Below, in pieces: positions 1-64,000 of a stretch of 64,000 nt of DNA. Numbering within the stretch: position 1 is the stretch's first letter; each line of letters opens with the position of its first letter. The notes beneath the pieces are model-generated. The model searched no databases, had not been told where the DNA came from, and saw only the letters and a program-made list of their open reading frames with translations. This DNA is from a virus: positions 1 to 64,000 of IMG/VR virus record IMGVR_UViG_3300021478_000022, one strand, 5' to 3'. The translations under genes and the position numbers were made by a program.

Positions 1-24
1 GAGGTTGGGCAGCGTCAGGGCCAT
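1..24 (-). CDS. Partial CDS downstream of the capsid gene
   Basis: Only the first eight codons (MALTLPNL) are visible before the left edge. The ATG lies 10 bases after the capsid stop and has AGAGGT about 7 bases upstream, so it is probably the next gene of the head operon. This position often holds a head-completion or connector protein, but nothing visible identifies it. Confidence 0.5.
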
Positions 25-34
25 GTCCCACCTC

Positions 35-1240
35 TTACGGGAAGACCACGGTCCCCGGAGCCAAGACCTTGGGTATGAAAAGCAGCGGGACACAGTTGAG
101 GAGCGAGATCAAGTCAATCGCCCCCGGCTGTGTCACATATTCCTTCCAGAAGTAGTAGCCCCTCCTGAGCACACCCGGCATACCGGGGTTCTCGACCACG
201 TGTTCGCCGCCGTGGTACATGCGCGCCCAGAGCGGATCGGGCTCGGTGCAGAAGAAGGCCAGCTTGTCCGGCACCATCTTGACGATGGTCGCCCCGGCCG
301 GCGCCGTGCCGTAGCTGGGGTCGATGTCCGAGTTCGTCACCAGCACCTGATCGTTGATGTGGAACTTGATCGACGGGTCGGCCTTCAGCACCCCGTAGTA
401 ACCCCCCGTGGGGTGGCCGTCTGCGCCCTTGTCGGGGAGCTTGTCGAACTCCGCGAAGGGGGTCGCCGCCGTGCCGGCCAAGTTCCGGATTTCGGTGTTC
501 GTGATGATGTTGTACCACACCCCGCTGTTGACCCAGATGTCCGTCAAAGCGTAGCCCGAGAGCTGCGCGTAGGCCATCTTGATCTGGGTGATGTGGTTGT
601 AAATCTGGGCCCCGACGTTGTTCCACGAGACGTTGATGATGTTGCCCGTCCCGAGCATGTTGAGCTGGCCCTTGTTGCCGCTCGGCACGTTGAACGAAAG
701 CTGGAAGGCCACACCCGTCGCCGGGGCACCTAGGACGGGGAGCCAGTTGTCGCCGGACTGGAGGAAGTAGAGGTTGTCCTGCATCATGCCCGAGGACATC
801 AGCTCAACGACGTTGTTGTTCTGCGTCGCCAGGAACCTGGCCTGCCGCATGATGTAGTCCTGACCGCCCGGATCGATGTTCGAGTTCGGCCCGATGATCG
901 GAGAGAGGTTCCCCAACTCCTCGTAGTTCAGCGGGATCTTGTTGTGGAAGCGTGCACAGGACACCCGCACGTCCGCGAGTGGGTTCTGGGCCACCGTCGC
1001 CGGTCCGGTCCCCGGAGCACGTCCCTTGGCCACCACACGGGTGTAGTCGAAGTACCGGAACGTCGCGTAGCGCGTGTCCCCGGCAACCGTGTTGGGGCCT
1101 TCGAGGGACACGCTGGTCGGATTATACTTGGTGGGCTGAAACCCAAGCCACCTGCCCAAGAACCCTTGGCGCTCTCGGATACGCGAGACAACACTTAACA
1201 CAACCTGGGGAAGGAGTAACTCGTGCAGGTTAGCAGCCAT
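35..1240 (-). CDS. Major capsid protein, lambda gpE-like
   Basis: The 401-residue protein forms the procapsid shell. It resembles the gpE-type HK97-fold capsid family in length and layout: an N-terminal arm, a stretch around residues 80-100 with NPLADVRVS, and a beta-rich C-terminal half. I chose the ATG at 1240, which has AAAGG about 9 bases upstream; an in-frame TTG three codons earlier has no better signal. The decoration gene lies upstream, as in lambda-like heads, but an HNH endonuclease gene separates the two. The protease/scaffold lies just before them. The family call rests on protein pattern and context. Confidence 0.82.
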   Translation of the reverse strand: MAANLHELLLPQVVLSVVSRIRERQGFLGRWLGFQPTKYNPTSVSLEGPNTVAGDTRYATFRYFDYTRVVAKGRAPGTGPATVAQNPLADVRVSCARFHNKIPLNYEELGNLSPIIGPNSNIDPGGQDYIMRQARFLATQNNNVVELMSSGMMQDNLYFLQSGDNWLPVLGAPATGVAFQLSFNVPSGNKGQLNMLGTGNIINVSWNNVGAQIYNHITQIKMAYAQLSGYALTDIWVNSGVWYNIITNTEIRNLAGTAATPFAEFDKLPDKGADGHPTGGYYGVLKADPSIKFHINDQVLVTNSDIDPSYGTAPAGATIVKMVPDKLAFFCTEPDPLWARMYHGGEHVVENPGMPGVLRRGYYFWKEYVTQPGAIDLISLLNCVPLLFIPKVLAPGTVVFP

Positions 1241-1254
1241 GTTTCTCAACCTTT

Positions 1255-2076
1255 CTAACCAGTTGAAACTACTTCGCTTGCGAACTCAGAAGAAAGTCTC
1301 TTCTGGTTAAGGGCGATTACCTGAATCAATGCGAGAAACTCCGCCTCGGTCAGTTGCCGTTTCGCCAAGTTCACTTCCAACGTGCAGGGCACGATGTTGT
1401 CGTGGTCGCGCCTTTTCTCCGGGAAGCGACTGATCGGGTCCAAGTGATCGAATGACAAGTTCTTGCCAAGGATCAACTCCTGCCCTGTGTAATGGCATCG
1501 CCACTTAGAAGCCTCCAGCTTCTCCAGCAACACCACCCAAAACTTTCCGAGTCCGAACACCGTCCGAGACATCACTTTCAAAAAGCAGTCGCGGCAGTAT
1601 TTAGATGTCCGCAAACCTCCAGGTGTATGCCGTTTCGTCATCACCTGATCTATCACTGCTTCCCCACCACAATCCCTGCACCGCCCCTGCTCAATAAGTT
1701 TGCGACGGCTTTCATTTGTGGCCGCATTGCATTTTGTCTTGCACTTTTCGCATCTTGACTCGCCACATGGTATGCCGCACGAATAGCATCGCCCGGCAGC
1801 TCTCTTTCTTTCTCGCTCGCTTTTTCCCCACACCAAATGCTTTGCAAGACATCCAGCACAATGAACTCTTCCTTCTACAGTGACTTCTCCGCATTTGCGG
1901 CAGCGGCCCTCCTCAGCAAACTTTCCCTGCCTCGCCTTTTGATCCTTCAGTCCTTTGGCTAAACATTCAAGGCATCTCGCCTTGCCAGCGTCCTTAGGGC
2001 CACCGCATTGGATACAAAGCCCTGCCGCCCGCCGCTGATCCCTTCGCTGCTTCTGGTAAGCCTTCGCGTCGAACAT
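1255..2076 (-). CDS. HNH homing endonuclease with zinc-binding repeats
   Basis: This 273-residue protein begins with four or five short zinc-binding repeats of CxxC pairs (about residues 21-38, 59-76, 97-116, 133-164). A C-terminal HNH nuclease module follows at about residues 194-240 (CHYTGQE, then FDHLDPIS, then N and N-LAK). The ATG at 2076 follows AGGAGA. It sits alone between the decoration and capsid genes, 80 bases after the former, with no start/stop overlap. That is typical of a free-standing homing endonuclease that invaded a conserved head-gene junction. The target site cannot be read from this sequence. Confidence 0.85.
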   Translation of the reverse strand: MFDAKAYQKQRRDQRRAAGLCIQCGGPKDAGKARCLECLAKGLKDQKARQGKFAEEGRCRKCGEVTVEGRVHCAGCLAKHLVWGKSERERKRAAGRCYSCGIPCGESRCEKCKTKCNAATNESRRKLIEQGRCRDCGGEAVIDQVMTKRHTPGGLRTSKYCRDCFLKVMSRTVFGLGKFWVVLLEKLEASKWRCHYTGQELILGKNLSFDHLDPISRFPEKRRDHDNIVPCTLEVNLAKRQLTEAEFLALIQVIALNQKRLSSEFASEVVSTG

Positions 2077-2155
2077 GCTTGCTTCTCCTGAGAGTGGATG
2101 TTGATAACTTACTCTAGTTATAACATCCAACAGATCAGTTTGCAAGCATTTAGTA

Positions 2156-2950
2156 TTAACTCGTCGTGACCGTATTGGCGCCCGCCGAGCGGTTCTCGAC
2201 GATCCACTTGGTCGAGCCGGGGTTGTTGTAGATCGCGAAGAACCCACCCGCGATGGCACCGCCGGACTGGAACGCCACCGTGTTCGCCGTGATGTTGTTG
2301 AACCCGATGATGTTGCCGCCCTCGGCACTGGTCACCAGAAGGTTCTGGGCCAGCACCTCGGAACTGAACCCGAAGTAGTAGGCGTTACCGCTCGCGATGG
2401 CCGGCAGCGTGAACGTCACCGGGACCACGGCTCCGAAGTTGTTGAACAGCGTGAAGTTGTCGGTGGCCAGGATCTGGTAGTTGGCCGTCTTCGTGACGAT
2501 TTGCCTCCACGGGAACCAGTGGTTGCCCGAGAAGTTGTCGTCGAACATGAACGAGTCGGCCATCTGCTGCCTAGCAACCATGTCCAGGCCCAGCAGCTTC
2601 GATGCCTGCACCGGGCCCCCAACCAGCATCGCGTAGAACCGCTGCAAAGCGACGCCTGTCAAGAGGTCGGTGGTTCTCAGCCCGACCGGGAGGATGCCCT
2701 GCGCCACACCGGAGCCATCGGTGGCGGTCGCGGCGTAGTTCGTCCACTGGCCGGTGGCCGTGATGATGCCCATGACCAGGCCCACCCGGAGTTCCGAGGT
2801 CGGTGTGTTGGTTGGGTCGACGGCAGCCGCCGCGATGAGCGCGCCCGTCAGGACGCCCATCGTGTCGTTGCCCCAGCGCAGAGCGGACTCGTAGGTCTCG
2901 GTGGCCGTGGTGAGACCCGGAATCGCCCCGTATTGCGAACTGTAAAGCAT
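2156..2950 (-). CDS. Head decoration protein, lambda gpD-like with C-terminal extension
   Basis: The 264-residue protein probably stabilises the expanded capsid from outside. Residues about 30-115 resemble the gpD fold family, with the LRVGLVMG and GVAQGILPVG stretches. Residues about 165-264 form an extra beta-rich domain not present in gpD (about 110 residues), perhaps exposed on the virion. The ATG at 2950 has GAGGG about 7 bases upstream. The protease/scaffold gene ends 12 bases before its start. The gpD assignment is by pattern and position; the role of the C-terminal domain is unknown. Confidence 0.75.
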   Translation of the reverse strand: MLYSSQYGAIPGLTTATETYESALRWGNDTMGVLTGALIAAAAVDPTNTPTSELRVGLVMGIITATGQWTNYAATATDGSGVAQGILPVGLRTTDLLTGVALQRFYAMLVGGPVQASKLLGLDMVARQQMADSFMFDDNFSGNHWFPWRQIVTKTANYQILATDNFTLFNNFGAVVPVTFTLPAIASGNAYYFGFSSEVLAQNLLVTSAEGGNIIGFNNITANTVAFQSGGAIAGGFFAIYNNPGSTKWIVENRSAGANTVTTS

Positions 2951-2962
2951 GGCTGTCCCTCA

Positions 2963-4456
2963 CTAGGCGGCGCCTGCCGCAGCGTCGGGTTTCACATGAG
3001 CCGCCTTCATTGCCTCTGCGGTGATCTCGGCGAGCCGTTCCGGTGTCACTTCGTCCGCCGCCTGCTCCTTGGGGTGCGGCTCGACCGTGAACTTGCCGTT
3101 GGGCGCCTGGAGCAGCATCGGTACATCCACAATCGCCTTTTCGAGGATGTCCAGCATCGGCGCCATGGGGTCAATGACGGCGCCGTCGTCGCCCAGCGCG
3201 AACTTGATGCCGGGATTGGCCAACTGGAGTTTGAGCGCGTCCGCTGCCTCCTTGGGCATGCGCTTCAGGATGCGGTTCACACGCTCCTGCCGCTTGTCCT
3301 GGGCATTCTTGAAGAGGTTGTTCCTTAGCGCGATCATCGACAGCGCCACAGAGCGAGTGGCGGGGTCGGGCAGCTTCTGCGCTTCCTCCAGCGACATGTT
3401 CGCGGACATCATGAGCGGCGGCTGCTCCTGGATGATGGGATTGGTCTGACCGGGAGCCTTCGGCGTCTCGGGTGGTTTGGGTTCGGCCATAGGGTCTCCC
3501 ATCGTGCTTTTCTGTTTGATGTGGTTCATCAGCGCGTTGTAGACGCGCTCGTGGAAATTGGACTCATCACCCGACTCGATCATGATGGGCGGTTCCAGCG
3601 CCTCGAACAAATCGCAGATCACGTCGTAGACCGAGATGTCCCCGTCCCCGTCCACCAGCGACTCCGGGACCAGCCCCGTCATGTCGTCCGCCGGTTCCAT
3701 CGGGGTCCCCGACTGCTCCTCGTGCTCCGCTCCGTGCGGCTTCTCGCCCGGCTTGGACGGCGGCGCCTTGTCGTCGCGCTTGGCTTCCGGCTTCTCTTTG
3801 GACTTGTCCTTCTTGGGCGGCATCTCGTCCTCGGCGAGGCGGATGCCCGTCCACAGGGAGAAGGCCATCGGGTAGAGCGGCTTGTTGTCCTGCACCAGTC
3901 CTGCGCGCGACAGGGCCAATCCCTTGGGGAAGGTCGTCTGCGGCTTCAGGTGGGGCAAGAGTGACAGCGCCGCCGCCATGCTGGTGAAGGGCTGCTGCTT
4001 CGTGATGCGCGGGCGCGTGGTCAGAGCCAGATGCGTGATGACGCCGTTCCAGTTCTTGCCGTTGCCGTCCGTGAAAGACTTGATCCAAGGGGAAGTCCAC
4101 TTGATGGTGCCGGGAGCCTTCTTCGCAATCTCCGGGTCTTGAATGTCGACTTGCCCGAACAGCACGTCCTTGACTGTCTCTCCCTTTTCAACGATGTCCC
4201 TGACTTCGTAGCCTGTCACCCAGCCAGCGTTGTCGCGCAGCATCTGCGCTGCCCGCTGGGCTTTGGTCATAGGCAGAGCTTCGAGTTGGTGTTCGAGAGG
4301 AACCGGGATGCTTAGCCCATCGGCCAGCATCGCCTTGCCGTCGTTGAAAAGACGGTGGACTTCCGCAGGAGTGGCTTCGTACTTGGCAGGTAACCCGGTA
4401 TCCTCGTCGATGTACGAGTAGGTTCCGGGTCGAATGATCTCTTTGGAGACGAGCAA
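2963..4456 (-). CDS. Prohead protease/scaffold protein, Mu gpI-like
   Basis: The 497-residue protein has an N-terminal protease-like domain (about residues 1-165). It includes LEHQ, GWVTGYEVRD, VLFGQVD and an LTTRPRI segment that matches the layout of Mu gpI-type phage proteases. A charged, proline- and lysine-rich middle part and a helical C-terminus fit a scaffold. It precedes the decoration and capsid genes, as expected. No ATG exists near the N-terminus: the frame opens after a stop at 4490-4492 and the first start codon is the TTG at 4456, with only a weak ribosome site. The start is therefore uncertain; the family call is reasonably firm. Confidence 0.72.
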   Translation of the reverse strand: MLVSKEIIRPGTYSYIDEDTGLPAKYEATPAEVHRLFNDGKAMLADGLSIPVPLEHQLEALPMTKAQRAAQMLRDNAGWVTGYEVRDIVEKGETVKDVLFGQVDIQDPEIAKKAPGTIKWTSPWIKSFTDGNGKNWNGVITHLALTTRPRITKQQPFTSMAAALSLLPHLKPQTTFPKGLALSRAGLVQDNKPLYPMAFSLWTGIRLAEDEMPPKKDKSKEKPEAKRDDKAPPSKPGEKPHGAEHEEQSGTPMEPADDMTGLVPESLVDGDGDISVYDVICDLFEALEPPIMIESGDESNFHERVYNALMNHIKQKSTMGDPMAEPKPPETPKAPGQTNPIIQEQPPLMMSANMSLEEAQKLPDPATRSVALSMIALRNNLFKNAQDKRQERVNRILKRMPKEAADALKLQLANPGIKFALGDDGAVIDPMAPMLDILEKAIVDVPMLLQAPNGKFTVEPHPKEQAADEVTPERLAEITAEAMKAAHVKPDAAAGAA

Positions 4457-4491
4457 CGGTGCCGTCCGGCAAAGGCCCCACAGGCAGAATC

Positions 4492-4520
4492 ATCTTGAAC
4501 AGGTGATGGGGAAAGGTCAA
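4492..4520 (-). promoter_or_regulatory. Putative leftward promoter of the capsid operon
   Basis: TTGACC (4515-4520) and CAAGAT (4492-4497) are 17 bases apart on the minus strand. They lie just downstream of a terminator and 36 bases before the TTG start of the protease gene. The -35 box is good and the -10 box weak. The placement between a terminator and the head genes supports the call. Confidence 0.45.
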
Positions 4521-4524
4521 GCGC

Positions 4525-4566
4525 AAAAGAAAAACACCGCTCGGGAGTGTAAGTCCTGAGCGGTGC
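4525..4566 (-). terminator. Rho-independent terminator before the head operon
   Basis: Eight-base arms CACCGCTC and GAGCGGTG (4535-4542 and 4558-4565) form a hairpin that is followed on the minus strand by TTTTTCTTTT. It ends transcripts from the small-gene run upstream. Confidence 0.85.
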
Positions 4567-4640
4567 GCCCTTGAGCCCGATCCGCGATTGCTCGCTGAAA
4601 GGAGCCGTCGCCAATCCTACCAGAAACGGCGGTTCTGCGT

Positions 4641-5039
4641 CTAGCCCATCTTCGGGAAACGCGGCGGCATCGGGCCGTTGGGCAAGACGATCTGCTTCTC
4701 GGCTTTCTTGGCCGCTTCCTGTGCCTGCGCCATCGCAGCCTGCATCATCGACTGCTGGATGATCTGCGCCTTGAGCATCTCCATGTGCCCCAAGAGGAGG
4801 TTGATGGGGTAGGCGCCTTGAATCGTCGTGGCGAAGGTGCCGTCCGGCTGGAGCACCAGCGTCACGAAGGGCTTGCCTTCGGACTTGGCCTTGGCTTCCG
4901 CTTGTTCTTGGCTCACTTGCATCCTGAAATCTCCCTTGGGCGCATGGCAATGCTTGAACTTCTTGCCGCTGCCGCAGAAGCACGGCTGGTTGCGGCCGAT
5001 CCCACCCTTGAAGCGAACGGGTTGATTATGTGTACTCAC
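4641..5039 (-). CDS. SEC-C zinc-motif protein
   Basis: The 132-residue protein carries a SEC-C zinc motif near its N-terminus ([18 protein letters not shown]), the same short metal-binding module found at the C-terminus of SecA. A helical region rich in Gln, Ala and Met follows. I chose the GTG at 5039, which overlaps the previous stop by 14 bases; a TTG at 5084 would overlap more. The terminator at 4525-4566 follows it, so it is the last gene of its transcript. The function is unknown; SEC-C motifs usually help bind proteins or nucleic acids. Confidence 0.75.
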
Positions 5040-5334
5040 AGTTGCACCCGCACACGGGACATCCGGCTTGCTCCCATGCTTCAAGTCTCAATTCCATGTT
5101 GGTTGATGGGAACGCTTCATCCAGTGCGTCGGTGCATGAATCGTGTCTCACATACCTGCCGTGTCCGCAAGTCGGCCAAACCCAATCGCGATGGTGAAAC
5201 ATCGGCTGCGGCGAACCAGCCGGTCGCTGACACAGTACGCACAGTGGCTCGTCCTTCTGTGGAGGCGGTTCGGGCGGAATCGGCTCGACTGGCACCATCA
5301 AGCCGTTGCGCATCTCGAATACAATCTCAGGCAC
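5026..5334 (-). CDS. Small zinc-binding protein of unknown function
   Basis: The 102-residue protein has a proline-rich N-terminus, a CVLC pair and a [10 protein letters not shown] stretch. It ends with CPVCGCNC, so one or two zinc sites are likely. The GTG at 5334 has GGAGG five bases upstream and overlaps the previous stop by 8 bases; the ATG at 5358 is less well placed. I do not recognise the family. Confidence 0.7.
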
Positions 5335-5521
5335 CAGAGCCTCCTGAGGCGGCAGCATGAGCAGCCTTGGCTATGTCGTCGCGCCGCGCGATCTTCAAGG
5401 CTTCTTTGGCTGCCCAGACGCGGCCACGCATGTCGCATTCGTTGCAGATCCAATCCGTGGGTGTCGTGAAGTTGTAATCGACATCCTCTTTGCCGCACAC
5501 CACACATTTCCTTTCCCCCAT
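5327..5521 (-). CDS. Small zinc-ribbon protein
   Basis: The 64-residue protein has the pattern CVVC-x(17)-CNEC near its N-terminus, a likely single zinc site, and an alanine-rich helical tail. Its ATG overlaps the stop of the preceding gene by one base (TGATG), which indicates coupled translation. The function is unknown. Confidence 0.75.
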   Translation of the reverse strand: MGERKCVVCGKEDVDYNFTTPTDWICNECDMRGRVWAAKEALKIARRDDIAKAAHAAASGGSGA

Positions 5522-5907
5522 CACGCCACCGCCTTTTTCTTCAGGCACTCCACGTGCGCCGGGATACGCGCCCCGCCCACAGGGGCCATGTAGTCCACCT
5601 TTGCCCCCACCTCGATTGCTTTGTTGCACAGCGGACACTCGGTCGCCTTCTCCACCGGGTTGGGAATCTGGGACCATTTCTTGAACCACGTCAGGAGTCG
5701 CATCCCCTGCGGCGTCAGCACCGCGCCCGTGCCCCGGCATTCCTCGCATGGCACGCGCTTGCCGAACTCCCCCTGCACGAAGGCGCCATTGCACTTGGGA
5801 CAGGAATACTCAAGGGGAATGCGGAACTCGCCCGCGTCGTTCTCCAGTATGATCTGGACGGTCGGCTGGCGGACGGTCATCTTGTCGAGTTGTACGGACT
5901 GCATCAT
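5521..5907 (-). CDS. Zinc-finger protein with DnaJ-like CxxCxG motifs
   Basis: The 128-residue protein has a CPKCNGAF...CEECRGTG segment that resembles half of a DnaJ zinc centre. A second site, CPLC...HVEC, lies near the end. AGGAGA lies about 7 bases before the ATG at 5907. A longer reading frame upstream overlaps the neighbour and lacks a ribosome site. It may bind nucleic acid or protein; its role is unknown. Confidence 0.75.
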   Translation of the reverse strand: MMQSVQLDKMTVRQPTVQIILENDAGEFRIPLEYSCPKCNGAFVQGEFGKRVPCEECRGTGAVLTPQGMRLLTWFKKWSQIPNPVEKATECPLCNKAIEVGAKVDYMAPVGGARIPAHVECLKKKAVA

Positions 5908-5950
5908 ATGTTTTCTCCTGACATATGTTAGAACGTAAGCTTTTGTTTGT

Positions 5951-6349
5951 TTAAGACGCATCTCCCGGAGACTGTCCGACCGAGCCGCCAATATAACCAT
6001 GCCACTTGCAATGCTCATCTTCTTCTTGAATCGAAGGCTGCAAACACAAATCATCAAGGCCGGTCCCGCTCGTTATTCTCCATCGAACTGTTTGCCCGGC
6101 TTTGTTCTTGCCTATATGAGGCGGAACTGGCGAACCCTCAAACCAAATCATAGTGTGGTGGTCATTATCAGCCGCTTTACTCTTAGGGCAGATAAAAGTT
6201 ATGCCATGTGCCTCAGCCAACGTCGCTACGGGTTGAAAGGCATCCTGCATATAATCGGCTGGCCACTTAGGATTCAAAGCGCGCGCTTCGTCATCAGGCG
6301 CTCGGCTAACATGCCTTAAAAAGGTAGCTTCCAAATCCCTGAGTCTCAT
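5951..6349 (-). CDS. DUF6527-like protein
   Basis: The 132-residue protein shows a pattern I associate with the DUF6527 family: ITFICPKC-like spacing, PVPPHIGKN, WRITSGTGLDDLCLQPSI and a C-terminal CKWHGYIGGSVG. The ATG overlaps the stop of the structural gene by four bases (ATGA), with GAGG upstream. Its biochemical role is unknown. A second family member occurs at 33865-34191. Confidence 0.72.
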   Translation of the reverse strand: MRLRDLEATFLRHVSRAPDDEARALNPKWPADYMQDAFQPVATLAEAHGITFICPKSKAADNDHHTMIWFEGSPVPPHIGKNKAGQTVRWRITSGTGLDDLCLQPSIQEEDEHCKWHGYIGGSVGQSPGDAS

Positions 6350-7641
6350 GTAATCCTCAAACTCCGTCCCGTCCCAAGGATGATGGGGCCGGAGGCCAAG
6401 TTGTTGTTCAGCGTCACCTGTCCCGTCCAGGTGATGGTATTGTACGGGTCGTTGATCGTGCACGTATCCGCGTCCATCGTCACCGCGCCTAACTGCATCG
6501 GACGCAGGTCTTGCGACTTGTCGAGGTTCGAGGAGGTTTGCAGGATCAGGGAGTTGATGTTCGAGCCTGAGAGCCAGGTGATCGTACTCCCCGTCTTGGC
6601 GGTGACGGAGGGGTAGTTGAGGATGGGGGACGAGGCCACCGTACCTTGGATGACGGTGCCGCCGTTGGTGATCGTGACCGAGGCCGGGGCGCAGTTGAGC
6701 ACCACGGTCCCACCGGGGACACTCAGGGCGCCCACGAAGGTCACGGCCGGTCCTAGCGCCAGCGTGCCGCCGGAGTCGACCTGCGCCGAACCGACGATGG
6801 CGGATTCGTTGGGCAGCATGGCGATGCCCACGGAGGTGTTGATGATGCTCCAGGCGCTGGCCGTGTTGTTGTTGAGGATGCGGATGGCGTAATCGTCGGC
6901 GGCGCTCCCGGAGTTGAGGATGGCACCCTGCACCTGCGTTCCTTGGAAGTCGTATCGCTCGCGGGATGGACCGCTCCCCGTCTGGCCCACGCCCAGCATG
7001 ACCTGCGTGTACGTGCCAGGACCAGAGGAGCCGCTAGAGGACGACCCGGAGCCTCCCAGGAGCTTCAGGTAAGTGGGACGGTACTCGTAGTAGCCGCCCG
7101 GGTTGTTCTCCGGGAGCCCCACCGTCGCCGTGAAGGACTGCCAGCGCGTGAAGGAGTTCAGGGGGATATTGGCCAGCGCCAGGAGGTCCCAGAGGATCGG
7201 GACGGCGGAATCCGCGAGCACGAAGTCGTCGCCCGGCTGAGGTAGAGATGGCACTCCCAGACGCAAGTAGTTCGCGGCGTTGGCAGCGCTGGACTGCGAG
7301 ACGTTGGCCTGCGTCGTGGCTTGGGTCAGGGTGGCCCCACCGGATCCGCTGGAGGTCATGGTGAAGGGCTGACCCGGTGTCTGAGCGGTGGCGGTGATGG
7401 TGTTGGTCGATGCGGCCCAGTTTTGCTCATTAAATTCCGGGGGCGCGGTCGAGGAGTTGCCCAGGAGTGCAGCCAGGGCCGCGGCGGCGGTTGTGGTGGT
7501 GTCGGTGACCAGACAGGTGTAGGAGATCACCTTGCCGTTCATCGTCACGGACAAAACGCCACCCGTGGCAACCCCGGTGATCGTGAGTACGACGACCTGC
7601 GAAATTTGTTGCCCGTTGCCGGTCCACGCGACTATGGCCAT
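6346..7641 (-). CDS. Beta-rich virion structural protein
   Basis: The 431-residue protein is rich in Ser, Thr, Gly, Asn and Val. It has a short Ser/Gly linker near residues 196-210 and repeated strand-like segments after it (VPGGTVVLN, TVIQGTVAS), which fit a beta-helix or stacked sandwich. This composition is typical of phage tail-fibre, baseplate or head-fibre proteins. No enzyme motif is visible. The ATG at 7641 has AAGGA upstream. The structural role is inferred. Confidence 0.6.
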   Translation of the reverse strand: MAIVAWTGNGQQISQVVVLTITGVATGGVLSVTMNGKVISYTCLVTDTTTTAAAALAALLGNSSTAPPEFNEQNWAASTNTITATAQTPGQPFTMTSSGSGGATLTQATTQANVSQSSAANAANYLRLGVPSLPQPGDDFVLADSAVPILWDLLALANIPLNSFTRWQSFTATVGLPENNPGGYYEYRPTYLKLLGGSGSSSSGSSGPGTYTQVMLGVGQTGSGPSRERYDFQGTQVQGAILNSGSAADDYAIRILNNNTASAWSIINTSVGIAMLPNESAIVGSAQVDSGGTLALGPAVTFVGALSVPGGTVVLNCAPASVTITNGGTVIQGTVASSPILNYPSVTAKTGSTITWLSGSNINSLILQTSSNLDKSQDLRPMQLGAVTMDADTCTINDPYNTITWTGQVTLNNNLASGPIILGTGRSLRIT

Positions 7642-7644
7642 GAG

Positions 7645-7875
7645 TTAGTCCTTTGCGGCGCGCCGACTGAGGATTTCGCTTTGAGCGGCAATACGGTCGC
7701 AAGCAGCTAACAGGTCTACCTTCAAGGCTTCGATCTGCTCCAGAGCATCCCGGAATCCGCAGCACACCGCAGTGCGCTCCTTGGGAAGAAAGTTGTGGCC
7801 GCAGCGCTCACTCCGCCAATCATATCCGGGCGGCGCTGGAGGTGGGCGCCGTTCGTCCGTCATGGGCCAACTCAC
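7645..7875 (-). CDS. Small protein of unknown function
   Basis: The 76-residue protein has a CGHNFLP and CCGF stretch and a helical C-terminal half (about residues 40-70). The GTG at 7875 overlaps the previous stop as GTGA, so translation is probably coupled; an ATG lies four codons later. I do not recognise the family. Confidence 0.65.
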   Translation of the reverse strand: MSWPMTDERRPPPAPPGYDWRSERCGHNFLPKERTAVCCGFRDALEQIEALKVDLLAACDRIAAQSEILSRRAAKD

Positions 7876-8162
7876 TTCTTCAACTCCTCTAGTCTCAGGT
7901 CAGGTTCCAGCAAATCTCCCGCATCCATCGGTTCATGATACTTGCCGTTTACAACGCGGTCTCGGATGCGGTAGCGGCGCATCTCTCCTTTGTGGAACAA
8001 CTCGACCAGCATCCCTTTCGGTCCAGCAGGCGACAACGTAGGATTGGGGCTTACTTCAAGGACTGTGTAATCGCCAAAGGCATCCGTTGGCTGCGCGCGG
8101 TTGACGTTCGGTCCCGTGACGATGCGATACCACTGCACGCTGTTGATTTCAGGGACACTCAC
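7872..8162 (-). CDS. Small protein of unknown function
   Basis: The 96-residue protein has a mixed alpha/beta composition (WYRIVTGPNVNR, DYTVLEVSP, RYRIRDRVVNGKY). It starts at a GTG with AAGGGG about 6 bases upstream and overlaps the next gene by four bases. No known motif is visible. Confidence 0.68.
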   Translation of the reverse strand: MSVPEINSVQWYRIVTGPNVNRAQPTDAFGDYTVLEVSPNPTLSPAGPKGMLVELFHKGEMRRYRIRDRVVNGKYHEPMDAGDLLEPDLRLEELKK

Positions 8163-8171
8163 TTCTTCCCC

Positions 8172-8372
8172 TTAGATTCGGTCCTGCCGCTCTAGCCACT
8201 GCTCCACCATGCGGCAAATCAATTCGCCTGCCCTGGTTGGAACGACGCCTCTTTCGCTGCACAAGTAGCACTTCCGGCCATTGCCCTTACACTCTGGGCA
8301 GACATCCAACATCTGCACCCATCCTTTGCCGCCAGACGACAGCATAACATCAATGCCCATGTCGCCATTCAC
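8172..8372 (-). CDS. Small zinc-binding protein
   Basis: The 66-residue protein has CPECKGNGRKCYLC at about residues 25-38, a compact zinc site, and a basic helical tail. The GTG start overlaps the previous stop as GTGA. The function is unknown. Confidence 0.7.
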   Translation of the reverse strand: MNGDMGIDVMLSSGGKGWVQMLDVCPECKGNGRKCYLCSERGVVPTRAGELICRMVEQWLERQDRI

Positions 8373-8569
8373 TTCTTCCTCCCCTTCTCCAGTTCCTCGA
8401 TCCGCTTCTGCTGCGCCTCACAGATCCGCAGGAGCGCCTCCACATGTTCGAACGGCTGACAGCCGGCGTGCAGGCGCAGGGGCACGGTCGTGGTATCGGT
8501 CCAGCCTTGGACGGTGAAGTCGTACTCCAAGGTGCGCTCGTCCACGCGGCGGAAGGGCAACTCGGTCAT
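8369..8569 (-). CDS. Small protein with C-terminal coiled coil
   Basis: The 66-residue protein has a strand-rich N-terminal half (TLEYDFTVQG, TTTVPLRLH) and a charged helix at the end (EAQQKRIEELEKG). Start and stop overlap its neighbours by four bases on both sides. The function is unknown. Confidence 0.68.
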   Translation of the reverse strand: MTELPFRRVDERTLEYDFTVQGWTDTTTVPLRLHAGCQPFEHVEALLRICEAQQKRIEELEKGRKK

Positions 8570-8904
8570 CCGTATCCCCTCCTTGGAATGGCACCCGAAT
8601 CATCGCCTGGCATTTCTGGTTCCTCGACTACTACGGGGGTGTCGGTGTCGTCGTCAGGCTCCAGCAGCAACGCGATGTCGCCGGGGCGGTGTTCACCCAA
8701 GCCGACGCGGAAGGCGGCATTCATTTTGGCACTGGCAAGCGAACCTTCTTGGCGGGGCTGCTGGAACTCCAAGGAGTATCGCACTCGCGTCAGGCCATGG
8801 CCAACGTGCAGCACTTCGCGGTGCATCTTCACAAGCGTATGCGTGGCCGCTTCGGGCGCTTGCATGGCAAAGGTGAACTGAGGGCCGATTGCTAAATTGC
8901 TCAT
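8566..8904 (-). CDS. Small acidic-tailed protein of unknown function
   Basis: The 112-residue protein begins MSNLAIGPQF at an ATG that overlaps the previous stop as ATGA. Its last third is acidic (LEPDDDTDTP, VVVEEPEMPGDD). The upstream part of the longer open frame overlaps the neighbour and is not needed. No family is recognised. Confidence 0.65.
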   Translation of the reverse strand: MSNLAIGPQFTFAMQAPEAATHTLVKMHREVLHVGHGLTRVRYSLEFQQPRQEGSLASAKMNAAFRVGLGEHRPGDIALLLEPDDDTDTPVVVEEPEMPGDDSGAIPRRGYG

Positions 8905-9230
8905 TTCATCCTCTCCTTGCACACGGGGCACGTCACGAGGTCTTTGTCCAAGGTGCCCCCATCCACGAGACGCGGGGGACGGCCGCAGAGGGACTCGCCC
9001 ACGTTCATCGAGCACGCCGGGTTGTTGATCGGCCGTGCCTTGATGAAGCACGTCCTCGGAGGTCCCGCCTGCGCCACTGCTTCCTCCGCACGCCGCTGGA
9101 TGTCCGCCATCAGCGCCGCGCCCGTCAGGGGCTCCGCTGGGCCGACGTAGATGGCCTGCGGGGGTGGGTCCTCATCAACAGAGGACGGCCACTCGCGCGG
9201 ACGGAACAATCTCCGCAGTAACCCCAGCAT
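8901..9230 (-). CDS. Small zinc-binding protein
   Basis: The 109-residue protein ends with CPVCKERMK and has further cysteines (TCFIKARP, CSMNVG, CGRPPR), so a zinc site is likely. GGAGGTGA lies about 6 bases before the ATG at 9230, one of the best ribosome sites in this run. The function is unknown. Confidence 0.7.
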   Translation of the reverse strand: MLGLLRRLFRPREWPSSVDEDPPPQAIYVGPAEPLTGAALMADIQRRAEEAVAQAGPPRTCFIKARPINNPACSMNVGESLCGRPPRLVDGGTLDKDLVTCPVCKERMK

Positions 9231-9278
9231 GTCTCACCTCCGCCCCACTGTACGCCGCTCATCCCGGTGGAACAAGCG

Positions 9279-9674
9279 CTAATCCGACACGCAAGGAATC
9301 GTCCTGAACAGCGTCGGCCGCTGCCGCGAGTGCACCTTGAAGCATAGCGGCCTTCTGGGCGCATGACTGCCTTGTGGAGGAATGATGCCGCAGTGCAGTT
9401 CCAAGAAACAGTCGTGGCAAATCGCTCCGGCAAGGCCAGATGGATCAAGAGCGGTAGCAGGGTCGCCGCAATGCTTGCAAACGCTCCATATCCAAGAACG
9501 ATGCTTCCAGAATATGGGATTGGCCCAACTGCCATCACCGCGAGAACAGGTTCCGATCCTGCCGTACCACTCGCCATGGTGCCGTCGCAAGATCATGGTT
9601 TCACTGTTCCAAGCAGTCTTCGTTTCCACAGGCACATCTTCGGGAGGCATTTCTTCGCAGCACCTTATCCACAC
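9279..9674 (-). CDS. Small cysteine/histidine-rich protein
   Basis: The 131-residue protein has CKHCG followed by CHDCF, which looks like a treble-clef or ribbon zinc site. The GTG at 9674 has GGAGG about 7 bases upstream, within the end of the preceding gene. The function is unknown; such small zinc proteins are numerous in this genome. Confidence 0.62.
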   Translation of the reverse strand: MWIRCCEEMPPEDVPVETKTAWNSETMILRRHHGEWYGRIGTCSRGDGSWANPIFWKHRSWIWSVCKHCGDPATALDPSGLAGAICHDCFLELHCGIIPPQGSHAPRRPLCFKVHSRQRPTLFRTIPCVSD

Positions 9675-9676
9675 CG

Positions 9677-9823
9677 CTAATCCTCCCGCTCGCACTCATA
9701 CGACGGCCACACCCAGGCGTGACCGTCCGTGCACAGCACCACCAGATGGTTCTCGCCCTCGCAGAGCAGTTCCCCGCGCTTCTTGAGACGGACGTTGCGG
9801 ACGTAGATGCGCAGGTCGTTCAT
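9677..9823 (-). CDS. Very small protein after the cytosine methyltransferase
   Basis: The 48-residue protein begins at an ATG that overlaps the methyltransferase stop by four bases. It is mostly strand-like (LRIYVRNVRLK, ELLCEGENHLVVLCTDGHAWVWP). The coupling to the upstream gene supports it as real. The function is unknown. Confidence 0.62.
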   Translation of the reverse strand: MNDLRIYVRNVRLKKRGELLCEGENHLVVLCTDGHAWVWPSYECERED

Positions 9824-10605
9824 GGGGACTCCTTCACGGCTTCCATAATCCTTTCGCCCAGCCACTCGGCCACTTGCGGCACTACGGCGTTGCCGAGCCC
9901 TCTATTTCGGTCCACCCCAAAGGGAAGCCCATCAACCACTCGGTCCACACCGGGCTCAACGTTCCAGGAACCGTCTGCCCCATAGCCTTGAACTCCATCA
10001 AGCGGACCCACTGCGTAAGGGTGAGTCCAAAGCCGTTGCCATTGCCATGCTTCTGCTTGAATTGCTTGCGTCGGTCGAGCAATAGGGGCACGTCTCGACA
10101 GCCGAAGCCGCTGGCTGACGGTGTAGGCAAGAATGAACACCCGATCCCGGATATGGGGGGCACCAACGGCGGCAGCCGGAAGGCAATGCCACTCTGCATC
10201 CATCCCGAGCGAGGCCAAGTCTCCGAGAATTCGTCCCATTCCGCGAACAAGTAACTTGGCAACGTTTTCCACGAGGACGAAGCCCGGTCGTAATCGGCGA
10301 ATGATACGAATGTATTCGGCCCACAATCCCGAGCGCTCGCCACTGATGCCGTGTCGTTCACCTTGGACGTGGCCGGCCTTGCTGATGTCTTGGCAAGGGA
10401 AGCCGCCGCAGATGAGGTCGCATGACCAGTCGCCTTCGGGCGGGAAGGTCCGCACGTCATCATGGCGGGGCACGCTGGGCCAGTGCTTTTCAAGAACTCG
10501 CCTCGCGTAGGGGTCGATTTCAACTTGCCATGCACACTGCATTCCTGCTCTTTCAAGTCCAAGGTCCATCCCTCCTATGCCAGCGAACAGACTGCCGAAC
10601 CTCAT
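9820..10605 (-). CDS. DNA (cytosine-5) methyltransferase
   Basis: The 261-residue enzyme transfers a methyl group from SAM to cytosine C5 in DNA. Motif I is FGSLFAGIGGMDLG (residues 3-16). The catalytic motif IV is GGFPCQDIS with Cys71, motif VI is ENV at 113-115, the QxR-type motif VIII is IRDRVF near 152, and motif X is GLGNAVVP near the end. It is short, with a small target-recognition region. It lies right after the large terminase (ATGA overlap) and may protect phage DNA from host restriction. Another open frame overlaps most of it on the same strand. Confidence 0.92.
   Translation of the reverse strand: MRFGSLFAGIGGMDLGLERAGMQCAWQVEIDPYARRVLEKHWPSVPRHDDVRTFPPEGDWSCDLICGGFPCQDISKAGHVQGERHGISGERSGLWAEYIRIIRRLRPGFVLVENVAKLLVRGMGRILGDLASLGMDAEWHCLPAAAVGAPHIRDRVFILAYTVSQRLRLSRRAPIARPTQAIQAEAWQWQRLWTHPYAVGPLDGVQGYGADGSWNVEPGVDRVVDGLPFGVDRNRGLGNAVVPQVAEWLGERIMEAVKESP
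9882..10562 (-). CDS. Same-strand overlapping frame within the methyltransferase gene
   Basis: A 226-codon frame, shifted by +1 relative to the methyltransferase, stays open across most of that gene. Its C-terminal half contains SETWPRSGWMQSGIAFRLPP, FLPTPSASGF and SPVWTEWLMGFPLGWTEI. I recognise this combination from proteins annotated beside or across phage and bacterial cytosine methyltransferases. It may be a real dual-coded protein, or a by-product of conserved methyltransferase codons. The apparent first codon is a TTG without a clear ribosome site, so the true start is unknown. Confidence 0.4.
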   Translation of the reverse strand: MDLKEQECSVHGKLKSTPTRGEFLKSTGPACPAMMTCGPSRPKATGHATSSAAASLAKTSARPATSKVNDTASVASARDCGPNTFVSFADYDRASSSWKTLPSYLFAEWDEFSETWPRSGWMQSGIAFRLPPLVPPISGIGCSFLPTPSASGFGCRDVPLLLDRRKQFKQKHGNGNGFGLTLTQWVRLMEFKAMGQTVPGTLSPVWTEWLMGFPLGWTEIEGSATP

Positions 10606-12062
10606 ATCTGCCCCCTCCCCTCATAGAGCAAGATTGGTCCCTCACCCTCACCTTCCTTGCGGGTCGGTCTCAGGTCCTGCGCCATGAGGCACAGGTAGGC
10701 CAGCATGTCCACCATGTCGTCCTCCTCGCTACGCTCCAGCCCCGTGAAAGCCGCGAGCTGCGTCTTGAAAGGTTCCACCCATGGCGCGAAATCATTCGGA
10801 AGGAAGATGCGCTTGTTCTGACCCATGAGGACGGCAGGCTGAGCGCGGATACGCTTTGCGTGTTTGACGCTCCCAGGCTTGAGGCGCCGCACCTCTGGTA
10901 TCTCTCGGTGTCTCCGGCACTCGTTCGCTAGCGACGCCTGAAACCCGGACGCCTCGCATCCCACGAGGTTCGGTTTCCACTTCCTGCAAAATTCAGCCAG
11001 GTGAGGTACGACATGCTCCAGATCGATGCGCACGTTCAAAACATCCATGAGCAGGATCGTGTTGTCGGGCGTCAAGGCCCCGCAGCCCATCGCTGTGCAA
11101 TCCGCCTTGCCGTTCTCGCTCGTCGCCCAGTCCACAGCGATGATGAAAACCAATTCATCCTGCCGAAAGACCTTGCGCTGGTCCCCAATCGGAACGGCCC
11201 AAGCCTGCGCTCTCAGATCCCAAAAGAACGGCCACGTATCAGGCGTGAAACAGTCGCCCTTGAAATCCGACCAATCTCCCTCGTGCTGCCGGCGCTCTTG
11301 ATCCGGCATCTCTCCCAAGCTCTCTTCATATTCCTCCTTGTCCGTCGTCGGGTTGTCCTCCAGCTTGGCCGGTATCCATCGCCGCTTGCCACCCACCGGA
11401 GGCCCGCCCGTCGCTATCTCGAATCGCCTCTTGGTCCACGCATGCCCTCGACCGCCAGGCGTTGTGCTGCTCCGCATCCGCAGTGGTATCTCGGCTTTCT
11501 GTCCTTCCGCCGGCTTCCGCAAGCACCGATACAAGTACCTGTACTCGCGCTCGTCGAAGTCAGTCAATTCGTCGAAGCCTATAAACTGGTAGGCGGCGCC
11601 TCTGTACTTCTGAGGACCGTCCTCCATCGTGCCGAATGACAGCGTGGCCCCCGCTGGGAACCGCCATTTATGCGAAGTCCCATCCCAGCGCGCCTCCGTC
11701 GCATCGAGCCACCCATGCGCGCGCTCGATCAACCCTTCCGACTCCATTAGCTGGGTGAACGTCCGCCTGAAGAGGATGGCCGCATACTCCGGCACGTCCA
11801 CGAACTGGAGCGCCGCCATGAGGAGCGCGTCAGACTTGCCCCCTGCGGCTGCACCTCCATACATGACCTCCTTGACGTCTGCCAAAGACAGGAACTCAGC
11901 CTGCCGTGGATGGGGCTTGTGCTTGATCCACTGGTTCTCAAGGACTGTCCTGCGAAAGAGCGCCATGCGCCAAACCACCTTCTTGCAGTTGGCACACGAT
12001 GCCGTTCCCGATTTACGGCAAACTGCGCATAGCGATGATAAGACTAGCTCATTCCAGTCCAT
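10602..12062 (-). CDS. terL: Terminase large subunit
   Basis: The 486-residue packaging motor has an N-terminal ATPase with Walker A GAAAGGKS (about residues 70-77) and Walker B FIGFDE (about 160-165). The C-terminal RNase H-like nuclease starts at IIAVDWATSEN (Asp about 311) and ends with the acidic EEDDMVDML segment. The ATG at 12062 overlaps the stop of a small membrane-protein gene. It adds a cysteine pair (CAVC...CANC) before the usual start of the ATPase. A later ATG, before ALFRRTVLEN, is the alternative. The cytosine methyltransferase follows with an ATGA overlap. Confidence 0.93.
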   Translation of the reverse strand: MDWNELVLSSLCAVCRKSGTASCANCKKVVWRMALFRRTVLENQWIKHKPHPRQAEFLSLADVKEVMYGGAAAGGKSDALLMAALQFVDVPEYAAILFRRTFTQLMESEGLIERAHGWLDATEARWDGTSHKWRFPAGATLSFGTMEDGPQKYRGAAYQFIGFDELTDFDEREYRYLYRCLRKPAEGQKAEIPLRMRSSTTPGGRGHAWTKRRFEIATGGPPVGGKRRWIPAKLEDNPTTDKEEYEESLGEMPDQERRQHEGDWSDFKGDCFTPDTWPFFWDLRAQAWAVPIGDQRKVFRQDELVFIIAVDWATSENGKADCTAMGCGALTPDNTILLMDVLNVRIDLEHVVPHLAEFCRKWKPNLVGCEASGFQASLANECRRHREIPEVRRLKPGSVKHAKRIRAQPAVLMGQNKRIFLPNDFAPWVEPFKTQLAAFTGLERSEEDDMVDMLAYLCLMAQDLRPTRKEGEGEGPILLYEGRGQI

Positions 12063-12169
12063 CACTGACCCCCCACCCATACCCCCACCGCCACCCCCAT
12101 CACAAACGACCCCAGAAACACCAGGAGGATACCCAGCCACGAGGTCGAACACCAAGAGCTGTGTTTCAT
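12062..12169 (-). CDS. Small single-span membrane protein
   Basis: The 35-residue protein has one predicted transmembrane helix (WLGILLVFLGSFVMGVAVGV). Its ATG has AAGGAC about 8 bases upstream, and its TGA overlaps the terminase ATG as TGATG. The tight coupling supports it despite its size. The role is unknown; a holin-like function is possible but unusual next to a terminase. Confidence 0.6.
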   Translation of the reverse strand: MKHSSWCSTSWLGILLVFLGSFVMGVAVGVWVGGQ

Positions 12170-12194
12170 GTCGTCTGTCCTTGCAGGGTGGCAG

Positions 12195-12389
12195 TCACGG
12201 CGTTCCCATGCGCCGGCGCCGCGCCAGCTCTTGTCGCGCCCAAGCGCCGGCATCCATTGCCGCCTTAAAAGCCTTCTTGCGTTGGGCGCCGTCAAGCCCT
12301 TGAATCATGGCTTCGCCGCCGGCCTCAATCATGTTGGCCATGTCGGAAATGGCACTGAGCATCAAAGCGGTTAGCCTAATACGCTTCAT
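12195..12389 (-). CDS. Small helical protein
   Basis: The 64-residue protein is mostly alpha-helical and basic at both ends (MKRIRLTALM, RQELARRRRM). Its ATG overlaps the previous stop as ATGA. It is one of several short genes directly before the large terminase. The function is unknown. Confidence 0.65.
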   Translation of the reverse strand: MKRIRLTALMLSAISDMANMIEAGGEAMIQGLDGAQRKKAFKAAMDAGAWARQELARRRRMGTP

Positions 12390-12505
12390 CGCTTGCCTTT
12401 CCTGGGACGCCGCTGTTTGGCCCAACTCGGCACGAAGTTGAGCGCCTTTGCAAGAGCCTTTTGTCGGACTGCCGATTGCTTCTTGGCTCGCTTTTTGGTC
12501 GCCAT
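12386..12505 (-). CDS. Very small basic protein
   Basis: The 39-residue protein is strongly basic (MATKKRAKKQSAV...KQRRPRKGKR) and could bind nucleic acid. AGGT lies 6 bases before the ATG at 12505, and the stop overlaps the next start. The longer open frame upstream has no ribosome site. Confidence 0.6.
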   Translation of the reverse strand: MATKKRAKKQSAVRQKALAKALNFVPSWAKQRRPRKGKR

Positions 12506-12530
12506 GTTACCTACCGTCACCGCAAGGCAT

Positions 12531-13019
12531 TCATTTCCGATGACACCGACAAGGGCACGTCGGCGAAGTGCAGATCGGGTAGTGCTTCCCCTGCGAACAT
12601 GCCACCGACGCCACCGTGGACTTCCCACCTACCCGACCCGCACTCTCGGATGGCATCAAAGCCTCCCGTATAGCCGCCTTCCTCGCGGCTTGTGACTTTG
12701 CTTGCTCGGGAGTCATGCCAGGAAGCACCGATGGTACGTGTGCGGCACCCCTTTCAGGCACCGTGTAGACCTTCTCTCCAGTCGGCGCCGCCACCCGCCT
12801 CTCCGCAGGCTGGGGAGGCTTGCGGCCAGAAACAGCAGCCTTGACCTGATCCTCCACTTCGGGTGGCGTATCTGAGATCTCGCCGACTGTGACCACATTC
12901 CCGGACATCGGTCCACACCGAGCACGAATCCACGCCGACAGCGAAAGCCCACTCGCCTCCGCCGCCTTCCGCCACTTCGCCAACTCCTCATCCTCTACAC
13001 GGAAATTGATCTGTCCCAT
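12531..13019 (-). CDS. Ribbon-helix-helix DNA-binding protein with C-terminal cysteine cluster
   Basis: The 162-residue protein starts with a ribbon-helix-helix pattern (INFRVEDEELAKWRKAAEAS, then LSLSAWIRARC). This fold binds DNA as dimers through the N-terminal strand. A Pro/Ala-rich middle leads to a terminal cysteine/histidine cluster (CTSPTCPCRCH). GGGAGGG precedes the ATG at 13019. Three TGCTA-type repeats lie upstream, so it may regulate itself. Its place before the large terminase also makes a small-terminase-like or packaging-regulator role possible. Confidence 0.72.
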   Translation of the reverse strand: MGQINFRVEDEELAKWRKAAEASGLSLSAWIRARCGPMSGNVVTVGEISDTPPEVEDQVKAAVSGRKPPQPAERRVAAPTGEKVYTVPERGAAHVPSVLPGMTPEQAKSQAARKAAIREALMPSESAGRVGGKSTVASVACSQGKHYPICTSPTCPCRCHRK

Positions 13020-13034
13020 AACACCCTCCCACGT

Positions 13035-13081
13035 TGCTATACATGACGGTGCTAGACTAGCATGCGAGGTAGTGCTATACA
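13035..13081. promoter_or_regulatory. Operator candidate: TGCTA palindrome flanked by two TGCTATACA repeats
   Basis: TGCTATACA occurs at 13035-13043 and again at 13073-13081. Between them is the perfect palindrome TGCTAGACTAGCA (13050-13062). The cluster lies 16-62 bases before the start of the ribbon-helix-helix gene, and proteins of that class usually bind short repeated palindromic sites. Binding is inferred. Confidence 0.5.
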
Positions 13082-13184
13082 AGACCGATTTGTGCAAAAA
13101 TTTCGGGAGAGAGTGCCACTGCTCGACACTAGACCTACGTTCACATTGGAATGGTTTTCGTCAAAAATTTGGTGTGAGGACGCC

Positions 13185-13250
13185 CGACCCCTCCCCCCAC
13201 TGGGGCCCCCCTTCTGCGCGCCCACCCCTCCCCCGTGGGGGGGTATGGGC
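13185..13250. other. C-rich non-coding stretch upstream of the terminase genes
   Basis: Runs of five to seven C and G residues with short self-complementary parts (CCCCACTGGGG and CTCCCCCGTGGGGGGG) fill this part of the 263-base gap between two genes. I see no gene here. A packaging (cos or pac) site is one possibility because of the position before the terminase genes, but nothing proves it. Confidence 0.3.
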
Positions 13251-13282
13251 CACATGGCCGCGGCGTAAGTAGGGCATTTTTA

Positions 13283-13756
13283 CTAGGGTTGTGGCGGAAC
13301 CGGTGTGGACTGGTCGGGCTGGGCCGGCGACACGTCCAGGCTAGGCTTGGCCGGCGCAACTATGGCATTTTCATTGGGGTTAGGTGCGGACTCGCCGAAT
13401 ACACCAGCGTAGGCGCTGACGTCTCCGAAGATGTTGATCTGCGTGGCTGGCGTCGCCTCGCGGACGGCATTGGCCTCGCGCTTCACGTTCAGGCTATCGG
13501 CCAGGGCCAGGAGTCGGCCGGCTGCTATGATCTGGCCTACTGACGCATCCCCATAGGCCAGCACTTGATGCGCTCGCCTTACCACGTCCTCGCGTATCTC
13601 TTGGGTGATGGGCCAGCGATCCCGCAGCGCTCGCTCTGCCAGGCGTAGCTCAGTCGTCTGCGGCAGCCCGTCCTCTGTCCGTGGTAGTTGTCGACCGTGG
13701 GGAGTCGCCACCCGATTCCCCCCACCCCGAGAAACCATGTCGGTCGTGTCGGCCAT
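13283..13756 (-). CDS. Putative terminase small subunit or DNA-binding protein
   Basis: The 157-residue protein has a helical core (LRLAERALRDRWPITQEIRED, then VGQIIAAGRLLALADSLNVKRE). This resembles short proteins I have seen near terminases in phages of Gram-negative hosts. The C-terminus is Pro/Ala-rich. The start at 13756 has no clear Shine-Dalgarno site; an ATG six codons later is possible. Three ATTGGGC repeats lie upstream. The small-terminase role rests on position and helical pattern only. Confidence 0.5.
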   Translation of the reverse strand: MADTTDMVSRGGGNRVATPHGRQLPRTEDGLPQTTELRLAERALRDRWPITQEIREDVVRRAHQVLAYGDASVGQIIAAGRLLALADSLNVKREANAVREATPATQINIFGDVSAYAGVFGESAPNPNENAIVAPAKPSLDVSPAQPDQSTPVPPQP

Positions 13757-13768
13757 GGGATTTGTACT

Positions 13769-13814
13769 ATTGGGCGATTGCTGGGCTTGTATTGGGCCTT
13801 GCAGTCGATTGGGC
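13769..13814. repeat. Three ATTGGGC repeats
   Basis: ATTGGGC starts at 13769, 13791 and 13808, with related GGGC words between and after. They lie just upstream of the 157-residue gene and may be protein-binding iterons. The first overlaps a partial copy of the ATCGCCCAA leader motif found at 16797 and 18745. Confidence 0.35.
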
Positions 13815-13904
13815 TAGCGCTGGACATCGTAGCACCGTTTGGGCATCGGCGCTTGTCTGTGGGCATTGTGGACGTGTTAGCGGGGATTGTCTAGGGGAAA
13901 AGGG

Positions 13905-13941
13905 AAAGGGCCAGCACGTTTTTGATTGGTGCTGGCCCTTT
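13905..13941. terminator. Strong hairpin, probable terminator
   Basis: A perfect 13-base inverted repeat (AAAGGGCCAGCAC, 13905-13917, with 13929-13941) encloses an 11-base loop. On the minus strand it is followed by CCCTTTTCCC, so it may end the transcript of the small genes upstream. No long T-run is present, so efficiency is uncertain. Confidence 0.6.
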
Positions 13942-13975
13942 GTCTAGTTGGGTTTGCTGTCTCTGATTAGCCCTT

Positions 13976-14245
13976 CTATCCGCTGGTTGGATCGACCAGG
14001 CTTTTGACGTTCACCCAGTCAGGGCAGTAGTAGCAATTGTGAGCAAAGACCGCTGCGGGCTTGTAATAGTGCGGCAAGCTGGGATGCCTGCTCTCTAGCG
14101 TGATAGGGAAACGGCATTGCTCTCCCCTGCTCTCGCCGACGAATAGCCAGCGTCGCGGGATTGCTGGCACGTGCCCGTTGTCCAGCGCGAAAGGCAATTC
14201 TGTCCAGATGTTGGCGTCGCGCGTCCCTCGCTCAGTCACGATCAT
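13976..14245 (-). CDS. Small protein of unknown function
   Basis: The 89-residue protein has a mixed composition and a CYYCPDW cysteine pair near the C-terminus. AAAGGG lies about 7 bases before the ATG at 14245, and the start overlaps the stop of the preceding 52-residue gene as ATGA. It is the last gene before the hairpin at 13905. The function is unknown. Confidence 0.62.
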   Translation of the reverse strand: MIVTERGTRDANIWTELPFALDNGHVPAIPRRWLFVGESRGEQCRFPITLESRHPSLPHYYKPAAVFAHNCYYCPDWVNVKSLVDPTSG

Positions 14246-14400
14246 ATCTTGCCCTTTCCGTGACACCATTCGCAGCCGATTTTGGTGAGCTGCGCTTGTG
14301 TCCCGACGTAGAAAAACCCATCGAACACACAAAACCCGTAGTACAAGCCGCGCTCTTTGGCGATGGCTGCGGCATCAGCCTCGCTTCTGCACTTGCTCAT
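14242..14400 (-). CDS. Very small protein with CxxCHG motif
   Basis: The 52-residue protein (starting MSKCRSEADAAAIAKERGLY) ends with CEWCHGKGKI, a likely half zinc site. Its ATG follows GAGACCTGGCG, a leader word shared with other genes nearby, and its stop overlaps the next start. The function is unknown. Confidence 0.62.
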   Translation of the reverse strand: MSKCRSEADAAAIAKERGLYYGFCVFDGFFYVGTQAQLTKIGCEWCHGKGKI

Positions 14401-14420
14401 CGCCAGGTCTCCTCTTGGGG

Positions 14421-14699
14421 TTAGAACTCAAAATCGCCGCCGCTGTCTAGCTTTGCAGGGCAAATCGGCGGCGCGTGATAGACCTCGCTGCCTTTCACTC
14501 GCTCTCTCTCACCACACCTTGGACAGACTACCCAATCGTTCACTTGGATCGTGCGGTTTGCCAGGACGTCTTGCGCTCGCTCTAAAGCAGCTATTGCCCT
14601 TGCGATGCGCTCATTGTCGCCATGTCTGCACCCTGCGATGCATCGCACTTGGCCTAGCGCGTAGGTGACGTCGGTTAGGATGCTGTCGAGCTGGTTCAC
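14421..14699 (-). CDS. Small protein with CxxC motif
   Basis: The 92-residue protein has two cysteine pairs (CIAGC; CPRCGERERV) and helical segments. The GTG at 14699 has GGAGGG just upstream and overlaps the previous stop as GTGA. The function is unknown. Confidence 0.65.
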   Translation of the reverse strand: MNQLDSILTDVTYALGQVRCIAGCRHGDNERIARAIAALERAQDVLANRTIQVNDWVVCPRCGERERVKGSEVYHAPPICPAKLDSGGDFEF

Positions 14700-14926
14700 T
14701 TCACCCTCCGAATAAGGTACATTTTGACAACTTGGCACGTTACTGGATCAATAAGCAACATCTGGGTTTGCGTAAACCTCTTTCCATTTCGGCGGTTAAC
14801 TGTATCGGTAGCCCTCGACGTCGCTGCTGATGCGTGCTTCGGGTAAGCAAAAGGTCCGAGCAATGCCGCTTGGCCAATCGCAAGATCTTTCAAAGGATAG
14901 GCTTTCAAGCCTAGTGAATTTCTCAA
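14696..14926 (-). CDS. Small conserved-type phage protein
   Basis: The 76-residue protein has the pattern YPLKDLAIGQ...ASAATSRATDTVNRRNGKRF followed by a strand-like end. I recognise this layout from short phage proteins of unknown function, possibly nucleic-acid binding. It starts at a TTG with GGAGG four bases upstream; the TTGA overlaps the stop of the previous gene. Confidence 0.62.
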   Translation of the reverse strand: MRNSLGLKAYPLKDLAIGQAALLGPFAYPKHASAATSRATDTVNRRNGKRFTQTQMLLIDPVTCQVVKMYLIRRVK

Positions 14927-15105
14927 GCTCCCTCCAGTCGTTCGCGGATCATGTCCGCGTTAGTAGTGGTTTCGGACTCACAACAACTGCTGCCCTCACC
15001 CCAGCTATCCCGGTGCTGCTCATGGTCTTGCCTTGTGACCGGACCATAGCAGACCGGGACCACGGAGCAGGGGCGCAGGCAGTTGAGGCAGTAGGTTTGC
15101 TTCAC
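14923..15105 (-). CDS. Small cysteine-rich protein
   Basis: The 60-residue protein has CLNCLRPCSVVPVC near its N-terminus and CC near the middle. The GTG start overlaps the stop of the second cytosine methyltransferase as GTGA. A metal-binding role is likely; nothing more can be said. Confidence 0.62.
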   Translation of the reverse strand: MKQTYCLNCLRPCSVVPVCYGPVTRQDHEQHRDSWGEGSSCCESETTTNADMIRERLEGA

Positions 15106-15743
15106 GATAATAGCTCCATCAAGCGTCGGCCGATCAGTTCCGTATAGGCTGGTGGAATCGCCTGCGCCAGCTCGTCGCAGCTCATCCAGTCAATCCCCAT
15201 CGCCTCGCGCCACTCAGCCAGGCTATGCCGTCTCAAGTGCGGGTTGCGCCGCTCTGATCCGCCAGTGTGCCCGTAAACCCCTACCATGCGGCGCGAACGG
15301 CAGCCCAGGCAGTAAGGCGCTCCCAGGGCGTCAAATAGCGGCTCATTACACTCGAAAAACCGATGGCGCTTCACTCCCAAACCAAACATCGAACCGCACA
15401 GCATCACCGCATCCCGCAGCGGAGCCATTCGCACGTTCTCTATCACCCAGGGTGCCGCATAACCCGCCAGCATGTCCCGCGTCCTCTCCACCAGCTCGGG
15501 ATGCCTGCGCGATCGCCAGCGGCTTTTCAGGGCAGTGTGCGCTTGGCAAGGCGGCGATGCGTGGATCGCGTCATACTCCCGACCATGAGCAGCCAGGTAG
15601 GACAGCGCGTCACCCAGGACAAAGGCGAAGGGATAGCGTGGCTGCGGGCGCCTGTCAACGCCCACAACGTCAAACCCGGCGCGGGCGTACCCCACGGAGC
15701 AACCGCCCGCGCCGCAGAACAGGTCAAGTAGCTTTGGCGCCAT
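15102..15743 (-). CDS. Compact DNA (cytosine-5) methyltransferase
   Basis: The 213-residue enzyme has motif I LLDLFCGAGGCSVGY, the catalytic motif IV ASPPCQA with Cys66, and ENV at 102-104. KRHRFFE fills the motif VIII position and IPPAYTELIG the place of motif X. It belongs to the short phage methylase type with almost no target-recognition domain. It differs clearly from the other cytosine methyltransferase at 9820-10605. The ATG at 15743 is preferred over the TTG two codons earlier. It may methylate phage DNA against restriction. Confidence 0.88.
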   Translation of the reverse strand: MAPKLLDLFCGAGGCSVGYARAGFDVVGVDRRPQPRYPFAFVLGDALSYLAAHGREYDAIHASPPCQAHTALKSRWRSRRHPELVERTRDMLAGYAAPWVIENVRMAPLRDAVMLCGSMFGLGVKRHRFFECNEPLFDALGAPYCLGCRSRRMVGVYGHTGGSERRNPHLRRHSLAEWREAMGIDWMSCDELAQAIPPAYTELIGRRLMELLS

Positions 15744-15948
15744 CTTCAATCATCGCCTTGAATTGCTGGGCCAGTGCCAGAGTGTCATACACGAACGTCT
15801 GACCGTTGCGATTGTCGACCACTGCCCACTGCCCAGGCTCCTCTGCCGTCGCTGGCCGCAGCTCTGCCACGCAATCGCAGGAATCCGTGGTCTTGTCGCA
15901 CTGGTCGCATATCCAATCGCTGCGGGCATTGTCGTAATGGCTGCTCAT
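15724..15948 (-). CDS. Small zinc-binding protein
   Basis: The 74-residue protein has CDQCDKTTDSCDC near its N-terminus and a strand-helix C-terminal half (GQTFVYDTLALAQQFKAMI). The ATG at 15948 overlaps the previous stop as ATGA. It overlaps the methyltransferase start by 20 bases. The function is unknown. Confidence 0.65.
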   Translation of the reverse strand: MSSHYDNARSDWICDQCDKTTDSCDCVAELRPATAEEPGQWAVVDNRNGQTFVYDTLALAQQFKAMIEDGAKAT

Positions 15949-16127
15949 TTGTGCGGCCCTTTCATCTTCCAGGCTATCCACCGTACACGATAAGGCGATT
16001 CACCATCACACCACGTTTCGAGACTCAGCAGCGGTCCCGGTGCCCCAGTGGGATTGAGCCAAGCGCAGAGGGACGGTAAGAGACCGTCTATCACTCCGGG
16101 GAGGATCCAGGTCAGGATGTTACGCAT
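15945..16127 (-). CDS. Small Trp-rich protein of unknown function
   Basis: The 60-residue protein begins with a hydrophobic stretch (ILTWILPGVIDGLLPSLCAW) that could associate with a membrane. AAGGA lies about 7 bases before its ATG, four bases after the clamp-like gene. The function is unknown. Confidence 0.6.
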   Translation of the reverse strand: MRNILTWILPGVIDGLLPSLCAWLNPTGAPGPLLSLETWCDGESPYRVRWIAWKMKGPHK

Positions 16128-16130
16128 GGG

Positions 16131-16781
16131 TCAATCCTTGCTCAGCGGCACGATCAAGCCGCTGAACGTCTGGCCGTTGCCCGCATCCTTCGCGTCGAGG
16201 CGAATCGGCTTCATGCCATTCGCATCGTAAAAAGACAACGTGACGGGCGCGTGGTCTTTGTCCTCGCTAAACCCCGCCGCGATGCCCAGCAGTTCCGCCA
16301 GCATCTTGGCATTGATCCGAACCGTCATGGTCGGCGAACCCTTGGGGAACACTTCGTCAGTCGACGGCCAGCGCCCTTCCAAGTTCAAGATCGGTCCCAC
16401 GACGCTGGCGCTTTCCAGGTTCGTCGATCCCATCGCGGATTCCTTGTCGCTGAGCTGGACGGCCACGCTTTTCAGGATCGGCCGCGCGTGCGCCTTGATC
16501 TTCTTGGCCGCTGCTTGCGCCTCACAGAAAGCCTTGACCGGAAGGATAGCGGCTTTCGCGCTGTTGGGCGCCGCTTCAATGGCGGGAATGCTGGGATAGT
16601 CGTCCGCGCTCCCAGGGCAAACCCCGTCGACGCGAGCGAGGACTCGCCCGTTAGTTGCTTCCACGCGATACGATCCCCCTTCCAACTCGCTCACGCGGAT
16701 ACCCGCCGTTCCCCCGAAGCGTGCATTTTCCTCGTTGACCACTTTCGTAACCGCCGCCAGATTGCTGTGGATCAGAAACAT
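16131..16781 (-). CDS. Sliding-clamp-like protein
   Basis: The 216-residue protein resembles part of a DNA polymerase III beta clamp. ATNGRVLARVDG recalls the ATDG-RLA strand, EGRWPSTDEVFP recalls the EG-FPDY loop, and the C-terminus PIRLDAKD...SGLIVPL recalls the terminal GLIMP strand. It is much shorter than a true clamp (about 370 residues), so it may have two domains instead of three. It could serve as a phage processivity factor or bind the host polymerase. The call rests on pattern only. Confidence 0.5.
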   Translation of the reverse strand: MFLIHSNLAAVTKVVNEENARFGGTAGIRVSELEGGSYRVEATNGRVLARVDGVCPGSADDYPSIPAIEAAPNSAKAAILPVKAFCEAQAAAKKIKAHARPILKSVAVQLSDKESAMGSTNLESASVVGPILNLEGRWPSTDEVFPKGSPTMTVRINAKMLAELLGIAAGFSEDKDHAPVTLSFYDANGMKPIRLDAKDAGNGQTFSGLIVPLSKD

Positions 16782-16813
16782 GCCAGGTCCCTTTCATTGG
16801 GCGATGCCAGGTC
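16780..16813 (-). repeat. Leader repeat before the clamp-like gene
   Basis: On the minus strand GACCTGGCATCGCCCAA (16797-16813) is followed by AAGGGACCTGGCA directly before the ATG at 16781. The first 17 bases recur exactly at 18745-18761, and GAAAGGGACCTGGCA recurs before the gene starting at 17055. Besides the Shine-Dalgarno word AAGGGA, the conserved ACCTGGCA may be a regulatory site. Confidence 0.5.
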
Positions 16814-16875
16814 AGAGCGGTAAGTCCGCTCTCAACTCCACCGAATATCGCATCGGTAGCACCGCGCCGCGACGG

Positions 16876-17055
16876 TCATGCACCATGAGGCCGATAATCG
16901 CGCTGGTAGTCAGCGGCGTTGTACTCGCAGGCGGCGCATTCGACGTTCAGCCCATTCGCGGTCGCGTGACAGTGGTACTGGCAAAAGCGCTCACCGCACG
17001 TTTTGCACGTCCACAATTCGCCTTCGCATTCGTCAGTATCGAAGTAGCATCCCAT
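16876..17055 (-). CDS. Small zinc-finger protein
   Basis: The 59-residue protein has nine cysteines and two histidines (CYFDTDEC, CKTCGERFCQYHCH, CAAC), enough for two zinc sites. The ATG at 17055 follows GAAAGGGACCTGGCA, the repeated leader. A longer frame to 17289 overlaps the gene upstream and has no ribosome site. It may bind nucleic acid. Confidence 0.65.
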   Translation of the reverse strand: MGCYFDTDECEGELWTCKTCGERFCQYHCHATANGLNVECAACEYNAADYQRDYRPHGA

Positions 17056-17070
17056 TGCCAGGTCCCTTTC
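17056..17070 (-). repeat. Copy of the GAAAGGGACCTGGCA leader
   Basis: This is an exact copy of the leader word found before the clamp-like gene (16780-16794). It is placed one base before the ATG at 17055. Confidence 0.5.
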
Positions 17071-17072
17071 GC

Positions 17073-17300
17073 TCACAGTGAAGGAAAAACACATGTCACG
17101 ACGTACAGCACCGCGATTGCTCCACCCAGGATAACCGGAGAGGCAATCTGCCAAGCTAATTGGCCCCAAGAAAGCCTCGCAGGCGCCACAATGGCTATTG
17201 AGTCGCTGATAGGCGTCCAAAGCGGCTGGCGCCCCATGCCAGTCAATCTGTGGGCAGGTCTCAGCGTATCTTGGGGTAGGTTTCGCCATTCAGTGTTCAT
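17073..17300 (-). CDS. Small membrane protein
   Basis: The 75-residue protein has one likely transmembrane helix near its C-terminus (ASPVILGGAIAVLYVVTCVF). GGAG lies about 8 bases before the ATG at 17300. A competing frame from an ATG at 17289 (starting MAKPTPRYAE) covers the same DNA and runs into the zinc-finger gene. I prefer this frame because of its ribosome site and hydrophobic helix. The function is unknown. Confidence 0.5.
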   Translation of the reverse strand: MNTEWRNLPQDTLRPAHRLTGMGRQPLWTPISDSIAIVAPARLSWGQLAWQIASPVILGGAIAVLYVVTCVFPSL

Positions 17301-17317
17301 AGGTATTACTCCGTTTG

Positions 17318-17347
17318 AACAAAAACCGCGCTGCTGGGCCAGCGCGG
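17318..17347 (-). terminator. Rho-independent terminator after the DUF932 gene
   Basis: CCGCGCTG and CAGCGCGG (17326-17333, 17340-17347) form an 8-base stem. On the minus strand it is followed by TTTTTG. Confidence 0.85.
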
Positions 17348-17358
17348 CTTGCGACGTG

Positions 17359-18450
17359 TCAAGACACCATGTCCATCAACTTGCCTGCCTTCGTTTCCAG
17401 GGCAATGCGATCATCGGTGTGCGGAACGGAGCGGGCATAAGCGGTAATGCCGTTGACGATATCCCACACTGACCGCGCCTGCCCTTCCTCCGCCGTCGCC
17501 GTCTGTACGCTGGCCACTGCCTGCGCCTTCGTAAAGCCGCGCGACTGTAGCCAACCCTCCACGGTGTCGCCCTTGCCGACGTTCAAGGGGATTTCAGCAT
17601 TCTTGGCCGCAGTGATCTGCGCGGCCACTTTCGCCGTTCCTTCGTCGCCATACTGGCGCAAGTACTTCTCGCCCTCATAAGCGAACCGCTCGGGGGCTCC
17701 GCCAGTGTGCCGGATACGCAATTCCTTGATATCCGTCGCGCCCCACACAATGCGGTTGTCGCAAATGTAGCGGTACAGGAACGTGGTAAGCCCAAACACC
17801 GCTGATCCGACTTCGCTATTCCAGGTATAGAACCCTCGGAAGAGCTGCTCGCCAGCGACTTCAATCGGGTTCTTGGGGTCGACCAGGAAGATAAACACGT
17901 CCCGGTCGGAAGCGTACAGCGTCGTGGCGCGCTTGGGGTTAGTCGTTGTGTAGCTCGCCGCCGGAATCTGCCAGCGGCCGTCGCCGTTGACCTTCTCCAC
18001 CGCTTCCACTACCTGATGATCCCAGATGCGCCCGTAGCTGGTCGACGTCATGGCACGCAATTCATTGCTGCCATTGGAGCGCGCCAGCACCAGCGCATCC
18101 TCGCGCTGGGCATTCTTTTCCAGGCCCCATTGCAGATTGATCGCCGCCAGTTCGGCAGGCAGCTTGCGCAGATAGCTTGCCGGTGCGCCAGCGTATCCCG
18201 CAAGCTGGGAGAATGACCAGTTCGACGGGGTGAGACTGCGCCGCTCGCCGTGGGACGGATCGTAAACCTCAACCGCCAGGTCATTGTCGCCTTGCGGCAG
18301 AACGCGCATATCGGCCGCAAGCGGCGTCGCCGTCCATGACTCATGTTTGCGCTGTAGCACGTTTGCCTTGAGATCGGCCAGCGTCAGAAAGCGCTGATCA
18401 TCAGGCCGACTTGCCCACTGCCGCGACGCAACCACAAGATTCTCAGACAT
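17359..18450 (-). CDS. DUF932 family protein
   Basis: The 363-residue protein shows the DUF932 signature around residues 210-245: LFRGFYTWNSEVGSAVFGL, then TFLYRYICDNRIVWGA. The family is common on phages and plasmids and has no established activity. The ATG at 18450 is preferred over the longer frame upstream, though its ribosome site (GAAAG) is weak. A terminator follows it and a hairpin precedes it, so it may be transcribed alone. Confidence 0.88.
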   Translation of the reverse strand: MSENLVVASRQWASRPDDQRFLTLADLKANVLQRKHESWTATPLAADMRVLPQGDNDLAVEVYDPSHGERRSLTPSNWSFSQLAGYAGAPASYLRKLPAELAAINLQWGLEKNAQREDALVLARSNGSNELRAMTSTSYGRIWDHQVVEAVEKVNGDGRWQIPAASYTTTNPKRATTLYASDRDVFIFLVDPKNPIEVAGEQLFRGFYTWNSEVGSAVFGLTTFLYRYICDNRIVWGATDIKELRIRHTGGAPERFAYEGEKYLRQYGDEGTAKVAAQITAAKNAEIPLNVGKGDTVEGWLQSRGFTKAQAVASVQTATAEEGQARSVWDIVNGITAYARSVPHTDDRIALETKAGKLMDMVS

Positions 18451-18518
18451 GGTAGACTTTCTGCCCGCGTACAAAGCCCTCGGGCCGGCATAGGTAAATG
18501 GCGAAGTTAACTCCCAAG

Positions 18519-18547
18519 TTAAACCCGGCGCGCTGGGCCGCGCCGGG
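18519..18547 (-). terminator. Hairpin, possible weak terminator
   Basis: CCCGGCGCG (18524-18532) pairs with 18539-18547. On the minus strand TTTAACTT follows. It separates the 57-residue gene from the DUF932 gene. Confidence 0.5.
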
Positions 18548-18556
18548 CACCACAGG

Positions 18557-18730
18557 TCACACGATCCGGTTGCTACCAGCCTTCTTGCAGGTGTCAATAC
18601 GACGCATCCCCTGCGCGTCGAAAGCGCGGTCGAGCGCTTCCTCGCGCGAGTTGGCCGCAACGTAGGTTGTCACCTTGCGTTCGGTCCCATCGTTCCGCAG
18701 CATGATGCCAGTTGCCTTGTAACGGTACAT
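18557..18730 (-). CDS. Small protein of unknown function
   Basis: The 57-residue protein (starting MYRYKATGIMLRNDGTERKV) has a strand-helix-strand look. GGGAG lies about 8 bases before its ATG, and the 17-base leader repeat is directly upstream. It is followed by a hairpin. No family is recognised. Confidence 0.65.
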   Translation of the reverse strand: MYRYKATGIMLRNDGTERKVTTYVAANSREEALDRAFDAQGMRRIDTCKKAGSNRIV

Positions 18731-18744
18731 CGTTCATTCTCCCT

Positions 18745-18761
18745 TTGGGCGATGCCAGGTC
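18745..18761 (-). repeat. Second copy of the GACCTGGCATCGCCCAA leader
   Basis: This is an exact 17-base match to 16797-16813, in the same orientation. It lies 15 bases before the start of the 57-residue gene. Confidence 0.5.
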
Positions 18762-18777
18762 TCAACACGGCGGGGAG

Positions 18778-18822
18778 ATAATGCAACCCCTATGCCATAA
18801 TGCACGCTGAGTCGCATTATGG
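18778..18822. promoter_or_regulatory. Operator candidate: CCATAATGC inverted repeat plus half-site
   Basis: CCATAATGC (18795-18803) and GCATTATGG (18814-18822) form a perfect 9-base inverted repeat with a 10-base spacer. An extra ATAATGC half-site lies at 18778-18784, 19 bases from the first arm. The cluster sits between the excisionase-like gene and the 57-residue gene. A related GCATTATA is in the divergent promoter region at 19356. The excisionase-like protein next door is a candidate binder. Confidence 0.55.
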
Positions 18823-18927
18823 TCAGAAGTTACAAGGTGATATAGACTTGAGATTAAACCGTTGTCTTGTGCTGGTGTGCCAAGCTAGGTGAACTGGTAG
18901 AAAACTTGCCCAGCGCTGGCAGAAAAG

Positions 18928-19140
18928 TTACCCGGCTGGCAAGTTTTCTGCCACACTCACGCGCGTATACTTCCCCCGTCGTGGACGCAAGGCGATGCAA
19001 TCCAGGTCGGCCGCGCGTACGATCCTCCGTCCGCCGATCATGGTGTAGGGGAGCAGCTCATTCTCACAGAGGCGCCATACCTGTGACCGCGACAGACCAC
19101 AGCGCGCCGCTACCTGCCCCGTCGTGAGCAGCTCATCCAC
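18928..19140 (-). CDS. Excisionase/MerR-type helix-turn-helix protein
   Basis: The 70-residue protein has a winged helix-turn-helix of the excisionase (HTH_17) type: LLTTGQVAARCGLSRSQVWRLCEN, with the wing at LPYTMIGGRRIVRAADL. Such proteins bend DNA during excision or act as repressors. The GTG start has GGAG 8 bases upstream. It lies beside the ATAATGC operator cluster and a divergent promoter region, so a regulatory-switch role is plausible. No integrase is visible in the window. Confidence 0.85.
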   Translation of the reverse strand: MDELLTTGQVAARCGLSRSQVWRLCENELLPYTMIGGRRIVRAADLDCIALRPRRGKYTRVSVAENLPAG

Positions 19141-19306
19141 CTTGCGACTCCTTCTTAGCCTTCGCCTCTCCCCCTTTGCGTGCGATGTCGCTACGCTGGC
19201 CCTTCGTCAGCGCGCGGGCGCGAGCCGGCCCGCCCTTCTTGCCACCCTTTGCCCCCAGCAGCTTCGCCGCTGCCGCCAGGGCTCCCTCTTTGCTTCGCTT
19301 CGGCAT
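19133..19306 (-). CDS. Small basic protein with GGxKGGPARA module
   Basis: The 57-residue protein is rich in Lys, Ala and Gly. Residues 20-52 (GGKKGGPARARALTKGQRSD, then IARKGGEAKAKK) match the C-terminal part of the plus-strand T5orf172 protein that starts 160 bases away. AAGGAG lies about 6 bases before the ATG. It ends inside the start of the excisionase gene. It may be a DNA-binding module; the function is unknown. Confidence 0.65.
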   Translation of the reverse strand: MPKRSKEGALAAAAKLLGAKGGKKGGPARARALTKGQRSDIARKGGEAKAKKESQGG

Positions 19307-19355
19307 GGTGTCTCCTTATAGCGTGGTTCTGCTTGAGCGCTCTTACGATGCCCTC

Positions 19356-19406
19356 GCATTATAGACTGGGGAGATTGCTTGACCGTTCAAAAAACTCCCC
19401 TAAAAT
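19356..19406. promoter_or_regulatory. Divergent promoter region with GCATTATA half-operator
   Basis: On the plus strand TTGACC (19379-19384) and TAAAAT (19401-19406) lie 16 bases apart and drive the T5orf172 gene. On the minus strand a perfect TATAAT (19358-19363) is set for the small basic gene, though its -35 box is poor. The GCATTAT word at 19356-19362 overlaps that -10 box and matches the operator half-sites at 18778-18822. Confidence 0.55.
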
Positions 19407-19467
19407 AAAAATGCCCTGAACGGGTTGCGTCCGCTCAGAGCACACACCACAACGGGAGATATCCGTC

Positions 19468-19986
19468 ATGGCTACGGGCAATTCTATCGAAGGGTTTGTC
19501 TACTTCGTTCTTTCTGACGCTGGTTATTACAAAATCGGCAAGGCTCGCAATTGTCAGCAGAGGTTCATGAACCTTCAAGCAAGCACCACTATGGCACTGC
19601 GTATTGTCCACCAAATCGCCAGCAACGACGCGCTTTGGCTCGAAGCAAAATTCCACAGGTTCTTCGCATCCAAAAGACTCAAAGGTGAATGGTTCGACCT
19701 CAGCAGCGAGGACTTGGCGGCAGTGAAGACAATGAGGCACCATGACCGATTGCTGACTCACTCCAGAGACTTCGATGAAACAGAGTGGGGCGACACAGAG
19801 CCGATAGGCAACCATGCGGCCGCGCTGGGCAAGCGTGGCGGACTGAAAGGTGGCCCCGCCCGTGCTGCCATGCTGACTCCTGAGCAACGGTCGGAAATAG
19901 CTCGCAAGGGCGGACTGGCGCGAGCCAAGAAGTTGAGCACTTCTTTCCCTCCGCCTAGCTCGGACTTGATGCCACCACGAACGTGA
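19468..19986 (+). CDS. T5orf172 / GIY-YIG-superfamily protein with basic tail module
   Basis: This 172-residue protein is one of two genes on the plus strand. Residues about 9-90 (GFVYFVLSDAGYYKIGKA, then EAKFHRFF and GEWFDL) match the T5orf172 branch of the GIY-YIG nuclease superfamily. The C-terminal part (GGLKGGPARAAMLTPEQRSE, then IARKGGLARAKK) repeats the small basic protein encoded divergently. GGGAG lies 9 bases before the ATG. Its end overlaps a minus-strand gene by 32 bases. It could be a mobile nuclease or a regulatory DNA-binding protein. Confidence 0.85.
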   Translation: MATGNSIEGFVYFVLSDAGYYKIGKARNCQQRFMNLQASTTMALRIVHQIASNDALWLEAKFHRFFASKRLKGEWFDLSSEDLAAVKTMRHHDRLLTHSRDFDETEWGDTEPIGNHAAALGKRGGLKGGPARAAMLTPEQRSEIARKGGLARAKKLSTSFPPPSSDLMPPRT

Positions 19987-20269
19987 TGGGTTTGCTGACT
20001 TGCGTGAGTCCGGTCGAGTCGGTCGCCTTCCAGGCCCTGACCCATTGGCCAGCCGGCGCCGCCACCGTCCACGCCACCCGTGCCACCCCGTCCGCACCGA
20101 TGGTCGCAGGGTAGGTATAGCTGTTCCCCTGCGAGTCGGTCATCAGCAGGCTGGCCAAGCCGCCCGCGAGGTTCCACGCTAGACCGTTCAGGTAGCCCAG
20201 GTGCACGAAGGTCTCGACACTGCCGATAGTGAGCGGCGCCAGTCCAGTAGTGACCAGGCCGACTTGCAT
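19955..20269 (-). CDS. Ig-like-domain protein
   Basis: The 104-residue protein is beta-rich and resembles a small Ig-like domain (SYTYPATIGADGVARVAWTV, QWVRAWKATDSTG, ITFVV). Such domains often decorate virions. Its ATG overlaps the stop of the preceding 30-residue gene as TGATG. Its last 32 bases overlap the end of the plus-strand gene. The virion role is inferred. Confidence 0.6.
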   Translation of the reverse strand: MQVGLVTTGLAPLTIGSVETFVHLGYLNGLAWNLAGGLASLLMTDSQGNSYTYPATIGADGVARVAWTVAAPAGQWVRAWKATDSTGLTQVSKPITFVVASSPS

Positions 20270-20361
20270 CAGGGATACCTCACCACGTCCACGACCTGAC
20301 TCAGGTAGTACACCGTGTCCACGATGGGATTGCCCACACTGGCCGATGAGGATGATGCCAT
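20269..20361 (-). CDS. Very small protein
   Basis: The 30-residue frame (starting MASSSSASVGNPIVDTVYYL) is linked by TGATG overlaps to genes on both sides, which is the main reason to accept it. It may be a short structural peptide or a coupling device. The function is unknown. Confidence 0.45.
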   Translation of the reverse strand: MASSSSASVGNPIVDTVYYLSQVVDVVRYP

Positions 20362-20573
20362 CAGTCTTTCACCTCTTGGCACACCACCGTGACGTAGTTG
20401 CCCGCCGCTTCGAGGGTGTGCTTCAGGGCCAGGATTTCCTTCTCAAGGAGCACGTCTAAGACCTCCAAGCCGGTTACCGTGTTCCTCCCCGTCTGCGGCT
20501 CGTGCACGAAGATGCTCGTCTTGCCGCTGGGCAGCTTCCTGGCGATGATCCGTGTCTCGGGCTTCTGTTTCAC
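20361..20573 (-). CDS. Small protein of unknown function
   Basis: The 70-residue protein has a strand-rich N-terminus (TRIIARKLPSGKTSIFVHEP) and a helical C-terminus. It starts at a GTG with AGGAG about 7 bases upstream. No family is recognised. Confidence 0.65.
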   Translation of the reverse strand: MKQKPETRIIARKLPSGKTSIFVHEPQTGRNTVTGLEVLDVLLEKEILALKHTLEAAGNYVTVVCQEVKD

Positions 20574-20691
20574 GTTGGCTCCTGCACTGACTGCGGCACT
20601 GGATGACCTTGCCGCGAATGTAGAACATCTGGGTCATTTGCACCGCTGTCATGCCTTCGTCGGTGCGTCCGCAGAGGTCGCAGTGAATCAT
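20443..20691 (-). CDS. Small zinc-binding protein, overlapping frame
   Basis: The 82-residue frame starts MIHCDLCGRTDE at an ATG that overlaps the previous stop as ATGA. It has CDLC and CRSQC pairs for a zinc site. Its last 43 codons overlap the next gene in another frame and are charged and low in complexity. The N-terminal part looks real; the tail may reflect a lost stop codon. Confidence 0.5.
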   Translation of the reverse strand: MIHCDLCGRTDEGMTAVQMTQMFYIRGKVIQCRSQCRSQRETEARDTDHRQEAAQRQDEHLRARAADGEEHGNRLGGLRRAP

Positions 20692-20948
20692 CGCAGTTTA
20701 ACCTTGGGCCTTCGGTGGCACACTGGTGCAGTTTCTGGTTCTTCCTCAGCTTCGTCTAGGTGCCCTTCCTCAGCAGCGCAACACTCGCAAATGATGAGTG
20801 GCCGATTGTCGCCGTATTCATCCGACGTCCTCTTGTACGAGTTGAGTCCTTCCATCAATTCGATCACCGCGCCGCATCCGTTCTCGCAGTAGATGGGCGC
20901 GAAGAACTCTGGGTGAGCGTACATCAATTCGTGCATTCGCCTGCTCAT
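20688..20948 (-). CDS. Small cysteine-containing protein
   Basis: The 86-residue protein has CENGCG and ICECCA, a probable zinc site, followed by an acidic stretch and a basic end. GGAGGGG precedes the ATG at 20948, which overlaps the previous stop as ATGA. The function is unknown. Confidence 0.65.
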   Translation of the reverse strand: MSRRMHELMYAHPEFFAPIYCENGCGAVIELMEGLNSYKRTSDEYGDNRPLIICECCAAEEGHLDEAEEEPETAPVCHRRPKVKLR

Positions 20949-21094
20949 CGTCCCCTCCACCAGCGCCACAGCCGGCGCCACCAGCGACTATGGGCCTTGT
21001 GCTGGGCCAGCATCCGCTTCGTGTCCTCGTTGAGCAACAGGACAGTGCCCTTGCCTATCTGCACTGTCTTGGGGGGCTGGCGCTTGAAGAACAT
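20945..21094 (-). CDS. Small protein with Trp/Arg-rich tail
   Basis: The 49-residue protein starts MFFKRQPPKTVQIGKGTVLL and ends with SRWWRRLWRWWRGR. The tail resembles membrane-active tryptophan/arginine peptides. Its start overlaps the HldE-like stop as TGATG, and its stop overlaps the next start as ATGA. The function is unknown; a membrane role is only a guess from composition. Confidence 0.6.
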   Translation of the reverse strand: MFFKRQPPKTVQIGKGTVLLLNEDTKRMLAQHKAHSRWWRRLWRWWRGR

Positions 21095-22461
21095 CACTTG
21101 TTCTCGTTGTCGACAATCGTGTCCACGATGGACAGTTCCAGGTCGCTACAGTGGGCCGGGAACGGGCTCTCCGGTGAAAACCGCACGTCCTTCACCAGAT
21201 CGTCACCAGGCACCCGCTGGCCCGCATATTCCGGCCCCTTCGTCAGCACGTCCGGCTGCAACATGCGGATGGCCTCGATGGGTTCTTGAGCGCTGAACGT
21301 GACCACCCAGTCCACCGCTTCCATGCTCTCCAGTATCTGCACCCGCTCTCCCTCCGACAACACAAAATCCGCAGGGCGCAGTGACCGTGCCGATTCGTCT
21401 GAGTTCACCCCCACCACCAGCACGTCCCCCTGCTGCTTCGCCCAGCGCATCAGCCACGCATGTCCCGCATGGGCGCCCAGCCTGAACACCCCATTGGTGA
21501 ACACGATGCGCTTACCCGGTAGGGACTCGCGCAGGTGGCGCAGGTCGGTGAAGTCGATGCGCTTGCTGCCGGTCATGTCCTTGCGGACCTCGAATGGGTA
21601 TGGCGGTCGATTGTGCTGGTGCTGCACGTAACAACGTCCTGCTGCGTGGGCCACCTGTGCGGCTTCTCCAAGTCCCAACCCGTGCGCTAGCCCAAGGACC
21701 AAATGCGCTGCGAAGCAATCGCCTGCCCCCACGTGGTTCCTGCAATGCACCGGCCCCGTCACAACAGGCTCAACAGTCCAGACGGAATCGTCAGGCCAAT
21801 GAATCGTCGGCACAAGTCCACCATGCGTCACGACACGTCGAATACCAAGCGTCTCCTTGTGGCAATCGTATTCACCATTGCACTTCAAGAGTGCCCCGTC
21901 GTATGTGATCGGCTTCTGCTTTGCGTCCGCCACCACAGGCATGCGCTGCACTGTGCATTCAGCGATGATGCGCTTTATCGTGTCGCGGTCCAAGAACCCC
22001 TTGTCGTAGTCCGAGATCAGCACCGCATCGAACCCCATCGTCCGCACGGCCTTCACGGTCAGGTCACGGATTTCGGTGAGTTCGGCAGTGGCCAATCCGT
22101 AGTTGGCTGACTCGTGGTCCCTCCGGAACACGATGCGGCCTGTTGCATCGTCGATGTAGCGGGTCTTGCGAATGTAATCGCGCGTGTGGTGGCAAAGACT
22201 GGCATCGAAAGCGGCGGGGTGCGAGCCGCGATGCCAAGACGCAATCAGGAAGGCATCCGCATTCCAGTGTGCCAACTGATGAGCAGCATTCGCGGCACCA
22301 CCCGGACAAACCGCCGACCGAGAAGCGATAAACTTCTGGCAGCCATCCTGAGATGGCTCAAGGCGACCGTGATAATACTCATCAACCATCGCGTCGCCGA
22401 TGACAGCGATCTTGAGCCGCTTCGCCCGGTCCCTCTCGGTCAGCTTCTGCACTGCGTCCAT
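21094..22461 (-). CDS. hldE: Bifunctional HldE-like heptose kinase / nucleotidyltransferase
   Basis: The 455-residue protein joins a PfkB-type sugar kinase (about residues 15-290) to a cytidylyltransferase-fold domain (about 315-450). The kinase has GGAANAA at 54-60 and the catalytic loop NHVGAGD at 242-248. The second domain has FTNGVFRLGAHAGH with the HxGH motif at 331-334. In bacteria HldE phosphorylates heptose 7-phosphate and then adds AMP on the way to ADP-heptose, an LPS-core precursor. GGGAGG precedes the ATG. Family-9 glycosyltransferases that could use ADP-heptose are encoded elsewhere in the window. Another sugar substrate is possible. Confidence 0.85.
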   Translation of the reverse strand: MDAVQKLTERDRAKRLKIAVIGDAMVDEYYHGRLEPSQDGCQKFIASRSAVCPGGAANAAHQLAHWNADAFLIASWHRGSHPAAFDASLCHHTRDYIRKTRYIDDATGRIVFRRDHESANYGLATAELTEIRDLTVKAVRTMGFDAVLISDYDKGFLDRDTIKRIIAECTVQRMPVVADAKQKPITYDGALLKCNGEYDCHKETLGIRRVVTHGGLVPTIHWPDDSVWTVEPVVTGPVHCRNHVGAGDCFAAHLVLGLAHGLGLGEAAQVAHAAGRCYVQHQHNRPPYPFEVRKDMTGSKRIDFTDLRHLRESLPGKRIVFTNGVFRLGAHAGHAWLMRWAKQQGDVLVVGVNSDESARSLRPADFVLSEGERVQILESMEAVDWVVTFSAQEPIEAIRMLQPDVLTKGPEYAGQRVPGDDLVKDVRFSPESPFPAHCSDLELSIVDTIVDNENK

Positions 22462-22631
22462 TCTTCCTCCCTCTCGGCTCGCTCACGACACTCACTGTGC
22501 TCCCCCTGCTGCACGCGCAGCCGGGGCAATGGTACATCAGGGGGCCAGTCCATCTGCTGCTCGGACAGGCCGATCACACGCTTGCAGTAGCGGCAGACGA
22601 TCTTAACCCGCAGTGTTGCCGTTGGGCCCAT
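22440..22631 (-). CDS. Small zinc-type protein
   Basis: The 63-residue protein has CRYCKRVIG near its N-terminus and HSEC further on, then a charged tail. GGAGG lies about 6 bases before the ATG at 22631. It overlaps both neighbours by 20-30 bases. The function is unknown. Confidence 0.62.
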   Translation of the reverse strand: MGPTATLRVKIVCRYCKRVIGLSEQQMDWPPDVPLPRLRVQQGEHSECRERAEREEEWTQCRS

Positions 22632-22800
22632 ACTTGTCCTCCGGGATGTCTGCCGTCATTTCCAGTTTCCACCGCTTCACCACCCGCCTGCCGTCCACGT
22701 ACAGCACCGGGAAAGACAGGCCGTCCTTGCCGATGCAGAACATCAGCGAGTAGTGGTGCATCTCACGCTGGAGGATCGGATGGCCGTCAACGGTTAGCAT
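22603..22800 (-). CDS. Small protein of unknown function
   Basis: The 65-residue protein is strand-rich (MFCIGKDGLSFPVLYVDGRR, VVKRWKLEM). Its ATG overlaps the stop of the nuclease gene. No family is recognised. Confidence 0.62.
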   Translation of the reverse strand: MLTVDGHPILQREMHHYSLMFCIGKDGLSFPVLYVDGRRVVKRWKLEMTADIPEDKYGPNGNTAG

Positions 22801-23147
22801 AGCGCCCTCTTCAAGAGTTCAAACACGGCACCACTCTCGATGTCCTGTGGAGTGCATCGCAGCACCAGCCACCCTGCGAGCTGCGCCTCGTTCATCTTCT
22901 CCATGTCGCTGATGAAACCCTTACCGCGCACGTGCCTCCCGCTCGTCCACACCCCACCATCGACCTCCAACGCAACCCGTCTAAACGCTTCGTGGTAGTG
23001 CTGCCCCCAAGCAAAGTCGAACCGCCACTGCCTGACCTCGTGGAATCTTACCTCACGATCAGGCTTCTTTATCCCATGCGCCAAGCACATCGCCTCGAAC
23101 ATGGGGTACGGTTTGCCGAAGGTCGTTTTCGCTCGTGCTGGCATCAT
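22794..23147 (-). CDS. PD-(D/E)xK-type endonuclease
   Basis: The 117-residue protein has the phage restriction-like nuclease pattern WRFDFAW...VALEVDGGVWTSGRH followed by RGKGF, D-EK-N and GWLVLRCTP. The acidic residues in FDFAW and LEVDGG fit a metal site. It resembles small VRR-Nuc or DUF559-type nucleases found beside helicases in phages, some of which act in recombination. Its ATG overlaps the HNH gene stop as ATGA. Confidence 0.78.
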   Translation of the reverse strand: MMPARAKTTFGKPYPMFEAMCLAHGIKKPDREVRFHEVRQWRFDFAWGQHYHEAFRRVALEVDGGVWTSGRHVRGKGFISDMEKMNEAQLAGWLVLRCTPQDIESGAVFELLKRALC

Positions 23148-23476
23148 CCATCCCTCCGCACTTCCAACCCCCTGCGCGTCCGCAGCAGACGGTAGATTTC
23201 CAGTTCCACCTGCTCCGGTGTGCGCCCCTCACGTCCCGCCACAATCTCCAGCAACTTTGCCTTGGGCAGGGTCCCCGCCTCTGCCTTGATGTGGCAAGCG
23301 CAATCGAAGGCCGACCCCAGAGCGATGAGGTTGATGGGGATGTCTAGACGACTGCCACCGCCCAGCCCGCGCTTCTTGATGTGGTGCGGCTCACGACGAC
23401 GGCAGGGCTTGCCGCAACCTTCGCATCGGCCGGGGCCTCGAAAGAGGTCGAGCATGGGTTCGTCTATGACGATCAT
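23144..23476 (-). CDS. HNH-type nuclease
   Basis: The 110-residue protein has a compact HNH-like core: CEGCGKPCRRREPHHIKKRG, then N-LIALGSAFDCACHIKAE. The CxxC, HHI and CxCH pattern is like that of phage HNH proteins and RecA-associated Ref-type nucleases. I chose the ATG at 23476, which forms TGATG with the previous stop; ATGs at 23485 and 23500 are possible. It lies among recombination and helicase genes. Confidence 0.72.
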   Translation of the reverse strand: MIVIDEPMLDLFRGPGRCEGCGKPCRRREPHHIKKRGLGGGSRLDIPINLIALGSAFDCACHIKAEAGTLPKAKLLEIVAGREGRTPEQVELEIYRLLRTRRGLEVRRDG

Positions 23477-23655
23477 CAGGCCCATCCTGTTCCGCCGCAT
23501 TCGGGGCAGTCAAAACAAATACGACCGTTGCCTTCCCACGCACACGTCGTTTGCCCGGTGCCATCACAGAAGTCGCATTCGATCAGCATTTCGTATTCTT
23601 CTGGTTGGTCGGGCGGGTCATCGTATTCCGGTGGACGCTCCCATGCCTCGTTCAT
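23476..23655 (-). CDS. Small DnaJ-like zinc-motif protein
   Basis: The 59-residue protein has an acidic N-terminus and the cysteine pattern CDFCDGTGQTTC...CFDCPECGGTG, similar to a DnaJ zinc centre. GGAGG lies before the ATG at 23655, which overlaps the previous stop as ATGA. The function is unknown. Confidence 0.68.
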   Translation of the reverse strand: MNEAWERPPEYDDPPDQPEEYEMLIECDFCDGTGQTTCAWEGNGRICFDCPECGGTGWA

Positions 23656-23897
23656 TTCTTCCTCCAAGCCGCTTGCTTCTCAGGGCACCAGTTCTCGGGC
23701 GCATGGTTTTTCTTGCAGTAGTAGCACCTTTTGTTGTTCCGATGCCGTGCCGCGACCTTCTCTTTAATGTGCTCGATGGCGTGGTGCAAATCGGCCCAGT
23801 CCTCTTCCGTCCAGTCGTTGGCATCGCGCGGCAGCCCCTCGACGGTCATTCGCTTCTGGTTCTCACGCCGCGCAGCCTTTTCCTTCATGCCGTTCAT
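23652..23897 (-). CDS. Small protein with GLPRDAxDWxEEDW motif and zinc knuckle
   Basis: The 81-residue protein has EGLPRDANDWTEEDWADLHH and a basic helix, then CYYCKKNHAPENWC, a likely zinc knuckle. A shorter paralogue without the knuckle is encoded at 38653-38832. AAGGA lies before the ATG. The function is unknown. Confidence 0.68.
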   Translation of the reverse strand: MNGMKEKAARRENQKRMTVEGLPRDANDWTEEDWADLHHAIEHIKEKVAARHRNNKRCYYCKKNHAPENWCPEKQAAWRKK

Positions 23898-23900
23898 TGG

Positions 23901-24086
23901 TCAATCCTTCAGGATTTTCAGGCTGAATTGCAGGCCCAGCGTCTTGAGCAACTGCCGTTTCAGGTTAGGCGAATCGAACTGCTCCTGCGTGACATCGTAC
24001 ATGGCTTTGATTAGCTGATCCACCGTCGCCCTTTGCGCGAAGACGTGCAGCTTCAAGACCAGTTCTTCCGGGGTCGGTGCGTTCAT
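23901..24086 (-). CDS. Small helical protein
   Basis: The 61-residue protein is predicted to be almost all helix (PEELVLKLHVFAQRATVDQL, then QLLKTLGLQFSLKILKD). Its ATG overlaps the previous stop as ATGA. The function is unknown. Confidence 0.65.
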   Translation of the reverse strand: MNAPTPEELVLKLHVFAQRATVDQLIKAMYDVTQEQFDSPNLKRQLLKTLGLQFSLKILKD

Positions 24087-24415
24087 CCCGCAATCCTCTT
24101 GGCCAGTCGGTCCTGCATCTCCGCCAGCCCATCCATGCGCTTCTCCAGCACGTCCAGATCCTTGTGCACCTGATCCACCAGCGACCGCACTTCCGCTGCC
24201 GTCTCGCGTGCCTGCGCCTGGACGCTGCTCAGCACAACCATGATCCTTGAGGTGCAGTCCTCCACGGCGGACAAGTCGAAGACCTTGCCCAGGGCCTCGC
24301 GTAGCTGCTCCGGGTGCAGTTCCGCAGCGATGCCGATGACCACGGTCAGCACCTCGGATAGCTGGCGCTGGTTGGCCTTGCAGGCTGCCAAGAGGAGGTC
24401 GTCTTGAGCGGTCAT
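24083..24415 (-). CDS. Coiled-coil protein
   Basis: The 110-residue protein is helical, with a coiled-coil C-terminal half (ETAAEVRSLVDQVHKDLDVL, then EKRMDGLAEMQDRLAKR). The ATG at 24415 overlaps the helicase stop as ATGA. It may assist the helicase, but that is inferred from position only. Confidence 0.65.
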   Translation of the reverse strand: MTAQDDLLLAACKANQRQLSEVLTVVIGIAAELHPEQLREALGKVFDLSAVEDCTSRIMVVLSSVQAQARETAAEVRSLVDQVHKDLDVLEKRMDGLAEMQDRLAKRIAG

Positions 24416-26022
24416 GCGCGCTTTCGCCTCACGTACTGCGGGAACAACTCTGCCACAGGCGTTTTCCATTGTCCGCGTGCTGGCACGTTCGGCAGGTTCC
24501 GTACTTCCCACGGCATGACGCCAAACTCCTTCTTGAACATCTGCGCCGCCATGCCAGGAGTCCGCCCCATGTTCGCAGAAATGGCCATGCACCTGTGCCA
24601 TTCTCGCACCATAGCCTCATGCACCACCATTTCGTTCTCGCCGCCGCTGACCTCAACAAGCTGTCCGTTCTGCACGGCCTCCCTCTTGGCTTGCCTTGTT
24701 TGCTCGGACAGCTTGTGGCCGCAAGCCGGGCAAACCAGCCCGGAGAAGATGGCGTGGCACTTAGGGCAATGCACGAGACCTGCCCTGCCGTCCTTGGGCT
24801 TCACCCTGTCCTGTATCTTCTCCCCTTCCTTCAGTTGCCAGTCAATGTCAGCATCGGGAAGCCCGTGGACGTAGACATTCCCGGAATGGTCAATCAGGAT
24901 CGCATCGGTCTTGCCATCCGCTGGGCGTTGGATTCGTCCAGCACGCTGGCGGAACTTGACGTAGCTCTTGGTCGGACCAGCGTCGATGCAGCACGAGGCG
25001 ATGGGACAATCGTAGCCCAAGGTGAGCACGTTGCAGTTCACCAGGATCATCGTGTCGCCCATGCTGAACCGCTCCAAGATGGCGTCCCGTTCTTCGTCAG
25101 GCGTCTTGCCGTCGAGGTGCTCCGCTTTGATCCCGGCTGCGAGAAACTGGTCGCGAATGTGCAGGCTGTGCTCGATGCCGCTGGCAAACGCTATCGTCTT
25201 GCGACCTGCCGCCAGTCGCTTCCAATGCTCCACGATGTCGCCCACCAACTTGGGCTGATCCATCCGCTTCTCTAGAGGTCGTGGCGCGTAGTCTCCAGTC
25301 GCCTTGGAGGTCGGCACGCCCTTTAAGTCCGGCCTGTAGGGGGCAAAGACCTTCGTCGGCACAAGGTAGCCGTCTGCAATCAGCTTGGACGTCGGCACGG
25401 CCTGCACCATCCCCTTGTAGGCCATGCCCAGCGGCTTACCGTCCCCGCGCGCCGGCGTGGCGGTCAAACCGATCACCACGGCATTGGGGAAATGCTTGAG
25501 GAGGAAGAACCACGTCTTACTCAGGCTCAGGTGGCATTCGTCCGCGATGATGAGGTCGAACGCTGGCAGCGGGATGGCTAGTTGCTCCAACCGCTGGATC
25601 TGCTCTCTGGCCTTTTCGGTGAAGTGCATCTCCAGATCGGTCGCCCCTTCAATCGCCTTCTCTATGGCTTTGATCCGGCCGGGCAGCCGGAAGGCACGCG
25701 AGATGAGCGTGTCCTTGCTGGCCACCTGCACCAGCTTGTCGAGATTGTAACCGTGGCCAGCCATGATGATGCCGTGCTCGACGTCGAACCGGCTGAGCTT
25801 GTCCGAGCACTGGTGAATGAGTTCGCGGGACGGAGCCAGGAACAGGCAGCGCTTGCCCTTGTCGGCGCACCCCTTGATGAGCATAGCTGCCATCACCGTC
25901 TTGCCGGCCCCTGTCGCTGCTTGCAAGATGACCCACTTCTCCAGGCGCCGCTGGATCAAGTCGGCCAGAACCCGCCGCACCCGCTCGACGGTATCGACCT
26001 GATAAAAGCGTGGGACGATCAC
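24412..26022 (-). CDS. SF2 DEAD/DEAH-box helicase
   Basis: The 536-residue protein is a superfamily-2 helicase of the UvsW/RAD25-like type. Motif I is ATGAGKT (about residues 36-42), motif II DECH (161-164), motif III TATP (about 187-190), and motif VI FRQRAGRIQR (about 360). A C-terminal zinc ribbon follows (CPKC...CPACG). It probably unwinds DNA during phage recombination or replication. The GTG at 26022 overlaps the ParB-like stop and has GGAGG upstream. Confidence 0.9.
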   Translation of the reverse strand: MIVPRFYQVDTVERVRRVLADLIQRRLEKWVILQAATGAGKTVMAAMLIKGCADKGKRCLFLAPSRELIHQCSDKLSRFDVEHGIIMAGHGYNLDKLVQVASKDTLISRAFRLPGRIKAIEKAIEGATDLEMHFTEKAREQIQRLEQLAIPLPAFDLIIADECHLSLSKTWFFLLKHFPNAVVIGLTATPARGDGKPLGMAYKGMVQAVPTSKLIADGYLVPTKVFAPYRPDLKGVPTSKATGDYAPRPLEKRMDQPKLVGDIVEHWKRLAAGRKTIAFASGIEHSLHIRDQFLAAGIKAEHLDGKTPDEERDAILERFSMGDTMILVNCNVLTLGYDCPIASCCIDAGPTKSYVKFRQRAGRIQRPADGKTDAILIDHSGNVYVHGLPDADIDWQLKEGEKIQDRVKPKDGRAGLVHCPKCHAIFSGLVCPACGHKLSEQTRQAKREAVQNGQLVEVSGGENEMVVHEAMVREWHRCMAISANMGRTPGMAAQMFKKEFGVMPWEVRNLPNVPARGQWKTPVAELFPQYVRRKRA

Positions 26023-26894
26023 GGCATGGCCTCCAGTTCCACGTCTCTCCACTGCGGGACAAATCCGCAGTTCCTGCACTCCCCACACCCTTTCCCTTCA
26101 CACTTGCGATGCACGCAAAATGGCTTGCACAGACCAAGATGCCGTGCCGCCGTCTCTAGTGCCGGGACGATCTCGCTCAGGAGCGCCCACGGGTACAGTG
26201 TCTGATTGTTCTTGAGGTGCTTGACCCATGACTCCAGGCGATCAACGCAATCGCTCAGGAAGGGGTCGCCAAACGTGTCGCGGAGCTTCTTGGGCAAAGT
26301 GTAGCCCTTGGCGTCTCGCGCCTCCTCAGCGGCCTTCTGGGCGGTTTCCTCGGCCTCTGTAGGAGGTTCCCAGGATTCACCCGCATCGGGAGGAACGTGT
26401 ACCTTTTTGGGTGCCTTTTTCGCCTTTTGGTGCACTCCGTTGGTGCCCACTACGGTGCCGTTTTTAGGCGCAGGTGCGCACCCCCCCTGCGCACCCACAA
26501 GTTGAAGATCATTACGTACTTGCGACTCGCTGATTTTTTCGGCTTTGGCGATAACCCGCAAGCTTTCGCCATTCCGTCGCCGCGCGGCTACTCGCTCAAC
26601 CCGCGCCTGTTTTTCAGCGTCCGTTTGGTGCCTCCGGTCATCGTTCAGGCTTTCAGCCATCGCTATGGCTTCCGTCTCGGTGCCGACAAAGTGAACCGTT
26701 GGGAATGTCTGACCCAATTCCCCACACAACTCGACACGATGCTTGCCGTCGATGCACCAGACTGAACCATCATTGGGGTTCTTCCACAATACCACCGGCA
26801 TACGGCACTGAAGTTTTTTGATGGAAGCCTTGAGCTTGGCTCGCTGCTGGGGAAGAAGTGGGTCAAACGTCGCGCAGATGGGGTGAAACTGCAT
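26019..26894 (-). CDS. ParB/Srx-like domain protein with zinc cluster
   Basis: The 291-residue protein has a ParB-type nuclease-like domain (residues about 15-65: VVLWKNPNDGSVWCIDGKHR) followed by helix-turn-helix-like helices (LRVIAKAEKISESQVRNDL). The C-terminus is cysteine-rich (CKPFCVHRKCEGKGCGECRN). It may bind specific DNA or regulate the operon. GAGGG precedes the ATG at 26894. It is followed by the helicase with a GTGA overlap and preceded by a hairpin. Confidence 0.8.
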   Translation of the reverse strand: MQFHPICATFDPLLPQQRAKLKASIKKLQCRMPVVLWKNPNDGSVWCIDGKHRVELCGELGQTFPTVHFVGTETEAIAMAESLNDDRRHQTDAEKQARVERVAARRRNGESLRVIAKAEKISESQVRNDLQLVGAQGGCAPAPKNGTVVGTNGVHQKAKKAPKKVHVPPDAGESWEPPTEAEETAQKAAEEARDAKGYTLPKKLRDTFGDPFLSDCVDRLESWVKHLKNNQTLYPWALLSEIVPALETAARHLGLCKPFCVHRKCEGKGCGECRNCGFVPQWRDVELEAMP

Positions 26895-26904
26895 CGCATT
26901 CCCT

Positions 26905-26974
26905 CGCAAGAAAGAGACGCGCGCCCCTGGTTCAATCCGACCTGGCAGGGAAAGATGTGCCAGCGGGCGCGCGT
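26905..26974 (-). terminator. Long-armed hairpin, possible terminator or attenuator
   Basis: ACGCGCGCCC (26917-26926) pairs with GGGCGCGCGT (26965-26974), and smaller CTGG/CCAG arms lie inside. On the minus strand CTCTTTCTT follows. It sits directly before the ParB-like gene, so it could tune the helicase operon. Confidence 0.5.
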
Positions 26975-27034
26975 GTTTCGTGTTGTTTCGACCTGCCAAG
27001 TGAAAGAGGAGTATCACCGCAGGCATCACCCATG

Positions 27035-27145
27035 TCAAACAGAATCTTCATCATCCTCGGGCCACGGCAGACCCAGCCCGGCGACCTTGTAGATCGCCCA
27101 CACGATGAAGGCCGCGATCAATGCAAGGCCCATGATGCAGTCCAT
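27035..27145 (-). CDS. Small single-span membrane protein
   Basis: The 36-residue protein has one hydrophobic helix (MDCIMGLALIAAFIVWAIYK) and an acidic tail (WPEDDEDSV). GGAGG lies about 8 bases before its ATG, in a GGTCTGGCA context like the leader repeats. The function is unknown. Confidence 0.62.
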   Translation of the reverse strand: MDCIMGLALIAAFIVWAIYKVAGLGLPWPEDDEDSV

Positions 27146-27158
27146 TGCCAGACCTCCG

Positions 27159-28241
27159 CTAAGCCACCGCGCTGAACACCTTCAGGTTCTGGTCGAACGT
27201 CAGTCCCTGCTCGGACGCCAGCGACTCGAATGCGCCCCACACCGCCTTGGCCAGCACCGGCTGGTAGTCTCCGGGGACAGTCTTGGCCAGCGCATTGAGC
27301 GCGTCCAAATCCTGGCAGGTGGTCAGCGCCTTGTTCCACTTGGCCATCACTTCGCCCGCATCGTACTTGACCGGCTTGGCCTCTTCCTTGGGGAGGAGCC
27401 CCCGGACGTGCAGGATGCACTTGCCTAGTGCTTCGGCCGGGAACTCCATCCACGATTCGGCCTTAGCCTTGGCCTTCCACCGCTCCAGCGTCTCCTCGGG
27501 GATCTTGACCACTTCGAGGAGGTCGGTGAGTTCCTTGACCTGCTCAGGGCTCGCCATGACGATCTCCTGGCGCACGCCCTCCAGAGGGTAGCCGTGGATC
27601 TTGACGAAGTTCTCCAAGGTGAACGGGAACCGCGCCGGGACCTTGCCCCGAGCGTCCTCCGGGTCCCTGCGCCACTTGAACACGCGGCATTCCTTCGGGA
27701 AGTGATCGAGGTTGCCGTCGTTGTAGACGTGCAGTACCTGCATGAAGTCCGCTTCGATCTTCTTCGCGGCGTCCGCTTGATCGCCGACCACCTTCTCATC
27801 TTCCCACTTGCCCTTGAGGTGTGCCGTGCAGATCAGATGGAAGTCGCCCCAGCGCACCAGCTCCCTGACCTTTCGCCATTCCTTGGCTGCTTTGTCTCCG
27901 GCAGCCCCGAAGTCTTTAATCATCTTCGGATTGTGCCGGATCACCGCCTCTTGATGCAGCGTGCTCAGGTGGTCGATGGCCACGGTGGTCATCTTAGCCA
28001 TCTGGCCCCGGCGCTTGCCCATCTCCTCGATCACGTCGATGTAGGACCCCACCTCGACCCGCACTGACCCGTTCCGTGCGATGCGGGCGTCAGCGTAGGC
28101 CAGTCCCCCTCCGATGTCGGTGTCGAAGATTAGCGCGTTCTTGAGGCAGGCGACGTTGAAGGACTTGCCACTGCCCGATTCGCCGGCCCAGAGGGCAATG
28201 ACACGCTCGGGCTTCACCACAGGTTCTTGCTTTTTCGTCAT
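27159..28241 (-). CDS. RecA/AAA-type ATPase, Sak4-like
   Basis: The 360-residue protein has Walker A GESGSGKS (about residues 20-27), a FDTDIGG segment and Walker B TTVAIDHLST. It resembles phage RecA-like ATPases (Sak4 or AAA_24 type) that support single-strand annealing and recombination. The C-terminal 130 residues are helical and unlike RecA. Its ATG overlaps the previous stop as ATGA. It is near the start of the leftward early operon, followed by the helicase. Confidence 0.82.
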   Translation of the reverse strand: MTKKQEPVVKPERVIALWAGESGSGKSFNVACLKNALIFDTDIGGGLAYADARIARNGSVRVEVGSYIDVIEEMGKRRGQMAKMTTVAIDHLSTLHQEAVIRHNPKMIKDFGAAGDKAAKEWRKVRELVRWGDFHLICTAHLKGKWEDEKVVGDQADAAKKIEADFMQVLHVYNDGNLDHFPKECRVFKWRRDPEDARGKVPARFPFTLENFVKIHGYPLEGVRQEIVMASPEQVKELTDLLEVVKIPEETLERWKAKAKAESWMEFPAEALGKCILHVRGLLPKEEAKPVKYDAGEVMAKWNKALTTCQDLDALNALAKTVPGDYQPVLAKAVWGAFESLASEQGLTFDQNLKVFSAVA

Positions 28242-28420
28242 GGCTGTTTCACCCCGCCGGCGTACCGGCTCCACAGGTAGCACACACACCTCGACCTTGC
28301 TCCATCGTCCATCCCGTCCAAGGCGCGGATGATCTGGCCGAGCTGGCGCAGTTCCGGGTCCAGTCGGCGGTTGCCGCCTTCGGGTTCTTCGGTCTCGGGT
28401 TCTTGCACGTCGTTGCTCAT
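28238..28420 (-). CDS. Small acidic protein
   Basis: The 60-residue protein has an acidic N-terminus (PETEEPEGGNRR) and a helical C-terminus with RCVCYLWSRY. Both ends overlap neighbours by four bases. The function is unknown. Confidence 0.65.
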   Translation of the reverse strand: MSNDVQEPETEEPEGGNRRLDPELRQLGQIIRALDGMDDGARSRCVCYLWSRYAGGVKQP

Positions 28421-28656
28421 TGCTTGACCGCCTCGTAGTGTCTCTCCCTGCCGAACTGCCGACTGCGTGCCAGCCCGAACCGTTCGAGCGCCGCCAGCCG
28501 GTTGAGAACCGCCGTGGGGTTCGCGTTCATCTCTTTGGCCAACGCCGTACCTGTCACTTCACCCCGCTTACGCAGAGCCTTCAAGGTGACGGCGTAAACC
28601 CCAGTCAGTTCAATCTCGCCACGACCGCCGCAGCGAGAGCATTTGATCTTGGCCAT
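28417..28656 (-). CDS. Zinc ribbon plus winged-helix regulator
   Basis: The 79-residue protein begins with KCSRCGGRGE, half a zinc site. A winged helix-turn-helix follows (TLKALRKRGEVTGTALAKEM, NANPTAVLNRLAALERFGL) with a basic wing. It is the first gene of the early leftward operon. The ATG at 28656 has no Shine-Dalgarno site and lies six bases after a -10 box, which suggests a leaderless mRNA. It probably regulates phage transcription. Confidence 0.8.
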   Translation of the reverse strand: MAKIKCSRCGGRGEIELTGVYAVTLKALRKRGEVTGTALAKEMNANPTAVLNRLAALERFGLARSRQFGRERHYEAVKQ

Positions 28657-28662
28657 GCGGGT

Positions 28663-28690
28663 ATTATTTCATGTCTCTCACAAAAGTCAA
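28663..28690 (-). promoter_or_regulatory. Leftward early promoter, probably leaderless
   Basis: TTGACT (28685-28690) and AATAAT (28663-28668) are 16 bases apart on the minus strand. Each matches the consensus at five of six bases. The -10 box ends six bases before the ATG of the winged-helix gene, so the start site would be at or next to the A of the start codon. Confidence 0.65.
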
Positions 28691-28755
28691 TGAGATAGCC
28701 GAAAAAACATTCCCGGCTTGACCTATGGGGCTACCCTGATTAGTCTTGTGGGTGG

Positions 28756-28811
28756 AAAAAGAAAAACACCGCCGATCTGAGTTCAGCTTCTACTGAACAG
28801 GATCGACGGTG
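28756..28811 (-). terminator. Rho-independent terminator upstream of the early operon
   Basis: An 11-base stem (28767-28777 with 28801-28811, one wobble pair) encloses a second hairpin (GTTCAG/CTGAAC). On the minus strand TTTTTCTTTTT follows. It should stop readthrough from the sedolisin side. Confidence 0.85.
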
Positions 28812-29138
28812 GAAGAATCAACCACAGGCATTGTACGTAAAGCCACGAGGCAGTGCAATGCTTGCTACAATTCTTCACTTTCTCTTCCCGTAGCTGCAAG
28901 ACGTGGATACCGGCAAAACTCCGGCAGCGTGAAAAACTCGCGCGGAGAGGCCCACGGACTACGTACCTGCTGACAGGCCAAAAGCGTCGCGCCTCCAACC
29001 CGGCCACATGAGACGACAGCGGGGAGGGCGATGTCCTCTACCGATGGCCCCAGCCTCGGCACGGCTGCCTGCGGCACACATTAGGGGATTCTCTGCGCGC
29101 TTCCCCGAAGGGTCCGTGCGAAGCGAAGCGGTAGCACG
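28812..29138. other. Non-coding control region
   Basis: I see no convincing gene in this stretch. Short open frames on the minus strand here are Arg/Ser-rich and lack ribosome sites. The sequence has several short inverted repeats. It could hold a regulatory RNA, a replication origin or a remnant gene; none can be shown. Confidence 0.4.
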
Positions 29139-29168
29139 TTGACCACTAGCGCGCCGCGCGTCAGTAAT
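29139..29168 (+). promoter_or_regulatory. Possible rightward promoter
   Basis: TTGACC (29139-29144) and AGTAAT (29163-29168) are 18 bases apart and lie 31 bases before the plus-strand gene at 29200. The -10 box matches at four positions only. Confidence 0.35.
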
Positions 29169-29199
29169 CAAAAACCGCCCCGAAAGAGAGAAGTGTTTC

Positions 29200-29439
29200 A
29201 TGTCTCGGAAGAAACGCCGCTGTGCCACGATTGACCGAGAAGAACTGCTGGACATGCACCAAGAGGCAATGGTCTATCGCACGCTGGGACTTCCCGAAGC
29301 GAACTCGCTGGTCTGTTCGGTAGGAGCCTGTCTAGGGAATTGGCCGCGTGTCCGGCGAGTGAAGGTAGCGGAGTTGAGGCGTCGAATCGGTGACTTCAGG
29401 CGGCTGTACGAAAAGCATCGGGTTGGGGTCCGGGTCTAG
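29200..29439 (+). CDS. Small plus-strand protein of unknown function
   Basis: The 79-residue protein (starting MSRKKRRCATIDREELLDMH) is basic and helical, with normal amino-acid variety. A purine-rich GAAAGAGAG precedes the ATG. It is transcribed against the rest of the genome from the control region, like many phage regulators. A 9-base inverted repeat overlaps its end (29425-29433 with 29470-29478) and may act as a terminator. No family is recognised. Confidence 0.5.
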   Translation: MSRKKRRCATIDREELLDMHQEAMVYRTLGLPEANSLVCSVGACLGNWPRVRRVKVAELRRRIGDFRRLYEKHRVGVRV

Positions 29440-29478
29440 GGCCTCCTCATCAGAAACCCCAGGTCCCATCCGGACCCC
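29425..29478. terminator. Inverted repeat between convergent genes
   Basis: GGGGTCCGG (29425-29433) and CCGGACCCC (29470-29478) could form a hairpin between the plus-strand gene and the sedolisin gene. There is no T-run, so termination is uncertain. Confidence 0.35.
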
Positions 29479-29544
29479 GGCGCCCCTTCCCGCAACAAGC
29501 GGGTGCCAGCGCTGGACACTCGGCAGGGCGCGCTACCCGAAGAC

Positions 29545-30819
29545 TCACTCGACTTCGTGGGCTTCGACCGCAGCCGTCTGCTCTGGCACCACGTCGTCCT
29601 TCCCGACCGGGATATTGACGGGCGCCGTGAACTGCACCTTCCGGCCGGCTGGGACCGCGCGGGTGAAGTTCAGGGTAAACAGCTTGGCAGACGGCGGTGT
29701 GCCACCACCTCCACCAGGGGGTCCGCCACCCGGAGGGGTGCTGCCGCTAACCAGAGCCGATACGAGCGTTCCCAAGGGCCTTCCCAGCCCGGTGCACGGA
29801 TCTGGGCCTACAGTGGCGTTAAAGCCGCTGTTGTTGCCGCTGGTGATGTCCAGGAACGATCCTGTGTTGCTCCAGAGCAGGGGGTTCATCTGGGCTATCA
29901 TCGGCATCCCGATTTTGACTCTGGCCCCGTTGATGACACAGAAGAGCCCAGCGATCAGCGGTGCCACGGCAGAAGTCCCACCGATGGGTTCCCACTGACC
30001 ATTAATCAGCACCATCCACCCCGTCGCTGGGTCAGCATTGGCGGCGAGGTCGGGGTCCATCAGCATGGTTCCCTGACTGTTCGGAAGCTGGTAGCTTGGT
30101 CGCGGGTAGAACTTGGAGAATCCCCCGCCCGTACCTTCACCGGGACCGTCGTTCCATACCGTCTCAGGACCTCCCAGCGGCTTGGAGGTGCCACCGCAGC
30201 CGGTGATGTAGGGGCTGCACGACGGGAAGTCGGTCGTTGGGCTGCCCTCGCCATCGTTGGCCAGGTTGTCGCCGGAAGCAGCCGTGATGGGGAACGGGCA
30301 AGACTGGGCCGAGCTGTCGACGGCAGTGCGGTCGCTGGCGTTCCACTGGTCCTCCGGGCTGCCCCAACTCCACGAGAAGGCGCCGACCTTGAGACCGAGT
30401 GTCTGCGAGGCATAGTCTTGGCAGTCCGCGAACGCTTGCCCGCTGTTGGGACCATAGACGATGAGAATGTTGGCTGGCGTCCCGGTCATGTAGGACCAGA
30501 CCGCTGCCGCCAACTGCCAATCGAGGGCCACCTCGCCATCAGCATCAGACGAAGAATCGTCGGCACCGGGCAACAGATGGGTCTTGACGGTCGGTGCCGC
30601 GAACCCCGTCTTGGCGGACCACTCAGCAAGGTCGGCTGGGTAGAACTTGCCGCCCAGTTCCCCGATCACGATGGTCAATGGCGTGACTGCCGTCCCGGTA
30701 GGCCAGTTGTATGCCTTGAGCAGATCGGCGGGGTAGTAGGGCTGCGAGGCGGCATGCGGTCGCCTGATCTGGGTATTGGCGAACCGGCGGATATGGGACT
30801 TGGCGAATGGCGTGCTCAA
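29545..30819 (-). CDS. Sedolisin (S53) serine-carboxyl peptidase
   Basis: The 424-residue protein has the S53 signature: Glu96 and Asp100 in GEVALD, the oxyanion Asp184 in ASGDN, and the nucleophile Ser283 in GGTSAVAP. There is no propeptide and no signal peptide; the catalytic domain starts almost at once (YYPADLLKAYNWPTG). A Gly/Pro-rich linker and a small beta domain follow. The TTG at 30819 has AAGGAG 6 bases upstream. Such proteases act at acid pH. It may be virion-bound or help lyse a protein-walled host. It is the last gene of its transcript. Confidence 0.88.
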   Translation of the reverse strand: MSTPFAKSHIRRFANTQIRRPHAASQPYYPADLLKAYNWPTGTAVTPLTIVIGELGGKFYPADLAEWSAKTGFAAPTVKTHLLPGADDSSSDADGEVALDWQLAAAVWSYMTGTPANILIVYGPNSGQAFADCQDYASQTLGLKVGAFSWSWGSPEDQWNASDRTAVDSSAQSCPFPITAASGDNLANDGEGSPTTDFPSCSPYITGCGGTSKPLGGPETVWNDGPGEGTGGGFSKFYPRPSYQLPNSQGTMLMDPDLAANADPATGWMVLINGQWEPIGGTSAVAPLIAGLFCVINGARVKIGMPMIAQMNPLLWSNTGSFLDITSGNNSGFNATVGPDPCTGLGRPLGTLVSALVSGSTPPGGGPPGGGGGTPPSAKLFTLNFTRAVPAGRKVQFTAPVNIPVGKDDVVPEQTAAVEAHEVE

Positions 30820-30832
30820 TTCAGGCTCCTTG

Positions 30833-31021
30833 TTAGGCAAACACCTTCATAATGTCGGCGAAGATTGTGGCCCCTTCCGAAAGATCCTTGCTGCGCAAAG
30901 CTGTCACAGCAAGAGACACCGCTTGGAGTTTCAGTTCAGCATAGACAACGGACGACGTGTCTTGATGTTTCATTTGCTGCTGGATAATTCCCATCTGCTT
31001 GGCAAATTCTACTGGGTCCAC
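30833..31021 (-). CDS. Small helical protein
   Basis: The 62-residue protein is helical (MDPVEFAKQMGIIQQQMKHQ, then ELKLQAVSLAVTALR). The GTG start has GGAG about 8 bases upstream. The function is unknown. Confidence 0.65.
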   Translation of the reverse strand: MDPVEFAKQMGIIQQQMKHQDTSSVVYAELKLQAVSLAVTALRSKDLSEGATIFADIMKVFA

Positions 31022-31024
31022 GTC

Positions 31025-31183
31025 TCAGTCTCCTTCAGGAGTTATCAGCTCCTTGGTGTAGGTTTTTTCTATTGCTGCCTTATACTCACCGGCAGTAATT
31101 ACACCTTTTTCTATGAGCAGCGACACCAGAGCATCAAACCTGATATTAGCGTAGTCTGGGGCTCCATCATCGAGAGAGGGCAT
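31025..31183 (-). CDS. Small protein of unknown function
   Basis: The 52-residue protein (starting MPSLDDGAPDYANIRFDALV) has a helical C-terminal part with an EKGVITAGEYKAAI pattern. GGGAG lies about 9 bases before the ATG. Short proteins with this pattern are common beside phage lysis genes; the role is unknown. Confidence 0.62.
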   Translation of the reverse strand: MPSLDDGAPDYANIRFDALVSLLIEKGVITAGEYKAAIEKTYTKELITPEGD

Positions 31184-31196
31184 TGGATCAGTCTCC

Positions 31197-31301
31197 CTAT
31201 CGGTCGTACCTCGTGAACGGTTCGGTGACGAGCCCCCACAGAATAGCGGGGACAATGATCCACGGGCTCGATTCGATCAGCTCCCACATCGCGCGGATCA
31301 T
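31197..31301 (-). CDS. Small hydrophobic protein
   Basis: The 34-residue protein has one hydrophobic segment (PWIIVPAILWGLV). Its ATG overlaps the previous stop as ATGA, which supports it. It may be a small membrane protein. Confidence 0.55.
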   Translation of the reverse strand: MIRAMWELIESSPWIIVPAILWGLVTEPFTRYDR

Positions 31302-31480
31302 GCGTCGCTCTCTTGAACTTCAATCGTGACGCGGACAACCTGTCCTACCTTCAACTGACACCCTGCAATGTGCTCGCCGGAAAGGTTCAACTGCTCGCCC
31401 TTGAACTTGGGTGCGGTGCCAACTTGGCAAAGCTGCACCTCGTCACCGGCAGCGTAGATTACCTCATAATCGCGCGTCAC
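31298..31480 (-). CDS. Small strand-rich protein
   Basis: The 60-residue protein is strand-rich (RDYEVIYAAGDEVQLCQVGT, LKVGQVVRVTIEVQES). It starts at a GTG with GAGGTG about 6 bases upstream, right after a terminator hairpin. The function is unknown. Confidence 0.65.
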   Translation of the reverse strand: MTRDYEVIYAAGDEVQLCQVGTAPKFKGEQLNLSGEHIAGCQLKVGQVVRVTIEVQESDA

Positions 31481-31490
31481 GGTTCACCTC

Positions 31491-31531
31491 AAAAAGCCGG
31501 CCGGGGCCTTACCATCCGTATCCCGGCCGGC
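31491..31531 (-). terminator. Rho-independent terminator
   Basis: GCCGGCCGGG and CCCGGCCGGC (31496-31505, 31522-31531) form a 10-base stem. On the minus strand TTTTT follows. Confidence 0.8.
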
Positions 31532-31550
31532 ATCCTCGACAACGTGTCGA

Positions 31551-31775
31551 TTACGAGCCTGTACCGCCCACACCGGGCAGAGTCGGGCTAGTGCCACCAC
31601 CGCCAAAGATGCCGCCAAGGCCACCGAGGACTGGACCCAGGAGACCGATCAATGTCTGGATCAGCGCCAGCCACTGCGCCAGCGTCAGGTTGGGATTGGC
31701 CGCTGCGGTATCCATTGCATCAACGTGGGCCTTGAGGGCACTTACGGCGTTCTTTGTTGCTGCATGAGCGTTCAT
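31551..31775 (-). CDS. Small protein with hydrophobic Gly-rich C-terminus
   Basis: The 74-residue protein has a helical N-terminus and a hydrophobic stretch (WLALIQTLIGLLGPVLGGLG) ending in a glycine run. AAAGG lies about 7 bases before the ATG. It could insert in a membrane; a holin-like role is possible but unproven. Confidence 0.6.
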   Translation of the reverse strand: MNAHAATKNAVSALKAHVDAMDTAAANPNLTLAQWLALIQTLIGLLGPVLGGLGGIFGGGGTSPTLPGVGGTGS

Positions 31776-31801
31776 AGTCTGCCTTTCAAAGTGGAAGAGG
31801 A

Positions 31802-31843
31802 GGAGCCGGTCCCAGATTCTCGCAAAGGTGGGAGACCGGCTCC
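31802..31843 (-). terminator. Hairpin between small genes
   Basis: GGAGCCGGTC (31802-31811) pairs with GACCGGCTCC (31834-31843). The minus strand continues TCCTCTTCC, without a full T-run, so termination may be partial. Confidence 0.5.
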
Positions 31844-31854
31844 CGTGGGAAGGG

Positions 31855-32235
31855 TTAGAACCGACGAACTGTGTGGATAAATCCACCACGCGGACCGACA
31901 ATCAGCGATTCACGAGAGAATCGCTGACCTCCGACAAAGAACGGGCTGACGCCGTAACCACCAAAGCCACCGTAAACGCCGAAGGGGCTGAACCGGCTGC
32001 GGAACGCCGAACCGAAGTAGCCGCCATATCCCGCGCGGAAGGCGAAGTTGGCCCCGACCCCGCATCCGGTGTATCCCGTAGCGAAGTAGGTCGGCGGTGT
32101 CACGTCCACCACGACCGGCGGCGCGGTCTGCACCTGCTGCTGGGTGGTCGTGGTCTGGGAGAAGAACGAACTGGTTTGCGCGTCGGCGATGCCGGGCAGG
32201 CACGCCAGGAGGGCAATAGCGAGTAGCTTACGCAT
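31855..32235 (-). CDS. Exported Gly/Phe/Tyr-rich protein
   Basis: The 126-residue protein starts with a signal peptide (MRKLLAIALLACLPGIADAQ, likely cut after ADA). It then has a Gln/Thr-rich part and a Gly/Phe/Tyr-rich region (GYGGYFGS, VYGGFGGYG). AAGGAG precedes the ATG. It is one of three exported proteins encoded together. It may coat or modify the cell envelope; the function is unknown. Confidence 0.7.
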   Translation of the reverse strand: MRKLLAIALLACLPGIADAQTSSFFSQTTTTQQQVQTAPPVVVDVTPPTYFATGYTGCGVGANFAFRAGYGGYFGSAFRSRFSPFGVYGGFGGYGVSPFFVGGQRFSRESLIVGPRGGFIHTVRRF

Positions 32236-32419
32236 GTGAAGTCTCCTTAACAAATTGTTCGACGAACCACTGTCGCTTTATGTTCAAACTCTCGTGTCCG
32301 GTATCGTCGACAAACTGCATCAGGCCCCCCGACATGGTCGCGGTTACTGTAACCAGGCGACCGGTTTTGCGGTGGCGCCAGACTTGGTCAATACCGAGTA
32401 GCAACGGTTGCTCGTTCAT
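32228..32419 (-). CDS. Small protein of unknown function
   Basis: The 63-residue protein is strand-rich (GIDQVWRHRKTGRLVTVTAT), with an SH3-like look. It overlaps the next gene by 8 bases. No family is recognised. Confidence 0.62.
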   Translation of the reverse strand: MNEQPLLLGIDQVWRHRKTGRLVTVTATMSGGLMQFVDDTGHESLNIKRQWFVEQFVKETSHA

Positions 32420-32437
32420 TTCTTCACCCGTAGGTTG

Positions 32438-32758
32438 TCACTTCTTCTTCGCCGGCGTCGCTGGCGGCGTCAGGGTAGCCGTCACCTCGGCTTGCGTGTC
32501 GGTGATGGTTTTGTCGAGCGCGTCGATCTGCGCCTGAGTCACCTGTCCGGTTTGCAGGGCCGCGACCTGAGCCTGAAGCGCGGTGAAGCCGGCAATAAGT
32601 TGCTCGACCGCCGTCTTGAGGGTCGCCTCGTCCGCCGTGATCTTGCTGATGTCAACCGCCATTGCTTTCTCCTGTGTTGAGAGTTGCCGGACGGTCGCCT
32701 CCAGTTCGTGGACGCGCCGTTCGATGTTTTCCATCCAGAATGGGTCACTGATGGGCAT
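32438..32758 (-). CDS. Coiled-coil protein
   Basis: The 106-residue protein is almost all heptad-like helix (ERRVHELEATVRQLSTQEKA, then TALQAQVAALQTGQV) with a Pro/Ala/Lys end. Similar short coiled-coil proteins occur in many phage structural or lysis regions. The ATG lies 3 bases after the cytochrome-like gene. The function is unknown. Confidence 0.65.
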   Translation of the reverse strand: MPISDPFWMENIERRVHELEATVRQLSTQEKAMAVDISKITADEATLKTAVEQLIAGFTALQAQVAALQTGQVTQAQIDALDKTITDTQAEVTATLTPPATPAKKK

Positions 32759-32761
32759 GGG

Positions 32762-33850
32762 TCACTTCGTTTCCACTGCCGGTGCTCTGAGTGATTCCGC
32801 AGGGACCGAGACGATTTGCCACAGGGACAAATTCTGTGGGCTCATCGGCGTGCCCGGTACACCCTTCACGTCGTTGGCGTCCACCTTGCCATCAGCTGTC
32901 AGGCGCTGCTTGCGCGGCATACGGAAGTTGTCAGCCGCACTTGGATCAATTCGCGGATATACGCGGCGTTCTCGCTCCGCTTGGCTCATAGCCGGGTAAT
33001 CGTCCAAGTCGAATCCGCCAGCCACGGTAGCCCCTGCCGGTAAAGCTGCCCGCAGATGACATGCCGTGCATCCATCCGCTCGCGCCGCCGCCACCCACGC
33101 CTTGAGGATATCCTGCTTCGTTGCTGTGGTCGCGCCGCTAGTGTTGATCTGCGGGTACTGGCCGATAGAGCCACTGTAGGTGATTCCCGTAGTCGTGACT
33201 ACACCGGGGTTGTTGAGCGCGTTCAGGAACGCCACCGCCGCCTGTCCCTTGGCCTGAATCTTTGCCACCTCCACCGCACCCGATGTGGCGAGGGTGATGT
33301 TGCTGCTGAACAGGCTGTGGCGCTTGCTGGCGAAGTTATCCGCCCGCTCCACCGACTGCGCCTCCAGCAGCCCCAGCTCGCGGAGGTTGAAGGCATCCCC
33401 GAAGATGCTCGCTTGAGCGTTCACCGTGGAGGCCGACACCGGGGTCACGGTGCGGTAGTAGTTGGCGCTGTAGGGACCGTAGGGGCCGACCTGCCCCATC
33501 GGTGAGTACGCGAATAGTTCTTCCTTGGTCAGCGTCAGACCCGCCGCCCTCAGGAGAGTGGCCTTGCCCTCGTAAGTCGCTTTGATCTTGAGAGCGGCCC
33601 CGATGTTGTCCTCAAGGCTTGGTGCAGCCGGCGCTACGTATGCCGTCGGTGCGTAATAGGGAACGTAATCGTAGTAGCCCGGATAGTAAATCCCACACGA
33701 CCAGTACCCGGCATGGTACGACCCCAGCGTGTACGGCTGAGCGTTGTAGGCATACGAGTTATAGTAGTAGCCGTCGCTGTGACGGTACCAAGCCGACGCT
33801 GCGGTTGCGAACGCCAGCACGAGCACGATTGCCGCAAAGAGTCGGGTCAT
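32762..33850 (-). CDS. Exported protein with a c-type haem motif (CTACH)
   Basis: The 362-residue protein starts with a signal peptide (MTRLFAAIVLVLAFATAASA). A Tyr/Gly-rich stretch follows (about residues 20-75), then a helical middle. CTACH at about 261-265 is a CxxCH motif that covalently binds haem in c-type cytochromes. A FRMPR segment about 55 residues later could supply the distal Met ligand. GGGAG precedes the ATG at 33850. Export and haem attachment in the periplasm are inferred. I know of no described phage role for such a protein. Confidence 0.7.
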   Translation of the reverse strand: MTRLFAAIVLVLAFATAASAWYRHSDGYYYNSYAYNAQPYTLGSYHAGYWSCGIYYPGYYDYVPYYAPTAYVAPAAPSLEDNIGAALKIKATYEGKATLLRAAGLTLTKEELFAYSPMGQVGPYGPYSANYYRTVTPVSASTVNAQASIFGDAFNLRELGLLEAQSVERADNFASKRHSLFSSNITLATSGAVEVAKIQAKGQAAVAFLNALNNPGVVTTTGITYSGSIGQYPQINTSGATTATKQDILKAWVAAARADGCTACHLRAALPAGATVAGGFDLDDYPAMSQAERERRVYPRIDPSAADNFRMPRKQRLTADGKVDANDVKGVPGTPMSPQNLSLWQIVSVPAESLRAPAVETK

Positions 33851-33864
33851 TGAGCAGTCTCCCT

Positions 33865-34191
33865 TCATTTGTCTGCGTGCATTGTTACTTTACCGTCGTC
33901 GATGTTGAAATGGCTCCTGCAACCGCCAGTGCACTTCACAGACGGACTAAGCGTCGGCCCGTTTGGACCCTTGGAGTAGTTCCACAAGTGACGCTCCGGC
34001 GAACGCTTCCTAGTCTCCGTCTCAAAGTACGTCGGGTGTGGTGATCCACAGCCGCATGGGCACAGGTACTCGCACATCTCTGGAATGCCGTTCACAAATA
34101 GAACGTGCATAACCCCCGGCTCCAAGTGCGGAGGTTGCCAGCAGCCTTCTGCATCAGCGTCGAATCGGACTTCTCTGTACGTGTCGATCAT
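33865..34191 (-). CDS. DUF6527-like protein
   Basis: The 108-residue protein has the pattern CPCGCGSPH, then GPTLSPSVKC, CRSHFNIDDGKV, which I associate with DUF6527. A longer relative is encoded at 5951-6349. Its ATG overlaps the stop of the large exported protein as ATGA. The function is unknown. Confidence 0.7.
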   Translation of the reverse strand: MIDTYREVRFDADAEGCWQPPHLEPGVMHVLFVNGIPEMCEYLCPCGCGSPHPTYFETETRKRSPERHLWNYSKGPNGPTLSPSVKCTGGCRSHFNIDDGKVTMHADK

Positions 34192-36128
34192 CCGGCCTTC
34201 CTCTTGAGTGCCGCGAACCTTGTAGCCATGAACGAGTACCACAAATCATAGTCCGATCTCACCAGCGCCTTCCCCGACAACAGCAGACCGCCCCGAGCGT
34301 CCTCAATCCGCAGCGTCGGGTCGCCCTGCCTGAGCGGATACACCCAGATGGTCCCCGCCTGGACCGCGTGTTCGTCGAGCGCCAGCACCTCTCCCAGCTT
34401 CTTCCCCGCCGCCTTGGGGTCTTTGCCCTGCCACGCCACTCCGAGGTCGTGCAGGGCATCCACGGCGGTCAGGGTCGTGTAGAACTCCGACGCGAAGATA
34501 CCGGACACCTCACCCGACGCCAGCCGCACGATGTCGGTCTGGTCCTTCGAGCCCGGCCAAGGTCCGGTAGCCCGCAGGATGGCCCTGGCGTAGTCCTCGC
34601 GGGCACGGGGCAGGGCGGTGACTTCGGGGTCGCCCGCGTACAGTCCGACGATGCGGGTGATGGCCTCCTGCCGATTGTACTCCCGTCCGTGGTACTTTAC
34701 CGTATTTTTCCGAGCGCCGATGTCGTCGATGATGTCTAGTTGCTTGCGGAGGTCGGTGACGTCGTTGTGGACGATGCGCCATCCGGCTTCGTTGGCGTGA
34801 CACCGAATACACCCAATGGCAGGTTCGAGCACGGTTCCAAACGGGGACGGAATCGTAGTGTCTACAGCGACGTCGTCGGTCGCCTGATCGAGAAGTGCAC
34901 CGTCACCGTTCCAGAGAGCGAATTCGTTAAGCCCGTTAGTAAGTTCACGGATTGACTCCTTCGCGTCGAACCTGACCACGCTGGCCGGGTCGAGATTCAT
35001 CAGGGGGTGCGTGTCGATGTCGATGCTGTCCCGCTTGAGGTCTTGGGTGATGCTGAGGAAGCTGGTGTTGGTGTTGATGTGTCCTGAGAGAGTGCGGAGG
35101 AAATCAACACGCCGAGGACGACCAGTAATAGCAGACTGAGACAGAGCCACCCTAGCGTCAGACTGCTGTTGGTTAAACACATCTCTCGCACGCACTCCGC
35201 GATCAGCGTCACCAACACCAAGCAGTGAAAAATAGTTGTCTTCATCGGTTCCTTTCTTGAATCCCTTGCGGATGCCCCGGAACCTGTAGTACAGGCCCCC
35301 GTAGATGGTCCGGTACGCACCCTTGTCTTGCACCTGCCTGAGCGCACGGCCGACAAAGTAGGGCAACGACACCACCGGGGCTTGCGATTGTGTTCCGTCC
35401 ACCAGCGACTCGACCAGCCGGAAGTCCAAGTGCGGCGACACCTGACGAATGACGTCGGTATCGTCGAGGGCGTCGACTTCGACGGTCTCCTTGACTTCCT
35501 TCTTTTCCCATCGGCTGTAGTACGTCTTGCCATCGGTGTGGACCCATCCGTTTGGTACGGGAACCTTCACGTCCTCGAACCTTGACCGCGTGACCTTCTT
35601 CTTGGGGATCTGGATGCCCACGGCAAACTCGATTGTACCCTTGGTGAGCAGCAAGGAAAAGCGCGGGTCGTATTGTAACTCCTCCCACGTCTGCACCAGC
35701 TCCTCGAGATGTTGCTCGGTGTCGGCGAGCTGCTGGAGGTCCACCCGCAGGACCATCAGCGGTCCCTTGCCAAGCGGGACGGGTCGGTAGATGATCGGGG
35801 CTCGGCTGATGAGGTTCAGGGTGTAGGATGCGGCGCGGGCGTGGTTGACGGACCCTGACGGTATCCACAGGTAGCGGGTGTAGTAGGCGTCGTCGGGGGG
35901 AAGGGTGAGGAGATCGGCCGCAGAGAGGCGAAGGGCGTCATTCTCAGTTGCCTGAGCCGCTGCTTCTTGGGGAAGTGGCGGTTGCCGCCCTCCGCCCTCT
36001 CTGGGGCCTACGGGTTGGGCAGACAGCGGAGCCGGCTCCTGCTCGTACCCGAAGAAAGGCAGCGCCATCATGGGCATCAACAGTGCGATGCCGATGAGAT
36101 TGCGCAAGCCCACGAAACCACGACGCAT
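34188..36128 (-). CDS. Large exported protein with a c-type haem motif (CIRCH)
   Basis: The 646-residue protein starts with a hydrophobic signal or anchor (about residues 5-25) and a Pro-rich spacer. CIRCH lies at about 440-444 (PAIGCIRCHANEAGW). The N-terminal part (YYTRYLWIPSGS, LISRAPIIYRP) resembles proteins seen in planctomycete-like genomes, by memory only. GGGAG precedes the ATG at 36128. A longer start has no support. With the other CxxCH protein it may form an exported redox or haem-binding pair. The function is unknown. Confidence 0.68.
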   Translation of the reverse strand: MRRGFVGLRNLIGIALLMPMMALPFFGYEQEPAPLSAQPVGPREGGGRQPPLPQEAAAQATENDALRLSAADLLTLPPDDAYYTRYLWIPSGSVNHARAASYTLNLISRAPIIYRPVPLGKGPLMVLRVDLQQLADTEQHLEELVQTWEELQYDPRFSLLLTKGTIEFAVGIQIPKKKVTRSRFEDVKVPVPNGWVHTDGKTYYSRWEKKEVKETVEVDALDDTDVIRQVSPHLDFRLVESLVDGTQSQAPVVSLPYFVGRALRQVQDKGAYRTIYGGLYYRFRGIRKGFKKGTDEDNYFSLLGVGDADRGVRARDVFNQQQSDARVALSQSAITGRPRRVDFLRTLSGHINTNTSFLSITQDLKRDSIDIDTHPLMNLDPASVVRFDAKESIRELTNGLNEFALWNGDGALLDQATDDVAVDTTIPSPFGTVLEPAIGCIRCHANEAGWRIVHNDVTDLRKQLDIIDDIGARKNTVKYHGREYNRQEAITRIVGLYAGDPEVTALPRAREDYARAILRATGPWPGSKDQTDIVRLASGEVSGIFASEFYTTLTAVDALHDLGVAWQGKDPKAAGKKLGEVLALDEHAVQAGTIWVYPLRQGDPTLRIEDARGGLLLSGKALVRSDYDLWYSFMATRFAALKRKAG

Positions 36129-36190
36129 TTGCCACTCCCCCAAGAATCAGGGGGAGCGTACCACGAAATGGGGGCGAATGGAAGAGATTG

Positions 36191-36343
36191 CTACTTGGGC
36201 GGCAGACTGCGGCCCAGAGCGTTTGCCATCATGCCCACGATCAATTCGATGAGACCCCAGCCGATGCGGAGGCCCATGCCTGCGAAAATCCAGCAGACGA
36301 AGCAGATGAACAGACTTTCCAGCGATAGCGAAGTTGGAATCAT
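36191..36343 (-). CDS. Small membrane protein
   Basis: The 50-residue protein (starting MIPTSLSLESLFICFVCWIF) has one or two membrane helices and the tail SLPPK. AAGGGG lies about 8 bases before the ATG at 36343. It is the last gene of the membrane-protein run and may act in lysis. A competing frame on the same DNA has no hydrophobic pattern. Confidence 0.65.
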   Translation of the reverse strand: MIPTSLSLESLFICFVCWIFAGMGLRIGWGLIELIVGMMANALGRSLPPK

Positions 36344-36346
36344 GGG

Positions 36347-36862
36347 TCACCCCTTCTTGGTCGTGGTCGTAGTCGTGGTCGTCACACCACCACCGGCGTC
36401 TATTTCCGCCTGCTTGGCCTTGTGCTCGGCCAGTAGCTTCTCGGCCTTCTCGGCAGCCGCTTCGGCAGCGCCGGAGTCCATCCCCATCTTCTTTTTCAGG
36501 TCGGCGACCTCTCTCAGCGCCACCGCTTCCGCCCCAAGGTGAATCTCAAGCCCGGAGTTCACCAGCTTGTGGATGACGTCCAGCTTGGCATCGGCCCTAT
36601 CGGTAGTCTCCTCCAACTGGACCTTGACCATCTTCACTGCCCGAGCGGCTTCGTCGATGTCCTTCTTGGCCTGTGCCTCCGCCGCTGCCCGTTCGTCGGC
36701 AATCCTGTCAGCCCGCCTGCCGTTTTTCCAGCTGATGTAGGACGCAGCCAGTCCAGGGGAGGCGATGATGAGCGCCACCAGGATATTCGTGGTGGGAACC
36801 CCTGCCTGCTCGGGTTCGCCGAGTAGCAGCAGCAATGCGGGTAACAGGATAAACCACTTCAT
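36347..36862 (-). CDS. Membrane-anchored coiled-coil protein, possible lysis protein
   Basis: The 171-residue protein has an N-terminal hydrophobic segment (MKWFILLPALLLLL) and a second helix (ILVALIIASPGLAASYI). A long charged coiled coil follows (about residues 50-150), then a Thr run and KKG. This layout is like inner-membrane spanin or tail-assembly coiled-coil proteins. It lies in a row of membrane proteins, so a lysis role is the best guess. Confidence 0.65.
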   Translation of the reverse strand: MKWFILLPALLLLLGEPEQAGVPTTNILVALIIASPGLAASYISWKNGRRADRIADERAAAEAQAKKDIDEAARAVKMVKVQLEETTDRADAKLDVIHKLVNSGLEIHLGAEAVALREVADLKKKMGMDSGAAEAAAEKAEKLLAEHKAKQAEIDAGGGVTTTTTTTTKKG

Positions 36863-36882
36863 GACTCACGGTCCCACCTCGG

Positions 36883-37155
36883 TTACTGATTTCCACCACC
36901 TGCCTGCTGATAGCCCTGCCGTGCGTTCAGGAGGGCCTGCCACGCCGTCGTCAGGGCGGAATTGGCATTTGATGCGGCAAGCACGGCGTTCGCCAGGGCG
37001 GTGGCATTGGTATCGGTCGGGTTGGCCGCGTAGGTCATGAGCGCCAGTGCCTCGGCGTTGTTCGCTGCCGTGGCGACACCCAAGGCCAGCCCGTAGTTGA
37101 TGATGGCCTCGACGTAGGCGTCGTGAGCGCTCTGCTGGTCCTGCGGCTTTTTCAT
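36883..37155 (-). CDS. Small Ala/Asn-rich helical protein
   Basis: The 90-residue protein is a helical, Ala-rich chain (GLALGVATAANNAEALALMT, then LANAVLAASNANSALTTAW). The ATG overlaps the previous stop as ATGA. It may be a small structural protein. The function is unknown. Confidence 0.62.
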   Translation of the reverse strand: MKKPQDQQSAHDAYVEAIINYGLALGVATAANNAEALALMTYAANPTDTNATALANAVLAASNANSALTTAWQALLNARQGYQQAGGGNQ

Positions 37156-37400
37156 TCATCACCCTTGAGTTGGCGCTTGATCCTGCCGATCTCGACCGCG
37201 ATGTCGGCGAGGTCCCGCATTTCCTTGGCACGCATCGCCTCGACCGCCTGTCCCCGCTTGGCGTCCTGCTCGCGGGCCTGCATCAGTCTATCAGTAGAAT
37301 CCTGAATGGTGGGAATGGCAACGAAAAAGATGAGGCAGGCGGCAGTCACCTGAATCCCGGTGAGTGCCGCATCGACGATCAGCTTCCACCAGTCGCTCAT
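37152..37400 (-). CDS. Small membrane protein with coiled-coil tail
   Basis: The 82-residue protein has one membrane helix (ALTGIQVTAACLIFFVAIP) and a charged helical tail. Its ends overlap the neighbours by four bases. It fits a holin or spanin-like component of a lysis cassette. Confidence 0.68.
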   Translation of the reverse strand: MSDWWKLIVDAALTGIQVTAACLIFFVAIPTIQDSTDRLMQAREQDAKRGQAVEAMRAKEMRDLADIAVEIGRIKRQLKGDE

Positions 37401-37588
37401 GGGTGGGCCGGGATAGGGGGAGGAGCCTTGGTCGTCTCCTTGACCTCGCTGCTGGGGGGTTTGGGCTGAGGGGTTGGCTCGGCGGCTGCCTCGGCCTTGC
37501 GCAGTCGGCGGCGCAGATACCAGCCAAAGGTCACGACCAGGCCGATGGTGGCCAGCATCCCGGCGATCAGTATGGCCCAGGTGAACAT
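37397..37588 (-). CDS. Small single-span membrane protein
   Basis: The 63-residue protein has an N-terminal membrane helix (WAILIAGMLATIGLVVTFGW), a basic stretch (YLRRRLRK) and a Pro-rich tail. The ATG at 37588 makes TGATG with the previous stop; a GTG one codon upstream is also possible. It is probably part of the lysis cassette. Confidence 0.68.
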   Translation of the reverse strand: MFTWAILIAGMLATIGLVVTFGWYLRRRLRKAEAAAEPTPQPKPPSSEVKETTKAPPPIPAHP

Positions 37589-37848
37589 CACCGTTTCTCC
37601 TGCTCCTTCATGGCCTTAGCGATGGCGTGGGCTCCTGCGCTCACGAACCCCTTCATCTTCTCTTTGCTGAGCTTGTCTACTTGATCTTCGAGGTAGGCGT
37701 TCCTCTCTCTCTCCTGTGCGAGTTGCGTGCCATGAAATTCATCGACCTTTTGCAGATGGCGTATGAACATCTTGCAAATGGCGATCATGCCGCCCAGCGC
37801 GACAGCCACCAGCCCCATCGCCGCATGTTCCGTTTCGATGGCGAACAT
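37588..37848 (-). CDS. Small membrane protein with coiled coil
   Basis: The 86-residue protein has a membrane helix (AMGLVAVALGGMIAICKMF) and a coiled-coil region (HGTQLAQERERNAYLEDQVD). It is the first of the membrane-protein run. The ribosome site before the ATG is weak. A holin or spanin-like role is inferred from layout. Confidence 0.66.
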   Translation of the reverse strand: MFAIETEHAAMGLVAVALGGMIAICKMFIRHLQKVDEFHGTQLAQERERNAYLEDQVDKLSKEKMKGFVSAGAHAIAKAMKEQEKR

Positions 37849-37885
37849 GGTGTGAGTCTACCCTATACCACCTGTGGCGTCCCAT

Positions 37886-38494
37886 TTATTCCCGCTGCGT
37901 CCAGAACATCACCTCACGCATCAGACCGAGCCCATCCACCGTGGATTCCGCCTGAACCTCCCGGTCAACGATCCGGTGCCCCGCCGCTGCGACGGCGCGC
38001 TCCAGGTGATCCCCGGTGAGGTAGACGTGGTGGAACTCGGTGCCGTTGTCGTGGTCCCTCTCGGCGATCTGCATGTCGAAGCAGCCAAAGCGCCCGTGGG
38101 AGAGCAGCTTGGCAAGGATCTGGTCCCACTCGTGCAGCCCGAAGTTCTTGAGGAAAAAGAAGGCGCAGGAGAGGTCAGGTTCAAAGGCAAAGCAAGAGAT
38201 AAGGCGGATGTCATCGTGCCAGAACTGGTGGGCGCGTGTGTCGTTTCTCACCCTTGCCTTTCCCCAGAAATACTCGTTTTTCTCCACTCCCACATAGCGC
38301 ACGTGACATGGCATCCCCTTGGCCACCAGCCCCACCCCACACCCGAACTCCACGACACTCTCGACCTTCTCTCGCTCCATCCGGGGCAAGAGGAACCGCA
38401 GGTGCACCTTGGCGGACTGGTTGAGCAGCCACGTCACCTCCTCGGCCATGGCGCGCTCCTTCGTGTACCAACAGCTACTGTCCGGTAGAGGCAT
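37886..38494 (-). CDS. Class I SAM-dependent methyltransferase
   Basis: The 202-residue protein has a SAM-binding motif I VVEFGCGVGLV (about residues 45-55) and a Rossmann-like order of strands. It begins MPLPDSSCWYTKERAMAEEV at the ATG 38494; the longer upstream frame overlaps the next gene. It is the last enzyme of the sugar-modification cassette. The substrate is unknown. Confidence 0.8.
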   Translation of the reverse strand: MPLPDSSCWYTKERAMAEEVTWLLNQSAKVHLRFLLPRMEREKVESVVEFGCGVGLVAKGMPCHVRYVGVEKNEYFWGKARVRNDTRAHQFWHDDIRLISCFAFEPDLSCAFFFLKNFGLHEWDQILAKLLSHGRFGCFDMQIAERDHDNGTEFHHVYLTGDHLERAVAAAGHRIVDREVQAESTVDGLGLMREVMFWTQRE

Positions 38495-38669
38495 GTTGAA
38501 TCGTCCTCCAGCACAAATGAAGCGGCAGCATGGGAAGAAGGCAAACCCACACATCCCAGCGATGCCACCAGTTTTCGTCTGGCGAAAAGTGCGGTCTGCC
38601 CTCGATGGTCATTTTCCAGAAGACGCCGACCCAGCAATCTTGCGGCTTAAACTCAAGGCGAACCGTCAC
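38475..38669 (-). CDS. Small Trp-rich conserved-type protein
   Basis: The 64-residue protein has a strand and Trp-rich pattern (CWVGVFWK, then WDVWVCLLPMLPLHLCW) that I have seen in short phage proteins. The GTG at 38669 has AGGAGG upstream. It overlaps both neighbours by about 17-20 bases. The function is unknown. Confidence 0.65.
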   Translation of the reverse strand: MTVRLEFKPQDCWVGVFWKMTIEGRPHFSPDENWWHRWDVWVCLLPMLPLHLCWRTIQHASTGQ

Positions 38670-38832
38670 GGTGCCTCCTTGCCACTCGGCGTTTGACTTC
38701 TTCCATCGCCACATGCAAGTCTCGCCAGTCCTCTTCGGCCCAATCCTTGGCATCGCGTGGCAATCCCTCGTCCGTCCAGCGCTTGGCGTACTCACGCTTT
38801 GTTTTCTTTCGCTTCATTCCGTTCTCTGGCAT
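38653..38832 (-). CDS. Small protein with GLPRDAxDWxEEDW motif
   Basis: The 59-residue protein has DEGLPRDAKDWAEEDWRDLH and a basic helix. It is a paralogue of the 81-residue protein at 23652-23897 but lacks the C-terminal zinc knuckle. AGAGG lies about 5 bases before the ATG at 38832. The function is unknown. Confidence 0.65.
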   Translation of the reverse strand: MPENGMKRKKTKREYAKRWTDEGLPRDAKDWAEEDWRDLHVAMEEVKRRVARRHRDGSP

Positions 38833-38995
38833 GGGACCTCTCCTCGCAGGCTTCCACGTTCTCCACGGCCTCCCTGAGCAGGCACAGGCCACACCGCTCG
38901 TGAGGGGACCAGCACCAGCACCGCTGCTCAGCAAGGACGCGCTTGGCCGATTCGAGAAGCGCGGAGGCCATCAGGCGGTAGTTGGGACGGGACAT
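38792..38995 (-). CDS. Small cysteine-containing protein
   Basis: The 67-residue protein has a helical N-terminus (LMASALLESAKRVLAEQRC) and a CWCW...CGLC set. GGAGG precedes the ATG at 38995. It overlaps the deoxyribosyltransferase-like gene by 25 bases. The function is unknown. Confidence 0.62.
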   Translation of the reverse strand: MSRPNYRLMASALLESAKRVLAEQRCWCWSPHERCGLCLLREAVENVEACEERSHARERNEAKENKA

Positions 38996-39318
38996 GGTTG
39001 TTCCTCCAGCCACAGGATTTTCTTGCCTTTGTTCAGCGCGTGAGCTAGTTCGCTGCGTGTCGATTCGCCCACGTACCCGCCGACGTTCAGAATCAGCACT
39101 TCGTCGGCCAGGTCGATTTTGTCCTTGTGCAAGGCATCCAGAGCGATCTTTTGCTCAAGAGTGCAGCCGAATGCCTCGCCGTGGGTTTCTCCAGCAGCGT
39201 GCGGGTAAAAGCCAACGGACAGCACGATCTTGCCAGCCATCGTCTGGCGATAGTTCGCTTCTTGGAATGCCTTCCAGAAGCGAGTCGAGCCACAGAGACA
39301 GACAATCGTTCGTTTCAC
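38971..39318 (-). CDS. Nucleoside 2-deoxyribosyltransferase-like protein
   Basis: The 115-residue protein has the family start VCLCGSTRFW and the conserved KIDLADEVLILNVGGYVGES, followed by SELAHALNKGK. Such enzymes exchange or cleave the base of (deoxy)nucleosides. The GTG at 39318 overlaps the glycosyltransferase stop as GTGA. It could remodel nucleotides, or the fold may serve another sugar-nucleotide step. Confidence 0.78.
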   Translation of the reverse strand: MKRTIVCLCGSTRFWKAFQEANYRQTMAGKIVLSVGFYPHAAGETHGEAFGCTLEQKIALDALHKDKIDLADEVLILNVGGYVGESTRSELAHALNKGKKILWLEEQPCPVPTTA

Positions 39319-41141
39319 TTCAGCCACCTCTCAATCCAGGTAAATATTTCGCTCACATTCTCCCTGCCGTATACGCAGCCTTTGTAGCGGTCCTGATAGG
39401 CCGGATTCGTCCACGAGTCCTTCATCGCCTCGGAGAAGCTGACCAGCCGTTCCTTGTGGGCACTATTTCCAGCTGGCCTCCACCAGGTCACAACGGGGAC
39501 GCCCATGTAATGGGCCATGATTCCTAATCCGCATTGGTAACTCACCACCACCTTGGCCTTCTTCAGGAACGCCAGCGTCTCCCCTATCTCCATCTTTCCA
39601 ATCAAGTCCATCCAGACCATCCCCGCCTCCGCCACCCCCTGTTTGACCCACTTGTCCCAGAACGACCTGTCGTAAGGTGCCCCCACCACGGCGATGTTCA
39701 GCCCCCGCTCCGTGAGACGCTGGCCCAGCTCGACCCAGTGCTTGGGCTCCCACAGCCACCCCATGTTGTGCCCTTCCTCCGTGTGCCCCGACTCCGGGCC
39801 CAGGTAGAAGGCCGCGAACGGCGCCGCCGCATCCCCGACGTCCGAACCACGCTCGGTCCCGGTCCAGTCGAACTCGTCAATGACCGCCCAGTCGACGGGA
39901 TGCTCCGGCAACCACGTCTCCAGTCGCTCTCCACGCTCCAGGACCGTGTTAGGGATCAAGAAGTGATAGCCACCCCTCTCCCCGTCCGGGACGTAGCGGT
40001 AGCGGCCTTTCTCGTCGTTCTTCGGCCCCGTCTCCAGGATCGGCACGTCGAGCAGGTTAACGCTCTTGATGAACGGGAATCGGGACAGGAAGGGCACGCT
40101 CCTCCGGTCCACTTCCTTGTTGGCGTCCCCGTTGAGCAGGACGTTGATGGGTTTGTCCCCGGCGATGGACTTGATCTTCATGAGGGCCCACATGCAGTCA
40201 CCGATACCCTGCGGGAGAACGAAAGGAACCACGGAAGGACCCTCGGGGGGAGTGAAGTGCAAGACCTCGCACAGCCACCGTCTGACCTCACCCGGCAGCC
40301 CCCACTCCCCATCGTAGGTGCGGTACTGGTAGTGCCGGACGAAGTATTCCGCCACCCCACCATGATCGGCCGGGGAGAGGCTTCTCCAGTCCTTGGGGAT
40401 GAGATGGAGGGTGTTCTCGGCAGGGTCGTGAAACTGGATGGGGTGGTGCCCGACCCAGCAGATGAGGGAAGGGGTGTTGGTCGCCGACGCCACCTTGCCG
40501 GGGCCGGAGTCGATACCCACGAACGCCTCGGCGCAGTGGATGAGCGCCGCGATCATCTCCGCGTCCCCGGTCCCGAACCCGCCCCAGATGTCGTCACTGG
40601 CAGGTCGGGGGCAGAAGATGGTCTTCTGGTCGGGCAGGGGGGAGCGGTTGTCCCAGTCGAGGATGACGGGGATGCGACCGGAGGCGCGGATCAGGTCGGT
40701 TATTGATTGCATCTGGAAGTGGTGTAAGTTCTTACGCCAATTCGAGGTATTGCCCTCATAATGGCAAATCACGACGGCTGCCTTCTCTCCGTTGATCGAG
40801 GCGCCGATGGACTGGTAGTAGTCCATCGCCTTCTGACGCGCGACGGCACCAATGCGGATTTCGTAGCGCCCAAGGTCGAGGTCGTAGTTCAGGCCGAAGT
40901 TCTCCGCTAGGCAGTTGGTGATCTTGCTGTTGGGACGGTCGGTGTACTTGCAGTAGTTCTCGTAAAATCCGGCATGATGCACGGAGTCGTAATCCGACTC
41001 ATTTAGCTCCGGCTCCTGATCGTGCGAGACGCGATGGCACAGACCGATCAGCGCCGTGTGCTTGCCACGGCCGACCCTGATGGTGACTTGCCAGTCGGGA
41101 CGGTGACGGGCAAGGTGCTTGAGAACGACGCCCATTTGCAC
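39315..41141 (-). CDS. Large glycosyltransferase with family 9-like domains
   Basis: The 608-residue protein looks like two family-9-type (heptosyltransferase-like) halves. The first (residues 1-240) ends with a typical nucleotide-sugar site (AEAFVGIDSGPGKVASATNT). The second (about 310-608) has LPQGIGDCMWALMKI and a similar later site (KAKVVVSYQCGLGIMAHYMG). It may transfer heptose or a similar sugar. The usual N-terminus with the first GLGD motif is missing here. It lies just upstream in another frame (see 41142-41193), so this GTG start is probably not the original one. Confidence 0.75.
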   Translation of the reverse strand: MQMGVVLKHLARHRPDWQVTIRVGRGKHTALIGLCHRVSHDQEPELNESDYDSVHHAGFYENYCKYTDRPNSKITNCLAENFGLNYDLDLGRYEIRIGAVARQKAMDYYQSIGASINGEKAAVVICHYEGNTSNWRKNLHHFQMQSITDLIRASGRIPVILDWDNRSPLPDQKTIFCPRPASDDIWGGFGTGDAEMIAALIHCAEAFVGIDSGPGKVASATNTPSLICWVGHHPIQFHDPAENTLHLIPKDWRSLSPADHGGVAEYFVRHYQYRTYDGEWGLPGEVRRWLCEVLHFTPPEGPSVVPFVLPQGIGDCMWALMKIKSIAGDKPINVLLNGDANKEVDRRSVPFLSRFPFIKSVNLLDVPILETGPKNDEKGRYRYVPDGERGGYHFLIPNTVLERGERLETWLPEHPVDWAVIDEFDWTGTERGSDVGDAAAPFAAFYLGPESGHTEEGHNMGWLWEPKHWVELGQRLTERGLNIAVVGAPYDRSFWDKWVKQGVAEAGMVWMDLIGKMEIGETLAFLKKAKVVVSYQCGLGIMAHYMGVPVVTWWRPAGNSAHKERLVSFSEAMKDSWTNPAYQDRYKGCVYGRENVSEIFTWIERWLK

Positions 41142-41193
41142 AACGTCGCCTTCAGCCCAAGCCGTGGCTGAACCGGATTAGCAGTTTGACCAT
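41142..41193 (-). other. Out-of-frame N-terminus of the glycosyltransferase (frameshift)
   Basis: An ATG at 41193, after AAAGGAGGT, opens MVKLLIRFSHGLG and then meets TGA at 41152-41154. After one extra base the sequence continues EGDVVQMGVVLKHL in the frame of the large glycosyltransferase. Together these restore a normal family-9 N-terminus. Either a mutation, an assembly error or a +1 programmed frameshift at GGC-TGA explains it. Confidence 0.6.
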
Positions 41194-41201
41194 GACTTGG
41201 A

Positions 41202-41390
41202 TTAACCTCCTTTCGTCGCGTAATCGATGATTTCTTGCACCCTTGCCTCAGGCAACGGTGGCTGCTCAGGAATGGAGTCCCATGCACACTGCGCACAGAC
41301 GAAGATGCCGTTCCAGTCCGGTATCGGCTCTGGCGCCAAGATGGCGCTCACCACTGTATCCATTGCTCGTTGGCAGCGAGGGCAGTTCAT
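41202..41390 (-). CDS. Small zinc-binding protein
   Basis: The 62-residue protein has CPRCQR near its start and CAQC further on, a ribbon-type zinc site. Its ATG overlaps the previous stop as ATGA. Its last codons contain the ribosome site of the glycosyltransferase. The function is unknown. Confidence 0.68.
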   Translation of the reverse strand: MNCPRCQRAMDTVVSAILAPEPIPDWNGIFVCAQCAWDSIPEQPPLPEARVQEIIDYATKGG

Positions 41391-41539
41391 TCCTGCACCT
41401 CCTGCTTGAGCGCCTCGATCACCTGATCGAACGCCTCTTGGAGTGGTTCGGCCTGTTCGGCATCGTCAAGGTGGATGCCCAGTTCCAAGGCCAGTCCGAC
41501 CTTCTCGATCAGGTTCTCCATCGCTTCGCTTGTGGTCAT
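41387..41539 (-). CDS. Very small helical protein
   Basis: The 50-residue protein (starting MTTSEAMENLIEKVGLALEL) is acidic and helical. Both ends overlap the neighbouring genes by four bases (ATGA), which supports it. The function is unknown. Confidence 0.62.
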   Translation of the reverse strand: MTTSEAMENLIEKVGLALELGIHLDDAEQAEPLQEAFDQVIEALKQEVQE

Positions 41540-42696
41540 CGCTTCACCTCCTCCAGAATCGGCAGTGGAAACGTCAGCGTCCCGCCCCCGTCCAAGAACG
41601 CCTTCTCGCGCTGGATCAACTCATCGCGGAACGCCCACGGACCTACAAGGTACACGTCGGGCTTCGCTGCCCGCGAGGACTCCTCCGAGACAATCGGGAT
41701 GCGTGACCCCGGTGTCATGTGCATGATCTTCCGTGGGTCACGGTCGGATGCTGCCATGATGTGGTCTTGGTCGATTCCGCAATACTGGAGCACCGTGTTC
41801 ATCTTCGTGGAGGCGCCCAGAAGGTGCACGATCTTGTTCTTGTGCCAGCACTCGTCCAGATAGGCCACCAGCCGCTCCCGGCACGTCCTGACCACCTCCG
41901 GGAAGGCCAGAGGGTACGGGATGGGGTACGGCGTGGGCTGCAAAACCTTGGGCGGCTCCAGCCCAGCGTACAACCGGATCGACCCACCGTTGCACTGGTT
42001 GTAGCTGACCTTGTGCGTGTGCATCCCGGCCTTGCGTACCACGTAATCCAAGGTGTACGCCGAGAAGTAGGACAGGTGCTCATGGCAAACCGAGTCCCAC
42101 GCGCCGTTGTACAGGGCGCGCAGGTCGGCAACCTCGACGCACCACAGACCACCCGGCGCCAGGTTGTCGCTGACGGCCTTGGCAAAGCCCACGGGGTCGG
42201 GGGTGTCGTAGAAGCAGGCGATGGTGAAGATAAGGTCGAACTTCTCACGAGCAAGAAGATGAGTCGGGTAAAAGGCTTTGATGCGGACATGGGTCACCGG
42301 CAAAAGCACATCGCTAGGATCAACCCCTACTAAGTTCTGGTCGTAGGTCTGCGGTCCCCAGGAAAAGAAATTGAGCAGCGTGCCATCGTTGCAGCCGATG
42401 TCCAGGACTCGTTTCGGCCATTCTCCCAGAAGAGTCCTTGCTTCTCTTGCGATTCCTTCCAAGTGTTCTCGCATCGTCTGCGTCACCCCGCTCCTGTACC
42501 AGTAGTTCCGGTACATCAACTCCGGGTCCACCGCATCGCGGAGCTGCACCAGTCCGCACCCCAGATGGCACCGCGACAGCACCAGCGGGAACCGGGGTGG
42601 GTCGGGTTCGCCGATCTTGGGAAACTGACCGCCGAGGCACTGCTCCCCGAAGTCGAGGATGGTTTCCAGGGGTCCACCGCAGACGCGACAGGTCAT
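41536..42696 (-). CDS. Sugar C-methyltransferase
   Basis: The 386-residue enzyme matches the NDP-sugar C-methyltransferase family (TylC3/NovU type). An N-terminal zinc domain (CRVCG, CHLGCG) leads to a SAM domain with VLDIGCNDGTLL (about residues 97-108). CHEHLSYFS follows (about 204), and a C-terminal domain starts near 250 (HLLGASTKMNTV). These enzymes add a methyl group to a ring carbon of a deoxysugar. The gene lies among glycosyltransferases, so a branched-chain sugar is likely. Confidence 0.85.
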   Translation of the reverse strand: MTCRVCGGPLETILDFGEQCLGGQFPKIGEPDPPRFPLVLSRCHLGCGLVQLRDAVDPELMYRNYWYRSGVTQTMREHLEGIAREARTLLGEWPKRVLDIGCNDGTLLNFFSWGPQTYDQNLVGVDPSDVLLPVTHVRIKAFYPTHLLAREKFDLIFTIACFYDTPDPVGFAKAVSDNLAPGGLWCVEVADLRALYNGAWDSVCHEHLSYFSAYTLDYVVRKAGMHTHKVSYNQCNGGSIRLYAGLEPPKVLQPTPYPIPYPLAFPEVVRTCRERLVAYLDECWHKNKIVHLLGASTKMNTVLQYCGIDQDHIMAASDRDPRKIMHMTPGSRIPIVSEESSRAAKPDVYLVGPWAFRDELIQREKAFLDGGGTLTFPLPILEEVKR

Positions 42697-43616
42697 AGAT
42701 TCGCCCTCCAGTACCGCTCCGTCAGTTCCGTCAGAACTCCCACGTACTGCTCAGGCCCCCAGACCGTGACGGGGGGCAGCAAGTCATCGATCTTCGCAGG
42801 GATCGCGTCCAGCGAACTGTAGACGTGTATCCGGTCCTCACGCATGGTCCCCTCGTCGTCCACCACCATCACCGGCCTTGCGAACGCCGTGGCGAATCGT
42901 GGCGATGTCGGGGACCCACCCTTGCCGCCTTTCGAGGGAGGAAGGACGAACAGGAAGTGGCTGATGTCCTCGACCAAGGGTGCCAGCCCTTCGACCCAAG
43001 CCGACCAGGAGTGCATGACGACCTTGCCGCCCAGAGTTTCTATTTGCTTGACGTATTCTCGGTGCAGTTTAATCCGGTCGGGACACCACATGACTGATAC
43101 GTCAGGGCAGAAGGCCGTGAATGGCACATGTCTGAACAAAGCCCACTTCGCCATCTCCAGCGTGTACTTCTTCGGCTCGCAGTACCCGAACGTCCCGATG
43201 TGCATGGGCCGCTGCTTGGGAACCACGCAGAACGGCAGCACCGGCTGGCGCAGCAGGACTGGCCGGTAGGCATCCAGCTTCTCCTCGGCCTGCTGGGTCC
43301 AGACGAAGGAGGGATAGTCCCCCGGAGTCGGCACACCGGGGTTGTCGTTGTTGTGGACGACGCCGAACTTGATCCGCCGCTCTCGCAGAAAGGAGATGTC
43401 GGCGTCGATCCTGTCGCGCGGGTAGTTCTTGCCCTCGGTGATGAGGAACACATAGTCCGCCTCGGACTCCCCCTTCTCGCCAAGGAACACCTGTGGCCAA
43501 CGACTGAGGCTGACGCGCCAGGCTTTGCAGTGCCGGGCGATGGTGAGCGCCCAGTTGTCCAGGGCCTCGAAGGGGGAACTGCCGGGGAACAGGAAGTGGA
43601 CACGGTTGTGCTTCAT
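42693..43616 (-). CDS. Putative glycosyltransferase
   Basis: The 307-residue protein has a GT-B-like layout with a C-terminal segment (HFLFVLPPSKGGKGGSPTSP, then ATAFARPVMVVDDEG) like a nucleotide-sugar site. It starts at an ATG that overlaps the previous stop as ATGA. The longer frame upstream is a shadow. The family is not certain; context strongly suggests a sugar-handling enzyme. Confidence 0.6.
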   Translation of the reverse strand: MKHNRVHFLFPGSSPFEALDNWALTIARHCKAWRVSLSRWPQVFLGEKGESEADYVFLITEGKNYPRDRIDADISFLRERRIKFGVVHNNDNPGVPTPGDYPSFVWTQQAEEKLDAYRPVLLRQPVLPFCVVPKQRPMHIGTFGYCEPKKYTLEMAKWALFRHVPFTAFCPDVSVMWCPDRIKLHREYVKQIETLGGKVVMHSWSAWVEGLAPLVEDISHFLFVLPPSKGGKGGSPTSPRFATAFARPVMVVDDEGTMREDRIHVYSSLDAIPAKIDDLLPPVTVWGPEQYVGVLTELTERYWRANL

Positions 43617-44350
43617 CGGATGAACTCCTCCCACATCGGTCGCCACAGTTGCGGTTGCTCCAGCCACCCCCAGTACACCCCAGGCTTGGAGTCGATGCGT
43701 CCCGTCAGGGGAGGGTCGGACATCTCCTCCATCTTGCGGAAGAACGCAGGCCACTTGGGGTGACGGAGGCACTCATCTAGTGCAAATGTATGCGGATGCC
43801 GACCGAACTTCTTCTGAAGCACTACTAGGCAATCTGCGCGGTCGTAAGACTCATGCGCGTTCCGCTGATTGCACTCCCCGTAGACGTACTCACGGTCCTT
43901 GCCCCACTGCCCGAACTCCTCCGGGTGCTCATCCGTGAGAATGTCCTCGATGAAGTAGTAGCCCCCCACCTTCAGGTTCGGCCAGAGGATGTCCCGGCTG
44001 ATGCGCTGCCACTCCGCCCGGTGCCCGCAGTCGTCGATGATGACGTCGAAGTATTCGGGAGGGAACAGCAGCGCGATGCCGGGGTCCTGCTGGAAGCGCT
44101 GGTAGATGGTCAGGCGCGGATCAGTGACCTCGCGGCAGTCGTGCAGGTCGATGGCGTGGACTTCCCCCAGCGGGAACATCTTGAGCCAGAACTTCAGGGA
44201 GTTGCCGTGGTCGATGCCCAGCTCCAGAATCTTTGCCGGGAAGGCGGTCATGGGACCGAGGAATCGCTCGTATACGGGCATATAGGTATGTTGGCCCTTG
44301 TCTGTGCCACATTCCCTCGCAACTCTTTCCCATTCGCAAGAGAACGTCAT
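43613..44350 (-). CDS. SAM methyltransferase, macrocin O-methyltransferase-like
   Basis: The 245-residue enzyme has GTDKGQHTYMPVYERFL, then ILELGIDHGNSLKFWLKMFP and FDVIIDDCGH. This pattern is typical of MycE/TylF-like and rhamnosyl O-methyltransferases that methylate sugar hydroxyls. The start overlaps the HNH gene stop as ATGA. It probably methylates a glycan made by the neighbouring enzymes. Confidence 0.82.
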   Translation of the reverse strand: MTFSCEWERVARECGTDKGQHTYMPVYERFLGPMTAFPAKILELGIDHGNSLKFWLKMFPLGEVHAIDLHDCREVTDPRLTIYQRFQQDPGIALLFPPEYFDVIIDDCGHRAEWQRISRDILWPNLKVGGYYFIEDILTDEHPEEFGQWGKDREYVYGECNQRNAHESYDRADCLVVLQKKFGRHPHTFALDECLRHPKWPAFFRKMEEMSDPPLTGRIDSKPGVYWGWLEQPQLWRPMWEEFIR

Positions 44351-44922
44351 TGCACGCTCCTCCAGTTGTTCCCGTTCCTTATCTCTTTGATGGCACCATA
44401 AGTTACACCAAACTTGTCAGCGATGGCTTGCAAGGCACCCTTGGGCAATCGCTTTTGACGGCCAACCATTCCTTGAGCTATGACGCGACGTATTTCAACA
44501 ACAGCATCACGGCTTAGCTTTGCCATGCCATTGCGTTCTCCGGCATTGTCGGTGCCGTGGAACGCGCGGTCGTCCTTGTTTTGCTTGGACGTTCCCCATT
44601 GCAGATTGTCGAGTCGATTGTTCGCTGGATTCCGGTCGGGAAAGTGCCGACATTCCATGCCTTCGGGGCAAGGGCCGACGAAAGTTTCCAGAACTAGCCG
44701 ATGGATGTAAGTCGCGATACTTTTGCCCTTTTTGCAAAGGCTCACGAATACGTGGCCGTACTGCTTCAATGCTTGCAATTTCATTATCCGTTCTGGGATG
44801 CTGTAAGAATGCGTCCTGAAGCCACCTCGCGGAACGGAGCGGGCCAAAGATTTCACCCGTCCAAGATTCGACACTTGGTACAGCCCTTCGTAGCCCTTGA
44901 CGTCGCGCCATTCTTCGTTCAT
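44347..44922 (-). CDS. NUMOD4/HNH homing endonuclease
   Basis: The 191-residue protein has an N-terminal NUMOD4 motif (WRDVKGYEGLYQVSNLGRVK) and an HNH core (IHRLVLETFVG, then CRHFPDRNPANNRLDNLQWG). A C-terminal helix-turn-helix follows (LQAIADKFGVTYGAIKEIRN). It is a free-standing homing endonuclease set between a glycosyltransferase and a methyltransferase. Unusually, it has exact ATGA overlaps at both ends. Its insertion did not break either neighbour. Confidence 0.88.
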   Translation of the reverse strand: MNEEWRDVKGYEGLYQVSNLGRVKSLARSVPRGGFRTHSYSIPERIMKLQALKQYGHVFVSLCKKGKSIATYIHRLVLETFVGPCPEGMECRHFPDRNPANNRLDNLQWGTSKQNKDDRAFHGTDNAGERNGMAKLSRDAVVEIRRVIAQGMVGRQKRLPKGALQAIADKFGVTYGAIKEIRNGNNWRSVQ

Positions 44923-45968
44923 AGCATCCCCATCACTTTCAGGAGTTTCGTTGCCCTCGCCGCAGTGGTGTGATTCTTCCTCGCATACTCCAAGAGCGCC
45001 TGCCTGCGTGGAGTCTGATCGTTCGACAGAGCATGGTCGATACAGTCGGCCAGTCCGTCCAGGCCGCACTCGAAGCACGTCTCCGGTGGGAACCACGGCT
45101 CCCTCCGGTAGGCCGGGTAGCAGAGCAGGATCGGGATGGCACCAGCTGCCGCCGCCTCGTAGCACCTGAGCGATTCGCAGTCGTCCGCCCCCGGAGGGAC
45201 CAGGGCCAGCTTGGACTGCTTCATGATCTCCCAGTAGGGCTCCCAGCCTCCCAGCGTGCCCGTGCAGGCGATGGAGTGGTGCATGGTGTGCGTGGAGAAC
45301 AGTTCCCGGAGCATCCGCCAGCGTACGGGCCGGTCGGGATGGCACGACCGTGGATTGCCTGCGAAGAACACGTCGAACGGTCGGTCGCCTTCCCACCATT
45401 TGTCGTCTTTTGTGGGCCAATAATTTCCAAGTACGGCCTGTTCGACTATCTCGCGTGCTTGTTCTCGCGCCGATGGTTTCGGAGTTTCTTGCGGGAACAT
45501 CCGCTCGGGCATGGCGAACGACAGGTGATGCGGACGCATGGGGTAGGGGATGGCGTCGTTGATCTCCCGGCGGAAGTAGGCGTCCACGGGGATCTGCGGT
45601 GGCTCGTGGTGCCATGCCGCATCCCATCCCTCGACGTAGGCGACTTTGCCGTTGGGAGCGAGCAGTTCCTTGATGACCCATTTGGCCCAATCCCAGTCAT
45701 GTTCACGCACAAAGCAGGCGTTCACCACGATCAGATCGAACCACGGGCACCAGTCCTGAAGCACCTCTCCTTCCCTCGACCCACTGATGGCCCGCACCTC
45801 GGGATGCGGTCCCGTGCCGTACATCGCGTCCAGGCTGCTCTTGTGCAGCCAGGGCGAGTTCACGGCGTCCACGACATTGGGCTCGCCTAGAACCTCCTGT
45901 AGGCCGTCCCAGAGGCAGGCAGAGATGTAGTCGGGGTCGTTCTTGCATGTGACGAACAGGCACTTCAT
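44919..45968 (-). CDS. Glycosyltransferase, paralogue of 47505-48461
   Basis: The 349-residue protein has ACLWDGLQEVLG at its start and the C-terminal site PGADDCESLRCYEAAAAGAI, which resembles CgeB or exostosin-like glycosyltransferases. It shares both ends with the protein at 47505-48461, including the final TTAARAT-LLKVMGM, so one arose by duplication. The ATG overlaps the previous stop as ATGA. The acceptor is unknown. Confidence 0.75.
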   Translation of the reverse strand: MKCLFVTCKNDPDYISACLWDGLQEVLGEPNVVDAVNSPWLHKSSLDAMYGTGPHPEVRAISGSREGEVLQDWCPWFDLIVVNACFVREHDWDWAKWVIKELLAPNGKVAYVEGWDAAWHHEPPQIPVDAYFRREINDAIPYPMRPHHLSFAMPERMFPQETPKPSAREQAREIVEQAVLGNYWPTKDDKWWEGDRPFDVFFAGNPRSCHPDRPVRWRMLRELFSTHTMHHSIACTGTLGGWEPYWEIMKQSKLALVPPGADDCESLRCYEAAAAGAIPILLCYPAYRREPWFPPETCFECGLDGLADCIDHALSNDQTPRRQALLEYARKNHTTAARATKLLKVMGML

Positions 45969-46651
45969 GCTTTTCTCCGCAGGACCAGAGAAGCGAAATT
46001 GTAGAGCCCGAAGATAGGCGTGCCGTAGTCGCCATAGTCGGGGGAGCCGACCGGCTTGAAGTCAGACTTGGCCTGCTCGATGAGTTCCAGCATCTTGGCG
46101 GCACTATAGCATTGACAGTGCGCTGTCAATTTCGCTGTGCCGGTTGGATGGAAGTCGGTCGTGATGGCCAGCGTGCCACCTGGAACAACAGCCACCAGGA
46201 GCCCATCGAAGAACTTCCGATCCTCACCGACGTGCTCGATGACCGACACGCACGTCACCAGATCAAACTGGCCATCCGGGAAACTGCCGTCGAAGTAAGT
46301 GAGTGACCCACCCGGTGTCGCTCCATTGCCAGCTAGTGCCCGCCTGCCCATCTCTTCTTGCTGCGCCTGGTGGTCGCCTATGTCCGACGTGGTGACGTGC
46401 GCCCCGCTCCACGTCAACAACCCAGGCAGCACCGAGTAACTGCCTCCCACGTCCAGGCATTTCTTGCCCGCCAGGTCGCTCCTGGTGCCGGCGGCAGCAA
46501 GGCAGATCGAGTATTCCCACGCCCTGTGCTCGTGGTCGAAGTTGTGACAACCGACGAACAGGTTCCGCGCATGGCCGACGCGCGCCAGCTCGTCCCCCAG
46601 GTGGTGGTAGTCGTCAGGGTGAAACGCCTTGCAGAGAGAGTGGAGCATCAT
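45965..46651 (-). CDS. Class I SAM-dependent methyltransferase
   Basis: The 228-residue protein has the motif I KCLDVGGSYSVLPG, then FDLVTCVSVIEHVGE and a PGGTLAITTDF strand, as in Methyltransf_11/23 enzymes. The ATG at 46651 overlaps the family-9 gene stop. The longer frame upstream is a shadow. It probably acts on the same glycan as its neighbours. Confidence 0.8.
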   Translation of the reverse strand: MMLHSLCKAFHPDDYHHLGDELARVGHARNLFVGCHNFDHEHRAWEYSICLAAAGTRSDLAGKKCLDVGGSYSVLPGLLTWSGAHVTTSDIGDHQAQQEEMGRRALAGNGATPGGSLTYFDGSFPDGQFDLVTCVSVIEHVGEDRKFFDGLLVAVVPGGTLAITTDFHPTGTAKLTAHCQCYSAAKMLELIEQAKSDFKPVGSPDYGDYGTPIFGLYNFASLVLRRKA

Positions 46652-47508
46652 TTGGCCTCTTCGATGTAGTTCAGCAATTCCTGATATTCCGCAGCGCGTG
46701 GATAGAAGTTCTTCTCCGATTTCGTGCAATGGCGCAGATCGACGTCTCCCTGATAAACGCCGATGCGAATAACGTGCGGAAACGCATCTGCTACCACCAG
46801 AGGCGCCGAGATGTTCCCGATGTAATACTTGCACTTGGAGATGACTCCAGCCATCTCCAGAAACCCATCCCGCGCACGGTCGATGCTGCCAAGGTCGAGC
46901 GCGCACGTCCTCCCCGGAGGGCAGACCTCGACTACCGGGATGGGGCAATGCTTCACGAAGTCCCTGAACACGTCCCACCACCCCGTTCTCGTGGCCTCGG
47001 GCTTGTACTTGCCCTCCAGCGCCACAAAGGGGCCTTCAGGGACCGGCTCTTTAGGGCAGTCTGATGGCAGGTCGAAGTAATGGCTCTGGCGCCCGACGCC
47101 GGCCAGGTCGCAGAAGTAATCCAGGAGAGTACCGTTGAGTTCCTTCGTTTCGCTGAAGCCAAGATTGTAGACCATCTCGTAGCCGTGCTCTGGCCTGAAC
47201 GCATTGTGAATGATGTGCGACTTGCCGCGCAGCGTTCTGACCTGGACGCCATCGACGACCTCGACGGTCGAGCAGTCCCCATCCATGTACCATGACTTCT
47301 CCACTATGGCATGGCGAACGAACGATTGCGCTTCCAGCAAATCTGCGGCGTTGCCTCCCCGGTGCGAAATCCAGAAGTCCGCGCGGCAGCCATGTCGCGC
47401 CGCGAGAGCGCGAGCGGCAGGGACCGACCACAGCATGTCACCGTGGAGTTCAGGGCTACAGATGGCGATGATGCGTTCGCTCATTTTCAAACCCGGCCCG
47501 TTAATCAT
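46648..47508 (-). CDS. Glycosyltransferase family 9-like protein
   Basis: The 286-residue protein begins IIAICSPELHGDMLWSVPAA, where HGDML replaces the usual LGD motif. It ends with a site-like KYYIGNISAPLVVADAF. This resembles a shortened heptosyltransferase. The degenerate motifs may mean altered donor use or loss of activity. Both ends overlap neighbours by four bases. Confidence 0.62.
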   Translation of the reverse strand: MINGPGLKMSERIIAICSPELHGDMLWSVPAARALAARHGCRADFWISHRGGNAADLLEAQSFVRHAIVEKSWYMDGDCSTVEVVDGVQVRTLRGKSHIIHNAFRPEHGYEMVYNLGFSETKELNGTLLDYFCDLAGVGRQSHYFDLPSDCPKEPVPEGPFVALEGKYKPEATRTGWWDVFRDFVKHCPIPVVEVCPPGRTCALDLGSIDRARDGFLEMAGVISKCKYYIGNISAPLVVADAFPHVIRIGVYQGDVDLRHCTKSEKNFYPRAAEYQELLNYIEEAK

Positions 47509-48461
47509 GCTTCCATTCCCATGACCTTCAAAAGCTGCTTGGCCCTTGCCGCCGTCGTGTGATATTCCCGCGCATATTCCTGAAGGGCGCGACTCTTGGC
47601 GGTTGCGTCATGCGCCAAGGCTTCATCAATGTGCTCGGGCAGCGTATCCGCAGTGCAGTTGACAATCAGTTCCGCCGGGAACCAGGGATCGCGCACATGA
47701 TCGGGATAGCCCACGAAAATGGGAATGGTCCCGCACGCCGCCGCCTCGAAGGTGCGCAGCGAATCTGCCAAGTCTGCCGCTGAAGGACAGAGCGCGAACT
47801 TGGCACGCCGCAGCATAGCCAAATATTCGTCTTGGCCCAGTCCCAAGCCGCATGTGGCAATGACCGACCGATGCTTCTTCGCAGTCCGAAAGACATTCCT
47901 TAGCATCGGCCAGCGGACTTCGTGTCCCGGTAAACACGTCGCCGGATCGCCAACGAAGAACAAGTCGATGGGGCGAGACGACGATTCTGCAAACCACCGG
48001 GACGGCGCTGCGAAATTCAAATGGTGCGGCTTCATGGGATAGGTCACTTTGCCAGAAATCTCTTTGCGGAAATAGGCGTCGACGTGAATCTTGGGACGGG
48101 TGATCTGCCATGCCGCGTCCCAGCCTTCCACGAAAGCCACCTTGCCGCCCTTGCTCAAATTCCGCTGCCATTCCTTCGCCCACGTCCACGACCAGTCCAC
48201 GTTCTTTTTTCGATTGAAGCAAGCATTGAAGATTATGAGGTCATATTTGCCAGTCGGCCATCTTATACCATTCCTTGTGCCACTGATCGCCGCCACGGCC
48301 GCTTCTCGTACTCCATCGGGCTCTATATCGGACTTGTGCAGCCACGAGGCATTGATCGCATCAATGATGTTCTCCTCGCCTAGAACCTCCTGCAAACCAT
48401 CCCAAAGACAGGCGCTCAAATAATCGCACTCCCCTGACGAGGTTACGAAGGATACCCGCAT
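47505..48461 (-). CDS. Glycosyltransferase, paralogue of 44919-45968
   Basis: The 318-residue protein shares ACLWDGLQEVLGEENIIDAI with the start of the other paralogue, and LKVMGM with its end. Its C-terminal site reads ALCPSAADLADSLRTFEAAA. GAGGG lies before the ATG at 48461, inside a short copy of the end of the methyltransferase at 48997. The acceptor is unknown. Confidence 0.75.
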   Translation of the reverse strand: MRVSFVTSSGECDYLSACLWDGLQEVLGEENIIDAINASWLHKSDIEPDGVREAAVAAISGTRNGIRWPTGKYDLIIFNACFNRKKNVDWSWTWAKEWQRNLSKGGKVAFVEGWDAAWQITRPKIHVDAYFRKEISGKVTYPMKPHHLNFAAPSRWFAESSSRPIDLFFVGDPATCLPGHEVRWPMLRNVFRTAKKHRSVIATCGLGLGQDEYLAMLRRAKFALCPSAADLADSLRTFEAAACGTIPIFVGYPDHVRDPWFPAELIVNCTADTLPEHIDEALAHDATAKSRALQEYAREYHTTAARAKQLLKVMGMEA

Positions 48462-48462
48462 C

Positions 48463-48484
48463 AATCCCTCGGAAAGCAGTAGAT
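48463..48484. repeat. 22-base direct repeat, copy 1
   Basis: This segment matches 48999-49020 at 21 of 22 bases in the same orientation. The other copy encodes the last residues (IYCFPRD and stop) of the methyltransferase at 48997-49575. Copy 1 is a remnant of the same end, placed just before the glycosyltransferase gene. Confidence 0.75.
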
Positions 48485-48486
48485 AC

Positions 48487-48996
48487 TCATTTCCACACCG
48501 CCCAGCACATGTCCCTCAGCTTGAGGAGGTCCTTGCCCTTGGCAAATTCATCCACGGCATGGTTCACACCAAAACCAGGGTCGTCGCCGTAGTCATGCCC
48601 GCAGAGAAGACCGCCCGGCCTGATCTTGGGCCAGTAAAGGTCGATGTCCTTCTTGATGTAGGCGTAATCGTGGTTACCGTCGATCCAGACGAAATCTAGG
48701 TCGTTCGGCAGAAACCGAGGAGCCTCCGCACTGGGCATACGCAAGATCGCGAAGTGCCTGCCGTCATCGTAAGGATGGAGACGCCCACGGCAAATCCTGA
48801 GATTGTGCTCCTCGGCAGCAGCCTCATTTGCCCCGACTATCCCGTAGCCCTCGTAGGTGATCCACGGATCGACCAGAAAGAGGAAGCGCACTCCTTTTTC
48901 CAGAAGCGCCAGCGAGCTGATGCCCCACTGGACGCCGATCTCCACACCCACCCAGCCGGGCTTGATGAATGGCAAAAGGTTGTCAACGGATGCCAT
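48487..48996 (-). CDS. SAM-dependent methyltransferase (Methyltransf_24-like)
   Basis: The 169-residue protein has VGVEIGVQWGISSLALLE as motif I, then DLDFVWIDGNHDY and PGGLLCGHDYGDDPG. This pattern fits the Methyltransf_24 family, often linked to glycan or cell-surface modification. The gene lies exactly between two copies of a 22-base repeat, so it seems to have been inserted or duplicated into the cassette. Confidence 0.8.
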   Translation of the reverse strand: MASVDNLLPFIKPGWVGVEIGVQWGISSLALLEKGVRFLFLVDPWITYEGYGIVGANEAAAEEHNLRICRGRLHPYDDGRHFAILRMPSAEAPRFLPNDLDFVWIDGNHDYAYIKKDIDLYWPKIRPGGLLCGHDYGDDPGFGVNHAVDEFAKGKDLLKLRDMCWAVWK

Positions 48997-49575
48997 TTAA
49001 TCCCTCGGGAAGCAGTAGATGCACTGCTCCTTGATGAACAGGTCGTACTTGTTATCCACAGCCCCCACCACGTCGTAAATCTGCTGGAAGGTCGGGTTTT
49101 GCTTGCGGTCCATCCCCTGCCCGTGCGCCCCTCTGTCCCACCACACGTCGGAGCAGAACGTCGAGGCATCGTCGATCAGGATGAACGGCCGCGACTTCCA
49201 GGGTACGGCAAGGATGAGGCGCAGTTCCTCCAAGAGAACACACTGCCCGTGGCGTGGGTCGAAGGAGGTGGGCTTGGCCCCGTCGTAGTGGGCGTCGAGC
49301 CAGAAGACGGTTTTCTTGTGCGGCGTGAGGATTTCCGGCAGCACGTCGAGGCTGGAGCCGTGGTGGATGCTCAGGCGGGTGGTGTCGAACCGCTTGCAGG
49401 CTTTGTCCACCATCTCCGCATCTACCTCGATGCCGTGCAACTCCATGAATCGCGGCGCCGCGAACGCCAGCGCCACGGCCATCGACGTGCCTTCGGACAG
49501 GCCGGTCTCGATGTACACGTCCCCCCAGATATGGGGGAGGTAGGTGGCTCGGGGAGTCAGGGGTACGGTGCCCAT
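48997..49575 (-). CDS. SAM-dependent methyltransferase
   Basis: The 192-residue protein has GDVYIETGLSEGTSMAVALA as motif I, then FWLDAHYDGAKPT and a late FILIDDAS strand. It resembles O-methyltransferases of the Methyltransf_24 or FkbM-like group. The ATG at 49575 makes a TAATG overlap with the previous stop. Its 3' end is part of the 22-base repeat. Confidence 0.75.
   Translation of the reverse strand: MGTVPLTPRATYLPHIWGDVYIETGLSEGTSMAVALAFAAPRFMELHGIEVDAEMVDKACKRFDTTRLSIHHGSSLDVLPEILTPHKKTVFWLDAHYDGAKPTSFDPRHGQCVLLEELRLILAVPWKSRPFILIDDASTFCSDVWWDRGAHGQGMDRKQNPTFQQIYDVVGAVDNKYDLFIKEQCIYCFPRD
48999..49020. repeat. 22-base direct repeat, copy 2
   Basis: This copy covers the stop and last codons of the methyltransferase at 48997-49575. 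It differs from copy 1 at one base. The two copies are 536 bases apart. Confidence 0.75.
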
Positions 49576-49799
49576 TATTGAGATACCTCTTTGAGCAGAC
49601 GATCGCGCAACTGACAAGCCTTCTCAAAGGTCGCCGTCTCGTACCAGCGCCGGTCGCCACCGAGCAGGTGAACTATGACTCGTGGAGCTATTGAAGCCCG
49701 GCAGGACGCTATTTCACCATCTCTGCCTTCCGCCGCCTCGATGGCTAGGATGTAGTCGCTTCGGAATTGGTCGCCGCTGGGCATTGCAATGAATTTCAT
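49575..49799 (-). CDS. Small protein of unknown function
   Basis: The 74-residue protein has strand and helix segments (DYILAIEAAEGRDGEIASCR, then FEKACQLRDRLLKEV). Its ATG overlaps the radical SAM stop as ATGA. No family is recognised. Confidence 0.65.
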   Translation of the reverse strand: MKFIAMPSGDQFRSDYILAIEAAEGRDGEIASCRASIAPRVIVHLLGGDRRWYETATFEKACQLRDRLLKEVSQ

Positions 49800-50713
49800 G
49801 GGAAGTTGATGTCCTCCAATTTTCTGAGTCTGTCCACGAGATTATTGATTTCGTTCAACTTGCACGCCACCTGACAATTCTCGTGCACCGGCACTGACTG
49901 CGGAGCCCGGTCGAGGATATCCTTGAGGGAGTCCTTGTAGATGTTGCCCAGCACGAACTCCGGTCCATGCTTCCGCATGTACGCGCACACGTTCACGCTG
50001 CCGTCCTCGAAAATGAAGGGGACCATGTGGAACCCTTCGCACCGCGCGTACCCGTGCTTCTTCCGGGCCTCCTCGAACTTGTACCCCGTCACCTGCATCA
50101 GCGGGTGCGTGAAGTCCGGTGGCTTGATGTCCACCGTTTCCCCGTGGAACTTCAGAGCGGGCCTGCACTGGACGTAATCGGCCCCCACCTCCTCCGCGAG
50201 CCTGAGCGTCTCCAGCAGGTAGGCCCCATCTTCCTTGGCCCCCCGGTAGTTGAACGCGAACCCCAGCGTCTTGCAGGGCCGCAGGGCGCGGATGCACTCC
50301 GGTTTGTAGGGTCGGTCGGTCATGGTGACCCTGATCCACTGGAGCAGGGAGGGGTCGAAGCGTGGCATGGCCAAGGCGTTGGTGAACATGCCTTGATCGA
50401 GACCATGCACCTTCGCACTTTCGACCAGCGTTCCGATGTCGGGGTGAAGGGAAGGGTCGCCGCCTCCCGTCCACGTCACGGCTTTGACTCCCAAGGGTTC
50501 GCACTCTTCCAAGAGAACGCACGCCCGGAACGTCTCTAAAAACACCTTCCTAAATCCCCCAAGGTCTCCATTTGAATAAAAACATTGTGGGCAGTGCGCC
50601 TGGCAAACCCCGCTAGGGCTAATCTCTATCCCCACCGGGTAGACGCGCCGTCCCGCCATGTGCTCAGCGAGTTGGGGATGCAGCGCCAGTTTGTCTTGGG
50701 GGGAAAAACGCAT
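49796..50713 (-). CDS. Radical SAM protein with SPASM-like end
   Basis: The 305-residue enzyme binds a 4Fe-4S cluster through CQAHCPQC (Cys37, 41, 44) and SAM through AVTWTGGGDPSLH. Later cysteines (CEGF, VNVCAYMRKHG, NCQVACKL) suggest a second, SPASM-like cluster. Related enzymes carry out sugar rearrangement, methylation or peptide modification. AGGA lies about 8 bases before the ATG. Here it sits inside the glycan cassette, so a sugar or glycoprotein substrate is plausible. Confidence 0.85.
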   Translation of the reverse strand: MRFSPQDKLALHPQLAEHMAGRRVYPVGIEISPSGVCQAHCPQCFYSNGDLGGFRKVFLETFRACVLLEECEPLGVKAVTWTGGGDPSLHPDIGTLVESAKVHGLDQGMFTNALAMPRFDPSLLQWIRVTMTDRPYKPECIRALRPCKTLGFAFNYRGAKEDGAYLLETLRLAEEVGADYVQCRPALKFHGETVDIKPPDFTHPLMQVTGYKFEEARKKHGYARCEGFHMVPFIFEDGSVNVCAYMRKHGPEFVLGNIYKDSLKDILDRAPQSVPVHENCQVACKLNEINNLVDRLRKLEDINFP

Positions 50714-50741
50714 CAGGTAATCCTAATCGACAAGCTGGACG

Positions 50742-51059
50742 TCATCGGTCGTCATCATCGAAAACCTCGTCATCGCTGGTCCCCGTAGGTCCAGCCAACG
50801 CACGCGGCAAATCCCACGGGCTGATCGGCTGCACCTTCGCCGCCTTGGCAACGAGCCGCGCCGCTTCCTCGGTGACGGCCGTGATGCGGTAGACCGAGCC
50901 GCCGCCGAAAAACTGCGTGACGAAAGAGCCGTCCTCCTGCGGGATTTCGATGCGTCCCATCTTGGCGCCGAACCGCTCCTCTTCGCTGACGCGCCCCGCC
51001 ATCTTGACGTGGCCCATCAGTTCGACCACGGCCCACATTTCTTGCTTGGCTTCGCTCAC
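50742..51059 (-). CDS. Small conserved-type phage protein
   Basis: The 105-residue protein has MWAVVELMGHVKMAGRVSEE and QFFGGGSVYRITAVTEEAAR, a combination I recognise from short phage proteins of unknown function, and an acidic tail. It starts at a GTG with GGAG about 7 bases upstream. The function is unknown. Confidence 0.7.
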   Translation of the reverse strand: MSEAKQEMWAVVELMGHVKMAGRVSEEERFGAKMGRIEIPQEDGSFVTQFFGGGSVYRITAVTEEAARLVAKAAKVQPISPWDLPRALAGPTGTSDDEVFDDDDR

Positions 51060-51083
51060 TTTTTGGCTCCGTAAATCAACTGT

Positions 51084-51419
51084 TTAAGCCGGATCTTGGG
51101 TTTCCCGATACCAACGGTCGGCCTCGATCAGGGCTGTGAAAGGGTCGTCATCGACAAAACCACCACCTTGCTCAAGCCGGTTCACGTCGGGAATAACAAC
51201 GAGCCATTGCGTTCCGGGACCTTGGCTGATCGGCCACCATCCCCGCCGCATCATCACGTCGAAGGCGTTGCGGGCCAAGGCCGCGAATTGCAAATCGGCC
51301 ACGTTGTCCTCTTCCGACAACAGGATCGGGAAGCCAGTCTGTTTGACAACCGCAGGGAACTGGTCTGAGGCGGGCGCCGAAATAAGCCACGGCGCCGGCG
51401 TTAGCTTGTTCAGGTCCAA
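51084..51419 (-). CDS. Small protein of unknown function
   Basis: The 111-residue protein begins MDLNKLTPAPWLISAPASDQ, a start seen in short phage proteins, and has NAFDVMMRRGWWPI and an end helix (TALIEADRWYRETQ). It uses a TTG at 51419 with AAGGGG upstream. Its role is unknown. Confidence 0.68.
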   Translation of the reverse strand: MDLNKLTPAPWLISAPASDQFPAVVKQTGFPILLSEEDNVADLQFAALARNAFDVMMRRGWWPISQGPGTQWLVVIPDVNRLEQGGGFVDDDPFTALIEADRWYRETQDPA

Positions 51420-51472
51420 GGCTTTCCCCTTTACTGGATGTCACGATTGCCAATGTGGGCAGTAGGACGTTG

Positions 51473-51667
51473 CTACTTGAATGCCGCGATTCGCTCGCCG
51501 AGAACCCCGGATAGGGCGGTCATCAGGCTCCACTGTCTTTCGAGCCTGCCCTTCTCTTCCCCATCCAGCCCTGCAAACATGGCTGAGGTAAGAAAGGCGG
51601 TGAGTTTGCTCAGCTTGTCGTCAAGTTCCCTTTTCTCACTCACGACGTGCTCTCGATGCGGTTGCAT
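51473..51667 (-). CDS. crAss001_48-like small protein
   Basis: The 64-residue protein has MQPHREHVVSEKRELDDKLS, then KLTAFLTSAMFAGLDGEEKG, then Q-SLMTALSGVLGERIAAF. This is the pattern of the widespread crAss001_48-related phage family of unknown function. GGAGG precedes the ATG at 51667, which is better than the ATG four codons earlier. Confidence 0.75.
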   Translation of the reverse strand: MQPHREHVVSEKRELDDKLSKLTAFLTSAMFAGLDGEEKGRLERQWSLMTALSGVLGERIAAFK

Positions 51668-51691
51668 GTAATCCTCCATTGGAGTTGGGCG

Positions 51692-51889
51692 TCACTCGCT
51701 GCCCCACTCGGGGCCGTCGTCCTCGTAATCCCAATCGTCGCATGGATCGCACCCGCAATCTCCGTCTATGATTGGCTGCCGACAGCCGTGGCAGACCTCG
51801 ATCATTGGCTCCGTGCCGCGCGTGCGCATGCAGCCAGCCGCATGGCAAATGTCGTCACAGCACGGCTTGAAATCAATCGGGCATAGCAT
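51692..51889 (-). CDS. Small cysteine-rich protein
   Basis: The 65-residue protein has about ten cysteines (CPIDFKPCCDDICH, CHGCRQP, CGCDPC) and an acidic end. Two zinc sites are likely. Its function is unknown. Confidence 0.66.
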   Translation of the reverse strand: MLCPIDFKPCCDDICHAAGCMRTRGTEPMIEVCHGCRQPIIDGDCGCDPCDDWDYEDDGPEWGSE

Positions 51890-51913
51890 CGCAATCCCCG
51901 TAAAACAGCTTTG

Positions 51914-53056
51914 TCAGTTGCCTTGCGACCACCGATCCCACCCCGCGTCCGCGTACAACCGCACCGCGCTCAACTGCCGACCAATATCCTCCAACTCCCC
52001 TTCCCTGAAGCATCGCCTTGCCAGTGCAGCCATGTCCTTGTGATCCACCCCATTGCACCCGAAGTCCCTTTCGAGTATCCCGTCCGGTCCGTCCGGCGGT
52101 TCATGGTGCCGGGGCTGTTTCTGCGAGTCCTTGATCCTGAACGCCAACCCGCTCATGTGCAGCCAGGGCGGACATTCGCAGTTGATGCACAGGTAGCCGT
52201 TCTGCGCCATCCTGACCCCCAGGTGCCCCTCGTAGAACGTGCACCCGTCCCGCCAGCGCCCCACCGCACGCCACGCATCCATGTTGATGAGCGCCCACGC
52301 GGACGGACCCATTGCCCACGATGCGCCGCGCGTCCGGGGCCAGCCCCCCATGGCCTGCCAGCCCCATCCGAACTGCATCTCGGACCACACCATCGCCCCG
52401 ACCTCATGCCGCAGGATGGGGTCGCGCCATGTGCGGCGGATGATCTCGGGCCAGGTGTCCCCAAGGCCGGGTTCTTTGCACGTCTCCAGCGCCTTGTCGT
52501 GCATCCGCTGCCAACACCAGTAGCCGTCGTTCCAGTTGCCATCGTGATGCTCCGACCCGTAGAAACAGTCGCGCTGGGTGTCCCCGTTCTGGCCGAAGAA
52601 CCCCTCCAGCCCGAGTTCGCACGGCATCACCTTGGCGCAGGCCAGATGCCACGCCTCGAAACTGGTGGTCATGCCAATGGCCCCGACCTTGCGCCCTGAC
52701 CACGTGCGCTCACCGATCTGGTCGAGGGCATCCATCGCGGTTTCAAGCCACCCCATGCTGGGCCTGACGGCATCTTCAATGAGGAACGCCCATGGGGTCG
52801 TCACCAGACTCATCAGGTAGTTGAGGTTGTAGCTTATGCCGTAGGTCGGGCCGGGGTTATCAACCCATTCAACGTCATTGGGCTCGCAGACGCTAATCTG
52901 CCGCAGTTGGTCGTTGGGGTCGCTGCTGCCGTCGTCCGATACGATCTGCCGGTAGGGCAGCTTCGTGAACTTGCGGAGTTCCCGGAGGGAGACGCCAAGG
53001 TGCTTGTAGCTGTCGCCCAGCGTGGCGGTGACGACGGTGATGCGGTCGAGTGTCAT
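51914..53056 (-). CDS. Glycosyltransferase family 2-like protein
   Basis: The 380-residue protein starts with a GT-A nucleotide-sugar site (VVTATLGDSY, KLPYRQIVSDDGSSDPND) and has FLIEDAV in place of the DxD motif. The middle carries many Trp and Gly residues (QFGWGWQAMGGWPR). It probably adds a sugar within the cassette. The ATG is followed by a normal N-terminus; the ribosome site is weak. Confidence 0.75.
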   Translation of the reverse strand: MTLDRITVVTATLGDSYKHLGVSLRELRKFTKLPYRQIVSDDGSSDPNDQLRQISVCEPNDVEWVDNPGPTYGISYNLNYLMSLVTTPWAFLIEDAVRPSMGWLETAMDALDQIGERTWSGRKVGAIGMTTSFEAWHLACAKVMPCELGLEGFFGQNGDTQRDCFYGSEHHDGNWNDGYWCWQRMHDKALETCKEPGLGDTWPEIIRRTWRDPILRHEVGAMVWSEMQFGWGWQAMGGWPRTRGASWAMGPSAWALINMDAWRAVGRWRDGCTFYEGHLGVRMAQNGYLCINCECPPWLHMSGLAFRIKDSQKQPRHHEPPDGPDGILERDFGCNGVDHKDMAALARRCFREGELEDIGRQLSAVRLYADAGWDRWSQGN

Positions 53057-53071
53057 ATTTGGCCTAATCCT

Positions 53072-53437
53072 CTAATTCAAAGGCGATGTCATGGGACCGT
53101 ACCACTTGGTCTTTCCGTCAAGGTTCGCTTTGTCGACTGTTATCTCGTCGCCATTGCCAAAACGGACCACGCCGTTAGCAACGCAGACTATGGTGGAACA
53201 TGGGTCGAACGGGCGCTTTATCCAGTACCAGCCACTTGCGAACCGTTTCCCATCGGCGGACGCTTGTCCCTTTAGCTTCTCGACCTCTGCCTTCAGTTCG
53301 CTGTTCGTCCTGTAAAGCCTTGTCAACTCAAGCTGCGATACCGCATAATTTCGGCACATAATCTCAATCGACTTGGCCAGCGTAAGCGGCTCGATGGTTT
53401 CCGGTTCGTCCATTGCTTGTCGGTCGGGTTGCATCAT
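53072..53437 (-). CDS. Protein with coiled-coil N-terminus, unknown function
   Basis: The 121-residue protein has a helical part (QLELTRLYRTNSELKAEVEK) and a strand-rich C-terminal half (GYWI-like WYWIKRPFD, then IVCVANGVVRFGNGDEITVD). Its ATG overlaps the stop of the small zinc-ribbon gene as ATGA. The function is unknown. Confidence 0.65.
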   Translation of the reverse strand: MMQPDRQAMDEPETIEPLTLAKSIEIMCRNYAVSQLELTRLYRTNSELKAEVEKLKGQASADGKRFASGWYWIKRPFDPCSTIVCVANGVVRFGNGDEITVDKANLDGKTKWYGPMTSPLN

Positions 53438-53577
53438 ATCCCAGACTTCCTCTTCTTGTCCCAGTAGGGACTACGGCACTTGGCGCAACGTGTCGGTCTG
53501 CCATTTCTGCGAGGTGTCCACGAGCACCCGCAGCGCTGACATTTCACCTTCGGCAGCTTTACGCTTGTGGTGTCCAT
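53434..53577 (-). CDS. Small zinc-ribbon protein
   Basis: The 47-residue protein has CQRCGCSWTPRRNGRPTRCA and KCRSPYWDKKR, a complete four-cysteine ribbon of a type common in phages and archaea. The ATG at 53577 has no strong ribosome site, but the stop is coupled to the next start. It may bind DNA. Confidence 0.65.
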   Translation of the reverse strand: MDTTSVKLPKVKCQRCGCSWTPRRNGRPTRCAKCRSPYWDKKRKSGI

Positions 53578-53614
53578 ATCTGGATACCACTATACGCCAC
53601 GTCCTATCCCTTCG

Positions 53615-54880
53615 TCAAGCCTGATACCGCAAAATCGCTGACGCCACTTCTTCCGACGGGATCATGGCCATACATTTTGGCGCAGGCGGCTCGGTCAGCA
53701 CTGGGTTCATGCACAGGTCACCGTCCTTCTCCGACCCGTCGTTCAGCGGCACCGTGCGCGACTTCCAGCAGGCTGTGGTGCGGCAGCAGTCCAGCGCCCC
53801 CACGGTCGAGAACAGCGTCTGGAGCGGGTAGGTCGTCCAGTGCCGTGGTTCCCTTGCCCCTCCGATGGTCACGGCAGGTTTCTCCAGAGCTGCCGCGAGG
53901 TGCTGGAGCATCGTCACCCCCGACAAGACCCCCTGTGAGTGGTAAACGAGCCGCACGAGCTGTCTGAGGCTGGTCTTGCCCAAGAAGTCGATGACCCCGC
54001 GCAGAGGCTTGTGGATGTGCTCGTGCGACCCAACCTGCACGAACAGCACCTTCCCTTGCAAGCGATCCACCACCTCCTGATAGAAGGGGTACTGCTTGGC
54101 AGTGTAGTCGGACTTCACTCCGGCGTTGACGAGCCAGAATTTCTGGTCGCGCTTGGTCGCCTCGGTCACCTGATTCATCCACGACTTCTCCTCCGGCGAG
54201 AGCCACAGCATCGGCCGATTCGTGTGGCACTTCAGCGGCACCTGTAGCGCCTCCCCCAAGAACTCGGTGTACGCCTCAAGGAAGTGGATGGCGCGCTGGT
54301 TCGACTCGTGGATCGCCGGGTAGTGTACGACCACCTCCTCGGCGCCCATCGCCTTGGCCGTCTCCACCGTAACCACGTCGGGGTTGTGCTCCCAGAACTC
54401 CGGGGCGCTCGTCTCCACAGCCGTGATGAACCTTCCGGGGTGCTGCTTGTGGAGGCTGTAGACCCCGGCCGTCATGCACAAGACGTCGCCGGGTGAGAGC
54501 ATGTGACGGAGGAGGAGGACTCGTGGTGCTTGGGTCATGACTTTCGGCCTGTAAATGCACTGGGAACAGTCGGTCAGGGTCACATGGTCGTTGCGGTTGG
54601 GCTGGCGGCGCCCCGGACACTTGCACTCGAACAGGTCGAGGAACTTCGACCCGCCGCACTGGACGCACTCGCGCTTCTGGATCTCGCCCTTCTCATCGCG
54701 GACGCGCTTCCAGAGGTAGGGGCAGCGTTCCACCTTGACACCGTGGACGCCGCTGCCGCCCCAGAGGCGGTTGTAGTCGGGATTGGTGTGGTACAGGTAG
54801 CAAAGGCGGCAAAAATCCGTGCTGTACGGCTGGCCGTCTGGCGGTATCCGGTCGCAGGCGCAGGGTCTCACAGCGTCCAT
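53615..54880 (-). CDS. Glycosyltransferase family 9-like protein with cysteine-rich N-terminus
   Basis: The 421-residue protein has an unusual cysteine-rich N-terminal domain (about residues 5-115, with CQ-like pairs CVQCGG, CKCPGR, CSQC). A family-9-type glycosyltransferase follows (LLLRHMLSPGDVLCMTAGVY, then VYHSQGVLSGVTMLQHLAAA). The PGD motif replaces LGD. It is the first sugar enzyme after the virion genes. It probably transfers heptose or a related sugar; the N-terminal domain may bind zinc or the acceptor. Confidence 0.75.
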   Translation of the reverse strand: MDAVRPCACDRIPPDGQPYSTDFCRLCYLYHTNPDYNRLWGGSGVHGVKVERCPYLWKRVRDEKGEIQKRECVQCGGSKFLDLFECKCPGRRQPNRNDHVTLTDCSQCIYRPKVMTQAPRVLLLRHMLSPGDVLCMTAGVYSLHKQHPGRFITAVETSAPEFWEHNPDVVTVETAKAMGAEEVVVHYPAIHESNQRAIHFLEAYTEFLGEALQVPLKCHTNRPMLWLSPEEKSWMNQVTEATKRDQKFWLVNAGVKSDYTAKQYPFYQEVVDRLQGKVLFVQVGSHEHIHKPLRGVIDFLGKTSLRQLVRLVYHSQGVLSGVTMLQHLAAALEKPAVTIGGAREPRHWTTYPLQTLFSTVGALDCCRTTACWKSRTVPLNDGSEKDGDLCMNPVLTEPPAPKCMAMIPSEEVASAILRYQA

Positions 54881-55557
54881 GTCAGGGTCCCTGAAACGTT
54901 GCCGCAGAGGCACGGCGATTGGCCTAGTTCCTTCACCTGATCGAACCGAACCAGGAATGACTGTGGGGTGTCGCAGTTCGCCACCGCAGGCGGCTCAGCG
55001 ATGTACTGGATGTTGCTGAAGTCGACGGCGCAAGTGAAAGCCCTCCACTGACTCCCGGAGCACTGCAAGCCCACCCGACACTGGCTTATGAGCCCGCTGG
55101 TCTGGTTGGACACCCAGGCGTTCAGGGACGGCTGGAACGCTGCGGTGAGGGTCTGGTTGCAGTTGAAGGTGTTGCCGATGGTCACATGGATGGTTCCCGG
55201 CAGGCTGCAGTTGCACGACAGGCTCGACGCGCTGGGGAACGACCCCACCGAGGTCGCCGACGAACTACCCACCGAAGCACAGCAGAGTGAGTTGTTCAGG
55301 ATCTGGAACTGACACGTCGTCCCGGAGATCACCACGGGGGGCCAGAAGATGTTATCGCAGGTCGAGCGCGGATCGTCGTACACCAGCTGGTTCGTGCCGT
55401 CCGAGCCGATGATGGACAGGACGTACCCTCCCGGCACTCCGGTGGCGTTGGTGATCTGGATGACGTACAGGACACCGCCGACCAAGACGTAGCCGTTGTA
55501 GTTGCCGTCCGAGTCGACAATCATGCAAACCTGAAAGGGGACGCAGGGTAGCGCCAT
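54868..55557 (-). CDS. Virion-type beta-rich protein
   Basis: The 229-residue protein is rich in Ser, Thr, Asn, Gly and Cys. Its two domains resemble beta sandwiches (GYVLVGGVLYVIQI, IHVTIGNTFNCN). It follows the serine-rich protein and is probably a tail or fibre component. The ATG at 55557 is chosen; a GTG three codons earlier directly follows the previous stop. The role is inferred. Confidence 0.55.
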   Translation of the reverse strand: MALPCVPFQVCMIVDSDGNYNGYVLVGGVLYVIQITNATGVPGGYVLSIIGSDGTNQLVYDDPRSTCDNIFWPPVVISGTTCQFQILNNSLCCASVGSSSATSVGSFPSASSLSCNCSLPGTIHVTIGNTFNCNQTLTAAFQPSLNAWVSNQTSGLISQCRVGLQCSGSQWRAFTCAVDFSNIQYIAEPPAVANCDTPQSFLVRFDQVKELGQSPCLCGNVSGTLTWTL

Positions 55558-55566
55558 GGGGAACAC

Positions 55567-56607
55567 TCAGAAGGTTATTCTAACGTCGATACCAGCAATC
55601 GTTGGTATACAGTTGCAGGCCACCGGCAAACTGGTGGCCTCAAGAACGAACGGGCTACAGTTGGACACCAGTCCGGTAGACTCCTGTCCGTTGATAATCA
55701 GATGCCATATCCCACCACCACTGGTCGGTTGACACTTCACTGCAAAGGTGGGAGCGCTCGACGTTGGGCACAATCCCAGCACCGAGAAGTTTTCCCACTG
55801 GTTGGTCGTCGGGTTGTAGGTCAGGGTATAAGTCCCATTGCAGTTTGTCGTGCCCGTGACCGTGGCGAAGATCGTGTTCGGGACCGTCAATCCTGGACAG
55901 CACGTCTGGTTACCGCTGCTGGACGAGGACTGGCTGGGCAAGCTGCTCTGGAAGCTGCTGGACGAACTGAGCAGACTGCTTGGCTGACTACTGACACTCG
56001 AACTGGACGATGAACAGATCGGTGTCACCAGCAGGCAAAACTGGGTCCGCAGGTTGCAACTGCTCGCAGAAAACTGACTGGAAATCTTGCTGGTGACGCT
56101 CGACACGACGCTGGTCACCGAACTCGACGGCTGGCCGCTCGTGATGGACGTAGGGGACGAAGGCACCGACACGGCACTGCTGGGTTGGCTGGGCTGACTC
56201 ACCTGACTCGACGTCACACTGGAGACGTGCGACACGACCGAACTGACAGATGACAGAGCCGACGAGACGAACGATGACTTCTGCGAACTGGCACTCGACC
56301 CCGATATGGACGAGAACGACCCCCGTCCCACACAGCAGATCAGCGAGACGACGTAGAGCGGCAGTCCGTTGAAATTCCCCACCAGTCGCGCCCGGTAGGT
56401 GCCGCGCGGGACAGGTACGCCATTCGGCTCGAATACCCAGCCTGCCTCCCGGTCCCTGAGCGTTGGCACCCCACCAGCAGCCTGCTGGTTCTGGCATGGG
56501 TAGACGGAGCCTTGTGCCGGTCCCGTGACGCGGATGACGCTCGGGACGACCGGATAGACGGGCTGGCGCGGTCCGAAGAACGGGGGGACAAGGTTGGTTG
56601 ACAGCAT
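55567..56607 (-). CDS. Serine-rich virion-type protein
   Basis: The 346-residue protein has an N-terminal domain (residues about 1-95) related to that of the next gene (PPFFGPRQPVYPVVPSVIRV; FEPNGVPVPRGTYRARLVGN). A long Ser/Val/Thr-rich linker follows (about 96-235), then a beta-rich C-terminal domain. This is typical of an elongated fibre or spike. One base separates it from the neighbouring gene. No enzyme motif is visible. Confidence 0.6.
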   Translation of the reverse strand: MLSTNLVPPFFGPRQPVYPVVPSVIRVTGPAQGSVYPCQNQQAAGGVPTLRDREAGWVFEPNGVPVPRGTYRARLVGNFNGLPLYVVSLICCVGRGSFSSISGSSASSQKSSFVSSALSSVSSVVSHVSSVTSSQVSQPSQPSSAVSVPSSPTSITSGQPSSSVTSVVSSVTSKISSQFSASSCNLRTQFCLLVTPICSSSSSSVSSQPSSLLSSSSSFQSSLPSQSSSSSGNQTCCPGLTVPNTIFATVTGTTNCNGTYTLTYNPTTNQWENFSVLGLCPTSSAPTFAVKCQPTSGGGIWHLIINGQESTGLVSNCSPFVLEATSLPVACNCIPTIAGIDVRITF

Positions 56608-56608
56608 G

Positions 56609-57562
56609 TCATTTGAAGGTCGTCACGATTCCCGCCCACGATGCTTGGGTCAGTCCCGACAGGGAGGCACTTGGCGCCGTGGTGTTCGACAGGACGCGAT
56701 AACCCTCCGCCACCGCTATCGCTGTCCCGGTGATGGATTCGGTCACGTCTTCCCCACCGGGCGTGAACCCGCCGCCCCACGAGTACGCCCCAGAATACCC
56801 CATCAGGAGGAAGGATGCCTCCACATATTCGCTCGGAGTGGTCGTCGTGCCCGTGCCAGCGGTGGGAGTAGAGGTCATGCCGTTGCCGACGCCGTTCAGG
56901 TCCTTGACGCCAGTGATGCCTTTCACCTGAACCGCTTGGATCGTGATAGCCGCGGCGATGCCGCTGGCGGCGAATGCCTCTATATCCCCCGTCAGACCTC
57001 CCCCTATCGTCCAGCAGCCTATCAGCGATGTTTGCGATGGTGTGTTGACGGCGTTCTGCAAGGTCATCGGCAGACCGCCGTAGTAGAGCTGCAAGCCCTC
57101 GTTCTGTCCCACCAGCGTCGCTGTGACCAGCAGCATCGTCCCTGGCGCTGTGGTGATGCTCGGCAGCGTCAGTTGGGTCACAGCGACAGCCTGAGCCGTG
57201 CCAAGGTTGGTGCGAACGATGCCGGGGAGCGCCGCTGCGGAGGAAGTGCTGCTGGACGAGGAGCTGGCACTGCCGCCCAGCGGGCAGCAATTCGTGACGT
57301 AGAGGGGCAGCCCGGCGTAGTTGGTCACAAGGCGACCATCGTAGTAACCGGGTCCCAGCACGATGCCGTTGGGCTCCATGACGTACACAGGCACCCGGTC
57401 GCGCGGGGTCAGGCCGTTGAACTGCACAATGAAGGCCGGGTAGACGTTGGCCCCCAAGATGGCTGGAGCGTAGATGCGCAGGATCTCGTTCACCTGCGGG
57501 TAGATGGGCTGCTCTTGCCCCAAGAATGGCTGCGTCAGGTCGGTGGAGTCGGCGATCTGCAT
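56609..57562 (-). CDS. Virion-type protein with domain shared with the serine-rich gene
   Basis: The 317-residue protein has an N-terminal domain (LGQEQPIYPQVNEILRIYAP; YVMEPNGIVLGPGYYDGRLV) similar to the serine-rich protein. A short Ser run follows, then a long beta-rich part (about 120-317). The two genes probably arose by duplication of the attachment domain. The TAATG overlap links it to the gene upstream. A tail-fibre or spike role is inferred. Confidence 0.62.
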   Translation of the reverse strand: MQIADSTDLTQPFLGQEQPIYPQVNEILRIYAPAILGANVYPAFIVQFNGLTPRDRVPVYVMEPNGIVLGPGYYDGRLVTNYAGLPLYVTNCCPLGGSASSSSSSTSSAAALPGIVRTNLGTAQAVAVTQLTLPSITTAPGTMLLVTATLVGQNEGLQLYYGGLPMTLQNAVNTPSQTSLIGCWTIGGGLTGDIEAFAASGIAAAITIQAVQVKGITGVKDLNGVGNGMTSTPTAGTGTTTTPSEYVEASFLLMGYSGAYSWGGGFTPGGEDVTESITGTAIAVAEGYRVLSNTTAPSASLSGLTQASWAGIVTTFK

Positions 57563-58806
57563 TACACGAACCCTGTGAGCCCCTTGAGATTGATGGGGAA
57601 AAGAGCCTCATCGAATACGAATCCCCTGATTATCTGGGTCCGCCAACCAGCCCGCCGTTCGTCCTCAATGCCCAGCTTGTAGGTCTGGTAGTACCTGACC
57701 CCATCGACCTGACTTCCAGTCACGAACGGCAGCACCCCCGTGTACACTTGGCTCATGAACCCCGCCGTGGCGCGATAAATCCGGTTGTAGAAGTTCGACA
57801 CGTCCTGCGCCGCGATAGCCGCTGCCGTAGCCACATCCGCCGCCAGAGGCAGGCCGTTGACGTCGTACCGGACCGTGAAATACGACCACAGATACCCCGT
57901 CCCCGCTGCACTGGCGAACTGCGCCGGGGCCGGGACGTTGAGCGAGTAGAGCGGCGTCAGTTGCCACTGGAGCGAGTCACTCCGCACAGTTTCTTCGGTT
58001 CCGTACCATTGATTCCTGCGGTGGAAGTAGACCGTCACGGACGATGGGGCGCGTCCCGACCCCACGTCGATGTACTCCATGTCGTCTTCGAGGTCGCCGA
58101 AGAACTGCGTCTGCTTCGCCGTGAAGGCCCCATCCGGCGCGCCAGCAGCGACGATGGTGTAGGGGGCCGCTTTGGTCAGGTCCTCTGCGATGGTGAACCC
58201 GAGGTAGTCCATGATCTGGTTCAATGCTTCCCAGGCTGAAACCCCCGGAAAGATGAACCCTTCTGGGGTCCCGGTGACCGATTGGGGTAGGCCGGGGAAA
58301 GGCCCCAGGAACTGCACCATTTGCGCCCAGAGGTCAGCTATCATCGAAGCCCAGGTCCAGTTCACCCCTCCGTAGAACGTGCCCGGATAGGCCGGCGCCT
58401 GCACGTTGTACTGGCTCACCGTGGGGAACTGAAACCAGGGGTTGTAGAGCACCCCCTGCTGATCGGTGATCTGCACGAGGTAGAGCGCATCGGGGTCCGC
58501 CGCCTGCCCCCGGCTGACACAGCGCGACTGCACGATGGTCAGACCCGTGAAGATCAGCGGCGGGTTGTGCAAGTCGTCGAACTGGAGTTCGAGGTTCGTG
58601 AAGTAGGGGTTGATGGTGTTCAGGTCGGATCGCTTGAGAAGTATCCAGCCCACGGTGGGCCAGCGCCCGGAGGGGATGTAGAGGGAGTTGGCCTTGTCGA
58701 GGTCGGGTAGGGCATCGCGGTGGTAGTAGGACCGGGCTTCGCGCACGAGGCGCGGGTCCTGTAATTCCACCCCCTGCGTACCAGCGAACCCGAAAGTATT
58801 GGCCAC
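57562..58806 (-). CDS. Structural protein of unknown function
   Basis: The 414-residue protein has mixed composition with many aromatic residues (WTWASMIADLWAQMVQFLG). I see no known motif. The GTG at 58806, with GAGG upstream, starts about 8 bases after the FAD enzyme stop. Its place among virion-type genes suggests a tail or baseplate protein. Confidence 0.6.
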   Translation of the reverse strand: MANTFGFAGTQGVELQDPRLVREARSYYHRDALPDLDKANSLYIPSGRWPTVGWILLKRSDLNTINPYFTNLELQFDDLHNPPLIFTGLTIVQSRCVSRGQAADPDALYLVQITDQQGVLYNPWFQFPTVSQYNVQAPAYPGTFYGGVNWTWASMIADLWAQMVQFLGPFPGLPQSVTGTPEGFIFPGVSAWEALNQIMDYLGFTIAEDLTKAAPYTIVAAGAPDGAFTAKQTQFFGDLEDDMEYIDVGSGRAPSSVTVYFHRRNQWYGTEETVRSDSLQWQLTPLYSLNVPAPAQFASAAGTGYLWSYFTVRYDVNGLPLAADVATAAAIAAQDVSNFYNRIYRATAGFMSQVYTGVLPFVTGSQVDGVRYYQTYKLGIEDERRAGWRTQIIRGFVFDEALFPINLKGLTGFV

Positions 58807-58816
58807 ATGCCATTCC

Positions 58817-60748
58817 TCAGACTGTCGGCCCATCCGCCTCAAGCTGCGCCACCGCCGCCGTGACGGCACCGGACTTCACCTTGAAGTGTTCTACCAGAAG
58901 TTCGATGCCCGTGTTCGCCGACATGAGAGCGGCGTTCAAGGTCGAGTCAAAGAAGTAGTCCCCCACCAAAAAGATGCCGGGGTGCTCAACGGGTTCCGGG
59001 CTGTGTTCGCCCCGCAATTCCTCCGCTGGCCATGAACCCGGCTGCGCATTGATTGCCCCGACGTACCTATCAACCTGCGCCTCGACCAGTTGATCCTCCG
59101 CATCGTCGCGCATGAACGGTGGTAGGGATTCGAGGACGTGGTTCACGATGCACTCGTCGTCCTGATTCGCCGAGCACATGAGCAGCGCGTCCCCGCCCGC
59201 CAAGAGGAAGCTGAGGACGTGACCACCTTGCGCCGCACGCTGCCTCAGCACCTTCTCCTGCCTGTTGGCGCGCTCGTGGGCCTTGGCGTAGGAGGAGTCG
59301 TTTTCCGCCATGTCGCGGCGCTCGACGGCCTCGTGGTAGCAGATGTACTTCCAGTCCTCAAGGTCCAGCCGGTCGTCGATCCAGATGTGCATGGGCGGCA
59401 TGTAGTCCTCGCCGCGTGCGAGCAGTTCGAGGTCGTTGGCCCCTTCCACCATGTCCATGTCGTGCTCGATCTTCACCTTGTCGCCGTCCACGATCTGCAC
59501 GGTGATGCCTTCCAGTGCCCCGACCGTGTGCGGCAGGTTCTCCGGTTTCTCTCCGGGCATCATCGCCACGATCTCCTGCCACAGCTTCTCATCCACCTTC
59601 ACCTTCGTGGACTTCTGGTGCTTGGCCCAGCGCGTCGAGTCGTCGTAACAGCACAGGCCGTTCATCATGTCCATCATCCAGAACTCGCCCGGCAGCTTCA
59701 GCTTCTCCCACCACTTCGTCCGGAACAGCATCGACACCCGGAGGTAGTGCGCTGGGAGGTCGTAGTGGGCGCAGACCTCGTGAATCGCGTCCGCCAGTTT
59801 CCCTTCCCACTGGATGGTCCTGAGCCAGTGGTTCGGGAGAGCGACCACCACCGCGTCGAAGTCCTCGAAATGCTCCGCGATGTAGTCCTGACCCGACTCG
59901 CGAGTGAACACCCGGTAGTTCCCGTCGATCTTCGCTATCCGCGTGACCCGATGGCAGGTCTTGACCTCCGCGTCAATCTTCGCGGACAGCGCCTCCGGGA
60001 TGCGGCCGATGCCACCGACGACGTGGTAGAGCTGCATATAGTCGTCGTTGTCCATCAAGATGTTCTTGATCCCGTTCAGGCCGTTGCAGGTGTGACTCTC
60101 GGTGGCCAGGTCGGTATGCACCGCCGTCTCGATGAAGTCGCGGGCCACCTTGTCGTCCCCAACCTCCTCCATCAGGCACTCGCGGAAGGTCTTGGGCGCC
60201 CACGGATGCTCGTTGTCCGGCTGCCAGCGGTGGGCGTACTTTTCCAGGGGCATCAGTTCGACCATCTTCGCGTGGAACGCCTCGATCCGCTTCCGCGTGT
60301 CGTAGCCGTGTACCTTCTCCACCTCGTCCAGGTCCCTCAGCACCTCGCCCTTCAGGATCACCGCGCCACCGGCTATGTCTACCGTTTCCAGTCCCAAATC
60401 CTTCTCGATCAGGAGGCGCATGGGGTCCTTGCCACCGGGTCCCAGGTACTCGTACAGTTCCGCGACACCCGCCTCGAAGAGGGTGCCGTCCGAGAACTCG
60501 TCGGTCATGATCTTGCCGCCGACCTCCTCGTCCGCCTCGAAGATGGTCACGTTGGCGTCGGGCAGGCGCTGGTTGATGATGTAGGTCGCGAACAGCCCAC
60601 CCGGTCCCCCTCCGATGACGGCAACGCGGGGGCCGTCTTTCTGTTTGGGGGCGCGCTTCTTGCGCGGGGCGATGCGGGTCCAGCGGCCTGGGCCTGATGC
60701 GGTCCAGCCTGAGCCGGTGGGAGGTTCGGAGCCGTAGTGCTCATCCAA
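58817..60748 (-). CDS. FAD-dependent amine-oxidase-like oxidoreductase
   Basis: The 643-residue protein has a full FAD dinucleotide site, VAVIGGGPGGLFATYI (about residues 42-57) with Glu71 and VGGKI. The C-terminal FAD segment IFLVGDYFFDSTLNAALMSA lies near residue 600. It resembles amine oxidases, protoporphyrinogen oxidases and phytoene desaturases. The TTG start overlaps the gpF stop by 8 bases and has GGAG upstream. Such an enzyme is unusual inside a head/tail operon. It could modify a sugar, lipid or pigment, or be carried on the virion; the substrate is unknown. Confidence 0.85.
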   Translation of the reverse strand: MDEHYGSEPPTGSGWTASGPGRWTRIAPRKKRAPKQKDGPRVAVIGGGPGGLFATYIINQRLPDANVTIFEADEEVGGKIMTDEFSDGTLFEAGVAELYEYLGPGGKDPMRLLIEKDLGLETVDIAGGAVILKGEVLRDLDEVEKVHGYDTRKRIEAFHAKMVELMPLEKYAHRWQPDNEHPWAPKTFRECLMEEVGDDKVARDFIETAVHTDLATESHTCNGLNGIKNILMDNDDYMQLYHVVGGIGRIPEALSAKIDAEVKTCHRVTRIAKIDGNYRVFTRESGQDYIAEHFEDFDAVVVALPNHWLRTIQWEGKLADAIHEVCAHYDLPAHYLRVSMLFRTKWWEKLKLPGEFWMMDMMNGLCCYDDSTRWAKHQKSTKVKVDEKLWQEIVAMMPGEKPENLPHTVGALEGITVQIVDGDKVKIEHDMDMVEGANDLELLARGEDYMPPMHIWIDDRLDLEDWKYICYHEAVERRDMAENDSSYAKAHERANRQEKVLRQRAAQGGHVLSFLLAGGDALLMCSANQDDECIVNHVLESLPPFMRDDAEDQLVEAQVDRYVGAINAQPGSWPAEELRGEHSPEPVEHPGIFLVGDYFFDSTLNAALMSANTGIELLVEHFKVKSGAVTAAVAQLEADGPTV

Positions 60749-62972
60749 TGTCCACTCTCCACTTCCGCGCCGCGCGAGTCACCCGCTTGCGCCGTCCCCG
60801 TCTTCCCTTGGACTTGCCAGGCTTCTTCGTGTGCTTGCCCTCGACCGCAAAATCCCCCGGAGTTGCTGGGAGCCCACCACCCGACCCGGCCATGTCGATG
60901 GTCGCGGTGTCCTCGTGCAGTTCGGGACCAGTGGGAGCGGAAGGCAAAGTTGCCGCAAGACGGATAGACAAGGGCGCTGATTCCAAGGCCCTCTGGAAGC
61001 CCGGTGGCGGCTGGAAAGACGGCATAGGGACAAATGCCGGTGGGGACGGTTCCACGCCAGTCCTGAGCCATTCCTGCGCTTCTGTGATGCCCCTCTCGGC
61101 AGCTTGGCGGATGGTGATGGGTGTGTCGGCGCAGCGGTCGTTGTAATCCCACGGAACTCGGAACATCTGCCAGACTGGATCGCCAGCGCGGTAGATGTTG
61201 GTCCCCTGTATGCCTAGCTTTTCCAGCGCCAGATGGTTCTCGCGTACACGGTTGTCGTGGATGGCATCGCGTGCCCGATAGGGAAACCCACTGCGAACGA
61301 AGGGATGGGACAACACCGTCTCCTGCCCGTCCGAGAAGGCACGCTGGATGTTCGTCCGCGCCACGTTTTCCAGATGCCCTTCCGAGAGAAACGTCCCCGG
61401 CGCGACTTGCTCCAGCACCTTCTCGCGGAACGCCTCTACGTCCGCGCCCTCAGCGACGTTCTCCGCAAGCGCATCCCGGATCTTCGTCAGCGTCTCCTGT
61501 GCATCGACCCCGGCGACCGTGAACGCCTTCTGCCGCGCCGCATCGTCCAGCTTGTCAAAGACAGGCCGCGTCACCACGTTCTTCCGCGCCAGTTCCCGCG
61601 CCGCTTCCTCGATGATCGGGTAATGGACCCGCTCCCCTCCCGGTGGCGCTTGCGGAGTGAAGGGCCTTGTCGGCGGGATGCTCTCGCTGGAACCCAGCGA
61701 TTGCTGGACATAGTGCTGCTCCGCAGGTGGCAATTCGTAGATGGCCCGATCGCGCTCCCCTTGCGGCATGGCGCGGAGTCGGAACAGAAGGGATTGGGCT
61801 TCATCGGGAGGGAGGGTTGGAGGTGGCGGGGGCGCACTCCCCGCCTGTGGTAACGGTGGCAACCTCTCCGCCACCTCCGACGCTCCCGCCAGTAGTGCCG
61901 CCAGCTGGGTCGTCCCCAAGAGGTCGGCCAGTTGCAGACGGTACTTGTTCACGAACGTCACGACCTGATGCCCCATCTCGCTGGGGTCGGCTGATTGGAG
62001 CGCGTCCCTGAGTTCGCGCTTGGCCGTGGCGCTGAGCTGCTTGGCCACAGTCATGGTGCGGTTGAGGATGCCCTGCGCACGACGGTCGAAGATGTCGTGG
62101 GCGAAGTAGGCGGATAGGGACAACGGCGCTGCAAACAATCCTTTGTCCCTGTTCAGGATGGCGCGCGCCAGGGACGGTCTGTCTGTGGCTTTGTATTTCT
62201 CCTTGAGCTGAGTGAGATAGCCAGGATTTACACTGCCAAGCGCATTAGCCATCTTCTGGGCGACATCTTCATCCGGTTCGCCCTTGTGCATCTTGTATTT
62301 CACGAACTCGTGCAAATCCTCGAAGCGATCCGGCAATTGCCGCGATACGGCTGGCGCTGCTACCGCCTGTTGAATGATGGGCTGTGCTGCTACCGGAACT
62401 GTCGTCTGCGCAGCGATTGGAGTCGCCTTCGGTTGTGCAGGTGGCTGGGACGCTGATGCCGGTTCAGGTCTAGCTGACTCCAAGTCGATGGCTATCTTTG
62501 ACCCTGTACGAGCGCGAACGATTATCTTGTTGCCACTAATGTCAAGTATTGGCCCACGGAGCGGTGGCAATCTCGACCCGCCGCCCTCACCGTCATAATA
62601 GAGAATCTGCTGGCCGACTTTAGGAGGGTTGGCTGGTCCGAATTTAGGCAGCTTGAAGAAGTCATCGTCTGTCGGTGGAGACGGACGTGGTGCCGTTTGT
62701 TGTTGTGGTGTCGGCTGTTGAGGCGCCTGCTTCTGCCCACTCTGTCTCCATACCTTACCTCCTTGCGGTCCCACTCCGACCTGAACCCATCCCGGCCCCG
62801 GCGGCTGAGGACCGTGAAAGTTCCCCTGCGCATCGAGCGCCAGGGCAATGTCGTCCTGCATCGCCAGTTCGGCAACGGCCAGCGCCTCGTCAAGATCGCG
62901 CGTCTCCGGGTCTTCGATGGCGCGCAGAAGCAACTGGGCAAAGCGGGCGCCGCGTTCCTTGGTGATGCTCAC
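60741..62972 (-). CDS. Head morphogenesis protein, Mu gpF/SPP1 gp7-like
   Basis: The 743-residue protein has the family core near residues 530-640 (LENVARTNIQRAFSDGQETV, then DNRVRENHLALEKLG, GDPVW, WDYNDRC). It is much longer than usual. A Pro/Gln-rich N-terminal region and a C-terminal basic end (KPGKSKGRRGRRKR) flank the core. The protein joins the head interior near the portal. The GTG at 62972 overlaps the portal stop as GTGA and has GGAGG upstream. Confidence 0.85.
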   Translation of the reverse strand: MSITKERGARFAQLLLRAIEDPETRDLDEALAVAELAMQDDIALALDAQGNFHGPQPPGPGWVQVGVGPQGGKVWRQSGQKQAPQQPTPQQQTAPRPSPPTDDDFFKLPKFGPANPPKVGQQILYYDGEGGGSRLPPLRGPILDISGNKIIVRARTGSKIAIDLESARPEPASASQPPAQPKATPIAAQTTVPVAAQPIIQQAVAAPAVSRQLPDRFEDLHEFVKYKMHKGEPDEDVAQKMANALGSVNPGYLTQLKEKYKATDRPSLARAILNRDKGLFAAPLSLSAYFAHDIFDRRAQGILNRTMTVAKQLSATAKRELRDALQSADPSEMGHQVVTFVNKYRLQLADLLGTTQLAALLAGASEVAERLPPLPQAGSAPPPPPTLPPDEAQSLLFRLRAMPQGERDRAIYELPPAEQHYVQQSLGSSESIPPTRPFTPQAPPGGERVHYPIIEEAARELARKNVVTRPVFDKLDDAARQKAFTVAGVDAQETLTKIRDALAENVAEGADVEAFREKVLEQVAPGTFLSEGHLENVARTNIQRAFSDGQETVLSHPFVRSGFPYRARDAIHDNRVRENHLALEKLGIQGTNIYRAGDPVWQMFRVPWDYNDRCADTPITIRQAAERGITEAQEWLRTGVEPSPPAFVPMPSFQPPPGFQRALESAPLSIRLAATLPSAPTGPELHEDTATIDMAGSGGGLPATPGDFAVEGKHTKKPGKSKGRRGRRKRVTRAARKWRVDIG

Positions 62973-64000
62973 GCCGCCCTCCTGATGCGCCACGCAATCT
63001 CTTTGATCCGGTCAGGCAATGACCCCAGACTGAACCCTTGCGACTGCATCGGCAAGGGGCCAGTTGGCTGCGTGTCGGGAGCGGCGCCCGGCGCTATGGG
63101 CATCGGTTGCCCCGGTGCCTGATTCATGGCCTGCGCCGGGTCCTGACCCATCTGCGTCTGCCGCTTCGTCTGGAGCAGCGGCTTGACCTTGCACTCGAAC
63201 CGCACCTCCCCGTACCGCCACCGCACCAGCGGACGCAGGACTTGCTTCAGGAACAGCGTCAACATCGCATCCGCCAAGCGCTGCTGGAGCATCAGGAACC
63301 CTTCGAGCGGGATGGCGCGACCGCTATAGCCTGACCCCGATTCCGCCGCCTCGAACAACTCAGACGGCACCCCGATGCCCTCGCGGATTTGCTTGATGAG
63401 GTACTGGATGTACTCGATCAACCCAGCGACGTTCAGGGTGTTCTTGGGGATTTCGACCGACCACTTCTCCCCACCGCCCTGATCGGACGGGTAGGGCGTT
63501 GACGGCAGACCAATGCCGGCCCCAGCCTTGAACAACTCCGCCATCTGACGTGCCGAGTCGCGAGCGTACTTCCGTGGTCGCCCTTGCGAGTCCAGCGTGG
63601 TCGCCACCGACCCCAGTTGCCCCTGAATGTCCTCTTCCGGGTACTTCACCACCACCCCGGAGTAGGCGAACCGATAGATACCTCCGTCCACCACCGTTTC
63701 CGCTGCGTCCTTCCACGCCAGACGCCTCCACGGGCGCCAGGCGCCTAGTAGTTGGCTTTGCCCGTAGTAGAGGCTGTAGCGTGGATTGTGGGCGTACCAG
63801 ACACCCTTCGCGGGGATGTCCTCCGTCGCCATCCACAGGTCCCTCGTTCCACCGTGCTGCTGGTTGTCCGAGGCTGGGTTCTGGGGAGGTGGCGCTTCCC
63901 GTGGCGCCTCGTGGATTTGCCTGACCCTGACCCCAATCGGTTTGTTGCTTTGGGTGAGCAGGAACACGTCCCGTGGGGAGAACTGCACGAAGTCCTCCCA
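62969..64000 (-). CDS. Portal protein, partial
   Basis: The last 343 residues are visible; the start lies beyond the right edge. WYAHNPRYSLYYGQSQLLGA, WRRLAWKDAAE and the region IQYLIKQIREGIGVPSELFE match the pattern of phage portal proteins. The gpF-like gene follows directly with a GTGA overlap, as is usual. Portal rings form the DNA entry vertex and bind the terminase. The Gln/Pro-rich C-terminus may be exposed. Confidence 0.82.
   Translation of the reverse strand, partial: WEDFVQFSPRDVFLLTQSNKPIGVRVRQIHEAPREAPPPQNPASDNQQHGGTRDLWMATEDIPAKGVWYAHNPRYSLYYGQSQLLGAWRPWRRLAWKDAAETVVDGGIYRFAYSGVVVKYPEEDIQGQLGSVATTLDSQGRPRKYARDSARQMAELFKAGAGIGLPSTPYPSDQGGGEKWSVEIPKNTLNVAGLIEYIQYLIKQIREGIGVPSELFEAAESGSGYSGRAIPLEGFLMLQQRLADAMLTLFLKQVLRPLVRWRYGEVRFECKVKPLLQTKRQTQMGQDPAQAMNQAPGQPMPIAPGAAPDTQPTGPLPMQSQGFSLGSLPDRIKEIAWRIRRAA

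Follow-up and report, generated by a model that had tools for sequence, protein, structure and literature searches.

A dispensable and exchangeable FAD enzyme gene linked to the MuF-type gene of a phage head operon

The DNA analysed here, referred to as the window, is a stretch of 64,000 nucleotides (positions 1 to 64,000 of IMG/VR virus record IMGVR_UViG_3300021478_000022, a virus contig of 78,687 bp). At the far end of the window, a portal gene, a MuF-like gene, the FAD enzyme gene and a virion-type gene follow each other in this order:

62969..64000 (-): portal protein, 519 aa in total, extending past the window to record position 64528
60741..62993 (-): MuF (gpF/SPP1 gp7)-like minor head protein (PF04233, PHROG 220) with a basic C-terminus
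58817..60748 (-): FAD amine-oxidase-superfamily enzyme, 643 aa, with a TTG start and no internal stop
57562..58806 (-): conserved virion-type gene forming the downstream boundary of the slot, with a likely GTG start at 58806 (listed ORF 57562-58869)

Annotated portals, among them the one from Gordonia phage GMA3, match the window portal. The MuF-like gene falls just below the Pfam cut-off for PF04233 (7.7e-6) and matches PHROG 220, "minor head protein", at 1e-25; its last 8 nt are overlapped by the start of the FAD enzyme gene. The downstream gene (57562-58869) had no database matches and is kept in all relatives. By comparison with the relative L004, its true start is likely to be the GTG at 58806, so that the 53-nt overlap with the 3' end of the FAD enzyme gene is probably a start-codon artefact. 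The neighbourhood given in a preliminary description of this DNA, in which the enzyme lay between a gpF-like head gene and virion-type genes and had an overlapping start, was borne out. Two adjacent virion-type genes (56609-57562 and 55567-56607) share the N-terminal pattern P-FLG-P-YP-V---RV--PA, then diverge, and have Ser-rich tails; tandem copies of these genes were also seen in relatives.

The FAD enzyme gene is single-copy in the source record, and its product matches the Pfam families Amino_oxidase (PF01593, 1.5e-23) and NAD_binding_8 (2.1e-7). Homologues with 55-69% identity were found in the same slot in six IMG/VR phages (L004-L009; L001 and L009 are the same contig, counted once). 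When the seven copies were compared in pairs, the differences per codon position were 0.50-0.72 at position 3, 0.26-0.38 at position 1 and 0.17-0.28 at position 2. Together, the Pfam matches, the six homologues and this pattern (position 3 far above position 1, which is above position 2) argue that the ORF did not arise by chance, and agree with the earlier claim of a complete 643-residue FAD enzyme at 58817-60748. The codon-position differences indicate that the gene is under purifying selection. All seven copies are intact, with a GC content of 44-69%, and the mean identity is 58% for the FAD enzyme compared to 51% for the portal and 52% for the downstream gene.

The following features were located within the enzyme:

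60665..60748 (-): N-terminal tag, residues 1-28 (YGSEPP..GW...GRW), before the Rossmann domain; present without the FAD enzyme in L015
60596..60613 (-): dinucleotide-binding glycine motif GGGPGG, residues 46-51; five of the six positions invariant in the seven homologues, G50 being Ala in two
59738..59740 (-): Arg337, invariant, aligned with the conserved flavin-site Lys of putrescine oxidase and LAAO
59225..59623 (-): 133-aa inserted domain, residues 376-508, containing YHEAVER, from the alignment of the seven homologues
58934..58963 (-): C-terminal FAD-site motif GDYFFDSTLN, residues 596-605; G596, D597 and F600-N605 invariant

The window protein passed the PF01593 gathering cut-off with 84.2 bits (cut-off 19.8), and the L004, L007 and L009 homologues matched the same family. 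A profile of the FAD enzyme family gave a 367-position alignment with putrescine oxidase (positions 41-407, domain E 6.7e-13) and piecewise alignments with LAAO. The FAD-binding motif residues G46-G48, G51, E71, G77-G78-K79 and G596-D597 are invariant in all seven copies; loss of such residues among homologues, which the preliminary description would have counted against its assignment, was not seen. The quality of an AlphaFold2 (AF2) model of the window protein (pLDDT 60) was too low to compare overall structures. The model of the L006 protein was of moderate quality (pLDDT 68), and supports the superfamily only, not a substrate. In Foldseek, it matched putrescine oxidase best (E 2.6e-21, TM about 0.45-0.48, rmsd about 11 Å), followed by LAAO, MAO, nicotine oxidoreductase and polyamine oxidase. 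The structure-based search proposed earlier for the closest oxidase subfamily thus supported the superfamily, with putrescine oxidase as the best match, but singled out no specific subfamily or substrate. Among the curated NCBIfam subfamily models (LAAO, putrescine oxidase and PPOX), the window protein scored best with TIGR00562, at 42.9 bits against a cut-off of 97.85, and the homologues likewise reached no subfamily cut-off. The sole PADLOC match, a weak one, was desaturase-like and covered the N-terminal half of the enzyme. Assignment to the amine-oxidase superfamily holds, with a well-supported fold and cofactor site, and it is plausible that the protein is catalytically a flavin-dependent oxidoreductase.

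The active-site Lys of the amine-oxidase superfamily is hydrogen-bonded via water to flavin N5, and is not universal within the superfamily. The phage enzymes lack it: the residue aligned with the Lys of the putrescine oxidase IKVHA motif is the invariant Arg337. With Arg in this place, the chemistry of the enzyme may differ from classical amine oxidation; the substitution would restrict the label "classical amine oxidase" but leave the fold assignment untouched. In an alignment made by eye, the carboxylate-binding Arg of LAAO faces Glu97, within the invariant sequence GVAELYEY.

In all six relatives, the FAD enzyme lies behind the portal and MuF-type genes and ahead of the homologue of 57562-58869. 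The synteny comparison called for in the preliminary description accordingly found the head-operon position to be shared, in one case with the two proteins fused. The junctions vary: the 8-nt overlap of the window is replaced by ATGA in L006 and TAATG in L008, and a 216-nt gap precedes the enzyme in L004. Only in L007 is the FAD enzyme in frame with the MuF protein, forming a single ORF of 1580 aa with the MuF domain at residues 204-319 and the amine oxidase at 1122-1556; in the window the genes are separate but overlapping. In L007, an internal ATG has a Shine–Dalgarno-like stretch ahead of it, which might allow the enzyme to be synthesised on its own in that phage. L008 and L009 retain the FAD enzyme although their upstream gene has no recognisable MuF domain. 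In L008 its product is short, reduced to the MuF N-terminal segment plus a basic tail; the L009 gene has the common N-terminal segment, yet no MuF match. Intein-like segments were observed inside the MuF domain of two relatives (L005:7608-9983 and L007:5569-10311). The MuF protein of L004 (L004:4478-9706, 1742 aa) has long N- and C-terminal extensions which, by eye, include an ATP-grasp-like region upstream of the MuF domain and further domains downstream.

Relatives without the enzyme were located by using the portal and downstream proteins as search queries. At least 10 contigs have a recognisable portal and downstream gene and no FAD enzyme, including L013, L015, L016, L017, L019, L020, L030, L032, L033 and L038; L021 and L034, two overlapping pieces of one contig, likewise have none. 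A search of 11 such records over their whole length (several are fragments) showed no copy elsewhere, only the tag in L015. The preliminary description had regarded relatives of this kind as speaking against its view of the locus, and such relatives exist: since the same portal and downstream genes occur without it, the FAD enzyme is not an obligatory structural component.

Several of these relatives carry other enzymes in the MuF slot, as would be expected of cargo. In three of them, an amidinotransferase/deiminase-like protein (PF02274, 2.8e-9; best PDB match HsvA) is accompanied by an ATP-grasp-like protein, the latter a weak assignment and intein-split in L033 and L038:

L020:3752-6230: amidinotransferase/deiminase-like and ATP-grasp-like genes
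L033:16352-19879: amidinotransferase/deiminase-like and ATP-grasp-like genes
L038:8374-13232: amidinotransferase/deiminase-like and ATP-grasp-like genes

The intein-like segments in the ATP-grasp-like protein (L033:17528-19879 and L038:10833-13232) contain LAGLIDADG. L030 and L032 have a C39-like peptidase in the slot, and L017, L019 and L021 have structural-looking or unassigned ORFs. A zeta-toxin reading of the slot gene of L016 was made by eye only and had no database support, and a MuF N-terminal helix apparently shared by the L020 amidinotransferase was dropped after giving no match at E ≤ 1.

Parts of the enzyme also occur apart from it. The 133-aa inserted domain is found in the window and L004 and is missing from the other five homologues. 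It is homologous to the C-terminal end of the L013 MuF protein (34% identity over 145 aa, E 3e-17); L013 itself carries no FAD enzyme. In L015, a version of the inserted domain is followed by the FAD-type N-terminal tag (E 1.8e-7) with no FAD domain; this homologue (L015:8617-9262) is divided between two frames, with the tag at its end. These matches indicate that the inserted domain and the tag shuffle as modules within the MuF slot. A resemblance between the tag and the PPGPGW stretch of the MuF protein was not significant (E 0.17-0.42).

Mapped on the portal tree, the presence of the FAD enzyme requires at least 5 changes, of which at least 3 are forced by strong branches. In the FAD tree the window has L004 as its sister (100/99), a pairing rejected by the portal data (lnL 258 lower, p-AU 8e-56). 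The tree of the downstream gene does not reject this pairing (p-AU 0.16), and the exchanged block may therefore include the downstream gene besides the FAD enzyme. The MuF slot behaves as an exchangeable module, as seen from its alternative occupants (FAD enzyme, amidinotransferase with ATP-grasp-like protein, C39-like peptidase and inserted domain) and from the conflict between the FAD and portal trees. The FAD enzyme is dispensable, exchangeable and MuF-linked.

No homologue was found among the INPHARED isolate phages, or in two pattern scans of the GTDB genomes, which are limited by their patterns and may miss distant cellular relatives. Plasmid matches were short or weak pieces, a longer one having 23% identity. 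A search of an open-access library of papers yielded none describing such a flavoenzyme gene in a head operon. Planctomycete-like signatures seen by eye in L001:7355-7987 and L038:9961-10836 (a LEQLERRDAP start and a DUF1559-like pilin start) give a hint of Planctomycetota hosts.

A link between the FAD enzyme and the glycan or haem genes, as suggested earlier, was not borne out. The glycan genes in question encode HldE-like (PfkB and cytidylyltransferase) and GT9 heptosyltransferase-like proteins:

21094-22461, 39315-41141 and 53615-54913 of the window: HldE-like and GT9 heptosyltransferase-like genes

These genes are kept in most of the phage group irrespective of the FAD enzyme. Strong homologues of the radical-SAM gene were seen in just two phages, one with the enzyme and one without. 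A NUMOD4/HNH homing-type endonuclease gene (44347-45690) lies between methyltransferase genes of the window.

MuF proteins such as SPP1 gp7 are located in the head near the portal (PMC5576092), and bear effector domains for which delivery to the host has been proposed (PMC5576092, PMC5512222). We consider the chances about even that the FAD enzyme is an exchangeable, MuF-linked enzyme cargo that is delivered at infection. The position, the coupling to the MuF-type gene, the one fusion, the shuffling of modules and the other enzymes found in the same place all point this way, and the synteny in six relatives together with the L007 fusion makes packaging in the virion plausible. On the other side stand the uniqueness of the L007 fusion, the 216-nt gap in L004, the upstream genes of L008 and L009 with no recognisable MuF domain, the insignificant tag resemblance, the lack of an identified immunity gene and the Arg in place of the flavin-site Lys. 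As cargo, the enzyme would be produced alongside the head proteins, either through translational coupling or as part of a MuF fusion, and would sit inside the capsid beside the MuF protein and enter the host together with the DNA. There it might act as an early effector that oxidises an amine-type substrate (an amino acid, a polyamine or an amine carried by a host molecule), yielding an imine or aldehyde and H2O2, or handing the electrons to another acceptor.

The same gene could instead encode a late auxiliary enzyme that serves the metabolism of amines, glycans or cofactors within the infected cell, and is merely expressed from the late operon and never enters the particle. Most homologues are indeed separate ORFs, the tag has no proven targeting role, and the amidinotransferase and ATP-grasp-like proteins show that other metabolic enzymes use the slot. 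However, the fixed place behind a MuF-type gene in all seven phages, the in-frame fusion, the effectors that typically occupy MuF slots (PMC5576092, PMC5512222) and the lack of specific co-occurrence with glycan genes make this explanation somewhat doubtful. The head-operon position and MuF linkage would equally suit an enzyme that acts during assembly, oxidatively modifying capsid or other virion proteins (for example, at a lysine or amine side chain) for maturation. The amine-oxidase superfamily does include protein-modifying members, of which LSD1 is one. Such a role is unlikely, since many relatives have the same portal, MuF and downstream genes and no FAD enzyme, so that assembly does not generally need it, and unrelated enzymes take its place. 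That the gene is a recently acquired, decaying host gene (a moron) with no phage function would fit its patchy distribution, but is extremely improbable in view of the seven intact copies (GC 44-69%), the codon pattern of purifying selection, a mean identity above those of the portal and downstream genes, and the absence of a close cellular relative in the GTDB pattern scans.

A more specific and very unlikely proposal is that the MuF slot of this phage group holds interchangeable capsid-borne enzymes acting on polyamines or other amines, putrescine-oxidase-like in some phages and in others an HsvA-matching amidinotransferase with an ATP-grasp-like ligase, which would alter the amines neutralising the packaged DNA or the host polyamine pool at injection. 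The analysis provides a concrete list of phage genes for studies of packaging and activity.

With the PF01593 superfamily (putrescine oxidase, LAAO, MAO and protoporphyrinogen oxidase), the phage enzyme shares the Rossmann GxGxxG motif, the acidic ribose ligand, GG[RK], the GG substrate-domain motif, the C-terminal GD FAD motif and a nearly full-length alignment with the putrescine oxidase profile. It differs in having an invariant Arg at the flavin-site Lys, Glu97 at the carboxylate-binding Arg of LAAO (by eye), an extra N-terminal tag and, in two members, the 133-aa insertion. Amine oxidases of the same fold superfamily are found in giant viruses (Fadolivirus, Marseillevirus and Pithovirus among others; BFVD), but these viruses infect eukaryotes, the genomic context is unrelated, and identity is 11-16%. 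Polyvalent proteins (Iyer et al. 2017, PMC5512222) are similarly multi-domain proteins of virion loci with enzymatic domains and MuF fusions, like the 1742-aa MuF protein of L004; the words FAD, oxidoreductase, amine and amidinotransferase do not occur in the main text of that paper. There is also a parallel in arrangement with the MuF polymorphic toxins (Jamet et al. 2017, PMC5576092), in which interchangeable C-terminal or adjacent domains are associated with a MuF head protein of tailed phages, as the FAD enzyme is by linkage and, once, by C-terminal fusion. In contrast to these toxins, the phage domain is a putative flavin oxidoreductase rather than a nuclease, ART, peptidase or RelA-like domain, it is mostly a separate ORF, and no small immunity ORF was identified for it. 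Most of the MuF-linked effectors known so far are nucleases, ADP-ribosyltransferases, peptidases or enzymes that act on nucleotides; the FAD enzyme most likely adds a new class of enzyme to the MuF/polyvalent effector slot and, if it is delivered, would extend virion-delivered effectors to small-molecule and amine chemistry, carried out by a redox flavoenzyme and its amidinotransferase/ATP-grasp alternative.
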